A stretch of DNA of 64,000 bases, taken from the NCBI RefSeq assembly GCF_036242395.1, contig NZ_CP108458.1:4340001-4404000 (forward strand). Direction: 5' to 3'. Within the stretch, counting starts at the first letter, position 1. The number at the start of each line of letters is the position of its first letter. The notes below the pieces were generated by a model. The model had not been told where the DNA came from. It saw only the letters and a program-made list of their open reading frames with translations, and did no database searches. The DNA comes from Kitasatospora sp. NBC_01266 (GTDB taxonomy: Bacteria > Actinomycetota > Actinomycetes > Streptomycetales > Streptomycetaceae). Below, piece after piece: positions 1-64,000 of this stretch. The position numbers and the translations under genes are program-made.

Positions 1-960
<960 letters not shown>

Positions 961-976
961 CCCGGGAGCCGCAGGA

Positions 977-1020
977 GGCGCTGTACTGGGAGGCAGGAGG
1001 GGACCTCCCAGTACAGCGCC
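977..1020 (+). terminator. Stem-loop after thiC
   Basis: Perfect 17-bp inverted repeat (977-993 with 1004-1020) around a 10-base loop, starting 17 bases after the thiC stop. No U tract follows. The length and perfection of the stem support transcription termination or 3'-end protection. Confidence 0.8.
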
Positions 1021-1079
1021 GTGTCGTCTGCCGGGCCGGTGGACGGTGATCATCGCCCTGGTCCGTCGGATGCGCCCGG

Positions 1080-1559
1080 ATGGGGAACAGGCGCATCGTT
1101 TCTGCGGCGCTCTTCGTTTGCCCGAATATGGGCACTTTGACGAATCTGCTCGGCGAAATGCCGCACCTGGCCGCAGCTGGTGACCCCGTCACTGTGGCCG
1201 AGCGCTGCCATGCCGCGGGCGGCCTGACCAGGACCACACTCGGAGAGCTCCGCGAGGAGCTCGGTTACGGACGGCTCGGCAGGCGCGTTCTGGACGAGGC
1301 AGCCGAGAGCCTGACCCTGGACGGGCTCGGCTGGTTCCCGGCCTGGCGCCTGTCAGCCAAGAACGACAGGCCGCACAAGGATCAGGAGCTGTGGGTGTTC
1401 GCGCGTGACGGTGGCCTCCGGTGTCAGATCATCAGCGCCATCCAGGAGCCCGACGGCTGCGATGTCCCCGCAGTCCTGAACGGGCTGCTCAACGGTCGGC
1501 CTCAGGATCTCTCCCCGATGGACAAACTCGGCCTGATCCGCGAGATCCTCGACTACTGA
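1080..1559 (+). CDS. Hypothetical protein, start uncertain
   Basis: I do not recognise this protein. The reading frame gives up to 159 residues. The middle reads as a helical segment (TTLGELREELGYGRLGRRVLDEA) followed by GWFPAWRLS, and the end contains ELWVFARDGG. There is no signal peptide or membrane segment. ATG codons at 1080 and 1128 are both possible and neither has a clear Shine-Dalgarno sequence, so the start is a guess. The part from about 1190 on has normal streptomycete third-position GC. It stands alone between the thiC hairpin and an AT-richer intergenic stretch. A small regulator is possible, but nothing visible proves it. Confidence 0.55.
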   Translation: MGNRRIVSAALFVCPNMGTLTNLLGEMPHLAAAGDPVTVAERCHAAGGLTRTTLGELREELGYGRLGRRVLDEAAESLTLDGLGWFPAWRLSAKNDRPHKDQELWVFARDGGLRCQIISAIQEPDGCDVPAVLNGLLNGRPQDLSPMDKLGLIREILDY

Positions 1560-1963
1560 CCCGCCCGAGCGCTCCTCTCGACCTCGCGACCATTCATGGA
1601 TCTGACTTCTGACGCGCTTTTCTCGCCGATAGCCAGGGCTCGGACGCGATTTTTCTTGACCCTGAACTGCCGCTGTTTCCAAGTGACTTGACTGCTCCAC
1701 AGGGGAAAATCAGCGAGCACATCACCCGTTTGGATTTTTAACGGACCATCAGACCTAAAAGGCCCTTAGTGTGCATACGAGTGAGTAATGGTGCGTCACT
1801 GCCGCGGCGGGTAGCAGTTCGGTGACCTCCCATCCGGTCAGGTCCGCGAACAGGCTCGACACGCCGACCGGAATCCTGCGGCTCGACCAGAACTCACCAC
1901 GTCAGCTCGGAGCCTCCGCAACGGGGAGTTCGAGTTCAACGGCGGCAAGAAAGGTCTTGTCCT
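1560..1963 (+). other. Intergenic stretch before collagen-like gene
   Basis: No gene is supported here. The part from about 1610 to 1790 is clearly less GC-rich than its surroundings and holds several T and A runs and TTGAC-like hexamers (around 1655 and 1687), so it probably carries the promoter of the downstream surface-protein gene. I cannot pair a convincing -35 and -10. No strong hairpin was seen. Confidence 0.5.
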
Positions 1964-4078
1964 ATGGCAGTGGATGTCATCGTGTCCGCTTCCCCCGGCC
2001 GACGGCGCAGACGCACTCGGATCAGGGAAGCCCTCGTGTTGGTCCCCGGATTGGCGTTGCTGGCAACGGGAGTTCTGCATCCCAGCCTCGCGCACGCCGC
2101 AGATGCACCCGTGATGCTGGGGACCGACACCACTTACGCGGTTCTGGGCGGTTCAACGGTCACCAACACGGGGCCCAGTGTGATCAACGGCGACTTGGGG
2201 CTCAGCCCGGGTTCCTCAGTGACGGGCTTTCCACCGGGCATTATCAACGGCGCGCTGCACGTCGCTGACGCGCCCGCCCTGCAAGCACAGTCGGACCTGG
2301 TCATCGCGTACAACGATGCGGCCGGCCGAGCACCCACGGCCAGCGTCGCGGGCGACCTGGTCGGGCTGACACTGACATCCGGCGTCTACAACTCCACTGG
2401 GCCACTGGGACTGACCGGGACCGTGACGCTCGACGCCCAGGGTGATCCCAGCGCGGTCTTCATCTTCCAGATCGCCTCGACCCTGATCACCGGCTCGGCG
2501 AGCAACGTGAGTCTCGTCAACGGGGCACAGGCCTGCAACGTGTTCTGGCAGGTGGGGAGTTCCGCCACCATCGGGACCAACTCCTTCTTCAAGGGCAACA
2601 TCCTGGCCCTGACCTCCATCGCGGCACAGACCGGCACCGTGATCGAAGGCCGGGCCCTGGCGCGCAATGGCGCGGTCACACTGGACACCAACACCATTAC
2701 GAGAGCGGCCTGCACTGTCGGCCCGCCCGGACCGCCCGGACCGAGCGGCCCGGCCGGACCCAGCGGACCCGCCGGCCCGACCGGCTCGCCCGGACCTACG
2801 GGCGCGCCTGGTGCTCCCGGCGCCAACGGTTCTCCTGGTGCCCCAGGTGCTCCCGGTCCCAACGGTGCGCCTGGCGTTGCCGGCTCACCCGGGGCTCCTG
2901 GTGCGCCCGGCCCGAACGGCGCACCCGGCGCGCCCGGCTCCCCTGGCCCCAACGGTGCTCCCGGTGCCAACGGTGCGCCTGGGGCTAACGGTGCGCCTGG
3001 GGCCAACGGCTCTCCCGGCGCACCCGGTCCCAACGGAGCGCCCGGCGCCAGCGGTGCTCCCGGCGCACCTGGCCCCAACGGTGCTCCCGGCGCCAACGGC
3101 TCTCCCGGCGCACCCGGCCCCAACGGAGCGCCCGGTCCCAACGGCTCTCCCGGCGCACCCGGCCCCAACGGAGCGCCCGGTCCCAACGGCTCCCCCGGCG
3201 CCAACGGTGCTCCCGGCGCAAACGGCTCCCCCGGCGCTCCCGGTCCCAACGGAGCTCCCGGCGCAAGCGGTGCTCCCGGCCCCAACGGCTCGCCCGGTGC
3301 ACCTGGACCCAACGGATCCCCCGGAGCCAACGGTGCTCCCGGCCCCAACGGCTCCCCCGGCCCCAACGGCCTGCCTGGCGCCAACGGCTCCCCTGGAGCT
3401 AACGGCTCGCCCGGTGCACCTGGTCCCAACGGCTCGCCCGGAGCCAACGGTGCTCCCGGCCCCAACGGCTCCCCCGGCGCCAACGGCTCGCCTGGTCCCA
3501 ACGGCTCCCCCGGAGCCAACGGTGCTCCCGGCCCCAACGGCTCCCCCGGCGCTAACGGCTCGCCCGGCGCTAACGGCTCGCCCGGAGCCAACGGTGCTCC
3601 CGGCCCCAACGGTTCCCCGGGTGCCAACGGTGCTCCCGGTGCCCCCGGTGCTCCCGGCCCCAACGGCCTGCCTGGCGCCAACGGCGCTCCCGGGGCCAGC
3701 GGTGCTCCCGGTGCTCCCGGTGCCCCCGGTGCTCCGGGCCCTGCCGGACCGGCTGGCCCCGCTGGACCTCCCGGACCCGCCGGCCCTCCCGAGTCTCCGG
3801 GGGAGCACGGCGGTCATGGCCAAGGAGGCCCTGGACAGGGTGATCACGGGAAGGGCGAGGGTGATCACGGCCAGAGTGAGCATGGGAAGGGCGAGGTTGG
3901 TCACGACCAGGGTGACCATGGGCAGCATCCGAGCAAGTCGAAGCAAGAACTCGCTGCGACCGGCACAGATGAGTCGATCGGCCTTGTGGTCGGCTCGCTG
4001 GTCCTGCTTGCGCTCGGAGGCTTGGCCATCCTCCTCATGAGGAGGAGCCGAGGAGGCGCAGCCGGTCGACGGCACTAG
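1964..4078 (+). CDS. Sortase-anchored ice-binding-like/collagen-like surface protein
   Basis: A 704-residue secreted wall protein. Residues 1-46 form a signal peptide (RRRRR, hydrophobic core, AHA-A cleavage). Residues about 50-250 match the DUF3494 ice-binding-like beta-solenoid domain ([42 protein letters not shown]). Residues 253-609 are 119 uninterrupted G-X-Y collagen triplets dominated by GAPG, GPNG, GANG and GSPG. A His/Gly/Asp/Lys-rich spacer follows, then LAATG at 663-667, a membrane helix and RRSRGG: a class E sortase signal. AAAGG lies about 9 bases before the ATG. Two class E sortases are encoded at 48-50 kb. The DUF3494 fold is also found in adhesins, so adhesion or matrix formation is as likely as ice binding. 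Architecture is seen; function is inferred. Confidence 0.92.
2720..3790 (+). repeat. Collagen-coding repeat tract
   Basis: 1071 bases encoding 119 consecutive Gly-X-Y triplets. The DNA consists of degenerate 9- and 18-base units built on GGN-CCN/GCN-AAC/CCN codons, with many near-identical copies. Because Gly, Pro, Ala and Asn codons here rarely create stops, several other frames stay open on both strands. Such tracts tend to vary in length by slippage or recombination. Confidence 0.95.
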
Positions 4079-4090
4079 CGCATCGGGAGT

Positions 4091-4123
4091 CTGACCGCCG
4101 GTTGGGGACCAACCGGCGGTCAG
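4091..4123 (+). terminator. Stem-loop after collagen-like gene
   Basis: Perfect 15-bp stem (4091-4105 with 4109-4123) and a GGA loop, 12 bases after the stop codon at 4078. Likely terminator. Confidence 0.82.
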
Positions 4124-4212
4124 CTCCTGCTGACGGACTGCTGCGTCATGCGGCGGGCCTGAGAGGGGTGGCGAGTTCGGCGACGTGTGAGCTGTCCGCG
4201 CCTCCCGCGTAG

Positions 4213-4251
4213 CGAACCCCCGGCCTGACGGTCCCGGGGGTTCGTCGTTTT
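4213..4251 (+). terminator. Second stem-loop with T-rich tail
   Basis: Perfect 11-bp stem (4213-4223 with 4234-4244), 10-base loop, followed by TCGTTTT. It resembles a classic Rho-independent terminator reading rightward. The interval 4124-4414 shows no other feature and no supported gene. Confidence 0.7.
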
Positions 4252-4414
4252 GCGGCTCCTCTCTGCCGCCCTCAGCGACGCCCGATGCAGAACACGACCC
4301 CGGGGATGGCTCGGGGGGACCACTCCGTCCGCCCGAGATCATCGGGCAGCGGGGAGCCCGGACGAACGGTGAACACGTCCTGACGGACTGGACGGGAGCC
4401 TCCCAGGACAGCGC

Positions 4415-4708
4415 GTGGTGATCAATCCGATCGTCTACGCGGAGGTCTCGGTGGCCTACCCGGCGATCGAGGAGTTGGACGCGGTGCTGCCACCCGAGGA
4501 CTTCCTCCGCGAGCCGCTTCCGTACGAAGCGGGATTCCTGGCCGGGAAGGCGTTCCTGCGCTACCGGCAGCGCGGCGGCAGCAGGACGGCGCCGCTGCCG
4601 GACTTCTACATCGGCGCACACGCGGCGATCCGGGGCTACCGGCTGCTGACCCGCGACGCCACGCGCTACCGGACCTACTTCCCGACGGTCGAGCTCATCT
4701 GCCCGTAG
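4415..4708 (+). pseudogene. VapC-type PIN-domain remnant
   Basis: The 97 residues from the GTG at 4415 match the C-terminal three quarters of a VapC RNase toxin: VINPIVYAEVSV, PYEAGFLAGKAFLRYR, PLPDFYIGAHAA and LLTRDATRYRTYFP. Intact PIN toxins start about 30-40 residues earlier with a DTNVL-type motif carrying the first catalytic Asp. That part is not present in frame: upstream codons translate to unrelated sequence, although an adjacent frame shows a short TDWTGASQDSA-like stretch that may be the shifted N-terminus. No VapB antitoxin gene is adjacent. I read it as a decayed toxin gene. A functional truncated protein is unlikely because the catalytic acidic cluster is incomplete. Confidence 0.75.
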
Positions 4709-4804
4709 CAGCCACGACGAGTGGCCTGGCCGCACCGCCTCGCCGACCCGGCCGGGGCCGTGCGCCCCGGCCGTGGACCCGCGAACCCGCGAACCCGCGG
4801 ACGG

Positions 4805-5113
4805 CTACGGCAGCTTCGCCGCCAGCACCTCCACCGGCACGATCTCCGGCTGCTCGGCGAGCAGTCGCGGCGCCGCCGCGAACAGGGCTTCGGCGATCTT
4901 GCCCTGGATGTGCGCCTGGCGGTCCTCGTCGCTGCCGAAGGCGTCGAAGATGCCGAAGGTGGTCGGGCCCAGGCGGAGCGCGAACCAGGTGGTGGTACCG
5001 GTCTCCGCCTCGGCCAGCGGAAGGGCGCCGGCCAGGAAGTCGTGGAGCTCATCGACGTGCTCGGGCTTGGCCTCGAGGCGGACGAGCAGGCCGACGCGCG
5101 GGGTGGTGGTCAT
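4805..5113 (-). CDS. Antibiotic biosynthesis monooxygenase (ABM) family protein
   Basis: A 102-residue single-domain protein of the ABM/putative quinol monooxygenase family, small dimeric alpha+beta barrels that oxidise quinols or aromatic intermediates without cofactor. Visible family features are VGLLVRLEAKPEHVDEL near the N-terminus, then TTWFALRLGPTTFGIFDAF and a C-terminal helix with PEIVPVEVLAAKLP. AAGGG stands 8 bases before the ATG. It is divergent from the GlxA-type regulator that starts at 5214, with 100 bases between, which suggests that the regulator controls it. The substrate is unknown. There is no signal peptide. Confidence 0.88.
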   Translation of the reverse strand: MTTTPRVGLLVRLEAKPEHVDELHDFLAGALPLAEAETGTTTWFALRLGPTTFGIFDAFGSDEDRQAHIQGKIAEALFAAAPRLLAEQPEIVPVEVLAAKLP

Positions 5114-5213
5114 GGGGGCGTTCCCTTCGGGTGCTGGCTGGTGTGATCAACCTACGAGCGCAGCCGCCAGGCCCCCCAGTGGCGGATACGACACATCCCT
5201 TACCGTTTCCGAC

Positions 5214-6185
5214 ATGAAGATATCGGTGCTGGTGGTCGACGGCGTCTTCGACTCGGGCCTCTCCTCGGTGCTGGACGTCCTGCAGACCGCCAACGAGCTG
5301 CGCGGCGAGCTCCCCCAGCCGCCGCCGGCCTGGGAGGTGACGCTGATCCGCCCGGACCGGGCCCCGGTGCGCACCGCCGCCGGCCACCTGGTCACCGCGC
5401 TCACCCCCGCCGAGGCCGCCCCGCCCGAGCTGCTCGTCGTCCCCGGGGTCGGCCACAAGCAGCCGGCGCCGCTGCTCGACTGGCTGGACGCGCCCGAGCG
5501 GGGCCCGGTCCGCGAGCTGCTCACTCGCGCCCACGCGGACGGCACGCAGCTGGCCGCGGCCTGCACCGGCAGCTTCCTACTGGCGGACAGCGGCGTGCTC
5601 GACGGGCTGGCGGCGACCACCAGTTGGTGGCTGGCCCCGGTCTTCCGCCGGCGCTATCCGCAGATCGCGCTGGACGAGAGCCAGATGGTGGTCCGGGCCG
5701 CCGCCATCACCACCGCCGGCGCCGCGATGGCCCACCTGGACCTCGCACTCACCCTGGTGCGCGACCGCAGCCCACTGCTGGCCGACCTCGCCGCCCGCTA
5801 CCTGGTGGTCGACTCCCGTCCCACCCAGGCCAGTTACGCGATCCCGGGACACCTGGCCCGGACCGACCCGACCGTCGCGGGCTACGAGCGCTGGGTGCGC
5901 GAGCACCTCGACCAGCCGCTGCGGATCGCGGACGCGGCCCGTGCGCTGGGCACCAGCGAACGCACCCTGCAACGCGCCCTGGACCGGGTGCTGGGCATCT
6001 CCCCGCTGCGCTTCGCCCAGCGGGTGCGCCTCGAACAGGCGGCCCACCTGCTGCGGACCACCGACCTGCCGACCGACACCGTCGCCCGCCGGGTCGGCTA
6101 CGAGAACGCCAGCACGCTCACCACCCTGCTGCGCGAGCGGCTGGACACCACCCCGGGCCGGCTGCGCCGCACGGCCGAGGGTTAG
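5214..6185 (+). CDS. GlxA-family transcriptional regulator (DJ-1/PfpI + AraC)
   Basis: A 323-residue regulator. Residues 1-175 form a DJ-1/PfpI glutamine-amidotransferase-like sensor domain with Cys117 in AAACTGS, the position of the nucleophile elbow. Residues about 220-320 form an AraC-type double helix-turn-helix (RIADAARALGTSERTLQRAL, then RVGYENASTLTTLLRERL). The frame stays open further upstream, but the ATG at 5214 gives the standard family N-terminus (KISVLVVDGVFDSGL). There is no good Shine-Dalgarno sequence before it, so a leaderless mRNA is possible. Divergent from the ABM monooxygenase gene, its probable target. The effector is unknown. Confidence 0.92.
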   Translation: MKISVLVVDGVFDSGLSSVLDVLQTANELRGELPQPPPAWEVTLIRPDRAPVRTAAGHLVTALTPAEAAPPELLVVPGVGHKQPAPLLDWLDAPERGPVRELLTRAHADGTQLAAACTGSFLLADSGVLDGLAATTSWWLAPVFRRRYPQIALDESQMVVRAAAITTAGAAMAHLDLALTLVRDRSPLLADLAARYLVVDSRPTQASYAIPGHLARTDPTVAGYERWVREHLDQPLRIADAARALGTSERTLQRALDRVLGISPLRFAQRVRLEQAAHLLRTTDLPTDTVARRVGYENASTLTTLLRERLDTTPGRLRRTAEG

Positions 6186-6268
6186 CAGGGCCCCGTCCGG
6201 CCCTAACCGGGTCCGCCACGGCCGAATCGACCTGACACACCAGCGGCGGCTGCGCGAGGATGATCCCC

Positions 6269-7960
6269 ATGGCAGACGAGACACTCACCCCGCGCCGGAT
6301 CGCCGACGACTACGTGGCCCGGATGGTGGCCCACGACCCCTCCATCGCGGCCTGGTTGGGCGAGCCGGTGGGGGAGGACCGGCAACCGGGGCTGTCGCCG
6401 CAGTGGTACGAGGAGGGCGCCGAGCTGGCGCGTGACGCGCTGGCCCAGCTGGAGGCTGCCACGGCGGCGGGCGGGCCGCGGTGGGCGGACCCGGTGGAGG
6501 CCGACTGCGCGCGGCTGCTGCGCGAGCGGCTGACCGCCGAGCTGGCCTGTCACGAGGCGGGCGACCAGCTGCGCTCGGTGCGCTCGCTGCACGCGCCGTA
6601 CCAGTCGCTGCGGAACATCTTCACGCTGGCGCCCACCGAGACCGAGGCCGACTGGGCCAACGCCGCCGCCCGGCTGCGCGCCCTGCCCGGCGCGCTGGAC
6701 GGCTACCGGGCGACGCTGCGCGAGGGGATCGGCCGCGGGCTGCTGTCGGCACCGCGCCAGGTCGACGCGGCGATCCGCCAACTGACCGCCTGGACCGGGG
6801 AGGAGAGCGGCGGGCCCAGCTGGTTCAGCGGCTTCGTCGCCGACGGTCCCGAGCACCGGCGCGCCGCACTGGACCGCGACGCGCTCACCGCCACCGCCGC
6901 GATCGCGGAGTTCCGCGACTGGCTGCGCACCGACTACGCCCCGCTGACCCTCGCGGTGCCGGACGCGGTCGGCCTCGAGACCTACCTGCGCTCCGCCCGC
7001 CGGGCCACCGGCGCCGACCTGGACGTGGCCGAGGCCTACGGCTGGGCCTGGGAGGAGTTCCACCGCACGCTGGCCGAGATGCGGGTGGCGGCCGCGCAGG
7101 TGCTGCCGGGCGCCACCGTGCTGGAGGCGATGACCCACCTGAACGAGCACGGCCACCTGATCGAGGGCGAGGAGGGCATCCGCGCCTGGCTGCAGGAGCT
7201 GATGGAGCGGGCGATCGAGGATCTGGACGGCGCCCACTTCGACATCTCCGGACCGCTGCGCCAGGTGGAGACCCGGATCGCGCCGCCCGGCAGCTCGGTC
7301 GCGCCGCACTACTCGAGCCCCAGCCTCGACTTCAGCCGACCGGGCCGCACCTATCTGCCGGCCCTGGGCCGCACGGTCTTCCCGACCTGGCAGCTGGTCA
7401 GCACCTGGTACCACGAGGGCGTACCGGGCCACCACCTCCAGCTGGCCCAGGCCGTGACGCTGCAGCACCGGCTGAGCCGCTACCAGATCACCCTCGGCAA
7501 GATCAGCGCCAACGTCGAGGGCTGGGCGCTGTACGCCGAGCGGTTGATGGACGAGCTGGGCTTCCTCACCGACCCGGCGCACCGGCTCGGCTACCTGGAC
7601 AAGCAGATGCTGCGGATCATCCGGGTGATCATCGACATCGGCATGCACCTGCGGCTGGAGCTCCCGGCCGACTCGCCGTTCCACCCGGGCGAGCGCTGGA
7701 CGCCGGAGCTGGGCACCGCCTTCATGGCCGCGTACCACGGCAGCCCGGCCGCCCGCCGCGACGGCGAGATCGAGCGCTACCTGGGCTGGCCCGGCCAGGC
7801 GATCGGCTACAAGCTCGGCGAGCGCGCCTGGCTGAACGGCCGCGCGCAGGCCAAGCGCCGGCGGGGCGCGGACTTCGACCTCAAGGCCTGGCACATGGCC
7901 GCGCTCTCCCAGGGCTCGCTCGGCCTGGACGACCTGGCCGAGAGCCTGGCGGCACTCTGA
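6269..7960 (+). CDS. DUF885 family putative metallopeptidase
   Basis: A 563-residue cytoplasmic protein of the DUF885 family, distantly related to zinc carboxypeptidases. The most conserved region is TWYHEGVPGHHLQLAQA, with an HEXXXXHH-like zinc motif, followed by EGWALYAERLMDELGF and later YLGWPGQAIGYKLGE, all typical of the family. The ATG at 6269 is preferred to one at 6260 because GAGGA sits 8 bases before it. Length is normal for the family. No biochemical role is established for close relatives as far as I can tell from sequence. The gene stands alone and converges on marR with a shared hairpin between. Confidence 0.9.
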   Translation: MADETLTPRRIADDYVARMVAHDPSIAAWLGEPVGEDRQPGLSPQWYEEGAELARDALAQLEAATAAGGPRWADPVEADCARLLRERLTAELACHEAGDQLRSVRSLHAPYQSLRNIFTLAPTETEADWANAAARLRALPGALDGYRATLREGIGRGLLSAPRQVDAAIRQLTAWTGEESGGPSWFSGFVADGPEHRRAALDRDALTATAAIAEFRDWLRTDYAPLTLAVPDAVGLETYLRSARRATGADLDVAEAYGWAWEEFHRTLAEMRVAAAQVLPGATVLEAMTHLNEHGHLIEGEEGIRAWLQELMERAIEDLDGAHFDISGPLRQVETRIAPPGSSVAPHYSSPSLDFSRPGRTYLPALGRTVFPTWQLVSTWYHEGVPGHHLQLAQAVTLQHRLSRYQITLGKISANVEGWALYAERLMDELGFLTDPAHRLGYLDKQMLRIIRVIIDIGMHLRLELPADSPFHPGERWTPELGTAFMAAYHGSPAARRDGEIERYLGWPGQAIGYKLGERAWLNGRAQAKRRRGADFDLKAWHMAALSQGSLGLDDLAESLAAL

Positions 7961-7976
7961 CCGGACCGCGCCGACC

Positions 7977-8018
7977 GGGCTGTGCCGACCGGACCGGGCG
8001 GTCCGGTCGGCGCAGCCC
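7977..8018. terminator. Bidirectional stem-loop between convergent genes
   Basis: A 19-bp stem with one G-T mismatch around a GGGC loop (core 7984-7995 with 8000-8011 is perfect). It lies between the ends of the DUF885 gene and the leftward marR gene, so it can serve both. Confidence 0.78.
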
Positions 8019-8027
8019 GACGCCGGA

Positions 8028-8612
8028 TCAGCGCAGCGCGTCCTCGGTCTGCTCCAGGTAGTGCTCCAGGCGCTGCTGGTTCTCCACCACCCGCAGGCAC
8101 AGGTGCCGCAGCGCGGTGAGGTCGGCGGGGGTGAAGCCCTGGAACACCCCCGCCATCGCCCGCTGGGTCGGCAGCCGGAAGGTGTCCAGCCAGCCGCGGC
8201 CGGCCTGGGTGATCCGGGTGAGCACCGAACGGCGGTCGTGCGGGTCGGGGATCCGCTCCGCCAGGCCCTCCCGCTCCAGGGTGTCGACCAGCCCGGTGAC
8301 GTTGCGCGAGCTGACGTCGGCGGCCCGGGCGAGGTCGCCGATACTCAGCGCCTCGCCGCTGGTGGCGCCCAGCCGGATCAGGATGTCCAGCGCGCCGGCG
8401 CTCAGGCCGCGGCCCTGGGCGCCGCGCGCCCGCAGGCGCTCCACGGAGTGCGTGGCGGCCCGCAGCGCGGCGGCGGCCTCCAGTGCGAGGGTGTCGGTGC
8501 CGAGCGTGAACTCGGCCAGGACGGTGCGGACTCGGGGATCGTAGAGGCAGTCGTCGGCGTCCTGTGCCAGGCCGCGTGCGGGCGGCTGGGCTGCGTTGTG
8601 TACCTGCTTCAT
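8028..8612 (-). CDS. MarR-family transcriptional regulator
   Basis: A 194-residue winged-helix regulator. The helix-turn-helix is SIGDLARAADVSSRNVTGLVDTLEREGLAERIPDPHDRRSVLTRIT, with the DXRS/T wing typical of MarR. Flanking helices would form the dimer. An in-frame start further upstream exists, but the ATG at 8612 is chosen because a plausible promoter (8627-8654) would start transcription about 8 bases before it, downstream of the alternative start. A perfect 19-bp palindrome overlaps this ATG, pointing to autorepression. Ligand and other targets are unknown. The next gene upstream is a Nudix hydrolase on the same strand, 76 bases away. Confidence 0.92.
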   Translation of the reverse strand: MKQVHNAAQPPARGLAQDADDCLYDPRVRTVLAEFTLGTDTLALEAAAALRAATHSVERLRARGAQGRGLSAGALDILIRLGATSGEALSIGDLARAADVSSRNVTGLVDTLEREGLAERIPDPHDRRSVLTRITQAGRGWLDTFRLPTQRAMAGVFQGFTPADLTALRHLCLRVVENQQRLEHYLEQTEDALR

Positions 8613-8622
8613 AATGAAGCAG
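8604..8622. promoter_or_regulatory. Candidate MarR operator over the marR start codon
   Basis: Perfect 9-1-9 palindrome, CTGCTTCAT-A-ATGAAGCAG. It covers the marR start codon (8610-8612, read on the minus strand) and the predicted transcription start. MarR dimers bind palindromes of this size, so autorepression is the natural reading. Confidence 0.78.
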
Positions 8623-8626
8623 TACT

Positions 8627-8654
8627 TTATTAGGCGGGTATGACGATCCGTCAA
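8627..8654 (-). promoter_or_regulatory. marR promoter
   Basis: Minus-strand hexamers TTGACG (8649-8654) and TAATAA (8627-8632) with a 16-base spacer. Transcription would start near 8620, inside the palindrome and only about 8 bases from the ATG, giving a nearly leaderless mRNA. Confidence 0.65.
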
Positions 8655-8688
8655 CCCTTCCAGGTGAGAGCCCCGTCCACCGCCCGGG

Positions 8689-9165
8689 TCAGCCGCCGAA
8701 CCGGAACGCCGTCTCCCCCGTGCAGTCCAGTCCCAGCTTGAGCCGCTCCTGGTTGTACCCGTCCAGCTCGGGCAGCGCGTCCTGGGCGAACCAGGCGACC
8801 TCCAGCGACTCCTCGTCGTTCACCCGGGCGCTGCCGCCCACCACCCGGCAGCGGAAGGTGAGTTCGAGGTAGCAAGCCTGGTCGCCGTTCGGGTAGGTGA
8901 CCGGCGGCGAGACGGTGACCGCGGCGAGCAGCTCGGGCACCACCTCGACGCCGGTCTCCTCCAGGCACTCCCGCGCCGCCGCGTCGGCCGGCTGCTCGCC
9001 GGGGTCGATGATGCCGCCGGGCAGCGCCCAGGAGCCGGTGTCCGCGCGCCGGCCGAGCAGCACCCGGCCCTGGTCGTCCAGCACCACCACACAGGCGGCG
9101 GAGAGCCAGAGCGGGCGGGTGCCGACCAGGCCCCGCAGTTCAGCGAGAAAAGAAGGAATGGCCAT
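8689..9165 (-). CDS. Nudix hydrolase
   Basis: A 158-residue Nudix-family pyrophosphohydrolase. The Nudix box is complete: GGIIDPGEQPADAAARECLEETGV fits GX5EX7REUXEEXGU and supplies the Mg2+-binding glutamates. The preceding VVVLDDQGRVLLGRR strand and the GSWALPGG lead-in are typical. The substrate (a nucleoside diphosphate derivative) cannot be told. The ATG at 9165 lacks a Shine-Dalgarno sequence, but a TACGCT -10-like hexamer (9172-9177) ends 6 bases before it, so the mRNA may be leaderless. Divergent from the LuxR-type regulator at 9389. Confidence 0.93.
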   Translation of the reverse strand: MAIPSFLAELRGLVGTRPLWLSAACVVVLDDQGRVLLGRRADTGSWALPGGIIDPGEQPADAAARECLEETGVEVVPELLAAVTVSPPVTYPNGDQACYLELTFRCRVVGGSARVNDEESLEVAWFAQDALPELDGYNQERLKLGLDCTGETAFRFGG

Positions 9166-9388
9166 GCGGCGAGCGTATCCGGCCCGTCGCCCACCGCCCT
9201 GACCAGCGACAGCCCGGTACCGACCTGCGACAGTCCGACCGGCGAGTTCCGAGGTCCCCGGCCGCGAGCCGCGATCGCCGTCCCCCGCCGGCGCCCCGAA
9301 CCGTAGGTTGGCGCCAGGTGTTCCGGTCGGCCCCGGTGCACCGCGGCGGTGGCGCGACGGACCGCGCTCCCGGGGAAAGGTGGCCAGG

Positions 9389-10063
9389 GTGAACCTCGAC
9401 GACACGCGAACGGTGCCGGGCACCGACCGGCCGGGCCGCGCGGACGGTGCGGCGCAGCGGCTGCTCGCCCAGGAGCCCGAGGTGCTGGCCCGCTACCTGG
9501 CCGGGCTGCGGGCGATCGACAGCCCGCTGGCCGCCGATCCCGAGGCCTGGGAGCAGTGCGTGGCGCAGGCCCGGCGGATCCTGCTGGACTGCGCGGTGAG
9601 CCTGGCCGAGGGCAGCGCGACGGTGCCCGGCACCGGGATCGCCGAGGTGGTGGACCCCGGCGGCGAGCCGAGCAGCCAGGGACTGCACCTGACGCACTCG
9701 ATCCGGGCCGGGATGCTGCTGCTGGACATCGTGCTCGCGGCGCTGGCCACGGCGGTCGCCGACACCGGCGAGGCCCCGGCACCGGAGCACCCGCGCCGCC
9801 CGGTGGCGGGCACGGCGGGCGACCGGGGCGTCCTGTCCGGCCGCGAGCTGGAGGTGCTCGACTGGGCCGCCCGAGCCCTGAGCAACCGTCAGATCGCGGT
9901 CCGGCTGGGCATCACCGAGGGCACCGTCAAACGCCATCTGCGGAACATCTTCGCCAAGTTGCACGCGGTCTCGCGGATCGACGCGGTGAACAAGGCGGTC
10001 GAGCGCGAGCTGCTCACCCCGCTCGGCCACCGCGCCGGCCCGCCGGGCCCCGGGCCGCACTGA
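9389..10063 (+). CDS. LuxR-type helix-turn-helix regulator
   Basis: A 224-residue regulator with a C-terminal LuxR/NarL helix-turn-helix (LSGRELEVLDWAARALSNRQIAVRLGITEGTVKRHL, residues about 150-205). The N-terminal 130 residues are helical (LLAQEPEVLARYLAGLRAID, then SIRAGMLLLDIVLAAL) and have no receiver Asp, so this is not a standard response regulator. The domain recalls the helical sensor regions of RsbR/PucR-like proteins, a weak resemblance. The GTG at 9389 has GGGGAAAGG 8 bases upstream; a GTG at 9380 overlaps that site and is less likely. The signal and targets are unknown. Confidence 0.85.
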   Translation: MNLDDTRTVPGTDRPGRADGAAQRLLAQEPEVLARYLAGLRAIDSPLAADPEAWEQCVAQARRILLDCAVSLAEGSATVPGTGIAEVVDPGGEPSSQGLHLTHSIRAGMLLLDIVLAALATAVADTGEAPAPEHPRRPVAGTAGDRGVLSGRELEVLDWAARALSNRQIAVRLGITEGTVKRHLRNIFAKLHAVSRIDAVNKAVERELLTPLGHRAGPPGPGPH

Positions 10064-10106
10064 CCGCCAGCCACCCCGCCACCGACCATCCCGCCACCGA
10101 CCCCCC

Positions 10107-10508
10107 TCAGCCCCGCACCACCTCGCGCAGCACCACGAACCGCACCACCGTGCCCACCGCGTTCGCGCCCACCAGCGCCGCCACCTCCTCGCCCCGGGTG
10201 GCCTGCGGGTCGACCGCGCCCAGCGCCGCCAGCACACCGCTGCTGAGCACCAGCCCGACCAGCAGCGCGAATCCGCCGCCGAGTTGGTGGCGCAGCACCC
10301 CCTGGCGCCCGGTCACACCGAAGGTGAAGCGGCGGTTGGCGGCCGTGTTCGCGACCCCGGAGACCAGCTGCGCCGCCGCGTTGGCGAACAGCGCGGGCCA
10401 CAGCTGGCGCAGCCCCAGGTACAGCAGCAGGTACGTCGCCGTCCCCAACGTCCCGACCACCGTGAAGCTCGCCAGCTGGCGCACCAGCCGCGCCCGTCCC
10501 GCCTCCAT
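10107..10508 (-). CDS. GtrA-family membrane protein
   Basis: A 133-residue protein with four predicted membrane helices, of the GtrA/DPMS-like family whose members help flip lipid-linked sugars or sit beside glycosyltransferases. Family features are FTVVGTLGTATYLLLYLGL in helix 1, ANTAANRRFTF between helices 2 and 3, and the final helix VGTVVRFVVLREVV. AAGGG lies a few bases before the ATG at 10508. It converges on the LuxR gene and is not next to a glycosyltransferase, so its partner is unknown. Confidence 0.88.
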   Translation of the reverse strand: MEAGRARLVRQLASFTVVGTLGTATYLLLYLGLRQLWPALFANAAAQLVSGVANTAANRRFTFGVTGRQGVLRHQLGGGFALLVGLVLSSGVLAALGAVDPQATRGEEVAALVGANAVGTVVRFVVLREVVRG

Positions 10509-10696
10509 CCGGCCCTTCCCCTCAGGTCGCCGAACAGGCCGCCGAACAGCTCGGCCGGTGCGGGGCGTGCCCCGGCCTCCACTGTGACTCGTCGCCGTTC
10601 TCCCGTCGATGAGATTCACACCACCTGATGGGCCCGCGATGATGGGAAGCTGAGAGTGGACTGAGATTGAGCCAGCGAGCAGGCGGAGTTGAGCCC

Positions 10697-12337
10697 ATGA
10701 CGGATCAGCGAGACCAGCGTCCCGAGCACCAGAGCGAGCAGCGGACCGAGCAGCCCACCGCGCAGCCCACCGCGCAGCGCACCGAACCCACCGTGACCAG
10801 CGCACCCACCGAACCCACCGTGACCAGCGAGGTGGTCGTGGTGGGCGCCGGCCCCACCGGCCTGCTGCTGGCCGGCGACCTCGCCGCCGCCGGCGTGCAG
10901 GTCACCGTGCTGGAGAAGCGCGGCAAGGAGTCCAACCTCACCCGGGCCTTCGCCGTGCACGCCCGCACCCTGGAGCAGTTGGACGCCCGGGGCCTGGCCG
11001 ACGAGCTGATCGCCACCGGCACCCCGCTCTCCGAGCTGCGGTTCTTCGGCGGACTGCGGGTGGACCTGGGCAAGCTGCCCACCCGCTTCCCGTTCGTCCT
11101 GGCCACCCCGCAGACGCACACCGAACGCCTGCTGCTGGAACGGGCGGTGAAGGCGGGCGCGGTGCTGCTGCGCGAGCACCGGGTGACCGGGCTGCGGCAG
11201 GACGGCGAGGGGGTGACGCTCACCGTCAGCGGCCCCGAGGGCCAGGTCAGGCACCGGGCCCGCTACGTGGTCGGCGCCGACGGCGTGCACAGCGCGGTGC
11301 GCGAGCTGGCCGGCATCCCGTTCCCGGGCGAGTCGGTGGTCAGCTCGGTGCTGCTCGCCGACGTCCGGCTGGAGCGCGCGCCGCAGGACGTGTTCACTCT
11401 CGGCGCGACCGCGGACGGCTTCGCCTTCCTGGCGCCGTTCGGCGACGGCTGGTACCGGGTGGTCGCCTGGGACCGGGCCCGCCAACTGCCGGACGAGGCA
11501 CCGGTGGAGCTGGCCGAGCTGGCCGACATCGCCCGCCGCACCCTGGGCGTCGACCACGGCCTGCGCGAGGCCCGCTGGATGTCCCGCTTCCACAGCGACG
11601 AGCGCCAGGCGCCGCAGTACCGCGACGGCCGGGTGCTGCTCGCCGGGGACGCGGCGCACTGCCACTCCCCGGCCGGCGGTCAGGGCATGAACACCAGCCT
11701 GCAGGACGCCGCGAACCTCGGCTGGAAGCTGGCGGCCGTGGTGCGCGGCCGGGCCCCCGAGACGCTGCTGGACAGCTACCAGCGGGAACGCCACCCGGTG
11801 GGCAGGGCGGTGCTGCGCACCTCGGGCGCGCTGATCCGGCTTGGCCTGGCCAGGAGTTCGGCCGCCCGCGCGGCACGTTCACTGGCTTCCGCGCTGGCCG
11901 GCTCCGTCGAGCCGGTGGCCAACCGCGCCGCCAGGACCGTCTCCGGGCTCGGCATCAGCTATCCGGCCGAGCCGGGCGCGCACCCGCTGGCCGGGCGCCG
12001 GATGCCCGATCTGCGGCTGGCCCAGGACGGTCCCGGGCAGCCGGGCCGGCTCTACGAGGCGCTGCGGGCCGGCCACTTCGTACTGGTCAGCAGCGACGAG
12101 CGGGCACCCGGTAGCCGCGCCCCGTTCGGCGGCCTGGAGGCGGCCGCCTTCGAGCCGTGGACCGATCGCCTGGTGCACGCGGCGCCGGCCGATCCGCATG
12201 GCAAGCTGCGCTCCACCGTGCTGCTGATCCGCCCGGACGGCTACGCGGCCTGGGCGGCGGCCGACCCGAGCCGGGCCGAACTGCGGGCGGCGCTCACCCA
12301 CTGGCTGGGCGCGCCGAGTGCCAAAGCGGGCGGCTGA
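10697..12337 (+). CDS. FAD-dependent aromatic-ring monooxygenase
   Basis: A 546-residue class A flavoprotein hydroxylase (PheA/TfdB/polyketide hydroxylase type). GAGPTGLLLAGDLAAAG (residues 50-70) binds the ADP part of FAD, YVVGADGVHSAVR is the DG motif, and VLLAGDAAHCHSPAGGQGMNTSLQDAANLGWKL is the second FAD motif. The C-terminal thioredoxin-like domain is present. The first 45 residues are a low-complexity Gln/Thr/Glu/Pro segment encoded by short direct DNA repeats and not part of the catalytic fold. The ATG at 10697 has GGAG 8 bases upstream. The substrate is unknown and no biosynthetic cluster surrounds it, so a stand-alone catabolic or detoxifying role is plausible. Confidence 0.92.
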   Translation: MTDQRDQRPEHQSEQRTEQPTAQPTAQRTEPTVTSAPTEPTVTSEVVVVGAGPTGLLLAGDLAAAGVQVTVLEKRGKESNLTRAFAVHARTLEQLDARGLADELIATGTPLSELRFFGGLRVDLGKLPTRFPFVLATPQTHTERLLLERAVKAGAVLLREHRVTGLRQDGEGVTLTVSGPEGQVRHRARYVVGADGVHSAVRELAGIPFPGESVVSSVLLADVRLERAPQDVFTLGATADGFAFLAPFGDGWYRVVAWDRARQLPDEAPVELAELADIARRTLGVDHGLREARWMSRFHSDERQAPQYRDGRVLLAGDAAHCHSPAGGQGMNTSLQDAANLGWKLAAVVRGRAPETLLDSYQRERHPVGRAVLRTSGALIRLGLARSSAARAARSLASALAGSVEPVANRAARTVSGLGISYPAEPGAHPLAGRRMPDLRLAQDGPGQPGRLYEALRAGHFVLVSSDERAPGSRAPFGGLEAAAFEPWTDRLVHAAPADPHGKLRSTVLLIRPDGYAAWAAADPSRAELRAALTHWLGAPSAKAGG

Positions 12338-12354
12338 GCCGCGTCGTACGTCAC

Positions 12355-12388
12355 CGCCGGGGTACCGGGCCGACCCCGTACCCCGGCG
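12355..12388 (+). terminator. Stem-loop after FAD monooxygenase
   Basis: Perfect 11-bp stem (12355-12365 with 12378-12388), extended inside the loop by GGG/CCC. It begins 17 bases after the stop. Confidence 0.78.
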
Positions 12389-12710
12389 TCGTATTTCCGG
12401 GACTTCCCTTGTGGCCGTGGCGAGTTGACTTGCCGTGAGCGCACCGCAACCGAACTACCCGGCACTGCTGCCGAAGCGGCGCAAAGGACCAGACCACACA
12501 CGGTGGCGGAATCCGGCCACCGTATTCACTGTATAGAAACAGCTCCATTCAGTTCATAAGCGGCACATCAACACTTGACTGTTATTTATGATTTCATTAC
12601 CTAACCAATGCTCAATTCACAGTGAACTTCTGGGATCTTCTGATCAGCGTTCAACCCCCAAGAACGCCTGACCCCTGCCGGCCATGCACGCCGGCCAGAG
12701 GAGGATCCCA
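12389..12710 (+). promoter_or_regulatory. AT-rich promoter region of S53 peptidase gene
   Basis: No gene. Unusually AT-rich for this genome from about 12510 to 12640. Best promoter: TTGACT (12575-12580), 17-base spacer, TACCTA (12598-12603). TTCAC-A-GTGAA (12616-12626), a small perfect palindrome just past the predicted start, and a related TTCACTGT upstream could be an operator. The leader would be about 100 bases. Confidence 0.6.
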
Positions 12711-15131
12711 GTGCGACCCCGTCCCCTCGCGCTCGCCGCCGCGATAGCCCTGCTGCCGCTCTGCGCCGCCTCGCTGTCGGTCACCGCAGCCCAGGCCGCC
12801 ACCCCCAACGCGACCTCGCGCGTGGCGCTGCCCGACACCGTCACCCCCGCGGTGTCCCACTCGCAGAAGCAGGGCGACGTTCCCGCCGCCCAGCAGCTCT
12901 CGGTCGCGGTCAGCCTCAAGTTGCGCAACTCGGCCGAGCTGGACCAGTTCCTGGCCGATGTCGCCAACCCGGCCTCGGCGAACTACGGCCACTACCTGAC
13001 CCCGGCTCAGTTCGAGGCCCGCTACGCGCCGACCCAGCAGGACGTCGACCACGTGGTCGCCTTCCTGAAGTCGCAGGGTCTGACCACCTCGGTCAGCGCC
13101 AACCGCCAGGTGGTCGACGCCAAGGGCAGCAACGCCCAGATCGCGCGGGCCTTCGGCACGCACGAGAGCGCGTACTACGACGCCTCCGACGCCCGGCAGT
13201 TCTTCGCCAACGACAACGCCGCCTCGCTGCCGGCCGACGTCGCCGCGATCGTCGACGGGGTCTCCGGTCTGAACAACAAGACCGTGCGCACCCCGCAGCT
13301 GGCCAAGCCGAACAACTCGACCCCGCTGGCCTCCCCCAGCGGCTACGGCCCGAGCCAGTACGACGGCGCCTACAACCTGAACAAGATGGGCGCGGACGGC
13401 ACCGGCGTGAAGGTGGCGCTCTGGGAGTTCGACGGCTACACGGCCTCCAACCTGACCACGTACGACAAGCAGTACGGCATCACCGGCCCGGCGGTCACCA
13501 CCGTCCCGGTCGACGGCCAGAGCTACGACAGCGCGCCGGGCCAGGGCCAGGGCGAGGTCGAGCTGGACAGCGAGATCGTCAGCGGTGTCGCTCCCAAGGC
13601 CACCCAGCTGGTCTACGAGGCCCCCAACAGCGACCAGGGCGAGATCGACATGGCCGCCAAGATCGTCTCTGACGACCAGGTCTCGGTCATCTCCATCTCC
13701 TGGGGCGGCTGCGAGCCCGACACCACCCAGTCCGTGATGACCGCGGTGGACAACTCCTTCAAGCAGGCCGCCGCCGAGGGCATCTCCGCCTTCTCCGCCT
13801 CCGGTGACGACGGCTCGCGCGACTGCACCCGCTCCACCAGCGGCTCCTCGGTCAAGTCGGTCGACTTCCCGGCCTCGGACCCGTACGTGACCGGCGTCGG
13901 CGGCACCAACCTCCAGGTCTCCGGCACCTCCTACTCCTCGGAGAGCGCCTGGAGCACCGCCGGCGGCGGCGTCTCCACCGTCTTCAGCAAGCCCAGCTGG
14001 CAGACCGGCACCGGGGTCAGCGGCACCATGCGCACCGTCCCCGACGTCTCCTCCAACGCCGACCCGAACAGCGGCTTCGCCATCTACACCCAGGGCGACA
14101 GCGGCCCGGCCTGGCAGGTCTACGGCGGCACCAGCGCCGCGGCCCCGCTCTGGTCCGGCTACACCGCGCTGTTCAACCAGAAGGCCAAGGCGGCCGGCAA
14201 GGCCAACCTCGGCCAGGCCGACCCGGCGCTGTACGCGGTCGCCAACAGCAGCAGCTACGGCACGGCCTTCCACGACGTCACCACCGGCGCCAACCAGGAC
14301 TTCAACGCCGGCAAGGGCTACGACCAGGTCACCGGCTGGGGCTCCCCGGTCGCCGACGCGCTGACCACCGCCCTGCTCGGCGGCGGCGGCACCACCGGCG
14401 GCTCCAACACCGTCACGGTGACCAACCCGGGCACCCAGAACGGCACCGTCGGCAGCGCGGTCTCGCTGCAGGTCAAGGCTGCTGACAGCGCCTCGGGCCA
14501 GACCCTGGGCTACTCGGCCACCGGCCTGCCGGCCGGCCTGTCGATCAGCTCCACCGGCCTGATCACCGGCACCCCGACCGCCGCCGGCTCCTCCTCGGTG
14601 ACCGTCACCGCCACCGACGCCACCGGCGCCACCGGCACCGCGACCTTCACCTTCACCGTGGCCGCCGCCTCCAGCTGCACCCCGAAGCAGTTGCTCGGCA
14701 ACCCCGGCTTCGAGACCGGCAGCGCCAGCCCGTGGACCGCGTCCTCCGGCGTCATCAACAGCGACATGGGCAGCGAGCCCTCGCACTCGGGCAACTACGA
14801 CGCCTGGCTCGACGGCTACGGCTCCGTGCACACCGACACCCTCTCCCAGAAGGTGACGGTCCCGACCGGCTGCAAGGCCACCTTCAGCTTCTGGCTGCAC
14901 GTGGACACCGCCAACACCGACACCACGGCCGATGACACCCTGACCGTCCAGGCCAACGGCACCACCGTGGCGTCGTTCTCCAACCTGAACGCGGCCAACG
15001 GCTACACCCAGCAGACGGTGGACCTCTCCGCCTACGCCGGACAGACCGTCACCCTGAAGTTCACCGGCAGCGAGAGCGGCAACGGCCAGACCAGCTTCGT
15101 CATCGACGACACCGCCCTGAACGTCGGCTGA
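12711..15131 (+). CDS. Secreted S53 family peptidase (sedolisin/kumamolisin type)
   Basis: An 806-residue extracellular acid serine-carboxyl peptidase. A signal peptide (AQA-A) is followed by a pro-kumamolisin activation domain (residues about 40-200), the S53 catalytic domain (210-560), an Ig-like He_PIG repeat (GYSATGLPAGLSISSTGLITGTP) and a C-terminal jelly-roll-like domain (GNPGFETGSASPWTASSG). The predicted catalytic residues are all present: Glu282 and Asp286 in EVELD, oxyanion Asp366 in SGDDGS and Ser475 in GGTSAAAP. Ca2+ binding is expected near the domain end. The GTG at 12711 is chosen because AGAGGAGG precedes it by 7 bases. Single gene with its own promoter and terminator; role probably extracellular protein degradation. 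Confidence 0.95.
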   Translation: MRPRPLALAAAIALLPLCAASLSVTAAQAATPNATSRVALPDTVTPAVSHSQKQGDVPAAQQLSVAVSLKLRNSAELDQFLADVANPASANYGHYLTPAQFEARYAPTQQDVDHVVAFLKSQGLTTSVSANRQVVDAKGSNAQIARAFGTHESAYYDASDARQFFANDNAASLPADVAAIVDGVSGLNNKTVRTPQLAKPNNSTPLASPSGYGPSQYDGAYNLNKMGADGTGVKVALWEFDGYTASNLTTYDKQYGITGPAVTTVPVDGQSYDSAPGQGQGEVELDSEIVSGVAPKATQLVYEAPNSDQGEIDMAAKIVSDDQVSVISISWGGCEPDTTQSVMTAVDNSFKQAAAEGISAFSASGDDGSRDCTRSTSGSSVKSVDFPASDPYVTGVGGTNLQVSGTSYSSESAWSTAGGGVSTVFSKPSWQTGTGVSGTMRTVPDVSSNADPNSGFAIYTQGDSGPAWQVYGGTSAAAPLWSGYTALFNQKAKAAGKANLGQADPALYAVANSSSYGTAFHDVTTGANQDFNAGKGYDQVTGWGSPVADALTTALLGGGGTTGGSNTVTVTNPGTQNGTVGSAVSLQVKAADSASGQTLGYSATGLPAGLSISSTGLITGTPTAAGSSSVTVTATDATGATGTATFTFTVAAASSCTPKQLLGNPGFETGSASPWTASSGVINSDMGSEPSHSGNYDAWLDGYGSVHTDTLSQKVTVPTGCKATFSFWLHVDTANTDTTADDTLTVQANGTTVASFSNLNAANGYTQQTVDLSAYAGQTVTLKFTGSESGNGQTSFVIDDTALNVG

Positions 15132-15225
15132 TTCAGCCTCCGCGACGCTGAACGTCCACTGACAACTCCGCGTCGTTACCTGGTAGCTCGCTGACACCGA
15201 AAAGCGAATAATCCCAGGTAGTGAG

Positions 15226-15265
15226 ATCCCGCCGGTATCGGACCCCCGTCCGATACCGGCGGGAT
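15226..15265 (+). terminator. Stem-loop after S53 peptidase
   Basis: Perfect 18-bp stem (15226-15243 with 15248-15265), CCCC loop, followed by TGTTGC. Strong terminator. Confidence 0.85.
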
Positions 15266-15476
15266 TGTTGCATTCGCGTTTCGTCCGTTTGGAGATCCGA
15301 GCAAACCCGAGTGAAAGTAATTTGTCGTGACCACTGTCATAGCAACCGCTTGATGACGTAGCCTCTGGTCCCTGCGTAAGGTTCCTGCAGCTCGGTGCCG
15401 TCCCCACAACGGCACCGAGCCGGTCCCGCCGCGTAGTCCTCGGACAGCTTGGCGGCTGGTGGGGAAGGTTATTCGC
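15266..15476 (+). promoter_or_regulatory. Leader region with hairpin before HTH regulator gene
   Basis: No gene between the S53 terminator and 15477. A perfect 11-bp stem (15391-15401 with 15409-15419, 7-base loop) lies about 60 bases before the start codon, where it could act as an attenuator or 5' stabiliser. I see no convincing promoter hexamers. Confidence 0.45.
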
Positions 15477-16493
15477 ATGGGCTCGCATTACCCGCAGAAC
15501 ACCGCTCATCTCCGCCTGGTGGAGGAGGAGCAGCCGCCGGCCTCGGTCGCGCTGCGCGAACTGCCCCCGTCGGACTGTCCCGGCACCGAACAGCAGCTGG
15601 CCGGCGGCAACTTCGCCGCCACCCTGCACCGCGCGATCGAATCCAGCGGGCTGAGCCTGGACCGGATCCGCACCGAGCTGGACCGACAGGGCGTCAGAGT
15701 CAGTGTGACCACCCTGAGTTACTGGCGGCGCGGTCGCAGCCAGCCCGAACGGGCCTCCTCGGTCCGGGCCGTGGCACTCCTGGAGGAGTTGCTCGGGCTG
15801 CCCCGCGCCGCGCTGTCCGGCCTGCTCGGCCCACCCCGGCCGCGCGGACGCTGGATCGCCGGCGGCGCCCAGGACTGCCTGCCGGTGGCCACCATCTGGC
15901 CCGAGGAGCAGCGGATCGCCGAGGTCTTCGCGGAACTCGACGCACCGGCCACCGGCGAGCTGGAGCGGCTCAGCGTGCACGACGCCTGCTACCTGGACGC
16001 CAACCGGTTCGGCGGCCAGTTGAGGACCCGTCAGGTGGTGCGGGCCACCACCGCCGGCGTCTCGCGCTGCCTGGTGGTGCACCAAGCGGACGAGGACGCC
16101 GTCGGCTGCCCCGAGCTCACCTCGATCCGGCACGCCCGGCTCGGCCGGGTCCGCCGCTGCCCCGAAGTCGGCCTGCTGGTGGCCGAACTGCTGCTCGACC
16201 GACCGCTGGGGCTCGGCGACTCCACCGTCTTCGAGTACGAGGTGGAACTGCCACCGGGCGGTCCGACCACCGTCTACGGGCGCCGCTTCGCGGTGCCGGT
16301 GCGCGAGTACGTGCTCCAGGTGCACTTCGACCCCAGCGCGGTGCCGGTCCACTGCGAACGCTACGAACGCGACCCCGGCGCGCTGCAGGACCGGGTGCGC
16401 GAGCGGCTCTGGATCGGCGCCTCGGCCAGCGCCCACGTGCTGGCCACCGAGCAGCAGCCGGGCCAGAGCGGGATCCGCTGGGAGTGGGAGTAG
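15477..16493 (+). CDS. Helix-turn-helix protein, streptomycete type
   Basis: A 338-residue cytoplasmic protein. Residues about 45-110 form an XRE-like helix-turn-helix (FAATLHRAIESSGLSLDRIRTEL, then VSVTTLSYWRRGRSQPER). The remaining 220 residues are a beta-rich domain without known motifs (GRWIAGGAQDCLPVATIWP and VFEYEVELPPG). Proteins of this layout are common in streptomycetes and uncharacterised as far as I know. The ATG at 15477 is preferred to a GTG at 15459 because GGGGAAGG lies 8 bases before it. Regulation of its own long leader is possible. Confidence 0.8.
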   Translation: MGSHYPQNTAHLRLVEEEQPPASVALRELPPSDCPGTEQQLAGGNFAATLHRAIESSGLSLDRIRTELDRQGVRVSVTTLSYWRRGRSQPERASSVRAVALLEELLGLPRAALSGLLGPPRPRGRWIAGGAQDCLPVATIWPEEQRIAEVFAELDAPATGELERLSVHDACYLDANRFGGQLRTRQVVRATTAGVSRCLVVHQADEDAVGCPELTSIRHARLGRVRRCPEVGLLVAELLLDRPLGLGDSTVFEYEVELPPGGPTTVYGRRFAVPVREYVLQVHFDPSAVPVHCERYERDPGALQDRVRERLWIGASASAHVLATEQQPGQSGIRWEWE

Positions 16494-16600
16494 GCCGCTG
16501 TCCAGCGCCTTGCCCAGCAGGCAAGACACCTGTCCTGTCCCTCGACACCCTGATTAACCTCCTGGTCAAGCCCCCCTCGACCGCGCCCAGGAGCCGCCCC

Positions 16601-17074
16601 GTGTCCGCACCCCGACCGCACCCCCTGCACGTCCTGCGCGCCGCCGCCTTCGCGATCGGCGCACTGCTCCTGCTGGTCGGCGTCGGCGTGCTGCTCGGCG
16701 AGCCGCTGCTGATCCCGCCGCTGGCCGCCAGCGCCGCGCTGGTGCACGGGGCGCCGAAGCTGCCGATCTCCCAGCCGCGCAACCTGGTCGGCGGCCAGCT
16801 GCTGGCCGCGCTGATCGGCTTCGCGGTGCTCCCCTGCACCGGCCACACGGCCTGGGGCGCGGCGGTGGCCGCCGGGCTGGCGCTCGGCGCGATGATGCTC
16901 ACCCACCTCTCGCACTCCCCGGCGGCCGCCACCGCCGCGCTCGTGGTGCTCCAGGGCCCGCACCTGGTGCCCTTCCTGCCGCTGCTGGCGCTCGCCACCG
17001 GCCTGCTGGTCGCGATCGGCATGCTGGCCGGGCGGTTGGGTCGCACCGCCGTGCGCTATCCACTGAGCTGGTAG
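16601..17074 (+). CDS. HPP-family membrane protein
   Basis: A 157-residue integral membrane protein with four to five helices, of the HPP family, some members of which transport nitrite in chloroplasts. The helix pattern and LLIPPLAASAALVHGAPKLPISQPRNLVGGQ match the conserved first half, including the SQPRN motif. The GTG at 16601 has AGGAG 7 bases upstream. It follows the HTH gene by 107 bases on the same strand, so co-transcription is possible. The substrate here is unknown. Confidence 0.88.
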   Translation: MSAPRPHPLHVLRAAAFAIGALLLLVGVGVLLGEPLLIPPLAASAALVHGAPKLPISQPRNLVGGQLLAALIGFAVLPCTGHTAWGAAVAAGLALGAMMLTHLSHSPAAATAALVVLQGPHLVPFLPLLALATGLLVAIGMLAGRLGRTAVRYPLSW

Positions 17075-17118
17075 TACGGAAAGATCACCACCAGATCCCG
17101 AACTAGCCCAGGGGAACG

Positions 17119-17693
17119 ATGAGCACCGACAGCACCGTCACACTGCGCCCGATCGGCCTGGTCACCGGCGGCCGCGCCGAGGTGGTCGACGACGACTGGG
17201 GCCAGGTCGCCGCCGTGATCCGGCTCGACCCGGCCCAGTACACCGCCGAGGCGCTGCGCGGCCTGGACGCGTTCTCGCACCTGGAGGTGGTCTTCCACTT
17301 CCACAAGGTCGCCGAGGAGAAGATCGAGACCACCGCCCGCCGCCCGCGCGGCAACCCCGACTGGCCCGAGGTCGGCATCTTCGCCCCGAACAAGGCCGCT
17401 TTGTGAGCTGCTCCTTCGCTGCGGGCGGGTGCCACCTCGTTCCTCGGCGACCCCCACCCTCCGCTGCGTCTCAGCTCAGTCGCTCGCCGCGCGGCAAGAA
17501 CCGCCCCAACCGCCTGGGCGTCTCCCGCTGCCGCCTGGTCGAGGTCGACGGCCTGGACGTCCACGTGCTGGGCCTGGACGCGGTGGACGGCACCCCGGTC
17601 CTCGACCTCAAGCCCTGGATGGCCGAGTTCGCCCCGCTCGGCGAGAGCGGGCAGCCGGCATGGGCCACCGAGCTGATGCGCGACTACTACTGA
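17119..17693 (+). pseudogene. trmO: trmO (TsaA family) interrupted by a repeat element
   Basis: TrmO is the SAM-dependent methyltransferase that makes N6-methyl-t6A37 in tRNA-Thr. The first part (from 17119) reads LRPIGLVTGGRAEVVDDDWG, LDAFSHLEVVFHFH and RHPRGNP-like RRPRGNPDWPEVGIFA, then runs into foreign sequence and a TGA at 17404. The second part resumes in another frame at 17490 with RGKNRPNRLGVSRC and ends in DLKPWMAEFAP and PAWATELMRDYY. Intact homologues read VGIFAQRGKNRPNRLG without a gap, so about 101 bases have been inserted, shifting the frame and adding a stop. Both halves are otherwise well conserved, which suggests a recent event. A sequencing error cannot explain an insertion of this size. 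Confidence 0.9.
17397..17485 (+). repeat. Palindromic interspersed repeat, copy A (in trmO)
   Basis: An 89-base element. Its left arm (17397-17433) matches 61472-61508 at 35 of 37 bases, and its right arm (17439-17485) matches 61524-61572 nearly as well. The arms are imperfect inverted copies of each other: TGAGCTGC...GCGGGCGGGTG on the left against CACCCTCC...CAGCTCA on the right. It is non-coding and MITE- or REP-like. Confidence 0.85.
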
Positions 17694-17728
17694 CCGATGG
17701 GTCCGGCCGGCCGTGCGAGAGTGCAGGC

Positions 17729-18499
17729 ATGACCAACCACGATGCCCAGGACCTCGCGCTGCGCCAGTGGCGGGCGACGGCCGCGGACCCGTCCACCGTG
17801 CTGATCGACGGGTTCCACGCGCTCAAGCACACCCTGCGGTTCGGCGGCGAGGTGCGGCAGATCGTCACCACCGACCGGTCGGCGCTCGATCAGCTGAGCC
17901 GCAGCCTGGCCCCCGACGTGGCCCAGGTTGTGCATCGCGCCGCCACCGAGGTCCCGGCGGCGGTGCTGCGCGAGCTGGTCGCCCGCCCGCACCCCACCGG
18001 GGTCGCCGCGCTGGCCGTGCGCCCGGCGCCCGAGCAGGCGCTGGCCCGGCTGAGCGCCCTGCCGCGCCGGGCACCGGTGGTGGTGCTGGACAACCCGCGC
18101 AACCTCGGCAACGTGGGCGCGGTGGTCCGGCTGGCGGCCGGCTTCGGCGCCACCGGCGTGGTCACCACCGGCGATCTGGACCCCTGGCACCCCACCGTGG
18201 TGCGAGCCGGTGCCGGGCTGCACTTCGCCACCGACGTGGCCCGGCTGCCGGCCGACCGGCTGCCGCCGGGGCCGCTCTACGTGCTCGATCCCGAGGGCGA
18301 GTCCATCCATCGCACCCGGCTGCCGGACCAGGCGCTGCTGGTCTTCGGCTCCGAACGGCACGGGGTGAGCGAGGAGTTGCGCTCGCGTGCCGATGCCCTA
18401 CTGGCGATCCCGATGCGTCCGCTGGTCTCCAGCTTCAACCTGGCCACCTCGGTCGGCATGGGCCTGTTCCACTGGCAGGCCCACACCGCCGGCCACTGA
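17729..18499 (+). CDS. TrmH-family (SpoU) RNA 2'-O-methyltransferase
   Basis: A 256-residue SPOUT-class RNA methyltransferase that methylates ribose 2'-OH in rRNA or tRNA. All three motifs are present: DNPRNLGNVGAVVRLAAGFG (motif 1 with the catalytic Arg), LVFGSERHGVS (motif 2, SAM knot) and IPMRPLVSSFNLATSVGMGLF (motif 3, with the conserved Asn). The N-terminal 90 residues form a substrate-binding domain (LIDGFHALKHTLRFGGEV). The ATG at 17729 gives the family-length protein. It follows the broken trmO by 35 bases. Its 3' end overlaps the convergent FUSC gene by 102 bases. The target nucleotide cannot be told. Confidence 0.93.
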   Translation: MTNHDAQDLALRQWRATAADPSTVLIDGFHALKHTLRFGGEVRQIVTTDRSALDQLSRSLAPDVAQVVHRAATEVPAAVLRELVARPHPTGVAALAVRPAPEQALARLSALPRRAPVVVLDNPRNLGNVGAVVRLAAGFGATGVVTTGDLDPWHPTVVRAGAGLHFATDVARLPADRLPPGPLYVLDPEGESIHRTRLPDQALLVFGSERHGVSEELRSRADALLAIPMRPLVSSFNLATSVGMGLFHWQAHTAGH

Positions 18500-20581
18500 C
18501 GGGTTGATCGCCCGCGCCAGCTCCTCCAGCGCCTGGACCAGCAGCCGGGAGCCGGCCCGCACCACCTCCAACTGCCCCGGCAGCTGGTCCAGTTCATCCT
18601 CCCAGGCCCGCTGCGCCGCGCGCAGCGGCCCGAAGTCGCTCGCCGTCCCGGTCAACACCGCCGCCCCGGCCGCCGCCGTCGCCTGCGCCACCAGGTCCCC
18701 GAACTCTGCGGCGCCGGGCACCGGATCGGCCTGCCGGGTCGGCAGGTGCGCCTCCAGCAGCAGCCCGGCCCGGGAGAGGAAGCCGAGCGCCTCGCGGGCC
18801 CGGCCCAGCTGACCACGGCTCAGCTGCGGCGAGTGCGCCCCGTGCCGCACCGGCTCGGCCGCCGCCCGCTCCCGGGCCAGCAGGAAGGCCGCCCGCGCCT
18901 CCCGGGAGTCCAGCAGCGCCCCGCGCACCGCCTGCGGGTCGCGCCCGGCCGGGTCGCCGTAACCGGCCAGCACGGTGGCGGCGTACCGGCCCAGGGCGGC
19001 GATCCACTCGGCGGTCCGCTCGGGCAGCCGGGCGGTCTCCCAGGTGGGGAAGAGCGCGTAGCCGAGCAGCGCGACGGCGCCGCCCAGCAGGGTCATCAGG
19101 ATCCGCTCCCGCGCGGTCTCCAGCGGTGCGCCCGGTTCCATCCCGAGCAGGAAGACCACGTAGGCGGAGACGCAGGTGGTCATCAGCGCGTAGCCGGTGC
19201 GCAGGGTCAGGTAGGCGCCCGTGATGCAGAGCACCGCGAGCGCGCAGGCCGCCCAGTCCCCCGGGTGCAGCAGCTCCACCACCCCGGTGGCCAGCAGCAC
19301 GCCGACCAGGGTGCCCACCACCCGGGCCACACCCCGGCTGTAGGTCTGCCCGAAGTCGGGCCGGATCACCATCGCGGCGGTCATCGCCGCCCAGTAGCTG
19401 TGGTGCAGGCCGGTCAGCCGGGCCAGCACGTAGGCCGTGGTGACCACGCCGGACAGCCGCAGCGCGTGGCGCAGCACCGGCGAGCCGGCCCGCAGCTGGT
19501 GGCGGGCGGTCCGCACGGCCACCGGCACCATCCGCGCCAGGCCCGGCCGCACCAGCGCGCCGCCGGAGCCGGCGATCGGCGTCTCCAGGGTGGACTCGGT
19601 GTTCTGGTCGAGGGTGCCGAAGGCCCGGTCCAGCAGCGTGGTGAGCCGACGGGCGGCCCGCAGCGCGGGACCGCCCAGCACCGGCCGGGCCGGGGCCGCC
19701 AGCGCGGCGGTGGCGGAGCCCGGATAGCTGGGCGGCTCGCCGGTGCGGATGGCCCGGGCCAGCACGTCCAGCAGCTGGGCGGCGCCGGACAGCAGTTCCC
19801 TGGCCCGGTCCCGTTCGGGGCCCTCGGCGGCCGCGCCCAACCGCGGGTCGGCGATCGCGGCCAGGGTGGGCCGGATCCGCTCGGCCAGCCCGCGCAGCCC
19901 GCGCAGTTCGGGCGGGCGGCGGCGCTGCTGCCAGGGCGTCAGGGCGGCGGCGTGCCGGGCGGTCATCAGCGGGTCGGGGTCGATGGCGGCATGCGGGTCG
20001 TACCGCAGCCGGCGGGCGTAGTCGGCCAGCGAGGCGTACGCGTCGGCCAGCGCGTCGCGCTGCGCGCCCCAGTTCTTGACCGGCCAGAGCGTGATCACCA
20101 GGGCCTGGACGCCGCCGCCGAGCGCGCAGAGCAGCGCGTGCGCGACGGCGGTGGCCACGCTGACGGGCAGTTGGACCACCACCAGCATCACGGTCAGCGT
20201 GTTGGTGGCCACCACCCCGGCGGTCGGGCCGAGCGACCAGGCCAGGCCCGCCGCGAACGCCCACACCGCCAGCAGCACCGGGAACAGGCCCGGCACCGAG
20301 ACCGCCAGATAGCCGAAGAAGGTGCTGACGCCCAGGCCCAGGCCGGCCGCCAGAGCCAGCGAGGGGCGCGGCCGGAAGCTGCGCTGGAAGGTGGCGACGC
20401 CGGCGATGAAGGCACCCATCGCAGCCGAGGTGGCCGGCCGCGGACCGCCGATCGCCAGCACCGGGAAGACCACCAGGGCCACCGCCAGCCCCCCGCGCAC
20501 CGCCCGGACCGGATCACTCAGCGCCCGCTCCAGGCGCAGGCCCGCGCGCCCGGTGTGGCGGAGGGCGGCGAGCCAGGGCAT
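18398..20581 (-). CDS. FUSC-family membrane transporter
   Basis: A 727-residue protein of the FUSC/aromatic acid exporter family with two sets of membrane helices. The first set is at residues about 25-170 (VVFPVLAIGGPRPATSAAMGAFIAG). The second FUSC domain (RLTGLHHSYWAAMTAAMVIRPDFGQTYSRGVARVVGTLVGVLLATG) lies at about 370-530. The C-terminal part is cytosolic and helical. The ATG at 20581 lies 10 bases after the stop of the HTTM gene, so the two are co-transcribed. The last 30 residues, encoded antisense to trmH, are low-complexity and may result from loss of an earlier stop. Probably exports aromatic or amphiphilic compounds; the substrate is unknown. Confidence 0.88.
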   Translation of the reverse strand: MPWLAALRHTGRAGLRLERALSDPVRAVRGGLAVALVVFPVLAIGGPRPATSAAMGAFIAGVATFQRSFRPRPSLALAAGLGLGVSTFFGYLAVSVPGLFPVLLAVWAFAAGLAWSLGPTAGVVATNTLTVMLVVVQLPVSVATAVAHALLCALGGGVQALVITLWPVKNWGAQRDALADAYASLADYARRLRYDPHAAIDPDPLMTARHAAALTPWQQRRRPPELRGLRGLAERIRPTLAAIADPRLGAAAEGPERDRARELLSGAAQLLDVLARAIRTGEPPSYPGSATAALAAPARPVLGGPALRAARRLTTLLDRAFGTLDQNTESTLETPIAGSGGALVRPGLARMVPVAVRTARHQLRAGSPVLRHALRLSGVVTTAYVLARLTGLHHSYWAAMTAAMVIRPDFGQTYSRGVARVVGTLVGVLLATGVVELLHPGDWAACALAVLCITGAYLTLRTGYALMTTCVSAYVVFLLGMEPGAPLETARERILMTLLGGAVALLGYALFPTWETARLPERTAEWIAALGRYAATVLAGYGDPAGRDPQAVRGALLDSREARAAFLLARERAAAEPVRHGAHSPQLSRGQLGRAREALGFLSRAGLLLEAHLPTRQADPVPGAAEFGDLVAQATAAAGAAVLTGTASDFGPLRAAQRAWEDELDQLPGQLEVVRAGSRLLVQALEELARAINPSVAGGVGLPVEQAHADRGGQVEAGDQRTHRDRQ

Positions 20582-20591
20582 AACGGACAGT

Positions 20592-21911
20592 CTAGGCCGC
20601 CACGCGGCGCCGGACTGGAGCTGGGAGGACCGAACGGACCCGCCCGCCCAGCCACCGCAGCGCACCGGTCGGCAGGAAGACGGCGTCCGCCGCGACCATC
20701 GCCAGCGAGAAGATCGGCAGCCCGAGCAGCACCGCGATCGCCAGGTGCTCGGTGATCATCACCGCCAGCAGCACGTTCTTCACCCGCCGGTTGACCAGCG
20801 TGAAGGGGAAGGCGACCTGCACGATCACCGTGCCGTAGGAGCAGAGCAGGACCAGCACGGCGCTGCTGCCGACCAGCGCGGACAGGCCCGGCCAGGGGGT
20901 GAAGTAGTCCAGGTGCAGCGGGTAGTAGAGGGCGCTGCCGTCCTGCCAGCGCGAGCCCTGCACCTTGTACCAGCCGGCCGTCGAGTAGACCAGCACCACC
21001 TGCGCGGCGATCACCAGCATCGCGCAGTGGTGCAGCATGGTGGCCAGCGCGTCCAGCACCGCCCGCACCTCGCCGCCCGGCCACCGACGCCCGACCAGCC
21101 ACCAGAGCGCCGCGCCGGCCCAGAGCGTCCAGAACAGCACCGACCAGCCGACGTAGGGCCAGCCGTACCCGCTCCAGGTCAGCTTCCCGGTCAGCTGAGC
21201 CGCCATCAGCAGCGCGCCGCCGAGCGCCCAGAGCAGCACCCCGACCAGGTCACCGCCGCCGCCACCGCCCCTGGCCCGCCGCCGGGCGTCCAGTGACCAG
21301 ACCTCGGCGCACCGGGTGAAGACCAGGTAGATCGCCATCAGGTGGACGATGTTGTCGCCACCGTCGCCGACCAGGATGTCGCGGTTCTGCACCGAGAGCA
21401 CGGCCACCAGGAAGAGCACCGAGCTGAACCTGGTCCGCCAGCCGAGCAGCATCAGCACCCCGGCCAGGATCGCCAGCAGGTAGCAGCCCTCGAACCACCA
21501 GCCCTGGTCCCGCCAGACCAGCACGGTGAAGGCGTGGGTCTCGCCCAGCAGGTCGCGGGCCAGCCCCGGGCTCAGGGGCGAGCGGTCGCCGTACAGCACC
21601 CGGCGGTTGGGCCACTCGAGCAGCAGTTGCAGGGTGAAGACCAGGGCGAAGCCGATCCGCACCACGGCCGCCTGGTGGCGGGCCAGCGGGCGGGCCGAGA
21701 AGGCGGTGCAGCCGGCCACCACGGCGTCCCGCAGCAGCGCGCCCACGCGCGGGCGGGGCGGCGGGGGAGCGGTGGCGGGCGGCACGACCGGCGGGCCGCC
21801 CTGGTGCGGGATCCCGGCCAGCCGCCCGCCGGACCCCGGCGCCGCGCTCTCCAAACCTTCGGACGCCAGGCCTTCGGACGCCAGGCCTTCGGTCTCCGGC
21901 CGACCGGTCAT
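20592..21911 (-). CDS. HTTM-domain membrane protein
   Basis: A 439-residue protein with a horizontally transferred transmembrane (HTTM) domain, the family related to vitamin K-dependent gamma-carboxylase. About eight helices are predicted. Diagnostic stretches are VRIGFALVFTLQLLLEWPNRRVLYG near residue 100, GDGGDNIVHLMAIYLVF, and LVYSTAGWYKVQGSRWQDGSALYYPLHLDYF, the last strongly conserved in the family. The N-terminal 60 residues are disordered and partly built from a repeated GLASE unit. The start ATG overlaps the TGA of the DUF5819 gene by 4 bases, so translation is coupled. Whether it carboxylates anything is unknown. Confidence 0.9.
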   Translation of the reverse strand: MTGRPETEGLASEGLASEGLESAAPGSGGRLAGIPHQGGPPVVPPATAPPPPRPRVGALLRDAVVAGCTAFSARPLARHQAAVVRIGFALVFTLQLLLEWPNRRVLYGDRSPLSPGLARDLLGETHAFTVLVWRDQGWWFEGCYLLAILAGVLMLLGWRTRFSSVLFLVAVLSVQNRDILVGDGGDNIVHLMAIYLVFTRCAEVWSLDARRRARGGGGGGDLVGVLLWALGGALLMAAQLTGKLTWSGYGWPYVGWSVLFWTLWAGAALWWLVGRRWPGGEVRAVLDALATMLHHCAMLVIAAQVVLVYSTAGWYKVQGSRWQDGSALYYPLHLDYFTPWPGLSALVGSSAVLVLLCSYGTVIVQVAFPFTLVNRRVKNVLLAVMITEHLAIAVLLGLPIFSLAMVAADAVFLPTGALRWLGGRVRSVLPAPVRRRVAA

Positions 21912-22570
21912 GACAGACCTCCGTAGTCCGCCGGACTCACCGGCCACCAGGGCAGTTGGCGGTACTGCGGCGCGGTGGACCAGTGCTGGGTGCTCCACGG
22001 CGGCGGCGCCACCGCCACGGTGGCCGCGCGCAGCTCGACCCCGGTGACCGGGGCGCCGTCCAGCGTCCGGCCGAGCCGCTGCAGCGCGATCCGCTTGAGG
22101 TACTCCTGGGCCAGCTCGCCGCGCTGCCCGATCGGGCTCTCGTCCGAGGCGTGCGTGCCGTCGTAGAAGTCCCAGGCCCGGCGCAGCAGGTTCTGGTCCA
22201 GGTGACTGGGGACCAGGTTCTCGCGGATCGCCGCGATGTCCTGCGCCGTCAGGTCGACCCAGGCTCCGTCCCCGGCGGCGCTGCGCAGCCGGGCGTCGAC
22301 GCTGATGTTCTGCTGCAGCGGGTCGGGCGCGAAGAGCTTCCAGTTCTGCTCGAACTCGGGGTAGACCAGGCCGTCGACCTGGTCCTGGTACTTCTGCGAG
22401 AGCGCGTTGGGCGGCGCCACGCTCAGGAAGACCAGGCCGAGGAAGACGGCCGTGCCGAGCAGCAGCGCCGCACCGGCACCGGTCAGCACCACCAGCGCCG
22501 GCCCCGACCAGGTGCGCGCGGGCGCCGACTCGTCCGGCGCCCGCCCGTCCCGCGCCTGCTCGTCCGTCAT
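21908..22570 (-). CDS. DUF5819 family membrane-anchored protein
   Basis: A 220-residue protein with one membrane helix (residues about 30-50, GAALLLGTAVFLGLVFLSVAPP) and an outer domain that starts ALSQKYQDQVDGLVYPEFEQNWKLFAPDP. DUF5819 proteins are regularly encoded next to HTTM proteins in streptomycetes, and the phrase FEQNWKLFAPDP is typical. The ATG at 22570 has GGAGGGGAGGGG before it. It is the first gene of a leftward operon with the HTTM gene (4-base overlap) and the FUSC gene. Probably a partner of the HTTM protein at the outer face of the membrane. Confidence 0.85.
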   Translation of the reverse strand: MTDEQARDGRAPDESAPARTWSGPALVVLTGAGAALLLGTAVFLGLVFLSVAPPNALSQKYQDQVDGLVYPEFEQNWKLFAPDPLQQNISVDARLRSAAGDGAWVDLTAQDIAAIRENLVPSHLDQNLLRRAWDFYDGTHASDESPIGQRGELAQEYLKRIALQRLGRTLDGAPVTGVELRAATVAVAPPPWSTQHWSTAPQYRQLPWWPVSPADYGGLS

Positions 22571-22613
22571 CCGGCCCCTCCCCTCCACACCGGCCGGCCG
22601 GTGGCCGAGCGGC

Positions 22614-23909
22614 TCAGAGCACGTAGGCCGCTTCGGCCGAGTCGCTCACCATCGGGCGCCCGGCCTGGGCCCAGGCGAACATGCCGCCGTCCACGTTGAA
22701 GGCCGCCCGCTCCTGGCCGACCAGGTACTGCACCACCTGGGCCGAGCGACCGCCGACCCGGCAGAGCACGTACAGCGGGACGTCGGCGGGCAGTTCGCCG
22801 ATCCGCGCGACGAAGTCGCCGATCGGGATGTGCAGCGCGCCCTCGACGTGCCCCGCGTCCCACTCGTCCTGCTCGCGCACGTCCACCAGGACCGCGTCGG
22901 TGGGCAGGCTCTCGACCTGGACGGTGGGGATCTGCTGGAACATGCTCGGGCTCTCCTGGACGGGTGTCGGCGGTACGGACGTCGATCTCGGTGCCCCATT
23001 GTCCACCGGTTCGACCAGCGGCCCGGCCAGTTCGGCCTGCAGGGCGGCGGCCTTGCCGAGCAGCTGCTCTGCCAGCTCGGCCAGCAACCGGTCCGGGTCG
23101 CCCGGGGCCAGCGCCAGCAGCGAGCCCATCGCGGTGGACTCCAGGCGGACCTGCTCGGTGGCCAGCGCGGCGATCCGCGCGGAGAGCCAGTCCAGCCGCT
23201 GCAGCAGCCAGGCACCGCGCTCGGGGGCCGCGAAGTCGGGAGCGGACTCCGGGGCGGTGGACCACTCCTCGGTCAGCGCCGTCAGCGCCGCCGCGTCACC
23301 GCGCGCGTAGGCCTCGTTGGCCCGGGCGATGAAGGCGGAGCGGCGCTGCTGCTCGGCCGGGTCGGTGGACAGGTCGGGGTGGGCGAGTCGGGCCAGCTCG
23401 CGGTAGAGCCGCTGGGCCTCCTTGCCGGGGCGCACCCGACGCGGCTGCTCCAGGGGCGCGCCGGGCCCAGGGCCCTCCCCGCCGGATCCGGCACTCTCGC
23501 CGCCGGGTCCGGCACTCTCCTCGTCCGGCCCGCACTGCCCTGCCGCGGCCTCGGCGACCCGCTCCTCGGCCTGCCGCACGCTGTCGAAGAGCGCGTCCAG
23601 GTCCGGCAGTTCGTCCACCAGGCGGCGCGCGTCCACCGCCCGGCGCAGGTCCTCGGGGCTGCCGGTGCGCACCGCCACGGCCTCGGCGACCAGCGCCTCC
23701 AGCTCGTCGATCCGGGCGTAGAGCGGGCCCAGGCGCTCGTGGTGGATCAGCGCGAAGTTGTCGATCTCGACCCGCAGGGTCTCGACGTCGACCTCCAGCG
23801 TCAGCCAGGCCAGTTCGGTGGCCGCGACCCGCTCCTCCAGTCGCTGCCGCTCCGGGTCCGCCCAGCGGACGGGGCTCACCGCGGTCACCTGCTCGCCTCG
23901 CTCTGCCAT
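22614..23909 (-). CDS. J-domain protein fused in frame to a rhodanese domain
   Basis: A 431-residue open frame with two parts. Residues 1-305 are coiled-coil rich with a J-domain-like core (RLYRELARLAHPDLSTDPAEQQRR, containing HPD) that should bind DnaK. Residues 323-431 are a single rhodanese domain (LVDVREQDEWDAGHVEGALHIP, active-site loop CRVGGRS with Cys383). To my knowledge these are separate neighbouring genes in most streptomycetes. Here no stop separates them: the joining stretch GAPRSTSVPPTPVQESPS looks like a translated intergenic leader, and AGGAGAG lies 8 bases before an in-frame ATG at 22943 that begins the rhodanese part (MFQQIP). So both a fusion and an independent 109-residue rhodanese may be made. 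Start 23909 gives MAERGEQ. Confidence 0.82.
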   Translation of the reverse strand: MAERGEQVTAVSPVRWADPERQRLEERVAATELAWLTLEVDVETLRVEIDNFALIHHERLGPLYARIDELEALVAEAVAVRTGSPEDLRRAVDARRLVDELPDLDALFDSVRQAEERVAEAAAGQCGPDEESAGPGGESAGSGGEGPGPGAPLEQPRRVRPGKEAQRLYRELARLAHPDLSTDPAEQQRRSAFIARANEAYARGDAAALTALTEEWSTAPESAPDFAAPERGAWLLQRLDWLSARIAALATEQVRLESTAMGSLLALAPGDPDRLLAELAEQLLGKAAALQAELAGPLVEPVDNGAPRSTSVPPTPVQESPSMFQQIPTVQVESLPTDAVLVDVREQDEWDAGHVEGALHIPIGDFVARIGELPADVPLYVLCRVGGRSAQVVQYLVGQERAAFNVDGGMFAWAQAGRPMVSDSAEAAYVL

Positions 23910-24202
23910 CGTTCCCGTCGTTCCCGTCGTCCGTGCCACCCGCCCTGCCGCGCCGCCGGATCGGCGGCCGGACCGCGTCGAGCCTACCCGTGCGGGGTAA
24001 GGAGATCGGTGCGGAGCGAGGGCGGCGAAATCCGGCCAACGAAGTGATGGACAGGGCGTGCGACAGGGCGCACGCTGGGTGACACGCAACTGATACTGAG
24101 GAATCTGGCGGTTTCGGTACCGGCTCCGGGCCGGTCCGTGCTTCGCTGGAGGCGGCACAGGGCCCATTCAGTGGCCGGACAGGCGGGAGCGACACGAATC
24201 CC

Positions 24203-26992
24203 ATGGCGGACGACCCGAACTCCACATCGGACACCCCGGCGGACCAGCCCCGCACCCTGGGCTCGGTCGCGGCGGCGCCCCCGCCCGCCGAGCCGGAGCC
24301 CACCGACCAGCCCTCGGGCGTGGTGGCGATGGTGCGGCTGGCGGCCGTGCTGATCGATCCGGACGGCCGGATCGCGCTGTGGAACCGCGGCGCCGAGGAG
24401 CTCTTCGGCCACCGCACCGAGACGGTGCAGGGCCGCACCGCCGGCGGCCTGCTGCCCGCCGTGGAGCCGCGTTCGCTGTCCGCGGCGCCGGTGGTCGCCG
24501 GGCGCCGCTGCGATGCCTTCGACACCCTGGACGACCTGACCCGCAGCGGCGGCTGGGCCGGACTGATGCCGGTCACCGACCGCGAGGAGCGCTCCCGCTC
24601 GGTGCTCTGGTGGGCCTACCCGCTGGTCGAGCCGGACGGCCGGGGCCTGCTGGCACTGGCCGCCGACGCCCGCCCGCTGCGGGCCCGCGGCCCGCGGATC
24701 GCGATCGGCCGCCGCCTGCTGCCGTACGCGGCCGCCGAGACCAACCCGTGGGGTGCCGCCCGCCCGGACACCCAGGGCAACTTCCGCCGGATCTCGGCCG
24801 CGCTGGGCGCCACCACCCCCGGCGCGGCGAACTCGCTCGCCCCGCTGCTGCCCAGGATCGGCGCGGTGCGGCTGCGCGCGATGCTGCGCCAGGTCGCGGC
24901 CATCGGCGCCCCCGCGCTCTGGGTGGACGACGGCACCCGGCTGCCGGTCGTCCCCTACGAACCGCTCTCCGCCGGGGTGGCCCAGCTCGCCGCCGGGCTC
25001 GGCCGCCGCTACCCCACCGCCCAGCAGCGCTCGGCCGCCGCGGCGGCCGGCGGCCAGCTCGGCCTGCGGGTGGTTCCCGAACCGCGCCTCGAACAGCGGC
25101 CCGAGCCGCCCGCCGAAGCGCCGACCGGCGCCACCGTCCCGCCGGCGCGGTACCGCCCGCAGCCAGACGCCGCCCCGGGCCCCGCACCGACCCCGGGAGC
25201 CTTGCCGGCGACCGACCGGCAAGGCGCCGCCACCGCCCGGCCGCCCACCACCGCACTGACCGATCCGGCCACCGGTGAGCGGGACCGGCCCTCGGCCGAC
25301 CAGCTGGCCACCCTGCTGACCAACGGCCAGGCGGGCGAGCAGCTGACCCTGCTGAACGAGGTCGGCGGCAAGGTCGGCACCACCCTCGACCTGGACACCA
25401 CCGCCCGCGAGCTGTGCCAGGTACTGGTCCCCCGGGTGGCCGACTTCGCCTGCGTCGACCTGCTGGACCGGCTGATCTCGGACGCCGAGCTGCCCGAGGC
25501 GGCGCCGGACGACGACACCATGCTGCGCCGGGTGGCCCGCAGCTACCACGAGTCCGCCGGCACCTGGTCACACGTGCTGGAGGAGGGCGCGCTGCTGGCG
25601 ATGCCGAGCAGCACCCCGCCGGGCATGGCCCTGCAGCGCAACCAGGCGGTGCTGGTCCCGGTGGTCGGCGAGGACCTGGCGGTGGACTACGCCGCCGCGC
25701 TGGGCGGCGGTCCGAGCCTGGTGCCGGTGGTCAGCGGGCGCTCGATGCTGGTGCTGCCGCTGGCCGCCCGCGGCACCGTGCTCGGCATCCTCAAGCTGCT
25801 GCGGCTGCCCGACCGCGCCCCCTTCGACGAGACGGACGCCGCCACGCTGCGCGAGCTGGCCGCCCGCGCCGCGCTGTCGCTGGACAACGCCCGGCTGCAC
25901 CGGGCCGAGTCGAAGATGGCCACCACCCTGCAGCGCTCGATGATCCCGACCCGCCCGCCGCAGATCCCCGGCGTCCAGATCGCCCACCGCTACCTGCCGG
26001 GCGACCGGCGTGCCGAGGTCGGCGGCGACTGGTTCGACGCGATCCAGCTGCCGGGCAGCCGGGTGGCCCTGGTGGTCGGCGACGTGATGGGCCACGGCCT
26101 GCACTCGGCCGCCGCGATGGGCCGCTTCCGCACCGCGATGCAGACCCTGGCCGCGCTCGACCTGCCGCCGGGCCAGCTGCTGCGCCACCTGGACAACCTG
26201 GCCCAGAAGATCGGCGACGACCACCTGGCGACCTGCCTGTACGCGGTCTACGACCCGATCAACCGCACCTGCGAGCTGGCCAGCGCCGGCCACGTGCCAC
26301 CGGTCCTGGTGCACCCGGACGGCACCGGCGAGCTGCTGGAGATCCCGGCCGGCGCCCCGATCGGGGTGGGCGGGGTGCCGTTCGTGGCCAAGAAGATCGA
26401 CGTGGTGGACGGCTCGATGCTGGTGATGTGCACCGACGGCCTGGTCGAGGTGCGCGGCGGCGACATAGGGGCCGGCCTGGCGGCGCTCTGCGGGAACCTG
26501 ATCGACCCCAAGCAGACGCCCGACGAGGCCTGCGACACGGTGCTCGACCGACTGCACTCGGAGGACCGCAAGGACGACGTGGCGCTGCTGGTGGCCCGCT
26601 TCGACGGGGTGGCCGAGACCGAGGTGGCCACCTGGACGCTGGCGGTGGACCGCACCGAGGCGCGCCGGGCCCGTCAGCTGGTCCGCGACCAGCTGGCCGC
26701 CTGGCAGCTGACCGCGCTCAGCGACACCACCGAGCTGCTGGTCAGCGAGCTGGTCACGAACGCGGTCCGGGTGGCCCGGGACTACGTCCAGCTCCAGCTG
26801 ATCCGGGTGGACAAGCTGCTGGTCGAGGTCAGCGACGACAACCACAACCTGCCCTCGCTGGAGCCCGCCGAGTCGATGGACGAGAACGGCCGCGGCCTCA
26901 ACCTGGTCAGCAAGCTCGCCGAGCGCTGGGGCACCGCCCGCAAGGCGGTCGGCAAGGTGGTCTGGTTCGAGCAGCCGCTGCCGCGCGGCTGA
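24203..26992 (+). CDS. PAS-GAF-SpoIIE phosphatase with RsbW-like HATPase domain
   Basis: A 929-residue cytoplasmic signalling protein. A disordered N-terminus is followed by a PAS domain (residues 45-150, VLIDPDGRIALWNRGAEELFG), a linker, a GAF domain (380-545, TLDLDTTARELCQVLVPRVADFACVDLLD), a SpoIIE/PP2C phosphatase (570-780, EVGGDWFDA, GDVMGHGLHSAAAMG, CTDGLVEVR with metal-binding Asp residues) and a C-terminal HATPase_c domain of anti-sigma-factor type (ELLVSELVTNAVRVA, ENGRGLNLVSKLAERWG). It thus combines an anti-anti-sigma phosphatase with an anti-sigma-like kinase. Such proteins are abundant in streptomycetes and set SigB-like stress or development responses; the partner is not nearby. 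The Shine-Dalgarno sequence is weak. Confidence 0.93.
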   Translation: MADDPNSTSDTPADQPRTLGSVAAAPPPAEPEPTDQPSGVVAMVRLAAVLIDPDGRIALWNRGAEELFGHRTETVQGRTAGGLLPAVEPRSLSAAPVVAGRRCDAFDTLDDLTRSGGWAGLMPVTDREERSRSVLWWAYPLVEPDGRGLLALAADARPLRARGPRIAIGRRLLPYAAAETNPWGAARPDTQGNFRRISAALGATTPGAANSLAPLLPRIGAVRLRAMLRQVAAIGAPALWVDDGTRLPVVPYEPLSAGVAQLAAGLGRRYPTAQQRSAAAAAGGQLGLRVVPEPRLEQRPEPPAEAPTGATVPPARYRPQPDAAPGPAPTPGALPATDRQGAATARPPTTALTDPATGERDRPSADQLATLLTNGQAGEQLTLLNEVGGKVGTTLDLDTTARELCQVLVPRVADFACVDLLDRLISDAELPEAAPDDDTMLRRVARSYHESAGTWSHVLEEGALLAMPSSTPPGMALQRNQAVLVPVVGEDLAVDYAAALGGGPSLVPVVSGRSMLVLPLAARGTVLGILKLLRLPDRAPFDETDAATLRELAARAALSLDNARLHRAESKMATTLQRSMIPTRPPQIPGVQIAHRYLPGDRRAEVGGDWFDAIQLPGSRVALVVGDVMGHGLHSAAAMGRFRTAMQTLAALDLPPGQLLRHLDNLAQKIGDDHLATCLYAVYDPINRTCELASAGHVPPVLVHPDGTGELLEIPAGAPIGVGGVPFVAKKIDVVDGSMLVMCTDGLVEVRGGDIGAGLAALCGNLIDPKQTPDEACDTVLDRLHSEDRKDDVALLVARFDGVAETEVATWTLAVDRTEARRARQLVRDQLAAWQLTALSDTTELLVSELVTNAVRVARDYVQLQLIRVDKLLVEVSDDNHNLPSLEPAESMDENGRGLNLVSKLAERWGTARKAVGKVVWFEQPLPRG

Positions 26993-27037
26993 CGGACCGC
27001 CCGGACCACCGGGCGGTCCGGGCGGTCCGGGCGGTCC
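26993..27037. terminator. Stem-loop with three GGGCGGTCC repeats
   Basis: Perfect 12-bp stem (26993-27004 with 27009-27020) and ACCA loop immediately after the phosphatase stop codon. The right arm is followed by two more copies of GGGCGGTCC, making three tandem 9-base units at 27011-27037. It sits between convergent genes. Confidence 0.75.
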
Positions 27038-27038
27038 G

Positions 27039-27797
27039 CTACGCGGTGCGCTGGCGCTCGGCGCTGAACAGGCTGGCCGCGCCGACCCCGTTGAGCACCC
27101 GCGGCCAGTAGCTGCCGAAGACCTCGCCGGCGCTGGCGATCAGCACCGCGGTGATGATCGCCACCACGTGCTCCAGACCGGCCAGGTTCGGCAGCACCAC
27201 GGCCTCCCCGACCATGGTCCCGATGACGGCGGCGCCGGTGAACCAGGCCCGGGTCTTCCAGGCGATGCAGATGGCCAGCGCCACCACGGCCGCCGACGGC
27301 CCGGTGTCGCGGATGTGGGCGACCCAGCCGGGGAAGCCGAAGAGGTGGTCGGGGCCGATCCGCACGGCGAGCCGCGCGTAGATCGTGCCGGCCAGCGTGC
27401 AGGCGTAGGCGATGAAGAGCGTCGCCTTGCGGCCCAGCACGATCTCGGCGATCCCGAAGACCAGCAGGACCTGCGCCAGCGCACCCCAGACCGGCAGATC
27501 GAGCGCCGGCACGTAGAGCGAGAGCGGAGTGCGCAGCAGCGACACATCCAGCGGCAGTGCCGCCTTGACCACGCCGATCCGGGTGACGAATGCCTCGCCG
27601 CCCGGCAGATGCTGAACAATGCTGAACAGGAGGATCAGGAACGTCGCTCCGACCGCCAACGGAATGGATGCGAAACGCTTGCGCACCACATGATCCCGGA
27701 CGGTGCCGAACAATGTTCCCCACTCGGCGACGACGGCCCGGCGCAGCAGCGCCCCCCGCCCTTGTCGCACGCCCCCCGTGTGGGTCCTCTGGTCCAC
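27039..27797 (-). CDS. Rhomboid-like integral membrane protein
   Basis: A 252-residue membrane protein with six predicted helices, of the rhomboid-like family often found next to lysyltransferase-like genes in streptomycetes. The order VPVWGALAQVLLVFGIAEIVLG, TLFIAYACTLAGTIYARL and VVALAICIAWKTRAWFTGAA resembles the rhomboid fold, but no GXSG serine motif is present, so it is probably inactive as a protease. The frame is open to an ATG at 27848, but the GTG at 27797 has GGGAGAGG 5 bases before it and is preferred. It lies downstream of the lysyltransferase-like gene on the same strand, separated by a hairpin. Confidence 0.78.
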   Translation of the reverse strand: MDQRTHTGGVRQGRGALLRRAVVAEWGTLFGTVRDHVVRKRFASIPLAVGATFLILLFSIVQHLPGGEAFVTRIGVVKAALPLDVSLLRTPLSLYVPALDLPVWGALAQVLLVFGIAEIVLGRKATLFIAYACTLAGTIYARLAVRIGPDHLFGFPGWVAHIRDTGPSAAVVALAICIAWKTRAWFTGAAVIGTMVGEAVVLPNLAGLEHVVAIITAVLIASAGEVFGSYWPRVLNGVGAASLFSAERQRTA

Positions 27798-28023
27798 GAC
27801 TGCCTCTCCCGTAGTTTCTCTCTTGTCCAGCCTAGATAAGTGGAACATCTCCCGCTTCGGTCTTCATACCCATATTCGACTCATCCTCAGGTGGGATATC
27901 GCACTTATGGATCTCAGGGGCCACCCCTAGGCCTACCCCGAGCGCAACTGAGCACAACTGAGCACAGCACCGTCGGCTGCAGCCCCCCTCGAGGAACGCC
28001 TGGGCAGCCGGTCCGCGAGGTTC
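27798..28023 (-). promoter_or_regulatory. Region upstream of rhomboid-like gene
   Basis: No gene. The part next to the rhomboid-like start (27830-27920) is comparatively AT-rich and may hold a promoter. Direct repeats of AACTGAGCACA occur near 27950-27970. Confidence 0.35.
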
Positions 28024-28045
28024 CCCTCCGCCCCCCGGCGGAGGG
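28024..28045 (-). terminator. Stem-loop abutting lysyltransferase-like stop codon
   Basis: Perfect 9-bp stem (28024-28032 with 28037-28045), 4-base loop, directly adjoining the stop codon at 28046-28048. Confidence 0.72.
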
Positions 28046-29878
28046 CTACCCCTGCCCGTCGCCTTCCGCCGTGGGCAACGCCGGGGCCGCGCCCGAGGCA
28101 GCGGACCGGGTGTGCCGGCGACGGAAGAGCGAGGGGAGGCTCGGTGCGGTGATGAAGCCCTCGGCCCGGGCACTGGCGATGCCGATCCGGGGGATCTCGC
28201 TGCTCTTCTCGAAGAGCAGGTAGCGCGGCTCCCAGATCGGCCGGTACTTGGCGTTGGCCCGGTACAGCGACTCGATCTGCCACCAGCGGGAGAAGAAGCC
28301 CAGCACCGCGCGCCACAGCCGCAGCACCGGACCGGCCCCCAGCCGCGAGCCGCGCTCGAAGACCGAGCGGAACATCGCGAAGTTGAGCGAGACCCGCTTC
28401 AGGCGCAGCTCGCCCGCCCCCTTCTCGAGCAGCTCGATCACCATGAACTCGATCAGACCGTTCTCGGTCTCCCGGTCCCGGCGCATCAGGTCGAGCGAGA
28501 GCCCGTTCGGCCCCCAGGGCACGAAGCTCAGCAGCGCGCGCGGCTCGCCCTGCCCGTCGTAGCACTCCAGCATCACGCAGCGCCCGTCGGCCGGGTCGCC
28601 GAGCCGGCCCAGCGCCATCGAGAAGCCGCGCTCGGTCTGCCCGTCGCGCCAGCTGTCGGCCTTCTCCAGCAGCTCGGCCATCTCGGCCTCGGGGATGTCC
28701 TCGTGCCGGCGGATCCGCACCGTGTAACCGGCCCGCTTGACCCGGTTGTAGGCCTGGCGGACCCCGCGCATCGCCCGACCGTCCAGCGAGAACTCGTCCA
28801 GCTCGACGATCGCCTCGTCGCCCAGCTCCAGGGCGTCCAGCCCGTGCCGGGCGTAGATCACCCCGGCCTCCTCGGAGGCGCCCATCACGGCCGGGGCCCA
28901 GGCGTGCTCGCGGGCCTCGGTCAGCCAGGCCTCGATCGCGCCCGGCCAGGCCTCCGGGTCGCCGATCGGGTCGCCGGAGGCCAGCGAGACCCCGCCGACC
29001 ACCCGGTAGGTGACCGCCGCCTTGCCGGTCGGCGAGAAGACCACCGCCTTGTCCCGGCGCAGCGCGAAGTAGCCCAGCGAGTCGCGCTCGCCCTGCTTGT
29101 CCAGCAGCGCGCGCAGCTTGCCCTCGTCCTCGGCGGTGAGCAGCTCCTTGCCGCGCGGGCTGCGGAAGGCGACGTAGAGCACCAGCAGGAAGAGCACCGC
29201 ACCCATCGCGTTGATGAAGGTGTTCAGCCAGTTGGGGACGTCGATCACGTCCAGCAGCCGGTCCGAGGGGGTGACGGTGACCATCCGGCCCACCGCGTAG
29301 CGGAACTCGTCGCCGAAGCTGGCGTCCGACAGCCGGTTGTAGAAACCGACCAGGACCGCCCCGACCAGCCCGCCGAACACCAGCCCGCCGACGAAGGTGG
29401 CCACCGCGGTGAGCGGGTTGGACCGGTCGCCCTTGGAGGTGAACTCCTTGCGGCCGACCACCAGGCAGAGCATGAACACGCCGGTCAGCACCGTGGAGAA
29501 GTAGTTGAAGCCGTGCTCGTTGTAGTGGTCGTCGCCGGGCAGCACCACCGCGAGCAGGTAGAGCAGGAAGAACAGCCCGCCCAACACGAAGTTGAAGATC
29601 CAGGCGGCCCGCTTGCGCCGGCGCATCGCGACCGCGAGGAAGATCGACAGCACCGCCGTGGCCAGGCCGGAGGTCATCAGATACGGGGTGAAGTACTGGC
29701 CCTCGGAGTGGTGGCGCACCGTGTTGCGGAACGGCGTGATAACCACCGCCACCACGTTCACCAGCGCGATCAGTCGCAGGTACCAGACCGTCCCGGTCGC
29801 ACCGTAGGGCCGCAGCCGGGCCAGGAACCCGGACCGCGGCACGGCTGCCGCGGACGGCTGCTTGGAGGTGGTGGACAC
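28046..29878 (-). CDS. Phosphatidylglycerol lysyltransferase-like protein (DUF2156)
   Basis: A 610-residue membrane protein. Residues about 25-270 contain six to seven helices (LRLIALVNVVAVVITPF, LMTSGLATAVLSIFLAVAM, WIFNFVLGGLFFLLYLLAVVLP). Residues 285-580 form the cytosolic DUF2156 double-GNAT domain of MprF/LysX (GYFALRRDKAVVFSPTGKAAVTYRVVGGVSLASGDPIGD, RRHEDIPEAEMAELLEKADSWRDGQTERGFSMALGRLGD, LRLKRVSLNFAMFRSVFERG). Relatives add lysine to phosphatidylglycerol, changing membrane charge and tolerance to cationic peptides. Unlike mycobacterial LysX, no lysyl-tRNA synthetase part is attached. The GTG at 29878 starts the protein. Lipid substrate not proven. Confidence 0.88.
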   Translation of the reverse strand: MSTTSKQPSAAAVPRSGFLARLRPYGATGTVWYLRLIALVNVVAVVITPFRNTVRHHSEGQYFTPYLMTSGLATAVLSIFLAVAMRRRKRAAWIFNFVLGGLFFLLYLLAVVLPGDDHYNEHGFNYFSTVLTGVFMLCLVVGRKEFTSKGDRSNPLTAVATFVGGLVFGGLVGAVLVGFYNRLSDASFGDEFRYAVGRMVTVTPSDRLLDVIDVPNWLNTFINAMGAVLFLLVLYVAFRSPRGKELLTAEDEGKLRALLDKQGERDSLGYFALRRDKAVVFSPTGKAAVTYRVVGGVSLASGDPIGDPEAWPGAIEAWLTEAREHAWAPAVMGASEEAGVIYARHGLDALELGDEAIVELDEFSLDGRAMRGVRQAYNRVKRAGYTVRIRRHEDIPEAEMAELLEKADSWRDGQTERGFSMALGRLGDPADGRCVMLECYDGQGEPRALLSFVPWGPNGLSLDLMRRDRETENGLIEFMVIELLEKGAGELRLKRVSLNFAMFRSVFERGSRLGAGPVLRLWRAVLGFFSRWWQIESLYRANAKYRPIWEPRYLLFEKSSEIPRIGIASARAEGFITAPSLPSLFRRRHTRSAASGAAPALPTAEGDGQG

Positions 29879-29987
29879 AGCTTCATTCCAAACGATCGGA
29901 TCCGCAGGCGCATCCGCACTGCTGGTGGAGTGTCATTAATCGTGGCGCAGGCCGCGGCGGATCCGCGTGAACCGGTCAGCCGATTCC

Positions 29988-30010
29988 CACCCCGCCGTTC
30001 GGCGGGGGTG
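29988..30010. other. Hairpin between divergent promoters
   Basis: GC-only inverted repeat (29988-29997 with 30000-30010, one bulged base) between the lysyltransferase-like gene and the response regulator. It could be a regulatory site or the base of an mRNA leader. Function unknown. Confidence 0.4.
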
Positions 30011-30062
30011 AGAACCGCCGGAAGCCCTAGGCTCGTCCCCGAGCAAGGAGTGAGGAGGGATC

Positions 30063-30725
30063 GTGACAGCGATCCGCGTGCTGATCGTCGACGACGAGCT
30101 GCTGGTCCGCTCGGGCCTGGGGCTGATCGTCGGTTCAGCCCCCGACCTGGAACTGGTCGGCGGCTGCAGCGGTGGCGACGCCGAGGAACAGGTGAAGCGG
30201 CTGCGGCCGCATGTGGTGCTGCTCGACGTCCGGATGCCCGACCTGGACGGCATCTCGGTGCTGCGCCGGCTGCGGGCGCTGCCCGACCCGCCGGCCGTCT
30301 CGATGCTCACCACCTTCGACACCGACGAGTACATCGGCACCGCGCTGCGCGCCGGAGCGGCCGGGTTCCTGCTCAAGGACACCGCCCCCGACCAGCTGGT
30401 GCACGCGGTGCGGATCCTGGCGGCCGGCGGCAGCATGCTCTCGCCCGCCGTGACCCGCACCGTGATCGGCGGCTACGTCGAGGGCGGCAGCCCGGACTCC
30501 GGCGCGCTCGCCCTGGTCCGCTCGCTGACCGGCCGGGAGCTGGACGTGCTGGCGCTGCTCGGCGAGGGCCTGGCGAACGCCGAGATCGCCGAGCGGCTGT
30601 TCCTGGGCACCGGGACGGTCAAGGACCACATCAGCGCGATCCTCGGCAAGCTCGGCGCGGCGAACCGGGTGCAGGCGGCCGTGATCGCGCACCGCGCCGG
30701 CCTGGTGCGGCCGGCCGGACCGTGA
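30063..30725 (+). CDS. NarL/LuxR-family response regulator
   Basis: A 220-residue two-component response regulator. The receiver domain has the acidic pair Asp10-Asp11, phosphorylation site Asp55 (LLDVRMPDLDG), switch Thr (MLTTFDTDEY) and Lys (GFLLKDTAP). The C-terminal NarL-type helix-turn-helix is LTGRELDVLALLGEGLANAEIAERLFLGTGTVKDHI. The GTG at 30063 follows a strong GAGGAGGG. Its stop overlaps the GTG of the kinase gene by 4 bases (GTGA), so the pair is translationally coupled. Signal and regulon are unknown; divergence from the lysyltransferase-like gene suggests a cell-envelope link. Confidence 0.96.
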   Translation: MTAIRVLIVDDELLVRSGLGLIVGSAPDLELVGGCSGGDAEEQVKRLRPHVVLLDVRMPDLDGISVLRRLRALPDPPAVSMLTTFDTDEYIGTALRAGAAGFLLKDTAPDQLVHAVRILAAGGSMLSPAVTRTVIGGYVEGGSPDSGALALVRSLTGRELDVLALLGEGLANAEIAERLFLGTGTVKDHISAILGKLGAANRVQAAVIAHRAGLVRPAGP

Positions 30726-31942
30726 TCCCACTGCCCGGACGCCGCCCGCTGACGCCCGCCGCGCGCCGCCGCCTCGCCCTGCTGCTCCCGGTCGCCTACG
30801 CGCTGCTGGAGAGCTGGCTGCTGGACCGGGACACGGTCTGGTGGAAGAACGCGCTGAACGGCGTGGCGGCGCTCGGCCTGCTGCTGCGCCTGCGCTGGCC
30901 GACCGTCTCGATGGCGCTGGCGCTGCCCGGCACCTTCTTCACCGAGAGCTGGCTGGCCCCGATCACCGCGCTCTACTCGGTGGCCGCCGACCGGCGCCGG
31001 CTGCCGGTGCCGGTGCTCTGCGCGGCGGCCTTCGGGCTCTGCGACTACTTCACCTGGTCGGTCACCGGGCAGAGCTCCTGGGTCGGCCAGACGCTCGTCC
31101 TGACCCAGGCCAGCGGTCTGGCCATGATGCAGTCGGCGCTGCTCGGCACCGCCCCGGTGGCGCTCGGCATGCTGGCCCGCACCCGGCGGGAGCTGACCCT
31201 GCGGCTGGAGCAGCTGACCCTGGGGCAGCGGCGCGAGGCCCGGTTGCTGGCCGAGCGGGTGCTGGCCACCGAGCGCGCCCGGCTGGCCCGGGAGATGCAC
31301 GACGTGGTCTCGCACCAGGTGAGCCTGATCAGCGTGCAGGCCGGCGGGCTGCAGGTGTCCACCACCGACCCGACCGCCGAACGCACCGCGCGCACCATCC
31401 GCGAGCTCTCCGTGCGCACCCTGCAGGAGCTGCGGCAGATGGTCGGGGTGCTGCGCGCGGCGGGCGGCGCGAGCCTGCCCGAGCAGGGCGATCCGACCGG
31501 CCCGCCGCAGGCCCCGCAGCCCCGGCTGGCCGACCTGCCGCGGCTGGTCGAGGACAGCGGACTGGTGGCGGGCAACGGTCTGGTGATGGACAGCGCGCTC
31601 TGCGGGCCCGGCGAACCGGGCGCGGACGGGCAGGCGTGGCCGGAGGCGGTCCAGCGGGCCGCCTACCGGACGGTGCAGGAGGCGCTGACCAACATCAGCA
31701 AGCACGCACCCGGCTCCCAGGTGCGGATCACCGTCAGCGAGCGCGGCGGACGGCTGCTGGTGGAGGTGCGCAACGGTCCGGCGCCCAGCCGTCCGGACCG
31801 CACCGCACCGCTGCCCGGCGGCGGGCACGGGCTGGTCGGGCTGCGCGAGCGGGCCCAGTTGCTGGGCGGCCAGCTGACCGCCGAACCCACCGCGGACCGG
31901 GGCTTCCTGGTCCGCGCGGTGCTGCCGGACGTGCGGCGGTAG
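30722..31942 (+). CDS. Sensor histidine kinase (HisKA_3 type)
   Basis: A 406-residue membrane kinase paired with the preceding regulator. Residues 15-165 hold about four to five membrane helices. The dimerisation domain contains the phosphorylated His in EMHDVVSHQVSLISVQAGGLQ, with the DesK/NarX-type layout. A proline/glycine-rich insert is followed by the ATP-binding domain (AAYRTVQEALTNISKHAPGSQV with the N box, then GGGHGLVGLRERAQLLGG with the G box). The GTG start overlaps the regulator stop by 4 bases. The upstream extension of the frame, antisense to the lysyltransferase-like gene, is not coding. Confidence 0.94.
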   Translation: MIPLPGRRPLTPAARRRLALLLPVAYALLESWLLDRDTVWWKNALNGVAALGLLLRLRWPTVSMALALPGTFFTESWLAPITALYSVAADRRRLPVPVLCAAAFGLCDYFTWSVTGQSSWVGQTLVLTQASGLAMMQSALLGTAPVALGMLARTRRELTLRLEQLTLGQRREARLLAERVLATERARLAREMHDVVSHQVSLISVQAGGLQVSTTDPTAERTARTIRELSVRTLQELRQMVGVLRAAGGASLPEQGDPTGPPQAPQPRLADLPRLVEDSGLVAGNGLVMDSALCGPGEPGADGQAWPEAVQRAAYRTVQEALTNISKHAPGSQVRITVSERGGRLLVEVRNGPAPSRPDRTAPLPGGGHGLVGLRERAQLLGGQLTAEPTADRGFLVRAVLPDVRR

Positions 31943-31981
31943 GGCCGGACGAGTGCGGTTATCAGCTCGGCTGCTGCGCCG

Positions 31982-32001
31982 TGCGGGTGACTGCGGGTGA
32001 C
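31982..32001 (+). repeat. Tandem 10-bp repeat upstream of chaplin
   Basis: Two exact copies of TGCGGGTGAC (31982-31991, 31992-32001) about 130 bases before the chaplin start, in its presumed promoter region. One helical turn apart, they could bind a regulator. Confidence 0.5.
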
Positions 32002-32132
32002 TTGCCGGTGGCGTAACCGTTCCCGGGGCAACCGAAGCCGAAGAGTACCTCAAGGGACACTTTCGGTCACCGACGATCAGGAGTGCCCTCGTCTGCCCCC
32101 TGTTCTATCCGGCAAGGAATGGAGACATCCCC

Positions 32133-32378
32133 ATGAAGGACTTCCGCAGGGCCATCGCCCTCACCTGCGCCGCCGGTGCGCTGGTGTTGGGCGGCGCCGG
32201 CGTCGCCTCGGCCGACAACTCCGCGACCGCGACCGGTGTGGCGATCGGCTCGCCCGGCATCCTGTCGGGCAACGTGATCCAGGTTCCGGTCAACATCCCG
32301 ATCAACATCTGCGGCAACAGCATCGACGTGATCGGCCTGCTGAACCCGGCTATCGGGAACAGCTGCACCAACGGCTGA
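32133..32378 (+). CDS. Short chaplin
   Basis: An 81-residue secreted hydrophobic protein that assembles into amyloid-like films on aerial hyphae and lowers surface tension. The signal peptide ends VASA-D near residue 27. The mature 54 residues are one chaplin domain (ATATGVAIGSPGILSGNVIQVPVNIPINICGNSIDVIGLLNPAIGNSC) with the two conserved Cys residues that form a disulfide. There is no sorting signal, so this is a short chaplin of the ChpD-H class. GGAGA precedes the ATG. Expression normally depends on the Bld cascade; nothing in the visible promoter proves it here. Confidence 0.97.
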   Translation: MKDFRRAIALTCAAGALVLGGAGVASADNSATATGVAIGSPGILSGNVIQVPVNIPINICGNSIDVIGLLNPAIGNSCTNG

Positions 32379-32406
32379 CCTCGCCCGCCCCGGCCGGCCC
32401 CGCCCA

Positions 32407-33234
32407 TCAGGCGGGGCCGGCCGTCGGCGTTGCGGCACCCGCCAGCCGCAGCTGGCGCAGCGTCCAGCCGTGCCCCGCCGGGTCCAGCCCCCGGGTCGCG
32501 GCCGTGAAGAGCTCGGCCGCCCGGCGGTAGGAGAGCCGCCCCCGCCCGCTCAGCGGGCAGCGGTCGACGGCGGGAACGGTGGCCGGCACCCGGCGATCGG
32601 TCAGCAGCAGCGGCCCACCGGCCCGGCTGACCAGCAGCAGCGGCAGCAACCGGGCAGCGCCCGCACCCCAGCACAGATCGGCCGCCCGACCCCGGCCCCG
32701 CCGGCCCGAGACGTCGATGTCATCGACGTTCAGCGCCAGCACCCGCTCGATCGCAGCCCCGGACTCGTGCACCAGATGCCAGCAGACCTGGTCCCGCAGC
32801 GGTGCGGGCAGCGTCAGCACCGCCGTGACCTGATCCGACGTCAGCGCCCCGGGTCCCCGTACGGGCTCGGCCCACGGCACCAGACCGGCCGTCGGATCGC
32901 CGCGCAGCCAGCCCTGCGCCCGCCACCAGCCGACGGCGCCCCGCAGCGCCGACAGCTCCCGCTCCGCCGTGCGCCGGCTGGCCCCGCGCGCGGCCAGGTG
33001 CGCCCGCAGCCGGTCGGGAGCCTGCGGATGGTCCAGCAGCCCCAACGGCAGCACCGGCGGCACGGCCCGCCGCCGGCCGTCACCGCCGGGCACCGGGCGA
33101 TCGGCCAGCGCCCAGGCCCAGGTGGCCAACGCGATCCGATAGATCCGGCGGGAGGCGGCACTCAGCCGGGCAGCCGCCAGATACCGCTCGACCGCCACCG
33201 CGTATTCCACCGGTTCCCGCAGTAAATCACTCAC
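32407..33234 (-). CDS. Truncated tyrosine-recombinase-like protein
   Basis: A 275-residue protein with the layout of a phage-type integrase: an N-terminal SAM-like core-binding domain (VERYLAAARLSAASRRIYRIALATWAWALADRP, ELSALRGAVGWWRAQGW) and part of a catalytic domain (LTSDQVTAVLTLP, HLVHESGAAIERVLALNVDDID). Normal homologues carry Arg in the GAR/GLR motif; here it reads GAAIER. At the end, GWTLRQLRLAGAATP corresponds to the box II HXLRH segment, after which the frame stops, so the distal His/Trp and the catalytic Tyr are missing. It is therefore either a decayed recombinase or a repurposed DNA-binding protein. It converges on the chaplin gene. No attachment site is visible. Confidence 0.75.
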   Translation of the reverse strand: MSDLLREPVEYAVAVERYLAAARLSAASRRIYRIALATWAWALADRPVPGGDGRRRAVPPVLPLGLLDHPQAPDRLRAHLAARGASRRTAERELSALRGAVGWWRAQGWLRGDPTAGLVPWAEPVRGPGALTSDQVTAVLTLPAPLRDQVCWHLVHESGAAIERVLALNVDDIDVSGRRGRGRAADLCWGAGAARLLPLLLVSRAGGPLLLTDRRVPATVPAVDRCPLSGRGRLSYRRAAELFTAATRGLDPAGHGWTLRQLRLAGAATPTAGPA

Positions 33235-33360
33235 CCCGCGCCCCCTGTCCTCGCAGTTCAGCGCCTATTTACTGCGCTAATTCAAGCGTACCGAATAATT
33301 GACTGCCAATCACTCAATTTCTCTTGCCGTACAGATCTTCTGACGGGCACTCTGCTGTTC

Positions 33361-34581
33361 ATGACGACCGCTCTCGACGGGCGCCGCAACCTCCTGCGCG
33401 CATTCCCGAAAGACCGTGAATTCCGCCGTTTCTTCCCGGGCTACACCGTCTCGCTCCTCGGCTCCGCGATGGCACCGGTCGCGCTCGCCTTCGCGGTGCT
33501 GCGCGGCCCGGGCGGCGCCGGTGCGCTCAGCTGGGTGCTGGCGGCCCGGACCGGTGCCACGGTGCTGGTCCTGCTGGCCGGCGGGGTGGCCGCCGACCGG
33601 CTGGGCAGCCGCCGGGTGATGCTCGCCGCCGACCTGGTGCGCTTCCTCTCCCAGGGGACCTTCGCCGGGCTGCTGCTGGCAGGCCACCCGCCGCTCTGGG
33701 CGATGCTGGTGCTGGTCTGTACCGGCGGCGCGAGCGAGGCCCTGTTCAACCCGGCGCTGACCGCGCTGATCCCCCGGCTCACCCCGCCCGAGCAGCTGGC
33801 CGAGGCCAACGCCCTGCTCACGCTGGCACGGTCCGCCACCAGCGTGGCCGGTCCCGCGCTGGCCGGGCTGCTCACCGCCGCCGTGGGACCGGGCGCGGTG
33901 CTCGCGCTGGACGCGGCCAGCTTCGGGGCCAGCGTGCTGGTGCTGGCCGGGCTAACGGTGCGGCTGCCGGTCGCCGCACCCGGCCCGTCCCTGGTGGCCG
34001 ACCTGCGCACGGGCTGGACCGAGTTCCGCTCGCGCGGCTGGCTCTGGGCCACCTGCGTGCACTTCGGACTGTTCAACCTCCTGGTCTGGGCACCGTTCCT
34101 GGTGCTCGGCCCGGCCACCGCCGCGCAGCGGCTGGGCGGCGCCCGGTCCTGGGGACTGGTACTGGCCGCCTACGGGGCCGGCTCGGTGCTCGCCGCGCTC
34201 GCCCTGCTCGGCCGCCGCCCCCGCCGTCCGGTCCTGGTGGCCACCGCCGTCACGATCGGCTTCGCACTGCCGTCCGCTTTCCTGGCGCTGGGGGCCGCGC
34301 TGCCCTGGGTCTGCCTGGGCGCGGTGGTCGCCGGGGCGGCGTCGGCGGTCAACGGCGCGCTGTTCGACACCGCCGAGCAGCGCCTGATCCCGCCCCAGGC
34401 GCGGGCCAGGGTGGCCGCCTACGGCAGCCTGGGCGCCTTCGCGCTCGGCCCGCTCGGGCTGGCCGCCGCCGGCCCGGCGGCCGCGCTGCTGGGCAGTCGG
34501 ACGGTCTTCGGCTTCGGCGCGCTCTGGCTGCTGGCGGCCACCGCCGCCGTGCTCACCGTCCCGTCGGTACGGCGGAACTGA
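33361..34581 (+). CDS. MFS transporter (MFS_3/EntS-like)
   Basis: A 406-residue protein with 12 predicted membrane helices, of the major facilitator branch that includes EntS-type siderophore and drug exporters. Typical features are the N-terminal FRRFFPGYTVSLLGSAMAPVALAFAVL and the motif A-like ADRLGSRRVMLAADLVRF between helices 2 and 3. LLTLARSATSVAGPALAGLL is the usual helix 5 region. The ATG at 33361 has only a weak ribosome site. It is divergent from the recombinase remnant; the 126 bases between are AT-rich and probably hold the promoter. The substrate is unknown. Confidence 0.9.
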   Translation: MTTALDGRRNLLRAFPKDREFRRFFPGYTVSLLGSAMAPVALAFAVLRGPGGAGALSWVLAARTGATVLVLLAGGVAADRLGSRRVMLAADLVRFLSQGTFAGLLLAGHPPLWAMLVLVCTGGASEALFNPALTALIPRLTPPEQLAEANALLTLARSATSVAGPALAGLLTAAVGPGAVLALDAASFGASVLVLAGLTVRLPVAAPGPSLVADLRTGWTEFRSRGWLWATCVHFGLFNLLVWAPFLVLGPATAAQRLGGARSWGLVLAAYGAGSVLAALALLGRRPRRPVLVATAVTIGFALPSAFLALGAALPWVCLGAVVAGAASAVNGALFDTAEQRLIPPQARARVAAYGSLGAFALGPLGLAAAGPAAALLGSRTVFGFGALWLLAATAAVLTVPSVRRN

Positions 34582-35287
34582 GGCGCCGTCGGCCGCGCGG
34601 CAGCGCGATCCGCAGGCCGCCCTGGTCCGAGCCGCGGGCCGCGAAGGCCCGCGTCACCTCCTGCGGGGTGGTACCGACACCGAGCAGTGCGGCGCTGAGC
34701 CCGGCCGCCGCCTGATGCCAGTCGCGCGAGCGGCGGAGCATCGCGTGGTCGGACCCCGCCACCTCGAAACCGGCCACCCGGGCACCCGCCGCCCTGGCCC
34801 GCTCCGCGAAGTCCCGGGTGGCCGCGGGGTCGGTGACCTTGTCCCGGTCCCCGTGCAGGGTCACCAGGGCGCGGCCGGCCAGCTGCTCGGCCGGGTCCTC
34901 CGGCGGGCACCAGGGCGCGAGCGCGACGACCCCGGTGACCACCCGGTGCCCGGCGCAGCGCAGCGCGGCCCGCCCACCCATCGAGTGCCCCAGCAGCACC
35001 ACCGGCACCGGACCGAGCTCGGCGGCCACCGCGTCCAGCGCCGCCACGACATCCTGGGCCGCGTCCGCCCGCTCCCCGTTCCAGCCCCGGTAGCGGTAGC
35101 GCACCAGCCCCACCGCGATCCCGGCCCCCGCGGTGGCCCGCACCAGCGGCGCGACGAACCCGCGCATCCGCACCGCCGCCGGTTGCCACGGCCGGGCCGG
35201 CGCCGTACTGGCCACCTGGCCGCCGTGCAGCACCAGCACCACCCCGCGCGCCCCTGCCGGCCGCACCCGCCACCGCACCGCTCGCAT
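34553..35287 (-). CDS. Alpha/beta hydrolase
   Basis: A 244-residue cytoplasmic alpha/beta hydrolase. The nucleophile elbow is GHSMGG (Ser102), the acid is in LHGDRDKVTDP (Asp147 or Asp149) and the base is His181 in GSDHAM. VVLVLHGG is the oxyanion-hole strand. The ATG at 35287 is preferred to an upstream in-frame codon because it starts at the first beta strand of the fold. The last 9 codons overlap the 3' end of the convergent MFS gene. Substrate unknown; the length and D/H positions fit small esterases or dienelactone-hydrolase-like enzymes. Confidence 0.88.
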   Translation of the reverse strand: MRAVRWRVRPAGARGVVLVLHGGQVASTAPARPWQPAAVRMRGFVAPLVRATAGAGIAVGLVRYRYRGWNGERADAAQDVVAALDAVAAELGPVPVVLLGHSMGGRAALRCAGHRVVTGVVALAPWCPPEDPAEQLAGRALVTLHGDRDKVTDPAATRDFAERARAAGARVAGFEVAGSDHAMLRRSRDWHQAAAGLSAALLGVGTTPQEVTRAFAARGSDQGGLRIALPRGRRRLSSAVPTGR

Positions 35288-35507
35288 TTCGACCACCGCT
35301 TCCGCCCGCCGGGTCCACTCCCAGGTCCAGTCTCCCGGCTCAGGCCGACTGATCAATTCCGGGCCAGGGACACGCCGGACCACCACCGACTACCGACACT
35401 TTCGATCAACAAGCTCCCAACAACAGTCAGCGGATCGTGCGGTGCCGAACCGATCCCTACTCTCGGAAGCGACTGGGGAGTATTCGAACGACCCGTGGGA
35501 GGCAGCG

Positions 35508-35885
35508 ATGACCGGTGTGGAGATTGCCCTCAAGGAGGCCCTGGCGATCGAGGGCGCCATCGGCGCGGCCCTGGTGGACCTCGGCAGCGGGATGGCCCTG
35601 GGCACCCTGGGCCAGGCGGCCGATCTCGACCTGACCCTCGCGGCGGCCGGCAGCACCGACGTGGTGCGGGCCACCCTGCGCTCGGCGGAGCTGCAGGGGC
35701 AGGCGGGCGGCGAGGCGATGGAGGACATCCTCACCACCCTGACCCACCAGTACCACCTGGTCCGCCCGCTCACCGGAGCCGGCGGCCAGGGCCTCTTCCT
35801 CTACCTGGTGCTGGACCGGGCCCGGGCCAACCTGGCGATGGCCCGCCATCACATCCGCCGGATCGAGAGCGAGCTGACCATCTGA
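35508..35885 (+). CDS. Roadblock/LC7-like small protein
   Basis: A 125-residue cytoplasmic protein resembling the roadblock/LC7 fold of MglB-type regulators of small GTPases: LKEALAIEGAIGAALVDLGSGMALGT is the first helix and strand, and GLFLYLVLDRARANLAMARHHIRRIESEL the last strand and helix. GGGAGG lies 5 bases before the ATG. Homologues occur singly in streptomycetes. No GTPase gene is adjacent, so its partner is unknown. It is divergent from the hydrolase gene with a 220-base gap that shows no other feature. Confidence 0.75.
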   Translation: MTGVEIALKEALAIEGAIGAALVDLGSGMALGTLGQAADLDLTLAAAGSTDVVRATLRSAELQGQAGGEAMEDILTTLTHQYHLVRPLTGAGGQGLFLYLVLDRARANLAMARHHIRRIESELTI

Positions 35886-35915
35886 CGAACGGCCATCAGC
35901 CAGGCCTGCCGAGCG

Positions 35916-35949
35916 ACCAGGTCAACCGAGCAACCAGGTCAACCGAGCA
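35916..35949. repeat. Tandem 17-bp duplication at the end of the FluC gene
   Basis: Two exact adjoining copies of ACCAGGTCAACCGAGCA (35916-35932, 35933-35949). The second covers the stop codon and last codons of the FluC gene at 35939. This looks like a recent slippage duplication. Confidence 0.85.
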
Positions 35950-36313
35950 GCCGGGCCAGCTCCGCACCGAGGTAGGCGGCACCGAGGCCGCCCACCAGCG
36001 AGAGGCCGACATTGGCCGCCGCATACCGCCGCGCCCCGCCCTCGACCAGCCGCAGCGTCTCGTAGCTGAAGGTCGAGTAGGTGGTCAGCGCACCGCAGAA
36101 GCCGGTGCCGACCAGCAGCTGCCAGTGCGCCGAGGCGGCCCCCGCCAGCACCGCGCCGGTCACCAGTCCCAGCACCACGGTGCCGACCAGGTTCACCGCG
36201 AAGGTCCCCCACGGGAACACCGAGTCGTGCCTGGCCTGCACCGCGCGGTCCGTCAGATAGCGCGCCGGTGCCCCCACCAGCGCGCCGATCGCCACCAGCA
36301 GGTACCCGCTCAC
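35939..36313 (-). CDS. crcB: Fluoride channel FluC/CrcB, second subunit gene
   Basis: A 124-residue membrane protein with four helices, of the FluC family that exports toxic fluoride as a dual-topology dimer. Family motifs are [26 protein letters not shown] (pore Asn) and [19 protein letters not shown] with the Na+/F- site Thr-Ser-Thr region and the Phe-box. It is the last gene of a four-gene leftward unit; its ATG overlaps the DUF190 stop by 4 bases. The presence of two FluC genes suggests a heterodimeric channel in which the two subunits have opposite orientation. Confidence 0.94.
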
Positions 36314-36642
36314 GCGTCCGGCTCCTCGAACCGGACCACCTCGACCGGCTCCAGCGTCACCAGCCCCCGGTTCACCAGCCCGGCCAGTCGCGGCAGGAAG
36401 GCCCGCACCCGCTCCTCCTCGTCCACGATCACCACGGCCACCGGCAGGTCCTCGCTCATCGACAGCAGTCGCGCCGAATGCAGCGTCCGGGACGCCCCGA
36501 AGCCCTCCACCCCGTGGAAGACCGAGGCCCCCGCCAGCCCGGCGGAGTGCGCCCGGTGCACGATCTCGGTGGCCACCGGCCGGTGGTGCCAGGTGTCGGT
36601 GTCGCCGACGATCACCGTCAGCCGCAGTGCCGAGCCGTTCAT
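36310..36642 (-). CDS. DUF190 protein of fluoride operon
   Basis: A 110-residue cytoplasmic protein of the DUF190 family, a PII-like fold often encoded beside crcB genes. Conserved stretches are [48 protein letters not shown] and [19 protein letters not shown]. It overlaps both neighbouring FluC genes by 4 bases. A regulatory role towards the channel, comparable to PII-like proteins and their transporters, is suggested by position only. Confidence 0.92.
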
Positions 36643-37055
36643 GTCGTCCTCCCGGTCCGGGCCAGCACCCGCCGGGTCGCCCCGGCCCCGCCGGTCACCG
36701 CCGCCATCGCCGCCACCAGGGTGAGCGCCAGGTAGCCCAGCGCCGTGCCCACCTCGCCCTTGGCCAGCAGCCGCTCGGCGTCCACGCAGTAGGTGGAGAA
36801 GGTGGTGAAGCCGCCCAGCACGCCGGTCCCGAAGAACGGACGGACCAGCCGGTGCGCCGGACGCCCTTCGGTGATCGCCACCAGGAAGACCCCGATCACC
36901 AGGCAGCCCAGCACATTGATCAGCAACGTGGTCCACGGGAAGCCGCCGGCCACCGTCAGCCACAGCCGCCCGGCCTCGTACCGGGCCTCGGCCCCGAGCA
37001 CCCCGCCGACCGCGACCACCGCGACCACGTCCAGCGGAAACTCCCGCGCGCTCAC
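36639..37055 (-). CDS. crcB: Fluoride channel FluC/CrcB, first subunit gene
   Basis: A 138-residue FluC-family membrane protein with four helices. Motifs are [29 protein letters not shown] (pore Asn) and [20 protein letters not shown]. The GTG at 37055 overlaps the TGA of the MOSC gene and the stop overlaps the DUF190 ATG, each by 4 bases, so translation passes from gene to gene. Compared with the second FluC protein the sequence differs widely, which fits a heterodimer rather than a recent duplication. Confidence 0.93.
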
Positions 37056-37717
37056 GACGCCGCCGCCCGCTCGGCCAGTCGGCGAGCCGCCCGTTCCCGG
37101 GTCGCCGCCGGCAGTTCGGCCACGTCCACCAGCCGGTGCAGCAGCTGCGGCTCGGCGGTCAGCGCCCGGAACACGGTCGCCACGTCGAGGCCGTGCCCGG
37201 GCCGGCGCACCACCCGCACCGGGTCGCCCGCGCACACCGGACCCTCCCGGAGCACCCGCAGGTAGGCACCCGGCAGCGCCCGCTGGGTGAACCGCTTCAC
37301 CCAGCCGCGCTCGTCCAGCCAGTCCGCGAAGGTCCGGCACGGGATCCGCGGCACCGAGACCTCCAGCAGCAGCGTCCCGCCCACCAGCCAGCGCTCACCG
37401 ATCAGCGCGCCGTTCACGTCCAGGCCCTCGGTGGTGAGGTTCTCGCCGAACTGGCCGGGCCGCAGCTCGCGCCCCAACTCCGCCGCCCAGTAAGCCAGAT
37501 CCTCCTGGGCGTAGGCGTAGACGGCCTGCTCGGGACCGCCGTGGTGGCGCAGGTCGCAGATCGCGTCCCCGGCCAGCCCACTGCCCTGCACCGGCACCGT
37601 GACCTCGAGGGAGCCGGTCACCGGCCGCTTGTCGATCCCGGTCACACCCGGCTCGGAGAACTCCGCCGGGGTGGCCACGCCGATGTTCACCGACCGGACG
37701 AAGGCACCTGATTCCAT
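37052..37717 (-). CDS. MOSC-domain protein (YiiM-like)
   Basis: A 221-residue MOSC-domain protein, related to the C-terminal domain of molybdenum cofactor sulfurase and to YiiM, which reduces hydroxylated bases with Mo cofactor. The conserved Cys127 lies in [46 protein letters not shown] and [12 protein letters not shown] are the usual signatures. It is the first gene of the fluoride unit, with a 4-base overlap to the first FluC gene. Coupling of a MOSC protein to fluoride channels is unusual and has no explanation in the sequence. I do not see a fluoride riboswitch before it. Confidence 0.9.
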
Positions 37718-37806
37718 ATGCCAAAACTACCGTCTCCGCCCATCCGGCCTCCCCCTGACGGCCCAGCCGGGAAGCCGCCCGCCCGTCGCCCGCACAGGCT
37801 GGGCAC

Positions 37807-38337
37807 ATGGACAAGCCGCCCCGTGCCCCGCTCTGGCTCTGGCTGCTGCTGACCGGCGGTCCGGTCCTGCTGTTCACCGCCTACTTCACCCTGCCGCTGG
37901 GGACCTTCGGCCCCCACCACCCGGCGCTCAGCTGGACCGTCTTCGTGCTGCTGCTGACGGCCACGGCCGGGCTGCTGCTGCGGGCCATCCTGTCGATCTG
38001 GATAGAGTCCCGACGCGGGCTGCCCGGGCTCACCATCCTGCTGCTCAGCATCGTCACCCTGCTGGTCTTCTCGACCTGCTACCTCGCGCTGGCCCGCTCC
38101 CCGGGCCACTTCAGCGGTCTGAACACCCGGATCGACGCGCTCTACTTCACCGTCATCACCGCGGCCACGGTGGGCTACGGCGACATCGTCCCGGTCAGCC
38201 AGACGGCCCGGGTCATCGTGATGCTGCAGATCCTCTACACCCTGATCTTCCTCACCGCCGCCGCCACCGCGCTCGGCCAGCGGATGCGCGGCCAGCTGGA
38301 CCGCCGGGCCCACCGCCGCCGGGACGGAAGCGGTTGA
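37807..38337 (+). CDS. Potassium channel family protein
   Basis: A 176-residue membrane protein with a K+ channel pore: TVGYGD at residues 121-126 is the selectivity filter, preceded by the pore helix (RIDALYFTVITAA) and followed by the inner helix (TARVIVMLQILYTLIFLTAAATALG). Three hydrophobic helices precede the pore (residues about 10-28, 43-65, 75-95), one or two more than a minimal two-helix channel. There is no regulatory domain; the basic tail RRAHRRR may contact lipid. Divergent from the MOSC operon. Confidence 0.9.
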   Translation: MDKPPRAPLWLWLLLTGGPVLLFTAYFTLPLGTFGPHHPALSWTVFVLLLTATAGLLLRAILSIWIESRRGLPGLTILLLSIVTLLVFSTCYLALARSPGHFSGLNTRIDALYFTVITAATVGYGDIVPVSQTARVIVMLQILYTLIFLTAAATALGQRMRGQLDRRAHRRRDGSG

Positions 38338-38368
38338 GCTTTGCCACCGGCGAGGCGATGCTGGTCAG

Positions 38369-38563
38369 GTGACCGGCATCTTCGACGAGGAGTTGCGCGA
38401 GCAGCTGGCCCTGGCCCGCAAGGCCCTGGCCCAGGCTCGCGCCGACGGCGATCTCGACGGCGTCCAGGCCTACCAGGGCCGGATCGCCGGACTGCTGCGG
38501 ACCGCCACCAAGCACGGCATCACCCTCGAGCACACCGAGGAGGAGGAGAGCGGCGAGAGCTGA
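38369..38563 (+). CDS. Small helical conserved hypothetical protein
   Basis: A 64-residue acidic protein, entirely helical (EELREQLALARKALAQARADGDLDGVQAYQGRIAGLLRTATKHGI), ending EHTEEEESGES. It starts with GTG 31 bases after the channel gene and may share its transcript. No function is recognised. Size, composition and third-position GC are those of a real gene. Confidence 0.7.
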   Translation: MTGIFDEELREQLALARKALAQARADGDLDGVQAYQGRIAGLLRTATKHGITLEHTEEEESGES

Positions 38564-38611
38564 CGCCGCCGCCCGCCGCCCAACTGTTCGACCCGGCTAG
38601 GGTGATCGGCC

Positions 38612-39238
38612 ATGGACGAACGAGGGCCCCACCTGCCACTGACCGTCGGCTTCGACCTCGACATGACGCTGATCGACACCCGCCCCGGCATCAAGCGGTG
38701 CTACGACCTGCTCGCCGCCGAGACCGGCACCGCGATCGACAGCGACCTGGTGGTCAGCCGGCTCGGCCCGCCGGTCGAACGTGAGCTGGCGAACTGGTTC
38801 CCCGCCGAGGCGGTGCCGACCGTGGCGGACCGCTACCGCGCCCTCTACGCCGAGCACGGCATCGAGGGCTCGCTCCCGCTGCCCGGTGCCCATGAGGCGA
38901 TCGCCGCCGTGCACCGGCAGGGCGGGCGGGTCATCGTGGTCACCGGCAAGTACGAGCCCAACGCCCGGCGCAATCTCGACGCCGCGCGGCTCGCGGTGGA
39001 CGGCCTGCACGGGACGGTCTTCGGCGCGCAGAAGGGCGCCGTGCTGCGGGCCGAGGGCGCGAGCGTCTACGTCGGGGACCACCTCGGCGACATCGAGGGC
39101 GCCCGGGTGGCCGGCGCCCTGGCCGTGGCCGTCGCCACCGGCCCGTACACCGCCGCCGAACTGGCCGCTGCCGGGGCCGACGCCGTCCTGCCCGAGCTCA
39201 CCGGGTTCCCCGGCTGGCTCGCGGACCTGCGGGCCTGA
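38612..39238 (+). CDS. HAD-family hydrolase (PGP-like)
   Basis: A 208-residue haloacid-dehalogenase phosphatase. Motif I is FDLDMTLIDT (nucleophile Asp and acid/base Asp), motif II is VVTGKY, the motif III Lys is in AQKGAVL and motif IV is VYVGDHLGDIEGARVAG. A C1-type cap follows motif I (residues 25-95). The fold fits phosphoglycolate phosphatase-like enzymes, but substrate specificity is not readable. AGGG precedes the ATG. Confidence 0.92.
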   Translation: MDERGPHLPLTVGFDLDMTLIDTRPGIKRCYDLLAAETGTAIDSDLVVSRLGPPVERELANWFPAEAVPTVADRYRALYAEHGIEGSLPLPGAHEAIAAVHRQGGRVIVVTGKYEPNARRNLDAARLAVDGLHGTVFGAQKGAVLRAEGASVYVGDHLGDIEGARVAGALAVAVATGPYTAAELAAAGADAVLPELTGFPGWLADLRA

Positions 39239-39297
39239 ACCCGCCACGGCGGCCCGGATCCACGGGTCGCCACCAGGCGGTGGCCCGGAAAAGCGTT

Positions 39298-39337
39298 GAG
39301 GCCGGTCGCTCCGACTTTCGTCGGACCGACCGGCCTC
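39298..39337 (-). terminator. Terminator of tRNA-Leu
   Basis: A 17-position stem with one C-C mismatch (39298-39314 with 39321-39337) and CTTTCG loop, directly after the tRNA on the minus strand and followed in that direction by CGCTTTTCC. Can also serve the HAD gene from the other side. Confidence 0.85.
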
Positions 39338-39342
39338 ATCTG

Positions 39343-39426
39343 TGCGCGAGGGGGGAGTTGAACCCCCACGCCCTTTCGGGCACTGGAACCTGAATCCAGC
39401 GCGTCTGCCTATTCCGCCACCCGCGC
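39343..39426 (-). tRNA. tRNA-Leu(CAG)
   Basis: An 84-base class II tRNA. The acceptor stem GCGCGGG pairs with CTCGCGC, the anticodon arm is CTGGA-TTCAGGT-TCCAG with anticodon CAG, the variable arm is long (TGCCCGAAAGGGCG) and the T arm carries GGTTCAACTCC. CCA is not encoded. It lies between convergently arranged genes with its own promoter and terminator. Confidence 0.98.
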
Positions 39427-39441
39427 AAGGTGTTGTCGAAG

Positions 39442-39470
39442 ATGCTAACCGATCGTCCGGGTGAGGTCGA
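39442..39470 (-). promoter_or_regulatory. tRNA-Leu promoter
   Basis: Minus-strand hexamers TCGACC (39465-39470) and TAGCAT (39442-39447) with a 17-base spacer, ending 15 bases before the tRNA. Confidence 0.65.
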
Positions 39471-39866
39471 ATCGGTTTGGACCCGCTTCGCTTCCCACTC
39501 GGCCGGCTTCGGCTCCCTCTCGGGCGCCCCTTCCGACATGGAAAACATTAGCACGCCCCGCGGGCGACCTACGAATCCTTCGCAGGCCAGGGCCTGCACA
39601 CCAACCGCCCGGCCGCCACTCGAACGGCTCGACGAACAGCCTGGCGAACGGGTGAGCGAGGGATGAGCGTCCGCCGCCAGGGGTACCTCTCGTTGCACCG
39701 GAACCGCCTCAGCGGCCAGGGTGTGCGCTAGCTCGCCCGGGTCCAGCGGGCGGCCGGGGAACCGTACAGATGGCCAAGGCGTGGATACGATCAGTACGGA
39801 AGTACCGCAATCGGGCCCGCGACGGCCCGGCCCAGCAGCCGAGAGACCTTTGGAAGGGGGTGCCCC
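39471..39866 (+). promoter_or_regulatory. Upstream region of the fhaA-pknB locus
   Basis: No gene is supported. The locus promoter should be here; GGATACGAT near 39785 resembles a -10 region and lies about 75 bases before fhaA, but no good -35 is visible. A GTACGG/GTACCG repeat pair follows at about 39795. Confidence 0.4.
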
Positions 39867-40760
39867 GTGGGAGTCATGAAGAAGTTCGAGCAGCGACTCG
39901 AGGGTCTCGTGAACGGCACCTTCGCGAAGGTGTTCAAGTCCGAAGTCCAGCCCGTGGAGATCGCCGGCGCGCTGCAGCGCGAGTGCGACAACAACGCCAC
40001 CATCTGGAACCGCGACCGCACCGTGGTGCCGAACGACTTCATCGTCGAGCTCAGCTCGCACGACTACGAGCGGCTCAGCCCGTACGCCGGCCAACTCGGC
40101 CAGGAGCTCTCCGGCATGGTGCTGGAGTACGCCGAGGCGCAGCGCTACAGCTTCCTCGGTCCGCTGCAGGTGAACCTGGAGCGCGCCGACGACCTGGACA
40201 CCGGCCTGTACCGGGTGCGCAGCCGCACGCTGGCCGGCGAGACCCCCGAGCCGCCGGCCGCCGCCGCGCCGGCGCAGCCCAGCTACGGCCGGACTCCTGG
40301 CGAAGCACCGGGAGCACCCGCCGCGCCGGGCGCATCCAGCGCACCGTGGCAGCAGAACAGCGCGGCGACGTACGCCGGTGCACCACCGGCGCCGAGCGCC
40401 CCGCCCGCCATGCCCCCGACACCGCCGAGCGCCGGGATGGGCAATGTGCGCCCCTTCCCCGGCTCCGGCACCGGTGCGGGCACCCGGCGCTGGATCGAGG
40501 TCAACGGCACCCGCCACCAGATCACCGGCAGCGCCTGCGTACTGGGCCGCTCCACCGAGGCCGATGTCCGGATCGACGATCCCGGCGTCTCCCGCAAACA
40601 CGCCGAGATCCGCCCCGGCAACCCGGCCATGGTGCTCGACCTGGGGTCCACCAACGGCATCGTGGTGGACGGACAGCACACCCAGCGCGCTACGCTCCGC
40701 GACGGCTCGCGGATTGTCGTGGGCTCCACGACGATCATCTACCGACAGGTCGAAGGGTAG
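39867..40760 (+). CDS. fhaA: FhaA-type FHA-domain protein (DUF3662)
   Basis: A 297-residue cytoplasmic protein. The N-terminal DUF3662 domain (FEQRLEGLVNGTFAKVFKSEVQPVEIAGALQRECD) is the FhaA domain that in mycobacteria binds MviN and controls lipid II flux. A Pro/Ala-rich linker leads to a C-terminal FHA domain (CVLGRSTEADVRIDDPGVSRKHAEI, LGSTNGIVVDG) that binds phosphothreonine on PknB or its targets. The GTG at 39867 has GAAGGGGG 6 bases before it. First gene of the kinase locus. Confidence 0.95.
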   Translation: MGVMKKFEQRLEGLVNGTFAKVFKSEVQPVEIAGALQRECDNNATIWNRDRTVVPNDFIVELSSHDYERLSPYAGQLGQELSGMVLEYAEAQRYSFLGPLQVNLERADDLDTGLYRVRSRTLAGETPEPPAAAAPAQPSYGRTPGEAPGAPAAPGASSAPWQQNSAATYAGAPPAPSAPPAMPPTPPSAGMGNVRPFPGSGTGAGTRRWIEVNGTRHQITGSACVLGRSTEADVRIDDPGVSRKHAEIRPGNPAMVLDLGSTNGIVVDGQHTQRATLRDGSRIVVGSTTIIYRQVEG

Positions 40761-40771
40761 GGCGAGCTCCG

Positions 40772-41341
40772 GTGTCCGAACTGACTCTGACAGTCCTCCG
40801 GCTGGGTTTCCTGGCCGTGCTGTGGCTGTTCGTCATCGTCGCGGTCCAGGTGATCCGCAGCGATCTGTTCGGCGCCAAGGCAGGCGGCAGGACCGGCCGG
40901 CGCGGCGGGCGCACCCCGGCGACCGCGACCGGCACCCCGGCCCCGACCCCGGTCGGGGCCCCGCCGCGACAGCAGGGCGGCGGAGCGCGCGAGGCCACCC
41001 AGGGCGGCCAGGGCGGCGGCCAGCGCGGCCGTCGCGGCGCGCCCGCAGGCCCGACCCAGCTGGTGGTGGTCGAGGGCGGGCTGGCCGGCACCACGGTCGC
41101 GCTGCAGGGCCAGGTCATCACCCTCGGACGGGCCCACGACTCCACCATCGTGCTCGACGACGACTACGCCTCATCGCGGCATGCCAGGATCTACCCAGAC
41201 CAGACTGGGCAGTGGACCGTGGAGGATCTAGGCTCCACCAACGGCACATATCTCGACCGGCAGCGGCTGACCACGCCGATGCCGCTGCAGGTGGGAGTGC
41301 CGATCCGTATCGGCAGGACCGTCATCGAACTGCGGAAGTAG
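40772..41341 (+). CDS. fhaB: FhaB-type membrane-anchored FHA protein
   Basis: A 189-residue protein with one N-terminal membrane helix (LRLGFLAVLWLFVIVAVQVI), a Gly/Arg/Pro-rich linker (residues 35-95) and a C-terminal FHA domain (ITLGRAHDSTIVLDDDYASSRHARIY, DLGSTNGTYLDRQRL). Mycobacterial FhaB (FipA) links the kinase to division under stress. The GTG at 40772 follows fhaA by 11 bases. The long frame upstream of it in this phase is not coding. Confidence 0.94.
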   Translation: MSELTLTVLRLGFLAVLWLFVIVAVQVIRSDLFGAKAGGRTGRRGGRTPATATGTPAPTPVGAPPRQQGGGAREATQGGQGGGQRGRRGAPAGPTQLVVVEGGLAGTTVALQGQVITLGRAHDSTIVLDDDYASSRHARIYPDQTGQWTVEDLGSTNGTYLDRQRLTTPMPLQVGVPIRIGRTVIELRK

Positions 41342-41347
41342 TAGCGC

Positions 41348-41443
41348 ATGAGGGACAGCACCCCGTCCAAGACCAGCCGGGACGGCAGCGCGATGGCTGC
41401 CGCGGCCCTGCGCGAGGCCCAGAGGGGGGCACGCACCGTATGA
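41348..41443 (+). CDS. Possible 31-residue peptide between fhaB and PP2C gene
   Basis: A short frame starting with ATG 6 bases after the fhaB stop and ending in a TGA that overlaps the ATG of the phosphatase gene (ATGA). The peptide begins MRDSTPSKTSRDGS and ends AQRGARTV. It could be a leader that couples translation of the phosphatase to fhaB, or a chance frame. No homologue is recognised. Confidence 0.45.
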   Translation: MRDSTPSKTSRDGSAMAAAALREAQRGARTV

Positions 41444-43143
41444 GCCTCGTGCTGCGTTTCGCCGCCGGTTCCCACAAGGGCCTGATCCGGGAGGGGAACG
41501 AGGACTCCGGCTACGCCGGTCCCCGGTTGCTCGCCGTGGCCGACGGCATGGGCGGCGCGGCGGCCGGTGAGGTCGCCTCCTCCGAGGCGCTCAGTTCGAT
41601 CATCTCGCTCGACGACGCCGACCCCCACGCCGACCTGCTGACCCTGCTGAACGACGCCGTGCAGGCCGCCAACGAGCGGCTGCGCGTGATGGTCGAGCAG
41701 GATCCGCAGCTGGAGGGCATGGGCTGCACCCTCACCGCGCTGCTGTGGACCGGTGATCGGATGGGCCTGGTGCACGTCGGCGACTCGCGCGCCTACCTGC
41801 TGCGGGACGGGGCGCTGACCCAGATCACCCAGGACCACACCTGGGTGCAGCGCCTGGTCGACGAGGGCCGGATCACCCCGGAGGAAGCCGAGACGCACCC
41901 GCAGCGCTCGCTGCTGATGCGCGCGCTGGACGGCCGCGGCCAGGTCGAGCCCGACCTGTCGATCCGCGAGGTCCGGGCCGGCGACCGCTACCTGATCTGC
42001 TCCGACGGCCTGTCCGGACCGGTCAGCCACCAGACCCTGGAGGAGACGCTGGGGAGCTTCTACGCCCCCGAGCCGACCATCCAGGAGCTGATCCAGCTCG
42101 CCCTGCGCGGCGGCGGCCCCGACAACATCACCTGCATCGTGGCCGACGTGCTCGATGTGGGCCCCAGTGACACCCTCAGCGGCCAGTTCGCCACCACCCC
42201 CGTGGTGGTCGGCGCGGTGGCCGAGGGCCCGCACGGCACAGCCGTGGACCACCAGATCATCGACACCCCGGCCGGTCGCGCCGCGGGCCTGGGGCGCCAG
42301 CAGCCCCCGCCGCCCGGCGCCTTCGGCCCGGCCAACGGCTACGACCACGCCCAGGCCGGCTTCGGCCCGGCCGAGGGCTACGGCGGCGGGTACGCCGAGG
42401 GGTACGGCGATCCGCACCTGCAGGGGTACGGCGACGGGTACGCCGAGGGCTACGACCAGAACGGCTACCCGGTGGAGGGCTACGGCGACGCGGCCCACCC
42501 CGGCGAGGGCTACGGCGACTCACCGGCCGGTCCGGCCGGTGAGTACGGGGCCGAGGCCGAGGGCCACCCGGTGCCCGAGCAGCCGAAGAAGCGCCGCTGG
42601 TTCCGCCGCTCGGCGATCACCGCGGTGGCGCTCTGCCTGGTCGGCGGCGCCGCGTACGCCGGATACCAGTGGACCCAGGGCCAGTACTACGTCGGCGAGC
42701 ACGACGGCCACGTCGCCGTCTACCAGGGCATCAACCAGGACCTGGCCGGGTTGCAGCTCTCCTCGGTCCAGCAGGAGTACCAGGACGCCGCCGTCGCGGA
42801 CCTGCCCGCCGCCCAGCAGAGCCAGCTCAAGGGCACCGTCTCGGCCGGCAGTCTGAGCGCCGCCACCGCGCAGGCCGACCAGTTCAGGGACCAGGCCTCG
42901 GCCTGCCACAAGCTGAAGCAGGGCACCGCCACACCGGCCGCCACGGCGACCAACGCCTCGTTCGAGACCGCGCCGAAGACCGAGCCGAAGGCGGGTGCCT
43001 CGCCGACCGCGCCGAGCCCCTCCACCACGCCGCAGCCGAGCAGTACGCCCTCGCAGGCCGCTGCCTCGCCCAGCGCCCCCGCCGCACCGAGCGGGCCGCC
43101 GCTCACCGCGGCGGAGCAGCAGTTGGCGAAGAACTGCTCCTGA
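41440..43143 (+). CDS. pstP: PP2C Ser/Thr phosphatase, PstP type
   Basis: A 567-residue membrane phosphatase that reverses PknB phosphorylation. Residues 1-240 are the PP2C catalytic domain (RFAAGSHKGLIREGNEDSGYAG, LLAVADGMGGAAAGEVAS, LVHVGDSRAYLLRDG, LICSDGLSG, GGGPDNITCIVADV) with the metal-binding Asp residues. A Tyr/Gly-rich low-complexity linker (residues about 285-370) resembles the linker of the PknB gene product. One membrane helix (SAITAVALCLVGGAAYAGYQW) and an outer domain with a Pro/Ser/Ala-rich tail follow. The ATG at 41440 overlaps the stop of the small upstream frame. Unlike the usual streptomycete order, no FtsW/RodA gene follows. Confidence 0.93.
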   Translation: MSLVLRFAAGSHKGLIREGNEDSGYAGPRLLAVADGMGGAAAGEVASSEALSSIISLDDADPHADLLTLLNDAVQAANERLRVMVEQDPQLEGMGCTLTALLWTGDRMGLVHVGDSRAYLLRDGALTQITQDHTWVQRLVDEGRITPEEAETHPQRSLLMRALDGRGQVEPDLSIREVRAGDRYLICSDGLSGPVSHQTLEETLGSFYAPEPTIQELIQLALRGGGPDNITCIVADVLDVGPSDTLSGQFATTPVVVGAVAEGPHGTAVDHQIIDTPAGRAAGLGRQQPPPPGAFGPANGYDHAQAGFGPAEGYGGGYAEGYGDPHLQGYGDGYAEGYDQNGYPVEGYGDAAHPGEGYGDSPAGPAGEYGAEAEGHPVPEQPKKRRWFRRSAITAVALCLVGGAAYAGYQWTQGQYYVGEHDGHVAVYQGINQDLAGLQLSSVQQEYQDAAVADLPAAQQSQLKGTVSAGSLSAATAQADQFRDQASACHKLKQGTATPAATATNASFETAPKTEPKAGASPTAPSPSTTPQPSSTPSQAAASPSAPAAPSGPPLTAAEQQLAKNCS

Positions 43144-43165
43144 GCGGCGCGACCGCCGACCAGCC

Positions 43166-43189
43166 GGGCGGGGCCACCGGGCCCCGCCC
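43166..43189 (+). terminator. Stem-loop between phosphatase gene and pbpA
   Basis: Perfect 10-bp stem (43166-43175 with 43180-43189) and a 4-base loop, enclosed by a further GACCGCC/GGGCGGTC pairing. It may reduce read-through into pbpA. Confidence 0.6.
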
Positions 43190-43283
43190 GCGGGCGACCC
43201 GGGCGGTCGGGGGGTAAGCGTTCGTGCGGTTGAATGGCTGGGCCGCGCCACGCAGTACGCACCGAGGAGGGGACCGCGTCTCA

Positions 43284-44744
43284 ATGAACCAGCCCATTCG
43301 ACGGGTCTCCGTCTTCTGCATGGTCCTGATCTTCGCGCTGCTGCTGCGCAGCAACTGGATCCAGGCCGTGAGCGCCGACTCCTACGCGGACAACCCGAAC
43401 AACATCCGCAACACGCTGGACCAGTACTCCTACCCGCGCGGCAACATCATCACCGCCGACGGGCAGCCGATGACCAGCTCGGACCTGACCACCGGTTACA
43501 AGTACAAGTACAAGACCGGCTGGACCAACGGTCCGCTGTACGCCCCGATCACCGGCTACTCCTCGCAGGTCTTCGGCTCCAACGGCCTGGAGTCGCTGGA
43601 GAACGGGATCCTCTCCGGCACCGACGACCGGCTCTTCTTCGGCGACACCTGGGACACGCTGACCGGTGGGAAGAAGCAGGGCGGCAACGTGGTCACCACG
43701 ATCAACTCCAAGGCCCAGCAGGCCGCCTTCCAGGGGCTGGGGAACCGCAAGGGTGCCGCGGTCGCCATCGACCCGCGCACCGGCGCGATCCTGGCCCTGG
43801 TCTCCACCCCGTCCTACGACCCGGGCACCTTCGCCGGCAGCAGCACCAGCGACAGCAGCGCCTGGACCGGCCTGAACAGCGACCAGAACCAGCCGATGCT
43901 GGACCGGGCGCTCAAGCAGACCTACCCGCCGGGCTCCACGTTCAAGATCGTCACCGCCGCCACCGCGTTCGAGACCGGCAAGTACCAGAACCCGACCGAC
44001 CAGACCGACACGCCCGACACCTACGTGCTGCCGGGCACCAACACCGTGCTGCACAACGACAGCGACAGCGAGCCGTGCGGCCAGGCCACCCTGATCGACG
44101 CCTTCGCGATCTCCTGCAACACGGTCTACGGCAAGCTCGGCGCCGACCTCGGCGAGTCGAAGCTGCTGGCCCAGGCGGACAAGTTCGGCTTCAACGCCAC
44201 CGTCGACACCCCGATCCGCTCGGCGGCCAGCACCTTCCCCAGCGACTCCACCCCCGACGGCACCGCGATGGACGCCATCGGGCAGCACAACACCGCCGCG
44301 ACCCCGCTGCAGATGTGCATGGTGGCCGCCGCGGTCGCCAACAACGGCAAGCTGATGCAGCCCTACCTGGTGGACCAGGAGAAGTCGGGCAGCGGCAGCG
44401 TCGTCTCCACCCACACCGCCAAGGAGATGGACCAGGCGGTCAGCCCGGCCACCGCGCAGAAGCTCCAGCAGATGATGGTCGCCGTGGTGCAGAACGGCAC
44501 CGGCAAGCTGGCCCAGATCCCCGGCGTCGAGGTCGGCGGCAAGACCGGCACCGCCCAGCACGGGACCGACAACAAGGGACTGCCGTTCGCCTGGTTCGTC
44601 TCCTACGCCAAGGTCGGCAACGACATCCCGGTGGCCGTCGCCGTGGTGGTCGAGGACGGTGCCGCGACCAGCGACGAGATCAGCGGCGGCAGCATCGCCG
44701 CGCCGATCGCCAAGTCGATCATGCAGGCAGTGATCGGCCACTGA
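43284..44744 (+). CDS. pbpA: Penicillin-binding protein PbpA (class B transpeptidase)
   Basis: A 486-residue membrane-anchored class B PBP that cross-links peptidoglycan. N-terminal helix (VFCMVLIFALLL), dimerisation segment, then the transpeptidase domain with STFK (Ser218 in PPGSTFKIV), SCN (Ser277 in ISCNTVYG) and KTGT (Lys420 in GGKTGTAQ). GAGGAGGGG lies 11 bases before the ATG. In this locus the transpeptidase normally works with a SEDS glycosyltransferase (FtsW/RodA) encoded just upstream, which is absent here, so the partner must be encoded elsewhere. Confidence 0.96.
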   Translation: MNQPIRRVSVFCMVLIFALLLRSNWIQAVSADSYADNPNNIRNTLDQYSYPRGNIITADGQPMTSSDLTTGYKYKYKTGWTNGPLYAPITGYSSQVFGSNGLESLENGILSGTDDRLFFGDTWDTLTGGKKQGGNVVTTINSKAQQAAFQGLGNRKGAAVAIDPRTGAILALVSTPSYDPGTFAGSSTSDSSAWTGLNSDQNQPMLDRALKQTYPPGSTFKIVTAATAFETGKYQNPTDQTDTPDTYVLPGTNTVLHNDSDSEPCGQATLIDAFAISCNTVYGKLGADLGESKLLAQADKFGFNATVDTPIRSAASTFPSDSTPDGTAMDAIGQHNTAATPLQMCMVAAAVANNGKLMQPYLVDQEKSGSGSVVSTHTAKEMDQAVSPATAQKLQQMMVAVVQNGTGKLAQIPGVEVGGKTGTAQHGTDNKGLPFAWFVSYAKVGNDIPVAVAVVVEDGAATSDEISGGSIAAPIAKSIMQAVIGH

Positions 44745-45020
44745 TCCCGGCACGTTTCCGGCGAGCTGGGCCATACTGGGCGGTCGGACAGACGATCGGA
44801 TACCGGTCTGGTCTCAGCTGCCGGGCGTGTCGAGTTGGTACGGCGACGACCGGTAGCGTATCCGCCAGCAGCGGGTGTGCCCGCGGCTCGGAGCCATGGC
44901 CCGCCGGGGCTCAGGGACCGGCGTCACAGAACCACCGTGACGAGGGCGGCGTCTGTACTGGAACGTGCGGGGACACCTACGTCATATCCTCACCGCCCGG
45001 TGAGGGAGAGGGTCGGAACT

Positions 45021-47171
45021 ATGGAAGAGCCTCGTCGCCTCGGCGGCAGGTACGAGCTCGGCGGCGTCCTAGGACGCGGTGGCATGGCCGAGGTCTACCT
45101 CGCCCACGACACCCGGCTCGGCCGATCCGTAGCGGTGAAGACGCTCCGGGCCGACATGGCCAGGGACCCGTCGTTCCAGGCCCGCTTCCGCCGTGAGGCC
45201 CAGTCCGCGGCCTCACTGAACCACCCAGCGATCGTCGCCGTGTACGACACCGGCGAGGACTACATCGACGGGATCTCCATCCCGTACATCGTGATGGAGT
45301 ACGTCGAGGGCTCCACCCTGCGCGAGCTGCTGCACTCCGGGCGCCGGCTGCTGCCCGAGCGCGCGCTGGAGATGACCATCGGCGTGCTGCAGGCCCTGGA
45401 GTACTCGCACCGGGCCGGCATCGTGCACCGCGACATCAAGCCCGCCAACGTGATGCTCACCCGGCAGGGCAACGTCAAGGTGATGGACTTCGGCATCGCG
45501 CGCGCCATGGGCGACGCCGGGATGACGATGACCCAGACCTCGGCCGTGATCGGCACCGCCCAGTACCTCTCGCCCGAGCAGGCCAAGGGCGAGACCGTGG
45601 ACGCCCGCTCCGACCTCTACTCCACCGGCTGCCTGCTGTACGAGCTGCTCACCATGCGTCCGCCGTTCGTCGGCGACTCGCCGGTCGCGGTCGCCTACCA
45701 GCACGTGCGCGAGGAGGCCCAGCCGCCGTCCAGCTACGACCCCGAGGTGCGCCCCGAGGTCGACGCGATCGTGCTCAAGGCGCTCGCCAAGGAGCGCGAC
45801 TACCGGTACCAGAGCGCCGACGAGATGCGCGACGACATCGAGCGCTTCCTCGACGGCCTCCCGGTGGCCGCCGCCCAGCAGGCCGCCGCGTACGGCATGG
45901 GCGGCTACGGCTACGACCCGAACGGCTACCCGGTCGACCACGACCCGTACGGCCAGACCAACCTGATGCCGCAGCAGGGCCACGGCGGCGCGCCGACCAC
46001 CATGCTGCCGCCGGTCGGCCAGCAGGGCTACCAGCAGGGCGGCCCCGGCTACCAGGGCAACGGCTACGACGACGGCTACGGTGGCGGCGACGACGGCTAC
46101 GACGAGGGCCCGCGCGCCAGCCGCCGCCGGGAGGACCAGCCGAAGAAGAGCAACACCTCCTGGATCATCCTGGCCGTCGCCGCGGTCCTGGTCCTGGTCG
46201 GCTCCTTCTTCGTCGCCTCCGCGATGTTCAAGGGCGGCGGTTCCGGCGGCTCCGGCTCGACCGGTCAGATCGTCGCGCCGACCCTCACCGGCAAGAACAT
46301 CGCCGACGCCACCGCCGCGGCGAAGGCCGCCAGCGCCAAGCTGACGGTCACCCAGGGCGACCCGATCCCCTGCAACAACGTCGCCAAGGACCTGGTCTGC
46401 CAGCAGAACCCGGCAGCCGGCGCGCAGATGCCCGCCAACGGCCAGCTCACCGTCCAGCTCTCCAGCGGCCCCGGCCAGAGCCCGGTCCCCACCGTCACCG
46501 GCCAGGCCGCGGACGCCGCCACCAGCGCGCTGACCGCAGCCGGCTTCCAGGTCACCCCCCAGTACGCCAACGACGACAACACCCCGCAGAACTCGGTGAT
46601 CTCGCAGAGCCCGCAGGGTGGCAGCCAGGCCGCGCCGAACAGCACGGTCACCATCGTCATCTCCCAGGGCCCGGGCAAGATCGCGATCAGCAACGTGGTC
46701 GGCCAGACCACCGCGGCGGCTGTCCAGACCCTGCAGCAGCAGGGCTTCACCTCGATCGACAGCACCTCGAAGACCACCCCGTCCACCAACGCCAGCCAGG
46801 TGGTCGGCACGGTCGCCTCGCAGACCCCGGCGGCCGGCAGCAAGGCGGCCAAGAGCGCCCAGATCACACTGACCATCTACACCGCGCCGACGACGGTCCA
46901 GCTGCCCGACGTCACCAACACGGACGTCAAGGACGCCATCGCGGCGCTCACCGCCAAGGGCTTCACCAAGTGGACGTTCTCCGGGCCGAGCGACAACAAC
47001 TCGATCGTCACCCAGATGAACCCGCAGCCGAACCAGCTGATCGACCCCGGTACGAGCATCACGCTCACCACCACGGCGGCCACGCCAACCAAAGGGGGTC
47101 CCATCGGCGGCGCCTTCGGCTCCCCGCCCTTCACCCTCCCCGGGCAGACGACCCAGGGCGGGGGCAACTAG
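45021..47171 (+). CDS. pknB: Ser/Thr protein kinase PknB with PASTA domains
   Basis: A 716-residue transmembrane kinase. Residues 10-275 form the kinase domain: glycine loop GRGGMAEVY, Lys40 in VAVKTL, catalytic Asp138 in HRDIKPANV, Asp156 in DFG and activation loop with TMTQTSAVIGTAQYLSPEQA. A Tyr/Gly/Gln-rich juxtamembrane linker follows, then a helix at about 381-403 and four extracellular PASTA repeats (each ending in a PXV/SQXP-type pattern) that sense muropeptides or lipid II. GAGGGAGAGG precedes the ATG. Last gene of the plus-strand locus, closed by a 20-bp hairpin. The 276 bases between pbpA and pknB show no gene. Confidence 0.97.
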   Translation: MEEPRRLGGRYELGGVLGRGGMAEVYLAHDTRLGRSVAVKTLRADMARDPSFQARFRREAQSAASLNHPAIVAVYDTGEDYIDGISIPYIVMEYVEGSTLRELLHSGRRLLPERALEMTIGVLQALEYSHRAGIVHRDIKPANVMLTRQGNVKVMDFGIARAMGDAGMTMTQTSAVIGTAQYLSPEQAKGETVDARSDLYSTGCLLYELLTMRPPFVGDSPVAVAYQHVREEAQPPSSYDPEVRPEVDAIVLKALAKERDYRYQSADEMRDDIERFLDGLPVAAAQQAAAYGMGGYGYDPNGYPVDHDPYGQTNLMPQQGHGGAPTTMLPPVGQQGYQQGGPGYQGNGYDDGYGGGDDGYDEGPRASRRREDQPKKSNTSWIILAVAAVLVLVGSFFVASAMFKGGGSGGSGSTGQIVAPTLTGKNIADATAAAKAASAKLTVTQGDPIPCNNVAKDLVCQQNPAAGAQMPANGQLTVQLSSGPGQSPVPTVTGQAADAATSALTAAGFQVTPQYANDDNTPQNSVISQSPQGGSQAAPNSTVTIVISQGPGKIAISNVVGQTTAAAVQTLQQQGFTSIDSTSKTTPSTNASQVVGTVASQTPAAGSKAAKSAQITLTIYTAPTTVQLPDVTNTDVKDAIAALTAKGFTKWTFSGPSDNNSIVTQMNPQPNQLIDPGTSITLTTTAATPTKGGPIGGAFGSPPFTLPGQTTQGGGN

Positions 47172-47186
47172 TCCCTGAACAAGCCT

Positions 47187-47229
47187 GAAGGGGCTGTGGA
47201 CGACCATCCTGGTCGTCCACAGCCCCTTC
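47187..47229. terminator. Strong stem-loop after pknB
   Basis: Perfect 20-bp inverted repeat (47187-47206 with 47210-47229) with a TCC loop, 15 bases after the pknB stop and 24 bases from the end of the convergent gene. Likely bidirectional. Confidence 0.9.
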
Positions 47230-47253
47230 GCCGTCGCCGCCCCGCAGCGGGCC

Positions 47254-47931
47254 TCACCGCCGTCGGCGGCGGTGCCCTCCCCCGCCTGGGGCCGCACTGA
47301 TGGTGCAGAGCAGGTCGACCCGACCGCCGAGGGTGTGGACCGCGCTCGACGTGTCGGCGAGCCGGGCGCTGAGCGCGGCGAGCAGTTCCTGGTCGCGCCG
47401 CACCTGGGCGACCAGCCCGGCGTGCCGGGCCTCCAGGGCGGCGATGCCCTGCCGCAGCCCGTCGACCCGCTGCTGGACAGCTCCGGTGGCCTGCCCGACC
47501 AGCTGACCGATCGTCACCCCGGACAGGTCTGCGGGCCGTTCCACCGCGTCGAGCAGGTAGCGGCGCACCGCCCGGGCGACCTCGCTGTCGCGCAGCAGCA
47601 TGGCGACGTCGAGGACCGCGCGGCGGGGGAAGACACCCAGCCCGGTACCTGGAACTGTTCTATGGGTCATGTTGACCCATAGAAAACTCTGCAGGTCAGA
47701 ACCCTTCAGCAGGACGAAGCCGCTTTCGGTCAGCTCGTCCCGGTGCCTCCTGACCAGGCTTCGGATTGCCTCGTCGTCGACCTCGAAGTAGTCGGCCACC
47801 ATCCGGCGCGTCACATGCACCCCGTCCGGCAGCATCAGCAGCGCCTTCACCTTCTCCAGCGCGTCCGTCCGCTCCGCCATGCTCGTCCGCAGGGTGCGCG
47901 ACTCCAGCAGGACGGCGTCGTTGTCGATCAC
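47254..47931 (-). CDS. Conserved hypothetical protein, possible DNA-binding
   Basis: A 225-residue protein of a type common in streptomycetes. The N-terminal 70 residues look helix-turn-helix-like (LPDGVHVTRRMVADYFEVDDEAIRSLVRRHRDEL). The middle, FPRRAVLDVAMLLRDSEVARAVRRYLLD, resembles the conserved core of phage antirepressor-like (ORF6N/Bro) proteins, a tentative match. The C-terminal part is a coiled coil (ALEARHAGLVAQVRRDQELLAALSARL). The GTG at 47931 has GGGAGGAG 8 bases before it. The coding sequence carries a 27-bp AT-rich palindrome. Function unknown. Confidence 0.75.
   Translation of the reverse strand: MIDNDAVLLESRTLRTSMAERTDALEKVKALLMLPDGVHVTRRMVADYFEVDDEAIRSLVRRHRDELTESGFVLLKGSDLQSFLWVNMTHRTVPGTGLGVFPRRAVLDVAMLLRDSEVARAVRRYLLDAVERPADLSGVTIGQLVGQATGAVQQRVDGLRQGIAALEARHAGLVAQVRRDQELLAALSARLADTSSAVHTLGGRVDLLCTISAAPGGGGHRRRRR
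47658..47684. repeat. 27-bp palindrome inside a coding sequence
   Basis: Perfect 12-bp inverted repeat TTCTATGGGTCA / TGACCCATAGAA with a 3-base spacer. It is far more AT-rich than the flanking coding DNA and lies within residues about 83-91 of the leftward hypothetical protein. Confidence 0.85.
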
Positions 47932-48065
47932 GGGTGTCTCCTCCCGGCAGCAGTGCCACCAGGAGCAACGCCTCGCACATCCGACCGTCACCCTGTCAGC
48001 AGCGGCGCTCGGGGTCACTCCCCCGGCGTGTTCGGACGGCCACACGCCTACGGGATTCTTCTCCG

Positions 48066-48806
48066 TCAGCCCCGCAGTTCCGCCGGCGGCGTCCGCTGCG
48101 CGTCCATCGGGTCCACCCGGACCAGGCTCCCCCACACCGCCATCCGGTACCGGGAGGTGTACACCGGCGTGCAGGTGGTCAGCGTGATGTACCGCCCGGG
48201 CTCCCGGTAGCCCGACTCCTGCGGCACCGGAGCGGTGATCCCCGTGTCGTACTTGCTGGTCTGCTCCAGGGTGGCGTCCACCCGGTAGACGTACCAGTGG
48301 TCCCGCGTCTCGACCACGATCGGGTCGCCCTTGCCCACCGCGTCGAGGTCGTGGAACTTGGCGCCGTGGCCGTCCCGGTGCGCGGCGAGCGCGAAGTTGC
48401 CGCTGGCGTCCCAGGGCATGGCCGCCTGGTAGGGCTCCTGGTAGGCGCCCGCCACACCCTGGTTGAGCACCTCGGGAGTGGTGCCCGGCTTGATCAGCAC
48501 CTGGTAGTCCTTGCCCATCGCGGGCACGTGCAGGAACCCGATGCCCTCGCTCGCCAGGTACGGCACGGCGGGGGCCGCCGGGGCGGTCCAGGTCTGCCTG
48601 AGCCGGTCACCCGCCCGGTCCGACTGACGGTCCGCCAGCAGGTCGGTCCACCAGAGCGAGTAGCCGACGAAGAGCGCGAGCACCAGGCCGGCCGTGATCA
48701 GCACCTCACCCAGCACCCCGAGCGCCAGCGCGCCGCGGGAGCGGCGGCGGCCCGGGGCGCCGCCGCCCGCAGGGCTCACGGTCAACTGCTGCCACTGGTC
48801 CGTCAC
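48066..48806 (-). CDS. srtE: Class E sortase
   Basis: A 246-residue membrane transpeptidase. One membrane helix (residues about 28-50) is followed by the sortase barrel with His in ALAAHRDGHG, Cys212 in TLTTCTP and the catalytic Arg in YTSRYR. Class E sortases attach LAXTG proteins, in streptomycetes the long chaplins, to peptidoglycan. The GTG at 48806 starts the protein. It follows the second sortase gene on the same strand by 40 bases, so they probably share a transcript. Confidence 0.95.
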   Translation of the reverse strand: MTDQWQQLTVSPAGGGAPGRRRSRGALALGVLGEVLITAGLVLALFVGYSLWWTDLLADRQSDRAGDRLRQTWTAPAAPAVPYLASEGIGFLHVPAMGKDYQVLIKPGTTPEVLNQGVAGAYQEPYQAAMPWDASGNFALAAHRDGHGAKFHDLDAVGKGDPIVVETRDHWYVYRVDATLEQTSKYDTGITAPVPQESGYREPGRYITLTTCTPVYTSRYRMAVWGSLVRVDPMDAQRTPPAELRG

Positions 48807-48846
48807 GCCGGCTCCGCTCGTCCACCTGGCGGGGCGCCACGCCGGT

Positions 48847-49977
48847 CTAACCGTTCGTCAGCGCCGGGGGCAGCCCCTGGCTGCGCGGCCGATCGTCCAC
48901 CATCTTGCCGAAGACGATGAGCCTTCCCACGGCACTGTACTCGGGGGTGCAGGTGGTCATCGTGATGTAGCGGCCCGCCTGGGTGAACGGGGAGCCGTTG
49001 GGGATCGGGTTGAGCACCGCGACGTTGTGCGGCGAGGTCTGCGGGATGCCGCCTTCCACCTGGTAGGTGTAGTAGTCGGTCTGGGTCTCGACCACGATCA
49101 TGTCGCCGGGGTGGAGTTCGGCGAGCCGGTTGAACGGCTGGCCGTGCGTGGTGCGGTGGCCGGCGACGGCGAAGTTGCCGCTCGCGTCGGAGGGCATCGC
49201 GGTCCCGGTGTAGTGGCCGACCAGGCCGTGGTCGAGCACCGTGGTGGTGTCGGTGCCCTCGGCGATCGGGTCGGTGAGGCCGATCTTGGGGATGTGGATG
49301 ATCGCGAAGCCCTTGCCGGGGGCGAAGGTCGGCGCGGGTGCGGCGGACTGGCCGGCGGCGGGGGTCGTCGGGGTGACGGTGGGGTTGTTCCACTGCTGCT
49401 CGAGCTGGTTGCGGGTGCTGTTCGCGGAAGCGTCCGCCTGCACGTTGGTCCACCACAGCTGGTAGGCCACGAAGAGCAGCATCACCAGGCCGAAGGTGAT
49501 GCACAGCTCGCCGACCGCGCGGGCGGCGAGCACCCGCTTGCGCTCCTTGGGACGCACCACGGGGCCGCGCCGACCGGTCGCCCGGCGCCGCCCGGTGCCG
49601 GAGCGCACCGAGACCTTGCCCTGCGCGCGGCGCGCGGCGGGCACCGGCACAGCGCCCGCGGCGCCGTCCGGGCTGACGGATATCGTGCGCAGCTGCAGCG
49701 TCTGGTCGGCCAGCCACGGGTAGGCGGGCTGCTCGTCCGGCTGCGCGGGGTCGTAGACGCCCCAGCCGTCCGGCTCCGCCGTGCCGGGGTGGCGGTCGCC
49801 GGCCGGCTCGCCGGGCCCGTTCGCGGCCGTCCGGTACCCGTCCGTGCCGTATCCGGCCGCGTCGTACTGCGGCGTCCCGTACCCGGGCGCCCCCTGCGCG
49901 GGCGGCCGGTATCCGCCCGGCTGCTGCCCGTAGCCCGGGTATGCCTGCTGGCGCCCCTCCGGACGCACCGCGGTCAC
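48847..49977 (-). CDS. srtE: Class E sortase with long cytoplasmic N-terminus
   Basis: A 376-residue sortase. Residues 1-150 are a disordered cytoplasmic region rich in Gly, Tyr, Pro and Gln (GYGQQPGGYRPP), then a basic stretch and a membrane helix (ELCITFGLVMLLFVAYQLWW). The barrel carries His in AVAGHRTTHG, Cys343 in TMTTCTP and a nearby Arg (VGRLI). Streptomycetes use two class E sortases with overlapping roles; the pair here fits. The GTG at 49977 is 4 bases after the pabA/trpG stop, so translation is nearly coupled to it. Confidence 0.95.
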   Translation of the reverse strand: MTAVRPEGRQQAYPGYGQQPGGYRPPAQGAPGYGTPQYDAAGYGTDGYRTAANGPGEPAGDRHPGTAEPDGWGVYDPAQPDEQPAYPWLADQTLQLRTISVSPDGAAGAVPVPAARRAQGKVSVRSGTGRRRATGRRGPVVRPKERKRVLAARAVGELCITFGLVMLLFVAYQLWWTNVQADASANSTRNQLEQQWNNPTVTPTTPAAGQSAAPAPTFAPGKGFAIIHIPKIGLTDPIAEGTDTTTVLDHGLVGHYTGTAMPSDASGNFAVAGHRTTHGQPFNRLAELHPGDMIVVETQTDYYTYQVEGGIPQTSPHNVAVLNPIPNGSPFTQAGRYITMTTCTPEYSAVGRLIVFGKMVDDRPRSQGLPPALTNG

Positions 49978-49981
49978 GTTC

Positions 49982-50644
49982 TCAGCCCCGGCCGATCACC
50001 GGAGCGAGGCCCGCCGAACGGCCCACCGCCTCCGGGTCACCGCACTCGGCCAGCCAGTTGGCCAGCATCCGGTGCCCTCCCTCGGTGAGCACCGACTCGG
50101 GATGGAACTGCACGCCCTCGACGGGCAGTTCCCGGTGCCTCAGGCCCATGATGACACCGCTGGCGGTGCGGGCGGTGACCACCAGCTCGGCCGGCACGGT
50201 GGCCGGCTCGACGGCCAGCGAGTGGTAGCGGGTGGCGGTCATCGGCGAGGGCAGACCGGCGAACACCCCGCCGTCCTCGTGCTCGACCGGTGAGGTCTTG
50301 CCGTGCAGCAGTTCGGGCGCCCGGCCGACCACCGCGCCGTAGGCCACCGCGATCGACTGCAGGCCCAGGCAGACGCCGAACAGCGGCAGGCCGATCCCCG
50401 CGCAGTGCCGCACCATCTCGATGCACACACCGGCCTCCTCGGGCGCCCCCGGCCCCGGGGAGAGCAGGACCCCGTCGTAGCCGCCCGCGGCGGTGCGCCG
50501 CTCGGCCCGATCCACCGTCAGTTCGTCGTTGCGCACGACCTCGCAGGTCGCGCCCAGCTGGTAGAGGTACTGGACCAGGTTGAAGACGAAGCTGTCGTAG
50601 TTGTCCACCACGAGGATCCGCGGGGCGGTATCGGGCGAGGCCAT
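49982..50644 (-). CDS. pabA: Aminodeoxychorismate/anthranilate synthase component II
   Basis: A 220-residue class I glutamine amidotransferase that feeds ammonia to PabB (folate) or TrpE (tryptophan). The triad is visible: Cys92 in FGVCLGLQ and His-Glu in VQFHPES, together with the start ILVVDNYDSFVFNLVQYL and oxyanion motif LSPGPGAPEE. At this location beside pknB in streptomycetes the gene is usually named pabA or trpG; sequence alone does not separate the two. It is followed by the sortase genes. Confidence 0.94.
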   Translation of the reverse strand: MASPDTAPRILVVDNYDSFVFNLVQYLYQLGATCEVVRNDELTVDRAERRTAAGGYDGVLLSPGPGAPEEAGVCIEMVRHCAGIGLPLFGVCLGLQSIAVAYGAVVGRAPELLHGKTSPVEHEDGGVFAGLPSPMTATRYHSLAVEPATVPAELVVTARTASGVIMGLRHRELPVEGVQFHPESVLTEGGHRMLANWLAECGDPEAVGRSAGLAPVIGRG

Positions 50645-50709
50645 GCGTGCTGTCTCCGGGTTCGTGCGGATCGGGCGAGAGGGTCGGCGCGGTGGCGGCG
50701 GCGCGGCCG

Positions 50710-50880
50710 TCAGCCGGAGCCGCCGTTGTTCACCGTGACGTCGCCGAAGGGGAGCAGCGGTTCCGCCCAGGGGAAGACGTATTGAAAAAGGACGTACACC
50801 GCCCCGAGGATCAGCAGGACCGAAATGATGGCTCGCGCCAGGGTGTTCCCCGGCAGGTGCCGCCAGATCCAGCCGTACAT
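50710..50880 (-). CDS. 56-residue conserved membrane protein
   Basis: A short gene starting ATG at 50880 with AGGGAG 5 bases before it. The protein begins MYGWIWRHLPGN, has one membrane helix (ARAIISVLLILGAVYVLFQYVF) and ends in PFGDVTVNNGGSG. Small proteins of this pattern sit between DUF881 and pabA genes in streptomycetes. Its place among division genes suggests a role at the membrane there; nothing more can be said. Confidence 0.82.
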   Translation of the reverse strand: MYGWIWRHLPGNTLARAIISVLLILGAVYVLFQYVFPWAEPLLPFGDVTVNNGGSG

Positions 50881-50953
50881 GGTGCTCCCTACGTGATGGG
50901 CAGTGGAAACAGAGTAGACCTCGAAGCTGTGCTCGACGGTGGCTGTTGCCGAT

Positions 50954-51736
50954 CTACTGGGCGGTCGCCGCGTTCAGGTCGGTACTGCCGTTGTAGCCGG
51001 GCAGGCTCAGCTCGCTGTTCTCCTGCACCTTCCAGCCGAGCCCGTAGGCGGTGACGTACTGCAGGTAGTTGCGGATCGAGGGGTCCGCGTCGACGGCGGC
51101 CCGCAGGTCGCCGGTCCGGCCGACGGCCCTGATCACGTACGGCGGCGAGTAGACCCGGCCCTGCAGCAGCAGGGTGTTGCCCACGCAGCGCACGGCGCTG
51201 GTGGCGATCAGGCGCTGGTCCATCACCTGCACGCCGCTCGCGCCGCCCCGCCACAGCGCGTTGACCACGGCCTGGATGTCCTGCTGATGGATCACCAGGT
51301 CGTTGACGCCGGGCTCGGGCACCCCGGGGATCCTCGCGGTGGCGTCCGGCGGCGCGTCGTTGAGGGTGACGGTCAGGCCGGGACCCTGCAGCGGGTCCAG
51401 ACCGACCTGCCCCTGCACGGCGCTCAGCCGGTCGGTGTCGGCCGGGCTGCCGCCCTGCTGCCTGGCGAGCTGGTCGGCGCGCTGCTGCAGGTCCGCGAGT
51501 TCCGACTGGGTCTGCCGGTTCTGGTCGCTGCGCTGCTGTATCACGTCGCTGAGCCGCAGCAGCGAGTCGTCGGTGCGCAGGTCGATGCCGTGCGCCGCGT
51601 GCGCGCTGACGTAGAAGAGCACTCCGGCGAGGGCGAAGATGCCGCAGGTCAGGACACGGCCGACAATTCGGGGCGAGCCGACCCGGTCCGCGGCCGGGTC
51701 CGGGGGAGGATCCCCGGAAATCGAGGAATTCGGCAC
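50954..51736 (-). CDS. DUF881 family protein
   Basis: A 260-residue membrane-anchored protein. One N-terminal helix ([21 protein letters not shown]) is followed by a coiled coil ([24 protein letters not shown]) and an outer DUF881 domain ([67 protein letters not shown]). DUF881 genes lie next to crgA in many actinobacteria, and a link to division has been suggested. The GTG at 51736 starts the protein; it is divergent from crgA. Confidence 0.93.
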
Positions 51737-51890
51737 CGTACCCTTATCTCCTTCCGACCCGGCGAGCCACTACGCTAACGGACGCCGGTGGCATGTGCGG
51801 AGCCTCAGCCGTACCAACCCGGTCCCCACAGCCGCCCCGCCCCGCTGCACCCCTGCGCGGTCTCACAGCGCATCGACAGGAGAGCCCCTC

Positions 51891-52142
51891 GTGCCGAAGT
51901 CTCGACTCCGCAAGAAGTCCGACTACACCCCGCCGGTCACCGCGACCGCCGTCAAGCTGAGCTCCGGGCGCAACTGGGTGGCCCCGGTGATGCTCGCGCT
52001 CTTCCTGATCGGGCTGGTCTGGATCGTCACCTACTACGTGACCAGCGGCAGCTACCCGGTCCAGGCCTGGGGCAACTGGAACATCCTGGTCGGCTTCGGC
52101 TTCATCGCCGCCGGCTTCGGTGTCTCCACGCAGTGGAAGTAG
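51891..52142 (+). CDS. crgA: Cell division protein CrgA
   Basis: An 83-residue protein with two membrane helices ([21 protein letters not shown] and [18 protein letters not shown]). It controls placement of sporulation septa and binds FtsZ, FtsI and other division proteins. The N-terminal [15 protein letters not shown] and final STQWK are diagnostic. The GTG at 51891 has AGGAG 8 bases upstream. The gene is closed by a hairpin and followed by a DnaA-box cluster. Confidence 0.97.
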
Positions 52143-52166
52143 CCGCAGCCCGCTGAGCGCCCTTCC

Positions 52167-52200
52167 GGGACCGCCCCGCCGAACCCGGTGGGGCGGTCCG
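52167..52200 (+). terminator. Stem-loop after crgA
   Basis: Perfect 11-bp stem (52167-52177 with 52190-52200), 12-base loop, 24 bases after the crgA stop, then TCGTGCTGTC. Confidence 0.78.
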
Positions 52201-52516
52201 TCGTGCTGTCCGCACCCGCCCGGAGCCAGCGCCCGCAACGGCCCGGAGCTCTTCGCACCATCCGCTTATCCACACAGTTATCCACAGTGGGGAAAAGTCG
52301 ACCAGCCCTGTGGATAACTTGGCGCCAGCCTCCTCGGCCGATTCGGCCGCCAGAGAGCGAAAAACTGCTCATACGGCAATGGATTCCGCACTGGGACACG
52401 CGTAGACCGGCATACGGAGCGCCGTCCGGCAGACACCCTGTGCGCAACCCGCCACCCGTTGTGGACAACCGAACAGCCGACCGCGCTACGCACAGGTGCC
52501 CGAGGACAGCGCGCGG
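52201..52516. promoter_or_regulatory. Intergenic region with four DnaA boxes
   Basis: No gene. Two direct TTATCCACA boxes (52266-52274, 52278-52286) 12 bases apart, an inverted box TGTGGATAA (52309-52317) and an inverted TGTGGACAA (52460-52468), the complement of the actinobacterial consensus TTGTCCACA. All four are exact 9-mers. The stretch 52266-52320 is locally AT-richer. It may titrate DnaA or mark DnaA-regulated transcription; too few boxes for a streptomycete oriC. Confidence 0.75.
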
Positions 52517-53395
52517 TCACCCGGTCAGCCGGGCCGTCTCCACCAGCACCATCGCGAACGTGGCGGCCAGCATCAGCACCACCGTGCCGGCCTGCACCAG
52601 GTTCCGGTTGGCCCGCGGCGCGTGCATCATGCCGATCCCGGTCAGCACGCCCGCCACCAGACCGCCCACGTGCGCGCGCCAGTCGATCCCCGGCACCGAG
52701 AAGGTGATCACCAGGTTGAAGACGATCAGCGCGATCACCGGCCCCAGCGGCTGCCGGGCCGCCCGGAAGAGCACCGCGGTGGCGCCGAACACACCGAAGA
52801 TCGCCCCGGAGGCGCCCAGCGAGGCCACGCCCGCCCCCGCGACCAGATAGACCAGCGCGCTGCCGGCCAGCCCGGAGACCAGGTAGAGCGCGGTGAACCG
52901 GAGCCGCCCGAGCACCCGCTCCACGGTCGGCCCCATCCACCACAGCGCCAGCATGTTGGAGCCCACGTGGAAGAGCTGGACGTGCAGGAAGGTGGCGGTC
53001 AGCAGCCGGTACCACTGGTCGGGCCCGGCGGCCACGCCGGAAGCCGCTCCGGTCTGCGGCGAGACGTAGCTGTACAGCTCCCACTGGTCGGCCAGCGACT
53101 TGTCCAGGTAGGCGGCCACCACGAAGACCGCCAGGTTGATCCCGATGAGGATCTTGGTGACCAGCGCGCCGTCCCCGGTGAGCCTGCCGCCGAACCGGGT
53201 GGTGGCCACCCGGGTGGGCTGCGCCGCGGCGCCGCTCACGCACTCGGGGCAGTGGAAGCCGACCGAGGCGTCGATCATGCACTGCGGGCAGATCGGGCGT
53301 CCGCAGCGCGAGCAGCTGACCCCGGTCTCCTGGTCGGAGTGGCGGTAGCAGCGCGGCAGGGTGTACGCGCCGGGCGCGGCCTCGTCCTGGACCAT
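52517..53395 (-). CDS. Rhomboid intramembrane serine protease with zinc finger
   Basis: A 292-residue membrane protease. The N-terminal 55 residues hold paired Cys/His (CYRHSDQETGVSCSRCGRPICPQC, HCPEC), a B-box-like zinc finger common to actinobacterial rhomboids. Six helices follow. Catalytic Ser196 lies in LGASGAIFG and His242 in WRAHVGGL; HVGSNMLALWWMG is the usual His/Asn region. It cleaves membrane proteins within the bilayer; substrates are unknown. In many streptomycetes a peptidyl-prolyl isomerase gene follows; none is present here. Confidence 0.95.
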   Translation of the reverse strand: MVQDEAAPGAYTLPRCYRHSDQETGVSCSRCGRPICPQCMIDASVGFHCPECVSGAAAQPTRVATTRFGGRLTGDGALVTKILIGINLAVFVVAAYLDKSLADQWELYSYVSPQTGAASGVAAGPDQWYRLLTATFLHVQLFHVGSNMLALWWMGPTVERVLGRLRFTALYLVSGLAGSALVYLVAGAGVASLGASGAIFGVFGATAVLFRAARQPLGPVIALIVFNLVITFSVPGIDWRAHVGGLVAGVLTGIGMMHAPRANRNLVQAGTVVLMLAATFAMVLVETARLTG

Positions 53396-53679
53396 CCGGG
53401 TTCGTCCTCCTCATGAGCGATCCCGGTGCCGCTCCGCCTCGCGGAAGGTCACCGGGATCGTCAAGGCTACTGCCGCCGCGGCGGCGCCGACAGGACTTCA
53501 GCGGCGGGTGATCTCCACCGGCTCGAATCATCCCATGACCACTCCGGGCATCCCGGGGCCCCGCGGCCGCCGCAGCGTACGGACGGCCCAGCCCACCGCG
53601 CGGGCGGACAAATCGGCATGCATGATCTCGAATCAGCTGGATATGTGCTTAAAGGACGCCACCCAGGAGGAGGATCTCT

Positions 53680-54531
53680 GTGACCCGCTTGGACACCGCA
53701 CGTGAGACGGCCGGCAAGACCCTGGACACGCTGGCGCCCTACGCCGCCACCGCCAAGGACACCGCGGCACACTACGCGGACGAGGCCCGAGCCCGGCTCG
53801 GACCGGCTCTGGAGGCGATCGGCCCACGCTTCGAGGCCGCCGCCGGGCAGGCCAGGACCGGCACCGTGCAGGCCGCGCACTCGGCCCGGGTCGGCTACGT
53901 GCGGCACGTGGCGCCCCATGTCGAGCACGCCTTCGCCGCGCTGCCGCCCAAGACCCAGGAGAGCACCCTGCGGGCCGTACACCGGGCCCAGGAGGCCGCG
54001 CTGGCCGCCAAGCACTCCGCCGACCGGGCCGCCACCCACGCCCGCGTCAGCACGCTGCCCAGACTGAACGAGGCCCTCGACGAAGCCCGGGCCACCGCCG
54101 GCCCCGTCGTGCAGGAGGCGCAGAACCGCGGCGTCGCCGCGCTCAGCGTGCTGCAGGGCCAGGTGAGCGCCGAGCAGGTCAGCAAGCTGGCCGCCCGCAA
54201 CGCCCGCCGGGCCAAGTGCAACAAGGCGGCCACCTCGCTCGCGGTGGCCGGCACGGTGGCCATCGGCAGCGGCGTGCTGGTCTGGCACTGGTGGCGCAGG
54301 CGCAGCGAGCCGCAGTGGCTGATCGAGCCGCCCGAGGTCCAGGGCCCGCCGAACACCGTGCACCCCGCGAGCCGCGGCGCCACCGCCTCGAGCGCCCCGC
54401 TGAACGGCTCGGGTCCCGCCGGCGATGCCGACGATGCCACCGACAGCGCCGACCAGGATCGGCCGGCCCCGGGCACCCCGCACCCCGGTGACGACCACCC
54501 CAAGCCGCACGACCCGCGCAAGCCGCACTGA
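53680..54531 (+). CDS. DUF5324 family protein
   Basis: A 283-residue protein of the streptomycete DUF5324 family. It is almost wholly helical up to residue 185, with apolipoprotein-like heptads (TARETAGKTLDTLAPYAATAKDTAAHYADEARARLGP), followed by a membrane helix (AATSLAVAGTVAIGSGVLVWHWW) and a disordered Pro/Asp/His tail ending PHDPRKPH. A strong GGAGGAGG lies before the GTG. It probably coats or spans the membrane; its position near division genes is conserved, but no role is known. Confidence 0.9.
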   Translation: MTRLDTARETAGKTLDTLAPYAATAKDTAAHYADEARARLGPALEAIGPRFEAAAGQARTGTVQAAHSARVGYVRHVAPHVEHAFAALPPKTQESTLRAVHRAQEAALAAKHSADRAATHARVSTLPRLNEALDEARATAGPVVQEAQNRGVAALSVLQGQVSAEQVSKLAARNARRAKCNKAATSLAVAGTVAIGSGVLVWHWWRRRSEPQWLIEPPEVQGPPNTVHPASRGATASSAPLNGSGPAGDADDATDSADQDRPAPGTPHPGDDHPKPHDPRKPH

Positions 54532-54587
54532 CCACGGCCGGCCGCGCGACTCCGAAGAAGGCCGGGAACGCTGAGAACACCGAGAAC

Positions 54588-54626
54588 GCCGATGGCCGAC
54601 CTGGAGGAACCAGGTCGGCCATCGGC
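54588..54626. terminator. Stem-loop between DUF5324 gene and tRNA-Ala
   Basis: Perfect 17-bp stem (54588-54604 with 54610-54626), 5-base loop. It lies 56 bases after DUF5324 and 12 bases beyond the 3' end of the convergent tRNA, so it can terminate both. Confidence 0.85.
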
Positions 54627-54637
54627 GTGTCGCGCTG

Positions 54638-54710
54638 TGGAGCTTAGGAGACTCGAACTCCTGACATCTGCCTTGCAAAGGCAGCGCTCTACCAACTGAG
54701 CTAAAGCCCC
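54638..54710 (-). tRNA. tRNA-Ala(TGC)
   Basis: A 73-base tRNA. The acceptor stem GGGGCTT pairs with AAGCTCC, the anticodon arm is CTGCC-TTTGCAA-AGGCAG with anticodon TGC, and the T arm contains GGAGTTCGAGTCTCC. CCA is not encoded. tRNA-Ile and tRNA-Ala genes near gyrA are usual in actinobacteria. Confidence 0.98.
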
Positions 54711-54790
54711 GTGACGGTGCACCGGACGCCGTCGGAGAACAGCGTACCGGGTCCGTCGGAAAATCTTGAGCGGGTATCCGACAAGCGCCG

Positions 54791-54815
54791 CGGGAGGCCC
54801 TGGGCGGACCTCCCG
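54791..54815 (-). terminator. Hairpin after DLW-39 gene
   Basis: 7-bp perfect stem (54791-54797 with 54809-54815), extended inside the loop by CC/GG. It lies 17 bases beyond the stop of the DLW-39 gene. Confidence 0.6.
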
Positions 54816-54831
54816 TCGTCCGCGCTACGGG

Positions 54832-54960
54832 TCAGCGGCCGGCCGGGATCGGGTCGGTGGCCTCGGTCCACAGGTCCTGCTCGGCGCGGTCGGCCTGAAC
54901 CTGACGGTAGACAAAGAAGCCGCCGAGGGCGACCAGGGCGACCAGGAGGAGCTTCTTCAC
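54832..54960 (-). CDS. DLW-39 family small membrane protein
   Basis: A 42-residue protein starting GTG at 54960. An N-terminal hydrophobic helix (KKLLLVALVALGGFFVYRQ) is followed by the family signature QADRAEQDLWTEATDP. DLW-39 proteins are encoded close to gyrA and tRNA-Ala throughout streptomycetes; their function is unknown. The remaining 257 bases up to the PP2C-like gene show no further gene. Confidence 0.93.
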   Translation of the reverse strand: MKKLLLVALVALGGFFVYRQVQADRAEQDLWTEATDPIPAGR

Positions 54961-55217
54961 CGCGGGACCTCGTCCTTCTCAGCGTGTGGGCGGGCTCAGC
55001 AACCGGGACCCGAATCGGGCGGCCGGGGCTGCGAGTCCTCGGATGTGCACGTATGAACCGGCGGTCGGCTGGCCAAACCGCCCTGCGGCCGATGATACAC
55101 ACCCGTGTCCTGTCCGAGACCGGCCAGCAGCGGCTCAACCGGCGGACTCCGGCAACGGTTTGACGCCGTGCCGCAGGCCTCGGCCCGGCCGCCGCCCGGC
55201 CCCGGCCACCCGGCGGC

Positions 55218-56006
55218 TCAGCCGACCGGCTGCGGGCGCCCGAAGGCGACCGTCGCGTCGTCGTGGCGCTTGCCCCGGAACCGGCCGGGCGGATCGGCCG
55301 ACTCGGCGGCCCGCACCGCCCGGACGGCCTCGGCCGGCCCCTGCTCGTCCAGCGTGTCGAGCAGCCGCCGCCAGGACCAGCCGTACCGCTCCACCAGCCG
55401 CGACACCCCGTCGGTGAGCACTGCGAAGCGGGCCACCCCATCGAGCCGGTGCGCGCCGCTCAGCGCCTGCTCGGCGGCCTCGGGGCGGGTGCTCGCCACC
55501 CAGAAGCCGCCCGGCGCGTTGCGCAGCCGGGCCACCGTCGCCAGGTCGTAGGCGGGCAGCCGGTCGACCCGGTCATCGAGCACCACCTCCAGCCGACCGT
55601 CCGTCAGTTCGACCAGCACCGGCGAGTCGGCGAGTACCAGGTGCTCCAGCCACGCGCCGCGCCGGCGCAGCAGGGCCACGGTGGCCGAGGGGCTGTCGGG
55701 GTGATCGAGGTCACAGCTGTCCACGTGCAGTGCCCGCACCCGCTCGATCGCCGCCGCCAGCACCTGGGGCAGGGTGAGCTCGGGTTCCTCCACCAGCAGT
55801 TGCCCCAACCTGGCACCCAGCCGCCGGGTGACCCAGGCCACGTCGTGTCGGCATCCCGTCCGGGGCGCGCTCCTGGTGGCCCCGTCCAGCACCACCACGA
55901 AGTCCTCGCCGGCCAGCACGAAGTCCTCGTTCGCCCGCCCACCGGGCGCCGCCACCGACACGTACCCGAGCTGCACCGGCCCGCTCCTCACCGTTGAAGC
56001 CGCCAT
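55218..56006 (-). CDS. PP2C-like phosphatase domain protein
   Basis: A 262-residue single-domain protein resembling a degenerate PP2C. Strands and motifs in order are LGYVSVAAPGGRANEDFVL (as in GXXNEDXXX), FVVVLDGATR (metal-binding DG), SATVALLRRRGAWLEHLVLADSPVLV, FAVLTDGVSRLV (second metal Asp) and KRHDDATVAF (final Asp). The metal ligands are largely kept, so activity is possible. An in-frame GTG at 56027 exists; the ATG at 56006 is preferred because GAGGGTGG precedes it. Substrate unknown. Confidence 0.82.
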   Translation of the reverse strand: MAASTVRSGPVQLGYVSVAAPGGRANEDFVLAGEDFVVVLDGATRSAPRTGCRHDVAWVTRRLGARLGQLLVEEPELTLPQVLAAAIERVRALHVDSCDLDHPDSPSATVALLRRRGAWLEHLVLADSPVLVELTDGRLEVVLDDRVDRLPAYDLATVARLRNAPGGFWVASTRPEAAEQALSGAHRLDGVARFAVLTDGVSRLVERYGWSWRRLLDTLDEQGPAEAVRAVRAAESADPPGRFRGKRHDDATVAFGRPQPVG

Positions 56007-56069
56007 CGCAGCCACCCTCGAAGCCACTGGCGGATCATCACCGTCGGATCAAGCCTGCCGGAAAACAGC

Positions 56070-56101
56070 AGCGCCCCGGATGGTGAACCATCCGGGGCGC
56101 T
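56070..56101 (-). terminator. Terminator of tRNA-Ile
   Basis: Perfect 14-bp stem (56070-56083 with 56088-56101) and TGAA loop, 8 bases after the tRNA, followed on the minus strand by GCTGTTTTCC: a classic intrinsic terminator. Confidence 0.9.
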
Positions 56102-56109
56102 CTCGCAGG

Positions 56110-56183
56110 TGGGCCTAACAGGACTTGAACCTGTGGCCTCTTCCTTATCAGGGAAGCGCTCTAACCGTCTGAGCTATAGGCCC
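56110..56183 (-). tRNA. tRNA-Ile(GAT)
   Basis: A 74-base tRNA. The acceptor stem GGGCCTA pairs with TAGGCCC, the anticodon arm is CTTCC-CTGATAA-GGAAG with anticodon GAT, and the T arm contains ACAGGTTCAAGTCCTGT. CCA is not encoded. Confidence 0.98.
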
Positions 56184-56196
56184 TTGCCGCACTGAA

Positions 56197-56226
56197 AGAT
56201 TAGCGGACCGATGGCCGATCTCCCAA
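56197..56226 (-). promoter_or_regulatory. tRNA-Ile promoter inside the methyltransferase 3' end
   Basis: Minus-strand hexamers TTGGGA (56221-56226) and TAATCT (56197-56202) with an 18-base spacer, 13 bases before the tRNA. The -10 overlaps the stop codon (56200-56202) of the upstream gene. Confidence 0.65.
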
Positions 56227-57612
56227 ATCCATATCCCCGACCCCGTTCGGACGCGCGATCGCAACGTGCAGCTCAGGGGACCTGGACCGGTCGGCGCCGG
56301 GCTGCCCGGTGCGGATCAGCCACTGCTCGCGGGTGGCCGGCAGGTGGCTGGCGCCGACCGGAGTGGTGCGCACGGCGAGCACCTGGTTGACGCCGATCCG
56401 GTTCTCCTCGAAGGCGAGCGCGGAGGCGGCCATGTAGAGCCGCCAGACCCGGGCCCGGCCGCGGCCGACCAGGTGGACCGCCTGCGACCAGCCGGCCTCC
56501 AGGTTGGCCACCCACTCCCGCAGGGTCAGCGCGTAGTGCTCGCGCAGGGCCTCGACGTCGCGGACCTCGAAGCCGGCCTCCTCCAGCAGCGCGACCGTGT
56601 TGCCCACCGGGGCCAGCTCGCCGTCCGGGAAGACGTAGCGGTTGATGAACGGGCTGCTGGTGTAGGTCTCACCGGGCGCGGTGGGGCGGCGGGCGATCTG
56701 GTGGTTGAGCAGCCGGCCGCCGGGGACCAGCAGGTCGTACAGGCCCGCCGCGTAGACGCGGTACTGCTCGCTGCCGACGTGCTCGGCCATCCCGACGCTG
56801 GAGATCGCGTCGTAGGGGCCGTCAGGGATCTCCCGGTAGTCCTGCAGCCGGATCTCCACCTGCTCGGTCAGTCCGGCGGCGGCCACCCGCTCGCGGGCCA
56901 GCGCCACCTGCTCGGCCGAGATGCTCACCCCCACCGCGCTGACGCCGTAGTGCTGGGCCGCGTGCAGCACCAGCGAGCCCCAGCCGCAGCCGACGTCCAG
57001 CAGCCGCATGCCGGGGCGCAGACCGAGCTTGCGGCAGATCAGGTCGAGCTTGGCGAACTGGGCGTCCTCCAGGCTCTTGCCCTCGGGCGTCCAGTAGGCG
57101 CAGGAGTAGACCATCGAGCTGCCCAGCACCAGGCGGTAGAAGTCGTTGCCGACGTCGTAGTGGTGGCTGATCGCGGCCCGGTCCCGGCCCCGGCTGTGCA
57201 GCCGGCCCACCGGGCGGGCCTCCTCGGGCGGCAGCGCCGGGCGCGGGCCGAGCGCGCCGATCCTGGCCAGCACGGCGAGTGCCCGGCGGGCGGCGGGGCC
57301 GGTCAGCTCGCCGGGGCCCAGCCGCAGGGCGCGCAGCTCGGGGCGCTCGGCGAAGTGCGCCGCCTCGGACAGCACCCGGTAGAGGTCCTCGCCGGGGCCG
57401 AGCTCCAGGTCCCCGGAGACATAGGCCCGGGCCAGGCCCAGCTCGCCCGGCGCCCAGAGCAGGCGGCGCAGCGCGCGGCGGTTGCGCAGCAGCAGTACGG
57501 GGGCCTCCGGCGCCCCCGCCACGCTGCCGTCCCAGGTCTGCAGCCGGAACGGCAACTGGCTGCCGAGCAGCTCCTCCGCCGCGCCGACCAGCTGCGATGC
57601 GATCTGTGCCAT
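56200..57612 (-). CDS. CFA-synthase-family SAM methyltransferase
   Basis: A 470-residue cyclopropane-fatty-acyl-phospholipid synthase-like enzyme that uses SAM to modify unsaturated acyl chains of membrane lipids. Residues 1-140 are the N-terminal domain. The catalytic part begins AAISHHYDVGNDFYRLVLGSSMVYSCAYW and has the SAM motif LLDVGCGWGSLVLHAA, then AISSVGMAEHVG and INRYVFPDGELAP. GGAGG lies 7 bases before the ATG at 57612. It sits between DUF3566 and tRNA-Ile, which are closer together in many relatives. Product (cyclopropane or methyl-branched lipid) not determined. Confidence 0.92.
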   Translation of the reverse strand: MAQIASQLVGAAEELLGSQLPFRLQTWDGSVAGAPEAPVLLLRNRRALRRLLWAPGELGLARAYVSGDLELGPGEDLYRVLSEAAHFAERPELRALRLGPGELTGPAARRALAVLARIGALGPRPALPPEEARPVGRLHSRGRDRAAISHHYDVGNDFYRLVLGSSMVYSCAYWTPEGKSLEDAQFAKLDLICRKLGLRPGMRLLDVGCGWGSLVLHAAQHYGVSAVGVSISAEQVALARERVAAAGLTEQVEIRLQDYREIPDGPYDAISSVGMAEHVGSEQYRVYAAGLYDLLVPGGRLLNHQIARRPTAPGETYTSSPFINRYVFPDGELAPVGNTVALLEEAGFEVRDVEALREHYALTLREWVANLEAGWSQAVHLVGRGRARVWRLYMAASALAFEENRIGVNQVLAVRTTPVGASHLPATREQWLIRTGQPGADRSRSPELHVAIARPNGVGDMDLGDRPSVR

Positions 57613-57877
57613 CCGTGAACCTCCGCGCAACCGAGGGGAAGTCGCCGCGTGACGAACCGCCCACTGACCTGAACCGGTAGCCGTGCAGAACGCTTCAGCC
57701 AACCCAGCCGTGGACAACCGCCCTTCGAGGCACGCCGAAGGGACGGTGGCTGTCACCCGATTGACGCCGGACAACGAAGCGGACCCCTCCGATCCAACAA
57801 CCGAAGGGGTCCGCGCATGCCGTTTTTCGCAAAACTGGTTCGTACTGTAGGACGTTTCTCCGAACGCCCCGCAGCGC
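57613..57877. other. Region upstream of CFA-like gene with hairpin
   Basis: No gene. A 10-bp perfect inverted repeat (57779-57788 with 57805-57814) is followed on the plus strand by CCGTTTTTCGC, an intrinsic-terminator shape without an obvious plus-strand gene to terminate. The promoter of the CFA-like gene must also lie here; I cannot place it. Confidence 0.5.
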
Positions 57878-57904
57878 CTGACCGCCCGCCTGGCGGGCGG
57901 TCAG
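57878..57904 (-). terminator. Stem-loop after DUF3566 gene
   Basis: 13-base perfect inverted repeat (57878-57890 with 57892-57904), 31 bases after the DUF3566 stop on the minus strand. Confidence 0.8.
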
Positions 57905-57935
57905 TTCGCCTGCCACCTCATCAGTGGCGGGCGGC

Positions 57936-58655
57936 TCACTCCTCTTCGGCGAGGGTCAGCTCGATACCGCCGGTGAAGCCGGCCGCCGCGTTGTAGATGA
58001 ACGAGGACAGCGTGCAGAGCGCGGTGAGCAGCACCACGTCCACCACTGCGATCAGCGCGGTGTAGGTGATCACCTTGCCGAAGCCGACGTAGTCCATGAT
58101 GTTGATGCCGCCGCTGCTGCCGCCGGTGCCCGAGCCGGTGGCGTCCTTCAGCATGTTGCCCACCGAGCTGAAGACGCCGAGCGAGTCGAGCGTGGTCCAC
58201 AGCACCGCGGCAGCCACGATCATGACGATGCCCAGCGCCAGCGACAGCAGGAAGCTGACCTTCATCACCGACCACGGGTCGGCCTTGATCACGCGCAGCC
58301 GCGCCCTGCGGGTGCGGCCCGCCACCCCGGACGGGGCGGCGGCGGGGGCGGCGGCGGCCGGAGCCGGCCGGCGCGGCGCACCGGCCGCCGGCGGGGCGCC
58401 GGCGTTGACCCGGGTACCGCGCGCCGGGGTCGGCTGCCCCTTGGTGTACGTCGTCGGCTGGGAGTAGCCGTTCGGGCCACCACCGCCCGGCGGTACCGGT
58501 GGCTGCGGCGGAGCCGGGTTGTACCCGCCGCCGGGGCCCACCGTGGACATCAGCGAGGTGGAGGCAGCCGGGTGCTCGGCCGGCGGCTGCGGTACACCTC
58601 CGTACGGCGCACCGCCCGGCGCGGCACCTCCCGCTGCACCCGTGGTCCCACTCAC
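57936..58655 (-). CDS. DUF3566 membrane protein
   Basis: A 239-residue protein encoded right after gyrA in most actinobacteria. The first 115 residues are disordered (Pro, Gly, Ala). The DUF3566 domain starts RARLRVIKADPWSVMKVSFLLSLALGIVMIVAAAVLW and has a second helix pair near the end (VITYTALIAVVDVVLLTALCTLSSFIYN). AGGATC-type ribosome site before the GTG at 58655. The function is unknown; a cell-envelope role is usually assumed. Confidence 0.95.
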   Translation of the reverse strand: MSGTTGAAGGAAPGGAPYGGVPQPPAEHPAASTSLMSTVGPGGGYNPAPPQPPVPPGGGGPNGYSQPTTYTKGQPTPARGTRVNAGAPPAAGAPRRPAPAAAAPAAAPSGVAGRTRRARLRVIKADPWSVMKVSFLLSLALGIVMIVAAAVLWTTLDSLGVFSSVGNMLKDATGSGTGGSSGGINIMDYVGFGKVITYTALIAVVDVVLLTALCTLSSFIYNAAAGFTGGIELTLAEEE

Positions 58656-58797
58656 TCTGGATCCTCCCGCAGTTCCTCGCCGGTGCGCGCCTTACGCCCC
58701 GGTGGCCTCCACTGTGCGGCATCAAGCTGAGAAGCCCGAAACCGGGGCAGGCCGGTACTCCCACCACTCACGCGGAGTACCGGCTGCCCGATGTCCA

Positions 58798-61422
<2,625 letters not shown>

Positions 61423-61471
61423 TGGTGGTCAGTTTCCTTTCACGCGTGACTGGAGTGCGATCTATCACGGT

Positions 61472-61572
61472 CGCTTGGTGAGCTGCTCCTGCGCTGCGGG
61501 CGGGTGCCGCTGTGCCGTTCGGCGTTTCTCGGCGACAACCCCACCCTCCACTGCGTCGCAGCTCAGTCGCTC
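61472..61572. repeat. Palindromic interspersed repeat, copy B (gyrB-gyrA gap)
   Basis: A 101-base element between gyrB and gyrA. Its outer arms (61472-61508 and 61524-61572) match copy A at 17397-17485, with the differences mostly in a short central spacer. Arms begin with TGAGCTGC on each strand and can pair as an imperfect hairpin in the gyrB-gyrA transcript. Confidence 0.85.
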
Positions 61573-61587
61573 AGAAGTGACTTCTCG

Positions 61588-63699
<2,112 letters not shown>

Positions 63700-63872
63700 C
63701 TACCGGTACCGCCGACAGAGATGGGCGTTTGGCAGGCCCTGAGGGCGGATTTGCCGCCCCGAATCCCCTCCGCACATGTCCCGATACTCGCCCCGGGGGC
63801 TCAGCGGCCTCACAGCGGCCGCCAGCGGTTCCGGAAGTATCCGCTCCGTCAAGGCCGGAACCGGGCGCCGTG

Positions 63873-64000
63873 TCACCCCCAGGTGTCGCGCGGACCCCGG
63901 CTGCCCGGCGCCCGCAGCCGGCCGTACCGGCGCTCCGGCGCGGACGGGCCGAGCACCCGGATCACCTTCACCGTGCCGTGCCCCAGCTCGTGGTTCAGAC
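63873..64000 (-). CDS. dciA: DciA/DUF721 family protein, 3' end
   Basis: The last 41 residues of the DUF721 protein encoded between recF and gyrB in actinobacteria, cut by the window edge. The visible sequence contains LNHELGHGTVKVIRVLGPSAPERRYG and ends RGPRDTWG with TGA at 63873-63875. DciA loads the replicative helicase. Its presence shows that recF, dnaN, oriC and dnaA lie just beyond the window. Confidence 0.93.
   Translation of the reverse strand, partial: LNHELGHGTVKVIRVLGPSAPERRYGRLRAPGSRGPRDTWG

Follow-up and report, generated by a model that had tools for sequence, protein, structure and literature searches.

A collagen-stalked protein with an ice-binding-like head and a class E sortase signal in Kitasatospora sp. 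NBC_01266

Among described systems, the streptococcal proteins Scl1 and Scl2 follow the plan of the protein reported here, with an N-terminal head, a Gly-X-Y rod and a sortase signal; their head, however, is unrelated to ours, their signal is an LPxTG motif for class A sortase, and their stalk is charged. The exosporium filaments formed by BclA in Bacillus likewise hold heads on the surface with a charge-poor collagen rod of variable length, but the head is again unrelated, the anchoring is different, and the rod is Thr-rich and glycosylated. The long chaplins ChpA-C of Streptomyces end in an LAxTG signal for SrtE1 and SrtE2, as here, but are built from chaplin domains and contain neither collagen nor DUF3494; ChpA-C are said to be the only functionally characterised sortase-dependent surface proteins of Streptomyces (PMC13293333), in agreement with an earlier sequence-only reading of this DNA, which had named chaplins as the main known substrates.

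Ice-binding-type domains on an extender also occur in SfIBP_1 of Shewanella frigidimarina (6BG8) and other Ig-tethered ice adhesins, which differ in their Gram-negative hosts, their Ala-rich face, and a tether made of beta-sandwiches rather than collagen. EfcIBP (6EIO), a type 1 ice-binding protein, shares a capless fold and a Thr/Ser face with the head studied here, but its solved structure has no collagen stalk, and its ice activity has been measured whereas that of our head is putative. BA_0871 of Bacillus anthracis is structurally ice-binding-like and is a collagen-binding adhesin (PMC9210967). The pair of domains, in identical order (pfam11999_pfam01391), has been tabulated from Arctic Ocean metagenomes of polar sea water and ice (PMC9957290); the tabulated part of that source gives no sortase signal, and its cell-adhesion label comes from domain content alone.

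We analysed a 64,000-nucleotide stretch of the Kitasatospora sp. NBC_01266 genome (contig NZ_CP108458.1, positions 4,340,001 to 4,404,000; hereafter the window), which encodes a protein that is probably a class E sortase-anchored, collagen-stalked fibrillar surface adhesin of this filamentous soil actinomycete (Table 1). The open reading frame (1964-4078) and the count of 119 uninterrupted triplets given by the sequence-only reading both proved exact; its "His/Asp-rich" spacer is indeed rich in these two residues, but also in Gly, Glu and Lys. The signal peptide cleavage site, near AHA|AD, was placed by eye. The thiC neighbourhood of the gene is common to two of the compared loci (L031 and L037) and is rearranged in another (L038).

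Table 1 Features of the stalked-protein gene and of the sortase genes (window coordinates).
Feature	Position	Strand	Basis
Conserved palindromic element GTAATGGTGCGTCACT, BldD-box-like	1782..1797	+	Alignment; clade consensus GTGACGGTNCRTCACC
Ribosome-binding site AGAAAGG	1948..1954	+	Conserved alongside start codon in relatives' alignment
Whole gene, 704 aa	1964..4078	+	Open reading frame: ATG 1964, stop 4078
Signal peptide: Arg-rich n-region, hydrophobic core, AHA|AD	1964..2098	+	Sequence
DUF3494 / Ice_binding beta-solenoid head, conserved Cys191 and Cys250	2099..2713	+	Profile, model, alignment
Collagen-like stalk, 119 Gly-X-Y triplets, aa 253-609	2720..3790	+	Triplet count, Pfam
Stalk N-terminal cap: Pro-rich, without Asn	2720..2818	+	Sequence
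Stalk middle, Asn-patterned: 38 Asn	2819..3682	+	Sequence
Stalk C-terminal cap: Pro-rich, without Asn	3683..3790	+	Sequence
His/Gly/Asp/Glu/Lys-rich spacer, aa 610-662, presumed wall-spanning	3791..3949	+	Sequence
LAATG sorting motif, aa 663	3950..3964	+	Kept as LAxTG in relatives
Hydrophobic segment, then basic (RR) tail	3965..4075	+	Sequence
Class E sortase, SrtE2-like, likely anchoring enzyme	48066..48806	-	NF033747, residue alignment
Class E sortase, SrtE1-like, likely anchoring enzyme	48847..49977	-	NF033747, residue alignment

Profile comparison bore out the DUF3494 head proposed earlier: residues 60-246 match the full length of PF11999 (Ice_binding; profile positions 1-208 of 208) with an E value of 1.6e-67 and 227.6 bits (gathering score 28.7). 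An AlphaFold2 model, built from the window sequence and 77 relatives, yielded a triangular beta-solenoid with a long alpha helix (mean pLDDT 97.4), and the best matches in a structure search were DUF3494 ice-binding proteins, including EfcIBP (TM 0.97, 54% identity). Two ascomycete proteins (7BWX and 7BWY) were also among the nearest solved structures (Z 36.9-37.4, with 6EIO at Z 36.9). Cys191 and Cys250 are kept in more than 90% of relatives, are the sole cysteines in most, and probably form a disulfide. The head is under purifying selection, with dN/dS values of 0.07-0.25 against ten relatives; this and the unbroken Gly of the stalk place the observation well outside what chance would produce.

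We then considered the putative B face, assigning its positions by the order of the strands and the alignment to EfcIBP rather than by coordinates. On this face, 13 of 14 outward positions are Thr, Ser or Ala, as compared with 35% across the whole head; most agree with EfcIBP, and two Thr/Ser rows are kept. Judged by the alignment, the face that binds ice in other proteins is intact in this head, and ice may be its natural ligand. The protein could be pictured, by analogy with the ice-tethering bacterial proteins, as a true ice adhesin or ice-recrystallisation inhibitor whose heads would attach to ice and shield hyphae or spores when soil freezes, as suggested by the capless fold, the retained Thr/Ser rows and the likeness to EfcIBP, whose thermal hysteresis has been measured (PMC10992025). 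We regard this as rather unlikely. The Thr/Ser/Ala pattern is equally seen in the relatives and across actinobacteria generally, where it may reflect the fold or another ligand, and since it is conserved in presumed mesophiles an intact face is no proof of ice as the ligand; in addition, a survey found Ser/Thr in this ice-binding-face column to be associated with rock and sediment, not with ice habitats (PMC12337378), and the names of the relatives show no sign of a cold habitat.

The stalk matches PF01391 (Collagen) with an E value of 1.1e-53 and 179 bits (threshold 27.2), and its triplets, led by GAP (39), GSP (22), GPN (20) and GAN (18), contain no or almost no charged residues. Against the NCBIfam models for Scl1 and Scl2, the collagen part scored 117 bits (cut-off 325) and 97 bits (cut-off 400), below both; the protein appears to work like an Scl, but is not an Scl by these cut-offs. 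Every Asn of the window stalk occupies the Y position, none lies in adjacent triplets (0 observed versus 14.7 expected from permutations of the middle part, with 0 of 20,000 as low), and each Asn triplet is followed by one with Pro at Y. In twelve related Asn-rich stalks (16 to 32 Asn each) Asn is likewise confined to Y, two consecutive triplets never both contain it, and the following Y is Pro apart from few exceptions; because these stalks are related to each other, the shared rule is not independent evidence. Duplication of a six-residue unit contributes to the pattern. Ser at X stands directly after Asn in 19 of 22 cases; we considered Asn-Gly-Ser as N-glycosylation sequons and dropped this, as descent of the repeat unit explains the pattern equally well. 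In the 14 LAxTG stalks checked, both ends lack Asn and are Pro-rich (mean Pro fraction 0.64 and 0.57, versus 0.39 in the middle), and such caps would suit helix ends. No description of the Asn-position rule was found in the open-access literature.

At the DNA level the stalk shows repeats with periods of 18, 45 and 117 bp, which, together with the variable stalk length, would be expected if the Gly-X-Y segment were a slippage-driven GC-rich repeat without collagen structure. This is very improbable, considering that Gly is unbroken over 119 triplets despite codons that use all four third bases (GGC 60, GGT 36, GGA 19, GGG 4), and that the Asn rule and the caps are fixed in 13-14 stalks. A collagen stalk of this kind may trimerise into a triple helix, for which we predict a rod of about 102 nm as an upper limit (357 residues × 0.286 nm). 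Among the points against our preferred reading of a collagen-stalked adhesin, we identified no trimerisation domain in the 704-residue protein, and a collagen helix lacking hydroxyproline should be made less stable by Asn at Y combined with the absence of charge pairs.

LAATG, found as predicted at residue 663 (nt 3950), lies 42 residues from the C-terminus and is followed by a hydrophobic segment and a basic tail, making a complete sorting signal. The two class E sortases reported earlier at 48-50 kb were confirmed with NF033747 (232 bits for 48066-48806 and 252 bits for 48847-49977); they are the only full class E sortases of the genome, and are adjoined by a pabA-like gene and a serine/threonine-kinase-like gene. 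Alignment to S. coelicolor SrtE1 (5CUW) revealed that both keep the equivalents of His251, Cys320, Arg329 and Tyr229, the last of which is thought to favour alanine at P3. With these catalytic residues intact and LAxTG kept in 17 collagen-clade heads of our tree, the earlier view that this is a surface protein with a stalk and a class E sorting signal held up, and the protein would be linked to the wall by these enzymes. A long chaplin elsewhere in the same genome ends in LAFTG, so the class E pathway has another plausible client. The window also contains a short chaplin gene (81 aa, PF03777; 32133-32378, + strand). Separately, 75 of 94 Streptomycetaceae DUF3494 proteins, whatever their stalk type, carry at least 4 His within 40 residues after the stalk, a His-rich stretch that perhaps binds metal or the wall.

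A further point against that reading is that anchoring is not universal among the relatives, as several collagen-clade Streptomyces proteins lack LAxTG. The motif is clearly missing in 11 of the 29 collagen-type DUF3494 proteins of the family sample (2 more run off the contig), and two Streptomyces proteins (L060 and L089) retain the hydrophobic segment with its basic tail but have a decayed motif (ALASDH and GLASPG, respectively), which suggests a loss of sortase anchoring. Such cases raise the alternative that the protein, perhaps here too, acts after release as a soluble collagen-like component of a biofilm matrix; given that the sorting signal of the window protein is complete and that the genome encodes matching sortases, we consider this quite improbable here.

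We investigated how widely these features are distributed. We detected PF11999 in 29 of the 70 genus genomes and in 98 of the 298 family genomes; its absence from the other 200, about two thirds, indicates that the function is dispensable and likewise counts against the adhesin reading. A scan of named genomes placed the closest relatives, whose heads are 95% identical, within Kitasatospora. The tree groups 31 Streptomycetaceae heads into a single clade (SH-aLRT 99) whose members, with few exceptions, have collagen stalks, and in which the LAxTG bearers make up two groups; in its other Streptomyces members the motif appears to have been lost or never present. A family sample of 106 DUF3494 proteins comprised 63 with Thr-Gly repeats and 29 with collagen, 16 of the latter with LAxTG; the window protein is thus not unique. 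Its stalk is the longest observed, LAxTG members spanning 37 to 119 triplets. Since most family members have a Thr-Gly stalk instead of collagen, the stalk is interchangeable, as expected if it is only an extender of the head.

Several further C-terminal arrangements were observed in these proteins. The 63 Thr-Gly stalks (TTTG, GGTT; L002-L011 and L111-L186), possibly O-glycosylated rods, lack LAxTG and are often followed by a His/Asp/Lys/Gly-rich tail. Eight proteins without LAxTG (L005, L007, L009, L010, L011, L020, L021 and L026) have a GGVGTGVGG-like end, a transmembrane segment and RRR, a possible signal for another sortase class. Seven DUF3494 proteins (L050, L055, L057, L062, L064, L075 and L088), which belong to Thermoleophilia-type actinobacteria or, in the case of L062, to an unplaced actinobacterial MAG, have varied preceding domains and (G)FTG as their very last residues, with no transmembrane segment after it; of the 3,530 ORFs in the other loci, only that of L062 ends in this way, and the motif may be an undescribed C-terminal sorting or processing tag.

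A conserved palindrome, its consensus GTGACGGTNCRTCACC drawn from part of the collagen clade, sits some 165 bases upstream of the ATG. At least 12 of 16 positions match this consensus in 24 of 31 collagen-clade upstream regions, versus 2 of 139 other DUF3494 upstream regions. Compared with the published BldD box, TNAC(N)5GTNA (PMC4151990), the element is exact in some relatives and has one mismatch among the six fixed bases in the window copy. The palindrome hints at developmental control; given the partial-clade consensus and the possibility of other GTNAC-binding regulators, BldD control is a lead only. A strict AGTGA-N11-TCAC reading of the box was dropped in favour of the published consensus. 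A genome-wide scan for the palindrome returned nine one-mismatch matches, mostly in coding DNA, and no usable regulon, and a scan for sigma-70 promoters and terminators gave nothing beyond chance level.

These observations bear on whether the protein might be a structural part of the coat on aerial hyphae or spores, scheduled by BldD and anchored like the long chaplins, with length and surface chemistry mattering more than a specific ligand. The conserved palindrome, the variable stalk length and the anchoring of developmental coat proteins by class E sortases in Streptomyces and Actinoplanes (PMC5148588, PMC13251363) make this a real possibility, though we lean against it: the window palindrome departs from the short BldD consensus, its genome-wide matches fall largely within genes, and the high conservation of the head suggests a ligand.

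In our preferred reading, that of an anchored adhesin, the protein would be exported by Sec, three chains would zip into a collagen triple helix between the Pro-rich caps, and SrtE1/SrtE2 would cut the Thr-Gly bond of LAATG and attach the chain to peptidoglycan. The resulting rod, up to about 100 nm, would carry the DUF3494 heads out past the wall; there, their flat Thr/Ser face may stick to ice or, more generally, to minerals, polymers or neighbouring hyphae, and the conserved upstream operator may confine production to a particular developmental stage. A more specific version, with BldD-timed, wall-linked collagen hairs of ~100 nm on aerial hyphae or spores, each bearing three ice- or hydrate-matching heads and following an undescribed Asn rule (Asn only at Y, nearly always a Pro-at-Y triplet next, almost no ion pairs, Pro-rich caps), we consider unlikely.

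The sequence-only reading took the architecture to be apparently new, or at least seldom described. As a domain pair it is not, being found across Streptomycetaceae and, according to the tabulated part of PMC9957290, in Arctic metagenomes; the LAxTG-anchored form, by contrast, looks undescribed, and we found neither a description of it nor any paper on Kitasatospora collagen-like proteins in the open-access literature. The parts are known, and their putatively wall-linked combination and the Asn-patterned collagen hardly described.

The protein would give SrtE1/SrtE2 a second, quite different and testable type of substrate beside ChpA-C. Its ice-binding-type head occurs in soil actinomycetes that are not known to favour the cold, which raises the question of what DUF3494 binds where there is no ice. 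Finally, a natural long collagen that is almost uncharged, presumably lacks hydroxyproline and obeys an Asn-position rule is relevant to collagen stability and biomaterials.

Follow-up and report, generated by a model that had tools for sequence, protein, structure and literature searches.

We analysed a window of 64,000 nucleotides of Kitasatospora sp. NBC_01266, in which the gyrase genes gyrB (61588..63621; Pfam PF00204, PF00986, PF01751 and PF02518) and gyrA (58798..61422, start codon GTG; PF00521 and PF03989) both lie on the minus strand. From the end of gyrB (61588) to the start of gyrA (61422), the gap between them is 165 nt. This gap holds the second copy of a repeat (copy B, 61469..61573, minus strand), which begins 14 nt past the gyrB stop codon, terminates 46 nt ahead of the gyrA start codon and is oriented in sense with both genes. 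The spacer directly before gyrA (61423..61454, minus strand) lies outside the repeat, is conserved in relatives without the repeat and contains the purine-rich stretch GAAAGGAAACTGACC, a putative ribosome-binding site. A search for intrinsic terminators (a GC-rich hairpin followed by a T run) gave none on the gyr strand; the sole site was found on the opposite strand.

The first copy of the repeat (copy A, 17394..17486, minus strand) lies inside trmO and is antisense to this gene. In a comparison within the window, copy B was 79% identical to copy A (17391-17485; E = 7e-23). Each copy is an imperfect palindrome of approximately 93 nt, with arms nearly identical between the two and the differences gathered at the hairpin tip. 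The comparison thus confirmed both the repeat in the gyrB-gyrA gap and the similarity of its arms around a differing spacer, as proposed in an earlier note on this DNA. The folding energy was unremarkable for GC-rich DNA (z = -1.5 for the element, z = -1.0 for the whole gap). As this evidence was weak, we used covariation in its place. The signal above chance lies in the existence of the repeat and in its covariation between genomes, not in folding energy alone.

Copy A breaks the predicted trmO gene. The 5' part of trmO (17119..17406, plus strand; PF01980 profile positions 12-67) is ended by a TGA within copy A, and the 3' part (17403..17693, plus strand; profile positions 68-115) continues past it in another frame. 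In total, 104 nt stand in place of the CAG codon of the intact orthologues (IFA-Q-RGKNRPNR). We tried 29 loci from other genomes at this motif, and trmO was uninterrupted in all 15 that were readable. Since trmO continues past copy A, translational bypassing or splicing was considered and rejected, because the reading frame is disrupted and the orthologues carry no interruption at all. A membrane-protein gene was also interrupted by a copy (10/10 motif-readable orthologues uninterrupted, 19 tried). No clean target-site duplication was found at trmO, 1172k, gyrB-gyrA or infB, and the junctions at trmO and 1172k were altered. Annotators may expect broken genes, such as trmO, at the sites where copies have landed.

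For the searches we used R1, a covariance model of 93 positions and 24 pairs, trained on 22 Kitasatospora copies. It matched copy B with 88.1 bits (E = 4.5e-19) and copy A with 109.4 bits. By our reading of the aligned copies, the consensus of the repeat is CGAGCGACTGAGCTGMGACGCAGCGGAGGGTGGGGGTCGCCGAGGAACGAGGCGGCACCCGCCCGCAGCGRAGGAGCAGCTCACMAAGCGGCC, with a variable tip. There were 6 copies in this 8.57-Mb genome, whose nearest named relative by gyrA is Kitasatospora sp. Root107 (96%), and 43 matches in 12 of the 70 Kitasatospora genomes (E up to 0.1, the best approximately 1e-22), each carrier having 1 to 8 of them. Among 297 Streptomycetaceae genomes, 57 gave a match at E up to 0.001, namely 12 Kitasatospora and 45 genomes of other genera. 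Weak matches were set aside (G041_5953k, G005_5359k, G053_4865k and window:15889-15982); the last of these, on the plus strand (19.8 bits, E = 0.02), is probably due to chance. Within the window the 4227 models of Rfam detected tRNAs only, and no family matched the repeat. A permissive Rfam search of four loci (L314, L203, L001 and L002) gave one chance-level match, located away from the element. We found no match of the repeat to a plasmid or phage carrier. The repeat was not described in the open-access papers searched, a set to which subscription papers mostly do not belong, and the word "coelicolor" was absent from the accessible part of PMC2267715.

Outside Kitasatospora, we read all 47 loci of the 45 genomes, and 37 of them adjoin the stop codon of an acetyl-CoA acetyltransferase (thiolase) gene. 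These thiolase loci contain 1 to 8 R1 matches each, often as tandem units; in L314 there were seven strong units, the eighth match being weak (27.6 bits). The other 10 loci are at non-thiolase sites, for example at the 3' ends of trpC in G071 and G119, according to our own reading of the sequence. The thiolase gene of the genome studied here (PF00108, PF02803; 3' end within G000:C1:5053300-5053560) carries two repeat units. The thiolase 3' end was located in 69 of the 70 Kitasatospora genomes (70 rows read, G019 twice), and the encoded C-terminus was ERLS* in all rows but that of G047 (ERLV*), whether the element was present or absent. The first 15 nt of the element, GAGCGRCTGAGCTGA, are the last codons of thiolase and its stop. 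Given this match to a native gene tail and the share of loci at thiolase, the thiolase 3' end is the likeliest home of the repeat, and the simplest reading would be that the unit arose there. The converse is possible, namely an element whose end chanced to fit the thiolase tail, because another gene end (...ERRS* in G093) also merges with the element. In the tree of copies, where many forks are weak, the thiolase units of G041, G051 and G005 fall within the dispersed group, so traffic may have run both ways.

We observed constraint on pairing between the arms. Among 124 matches (106 distinct rows), 94.5% of the pairing cells were paired, compared with 33.7-42.6% when the partner was slid. Two-sided (compensatory) changes occurred in 21 of the 24 pairs, and covariation was 0.248 as compared with 0.114 in shuffled alignments (0/500), although these figures are not bias-free, as the alignment had been fitted to R1 with 7 opposite-strand matches among its rows. 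The direction of change was assessed on a tree of 100 rows, from which these 7 rows and identical rows had been removed. Watson-Crick pairs changed 40 times to G-U and 11 times to A-C (two-sided P = 5.7e-5); in the dispersed copies alone, there were 12 and 3 such events, respectively (P = 0.035). Change is thus tolerated mainly where the strand in the sense of thiolase still pairs, as would suit RNA or that strand as single-stranded DNA. The gyrBA copy lies in the same sense. The bias towards G-U could come in part from transcription-linked mutation. In the aligned copies, covariation shows the predicted hairpin to be conserved, with a strand bias. The view that a hairpin-forming repeat lies in sense in the gyrB-gyrA transcript region is therefore supported, with arm pairing constrained in the whole family.

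Counted with the stop codon, the gyrB-gyrA gap measures 168 nt in this genome. Among the 29 nearest other Kitasatospora genomes it spans 50-71 nt in 28, and the remaining one, G045, has a gap of 81 nt. The comparison of the gap in relatives, which the earlier note had suggested, revealed no repeat in those 28 genomes, so that copy B is not an ordinary spacer present everywhere. In G045 both gyr genes are in place and the flanks of the gap are as here; the element's right end, GCAGCTCACCAAGCGACC, is present and the remainder is missing. At the level of the compared gaps, these data show copy B to be a lineage-specific insertion, recognised from empty sites alone, as target-site duplications are hidden by the age of the copies. 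The flanks and the right-arm remnant of G045 suggest that the insertion is older than the split of G045 and this genome, and that it was then nearly erased in G045. Since G045 is not the sister of this genome on the gyrB/gyrA tree, loss in other genomes or exchange of the gap stretch must also have occurred. The near loss of the hairpin in G045 argues against an indispensable role in the gyrase operon. Right-arm remnants like that of G045 were also found in the infB gaps of G034 and G056 (10 of 30 loci read). Deletion remnants at two unrelated sites (L355:201-222; infB gaps L372 and L378) retain nearly the same right arm, from (G)CAGCTCA.

The spread within Kitasatospora was followed on a gyrB/gyrA tree of the 30 nearest genomes. 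Strong non-thiolase copies were present in 8 genomes (G003, G005, G045, G053, G054, G055, G067 and the genome studied here, G000), all of which sit in one clade of 12 genomes (97/97). R1 gave no match in the clade members G034, G056, G049 and G009, and one partial non-thiolase match was found in G023, which is outside the gyr tree. Dispersed units keep the same ends, GAGCG...GCGRCC. Some insertion sites are common by descent: the infB-DUF503 gap in G003, G067 and G055, and another site in G005 and G055. The earlier note had suggested selection on the arms, or their recent spread. Both pairing constraint and spread were observed; "recent" is doubtful, as some sites are common to three species and the family is old. 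In another genus, an element relative (L333:406-482, in G110) lies near a DUF503-like gene, comparable to the infB-DUF503 gap of Kitasatospora.

Dispersed copies are often found close to the ends of genes. Eight of the 18 dispersed loci were in sense at a distance of -20 to +25 nt from a called stop codon, while 2.2 were expected (resampling P = 5e-5), although the count of 8 is inflated by three cases (1172k, TatD-like and Lrp-like) with the stop within the element. The expectation was derived from random non-coding positions within the same 18 loci, with our own gene calls; the 18 loci omit orthologous duplicates (G055_3237k, G067_C39 and G055_5857k) and the short-flank loci L345-L350. The 1172k element sits mid-gene. 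Unlike gyrB, which was identified by search, the other host genes were named from their translations, and we take them to be infB, a carboxyltransferase gene, and TatD-like, Lrp-like and mIHF-like genes. Outside the 18 loci, what is presumably a DAHP synthase gene carries a 48-nt mini-copy.

We consider it probable that copy B is an inserted, non-coding palindromic repeat, which has long had its home in Streptomycetaceae at the thiolase 3' end, has spread in one Kitasatospora clade and is under constraint as an RNA hairpin. At the thiolase gene, 1 to about 7 head-to-tail units follow and overlap the stop codon, and in this clade a small number of further sites, many of them directly past stop codons, have received copies of such units. 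The constraint would act on RNA, as a 3'-untranslated hairpin at thiolase. According to the accessible part of PMC5055605, gyrBA is transcribed from a single promoter in Streptomyces, which makes a single messenger likely in this genome as well. In this messenger, a hairpin of about -50 kcal/mol is predicted to form directly behind gyrB, and the putative ribosome-binding site of gyrA would be left untouched. Such a hairpin would at most hold up 3' exonucleases in the manner of REP, or form a processing edge, favouring gyrB over gyrA. Copy B would then be a passenger in gyrBA, which may stabilise the gyrB part. It is possible that copy B tunes gyrase. The earlier note's proposal that the arms could uncouple or tune the two subunits found no support here: the gyr strand has no intrinsic terminator, and in G045 both genes are in place although nearly all of the hairpin is lost. 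That it is kept in order to set the gyrB:gyrA ratio, via attenuation, processing or differential stability, seems quite improbable to us: the sense orientation 14 nt past the gyrB stop, the strong predicted hairpin, the family-wide pairing constraint and the single promoter reported in the available text of PMC5055605 would all agree with it, but 28 of 29 near relatives lack the repeat, G045 retains just a remnant of its right arm, the gyr strand has no terminator and similar copies lie at unrelated genes.

The palindrome, the constant ends, the gene-breaking insertions and the low-copy spread would also be expected of a classical MITE or REP mobilised through its ends by a transposase, with thiolase 3' ends merely a favoured target, and strand-biased hairpins suit single-strand transposition as well. 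We nevertheless think this unlikely, because the Y1 transposase PF01797, the only transposase family searched, is absent in 5 of the 8 dispersed-copy carriers (G000, G045, G003, G067 and G054), a clean target duplication was not seen, the 5' end consists of native thiolase codons and no plasmid or phage matched. More tentatively, and with low probability, the copies could be SINE-like: a structured RNA cut from the 3' end of the thiolase mRNA, comprising its last codons, the stop and the hairpin, would be reverse-transcribed or otherwise templated into DNA, with a preference for the 3' ends of other genes. Such copies would begin with the final codons of thiolase, tolerate G-U more than A-C and end at the hairpin base, with no transposase signature. 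A chance likeness of GC-rich palindromes, with which the weak folding z-scores would agree, is refuted by the E value of 7e-23 between copies A and B, by model matches to E = 1e-22 and by insertion sites common to several species.

The repeat resembles known small palindromic interspersed repeats and can be regarded as their relative, itself previously undescribed in the literature searched. REP/BIME elements of enterobacteria and pseudomonads, associated with RAYT Y1 transposases, can form mRNA hairpins behind genes in operons. Like them, the repeat is small, palindromic and mostly intergenic, with a conserved hairpin and a strand bias; it differs from them in being longer (approximately 93 nt), in its gene-bound home locus and in having units head-to-tail rather than alternating. 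Its copy number is also different, with 6 R1 matches here compared with the "over 100 per genome" usual for REP in the accessible part of PMC2817692. PF01797 was absent from this genome and present in 29 of the 70 Kitasatospora genomes. A REP/RAYT identity was rejected, given the low copy number and the lack of PF01797 in this genome and in 5/8 dispersed-copy genomes overall, even if the transposase may once have been present. With MITEs the repeat shares its non-coding nature, gene-interrupting insertions, defined ends and an inverted-repeat structure with imperfect termini, GAGCGACTGAGCTG and GGCCGCTTTGTGAGCTG; it differs in that no clean target duplication and no autonomous partner was found (PF01797 search only) and in that its 5' end consists of host-gene codons. 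The MIRU of mycobacteria are likewise actinobacterial, with head-to-tail units of 40-100 nt that overlap with stop codons, but they are not known to be long palindromes. In Streptomyces, stable short transcripts are reported at palindromes, many of them in 3' UTRs, and such structures were likened to REP (PMC4681348). The accessible part of that paper mentions no repeat family, thiolase element or SCO5399.

If our preferred reading of copy B is right, Streptomycetaceae would gain a small interspersed palindromic repeat whose birthplace, the tail of a single metabolic gene, can be traced, and one could follow in sequenced species how such repeats arise, spread and decay. It would also offer a natural test of operon tolerance, with a strong predicted hairpin between the gyrase genes here and the same element almost erased in G045.

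Some copies had an unusual structure or position. A second repeat, GGGGGCACCTCCCGGCCGAAGGCTGGGGG, sat within the tip of several copies from different genomes (L003:1546-1574; L005, L091 and L102). In G067, one copy (L178) is antisense and directly upstream of a pheS-like gene, perhaps within its leader. Three 48-nt mini-copies in G005 (L348:282-329, L349:289-336 and L350:222-269) are without the inner hairpin and look as if deleted between internal GCAGCGGAGG repeats; the gene end that carries the L349 mini-copy bears a full copy in G054.
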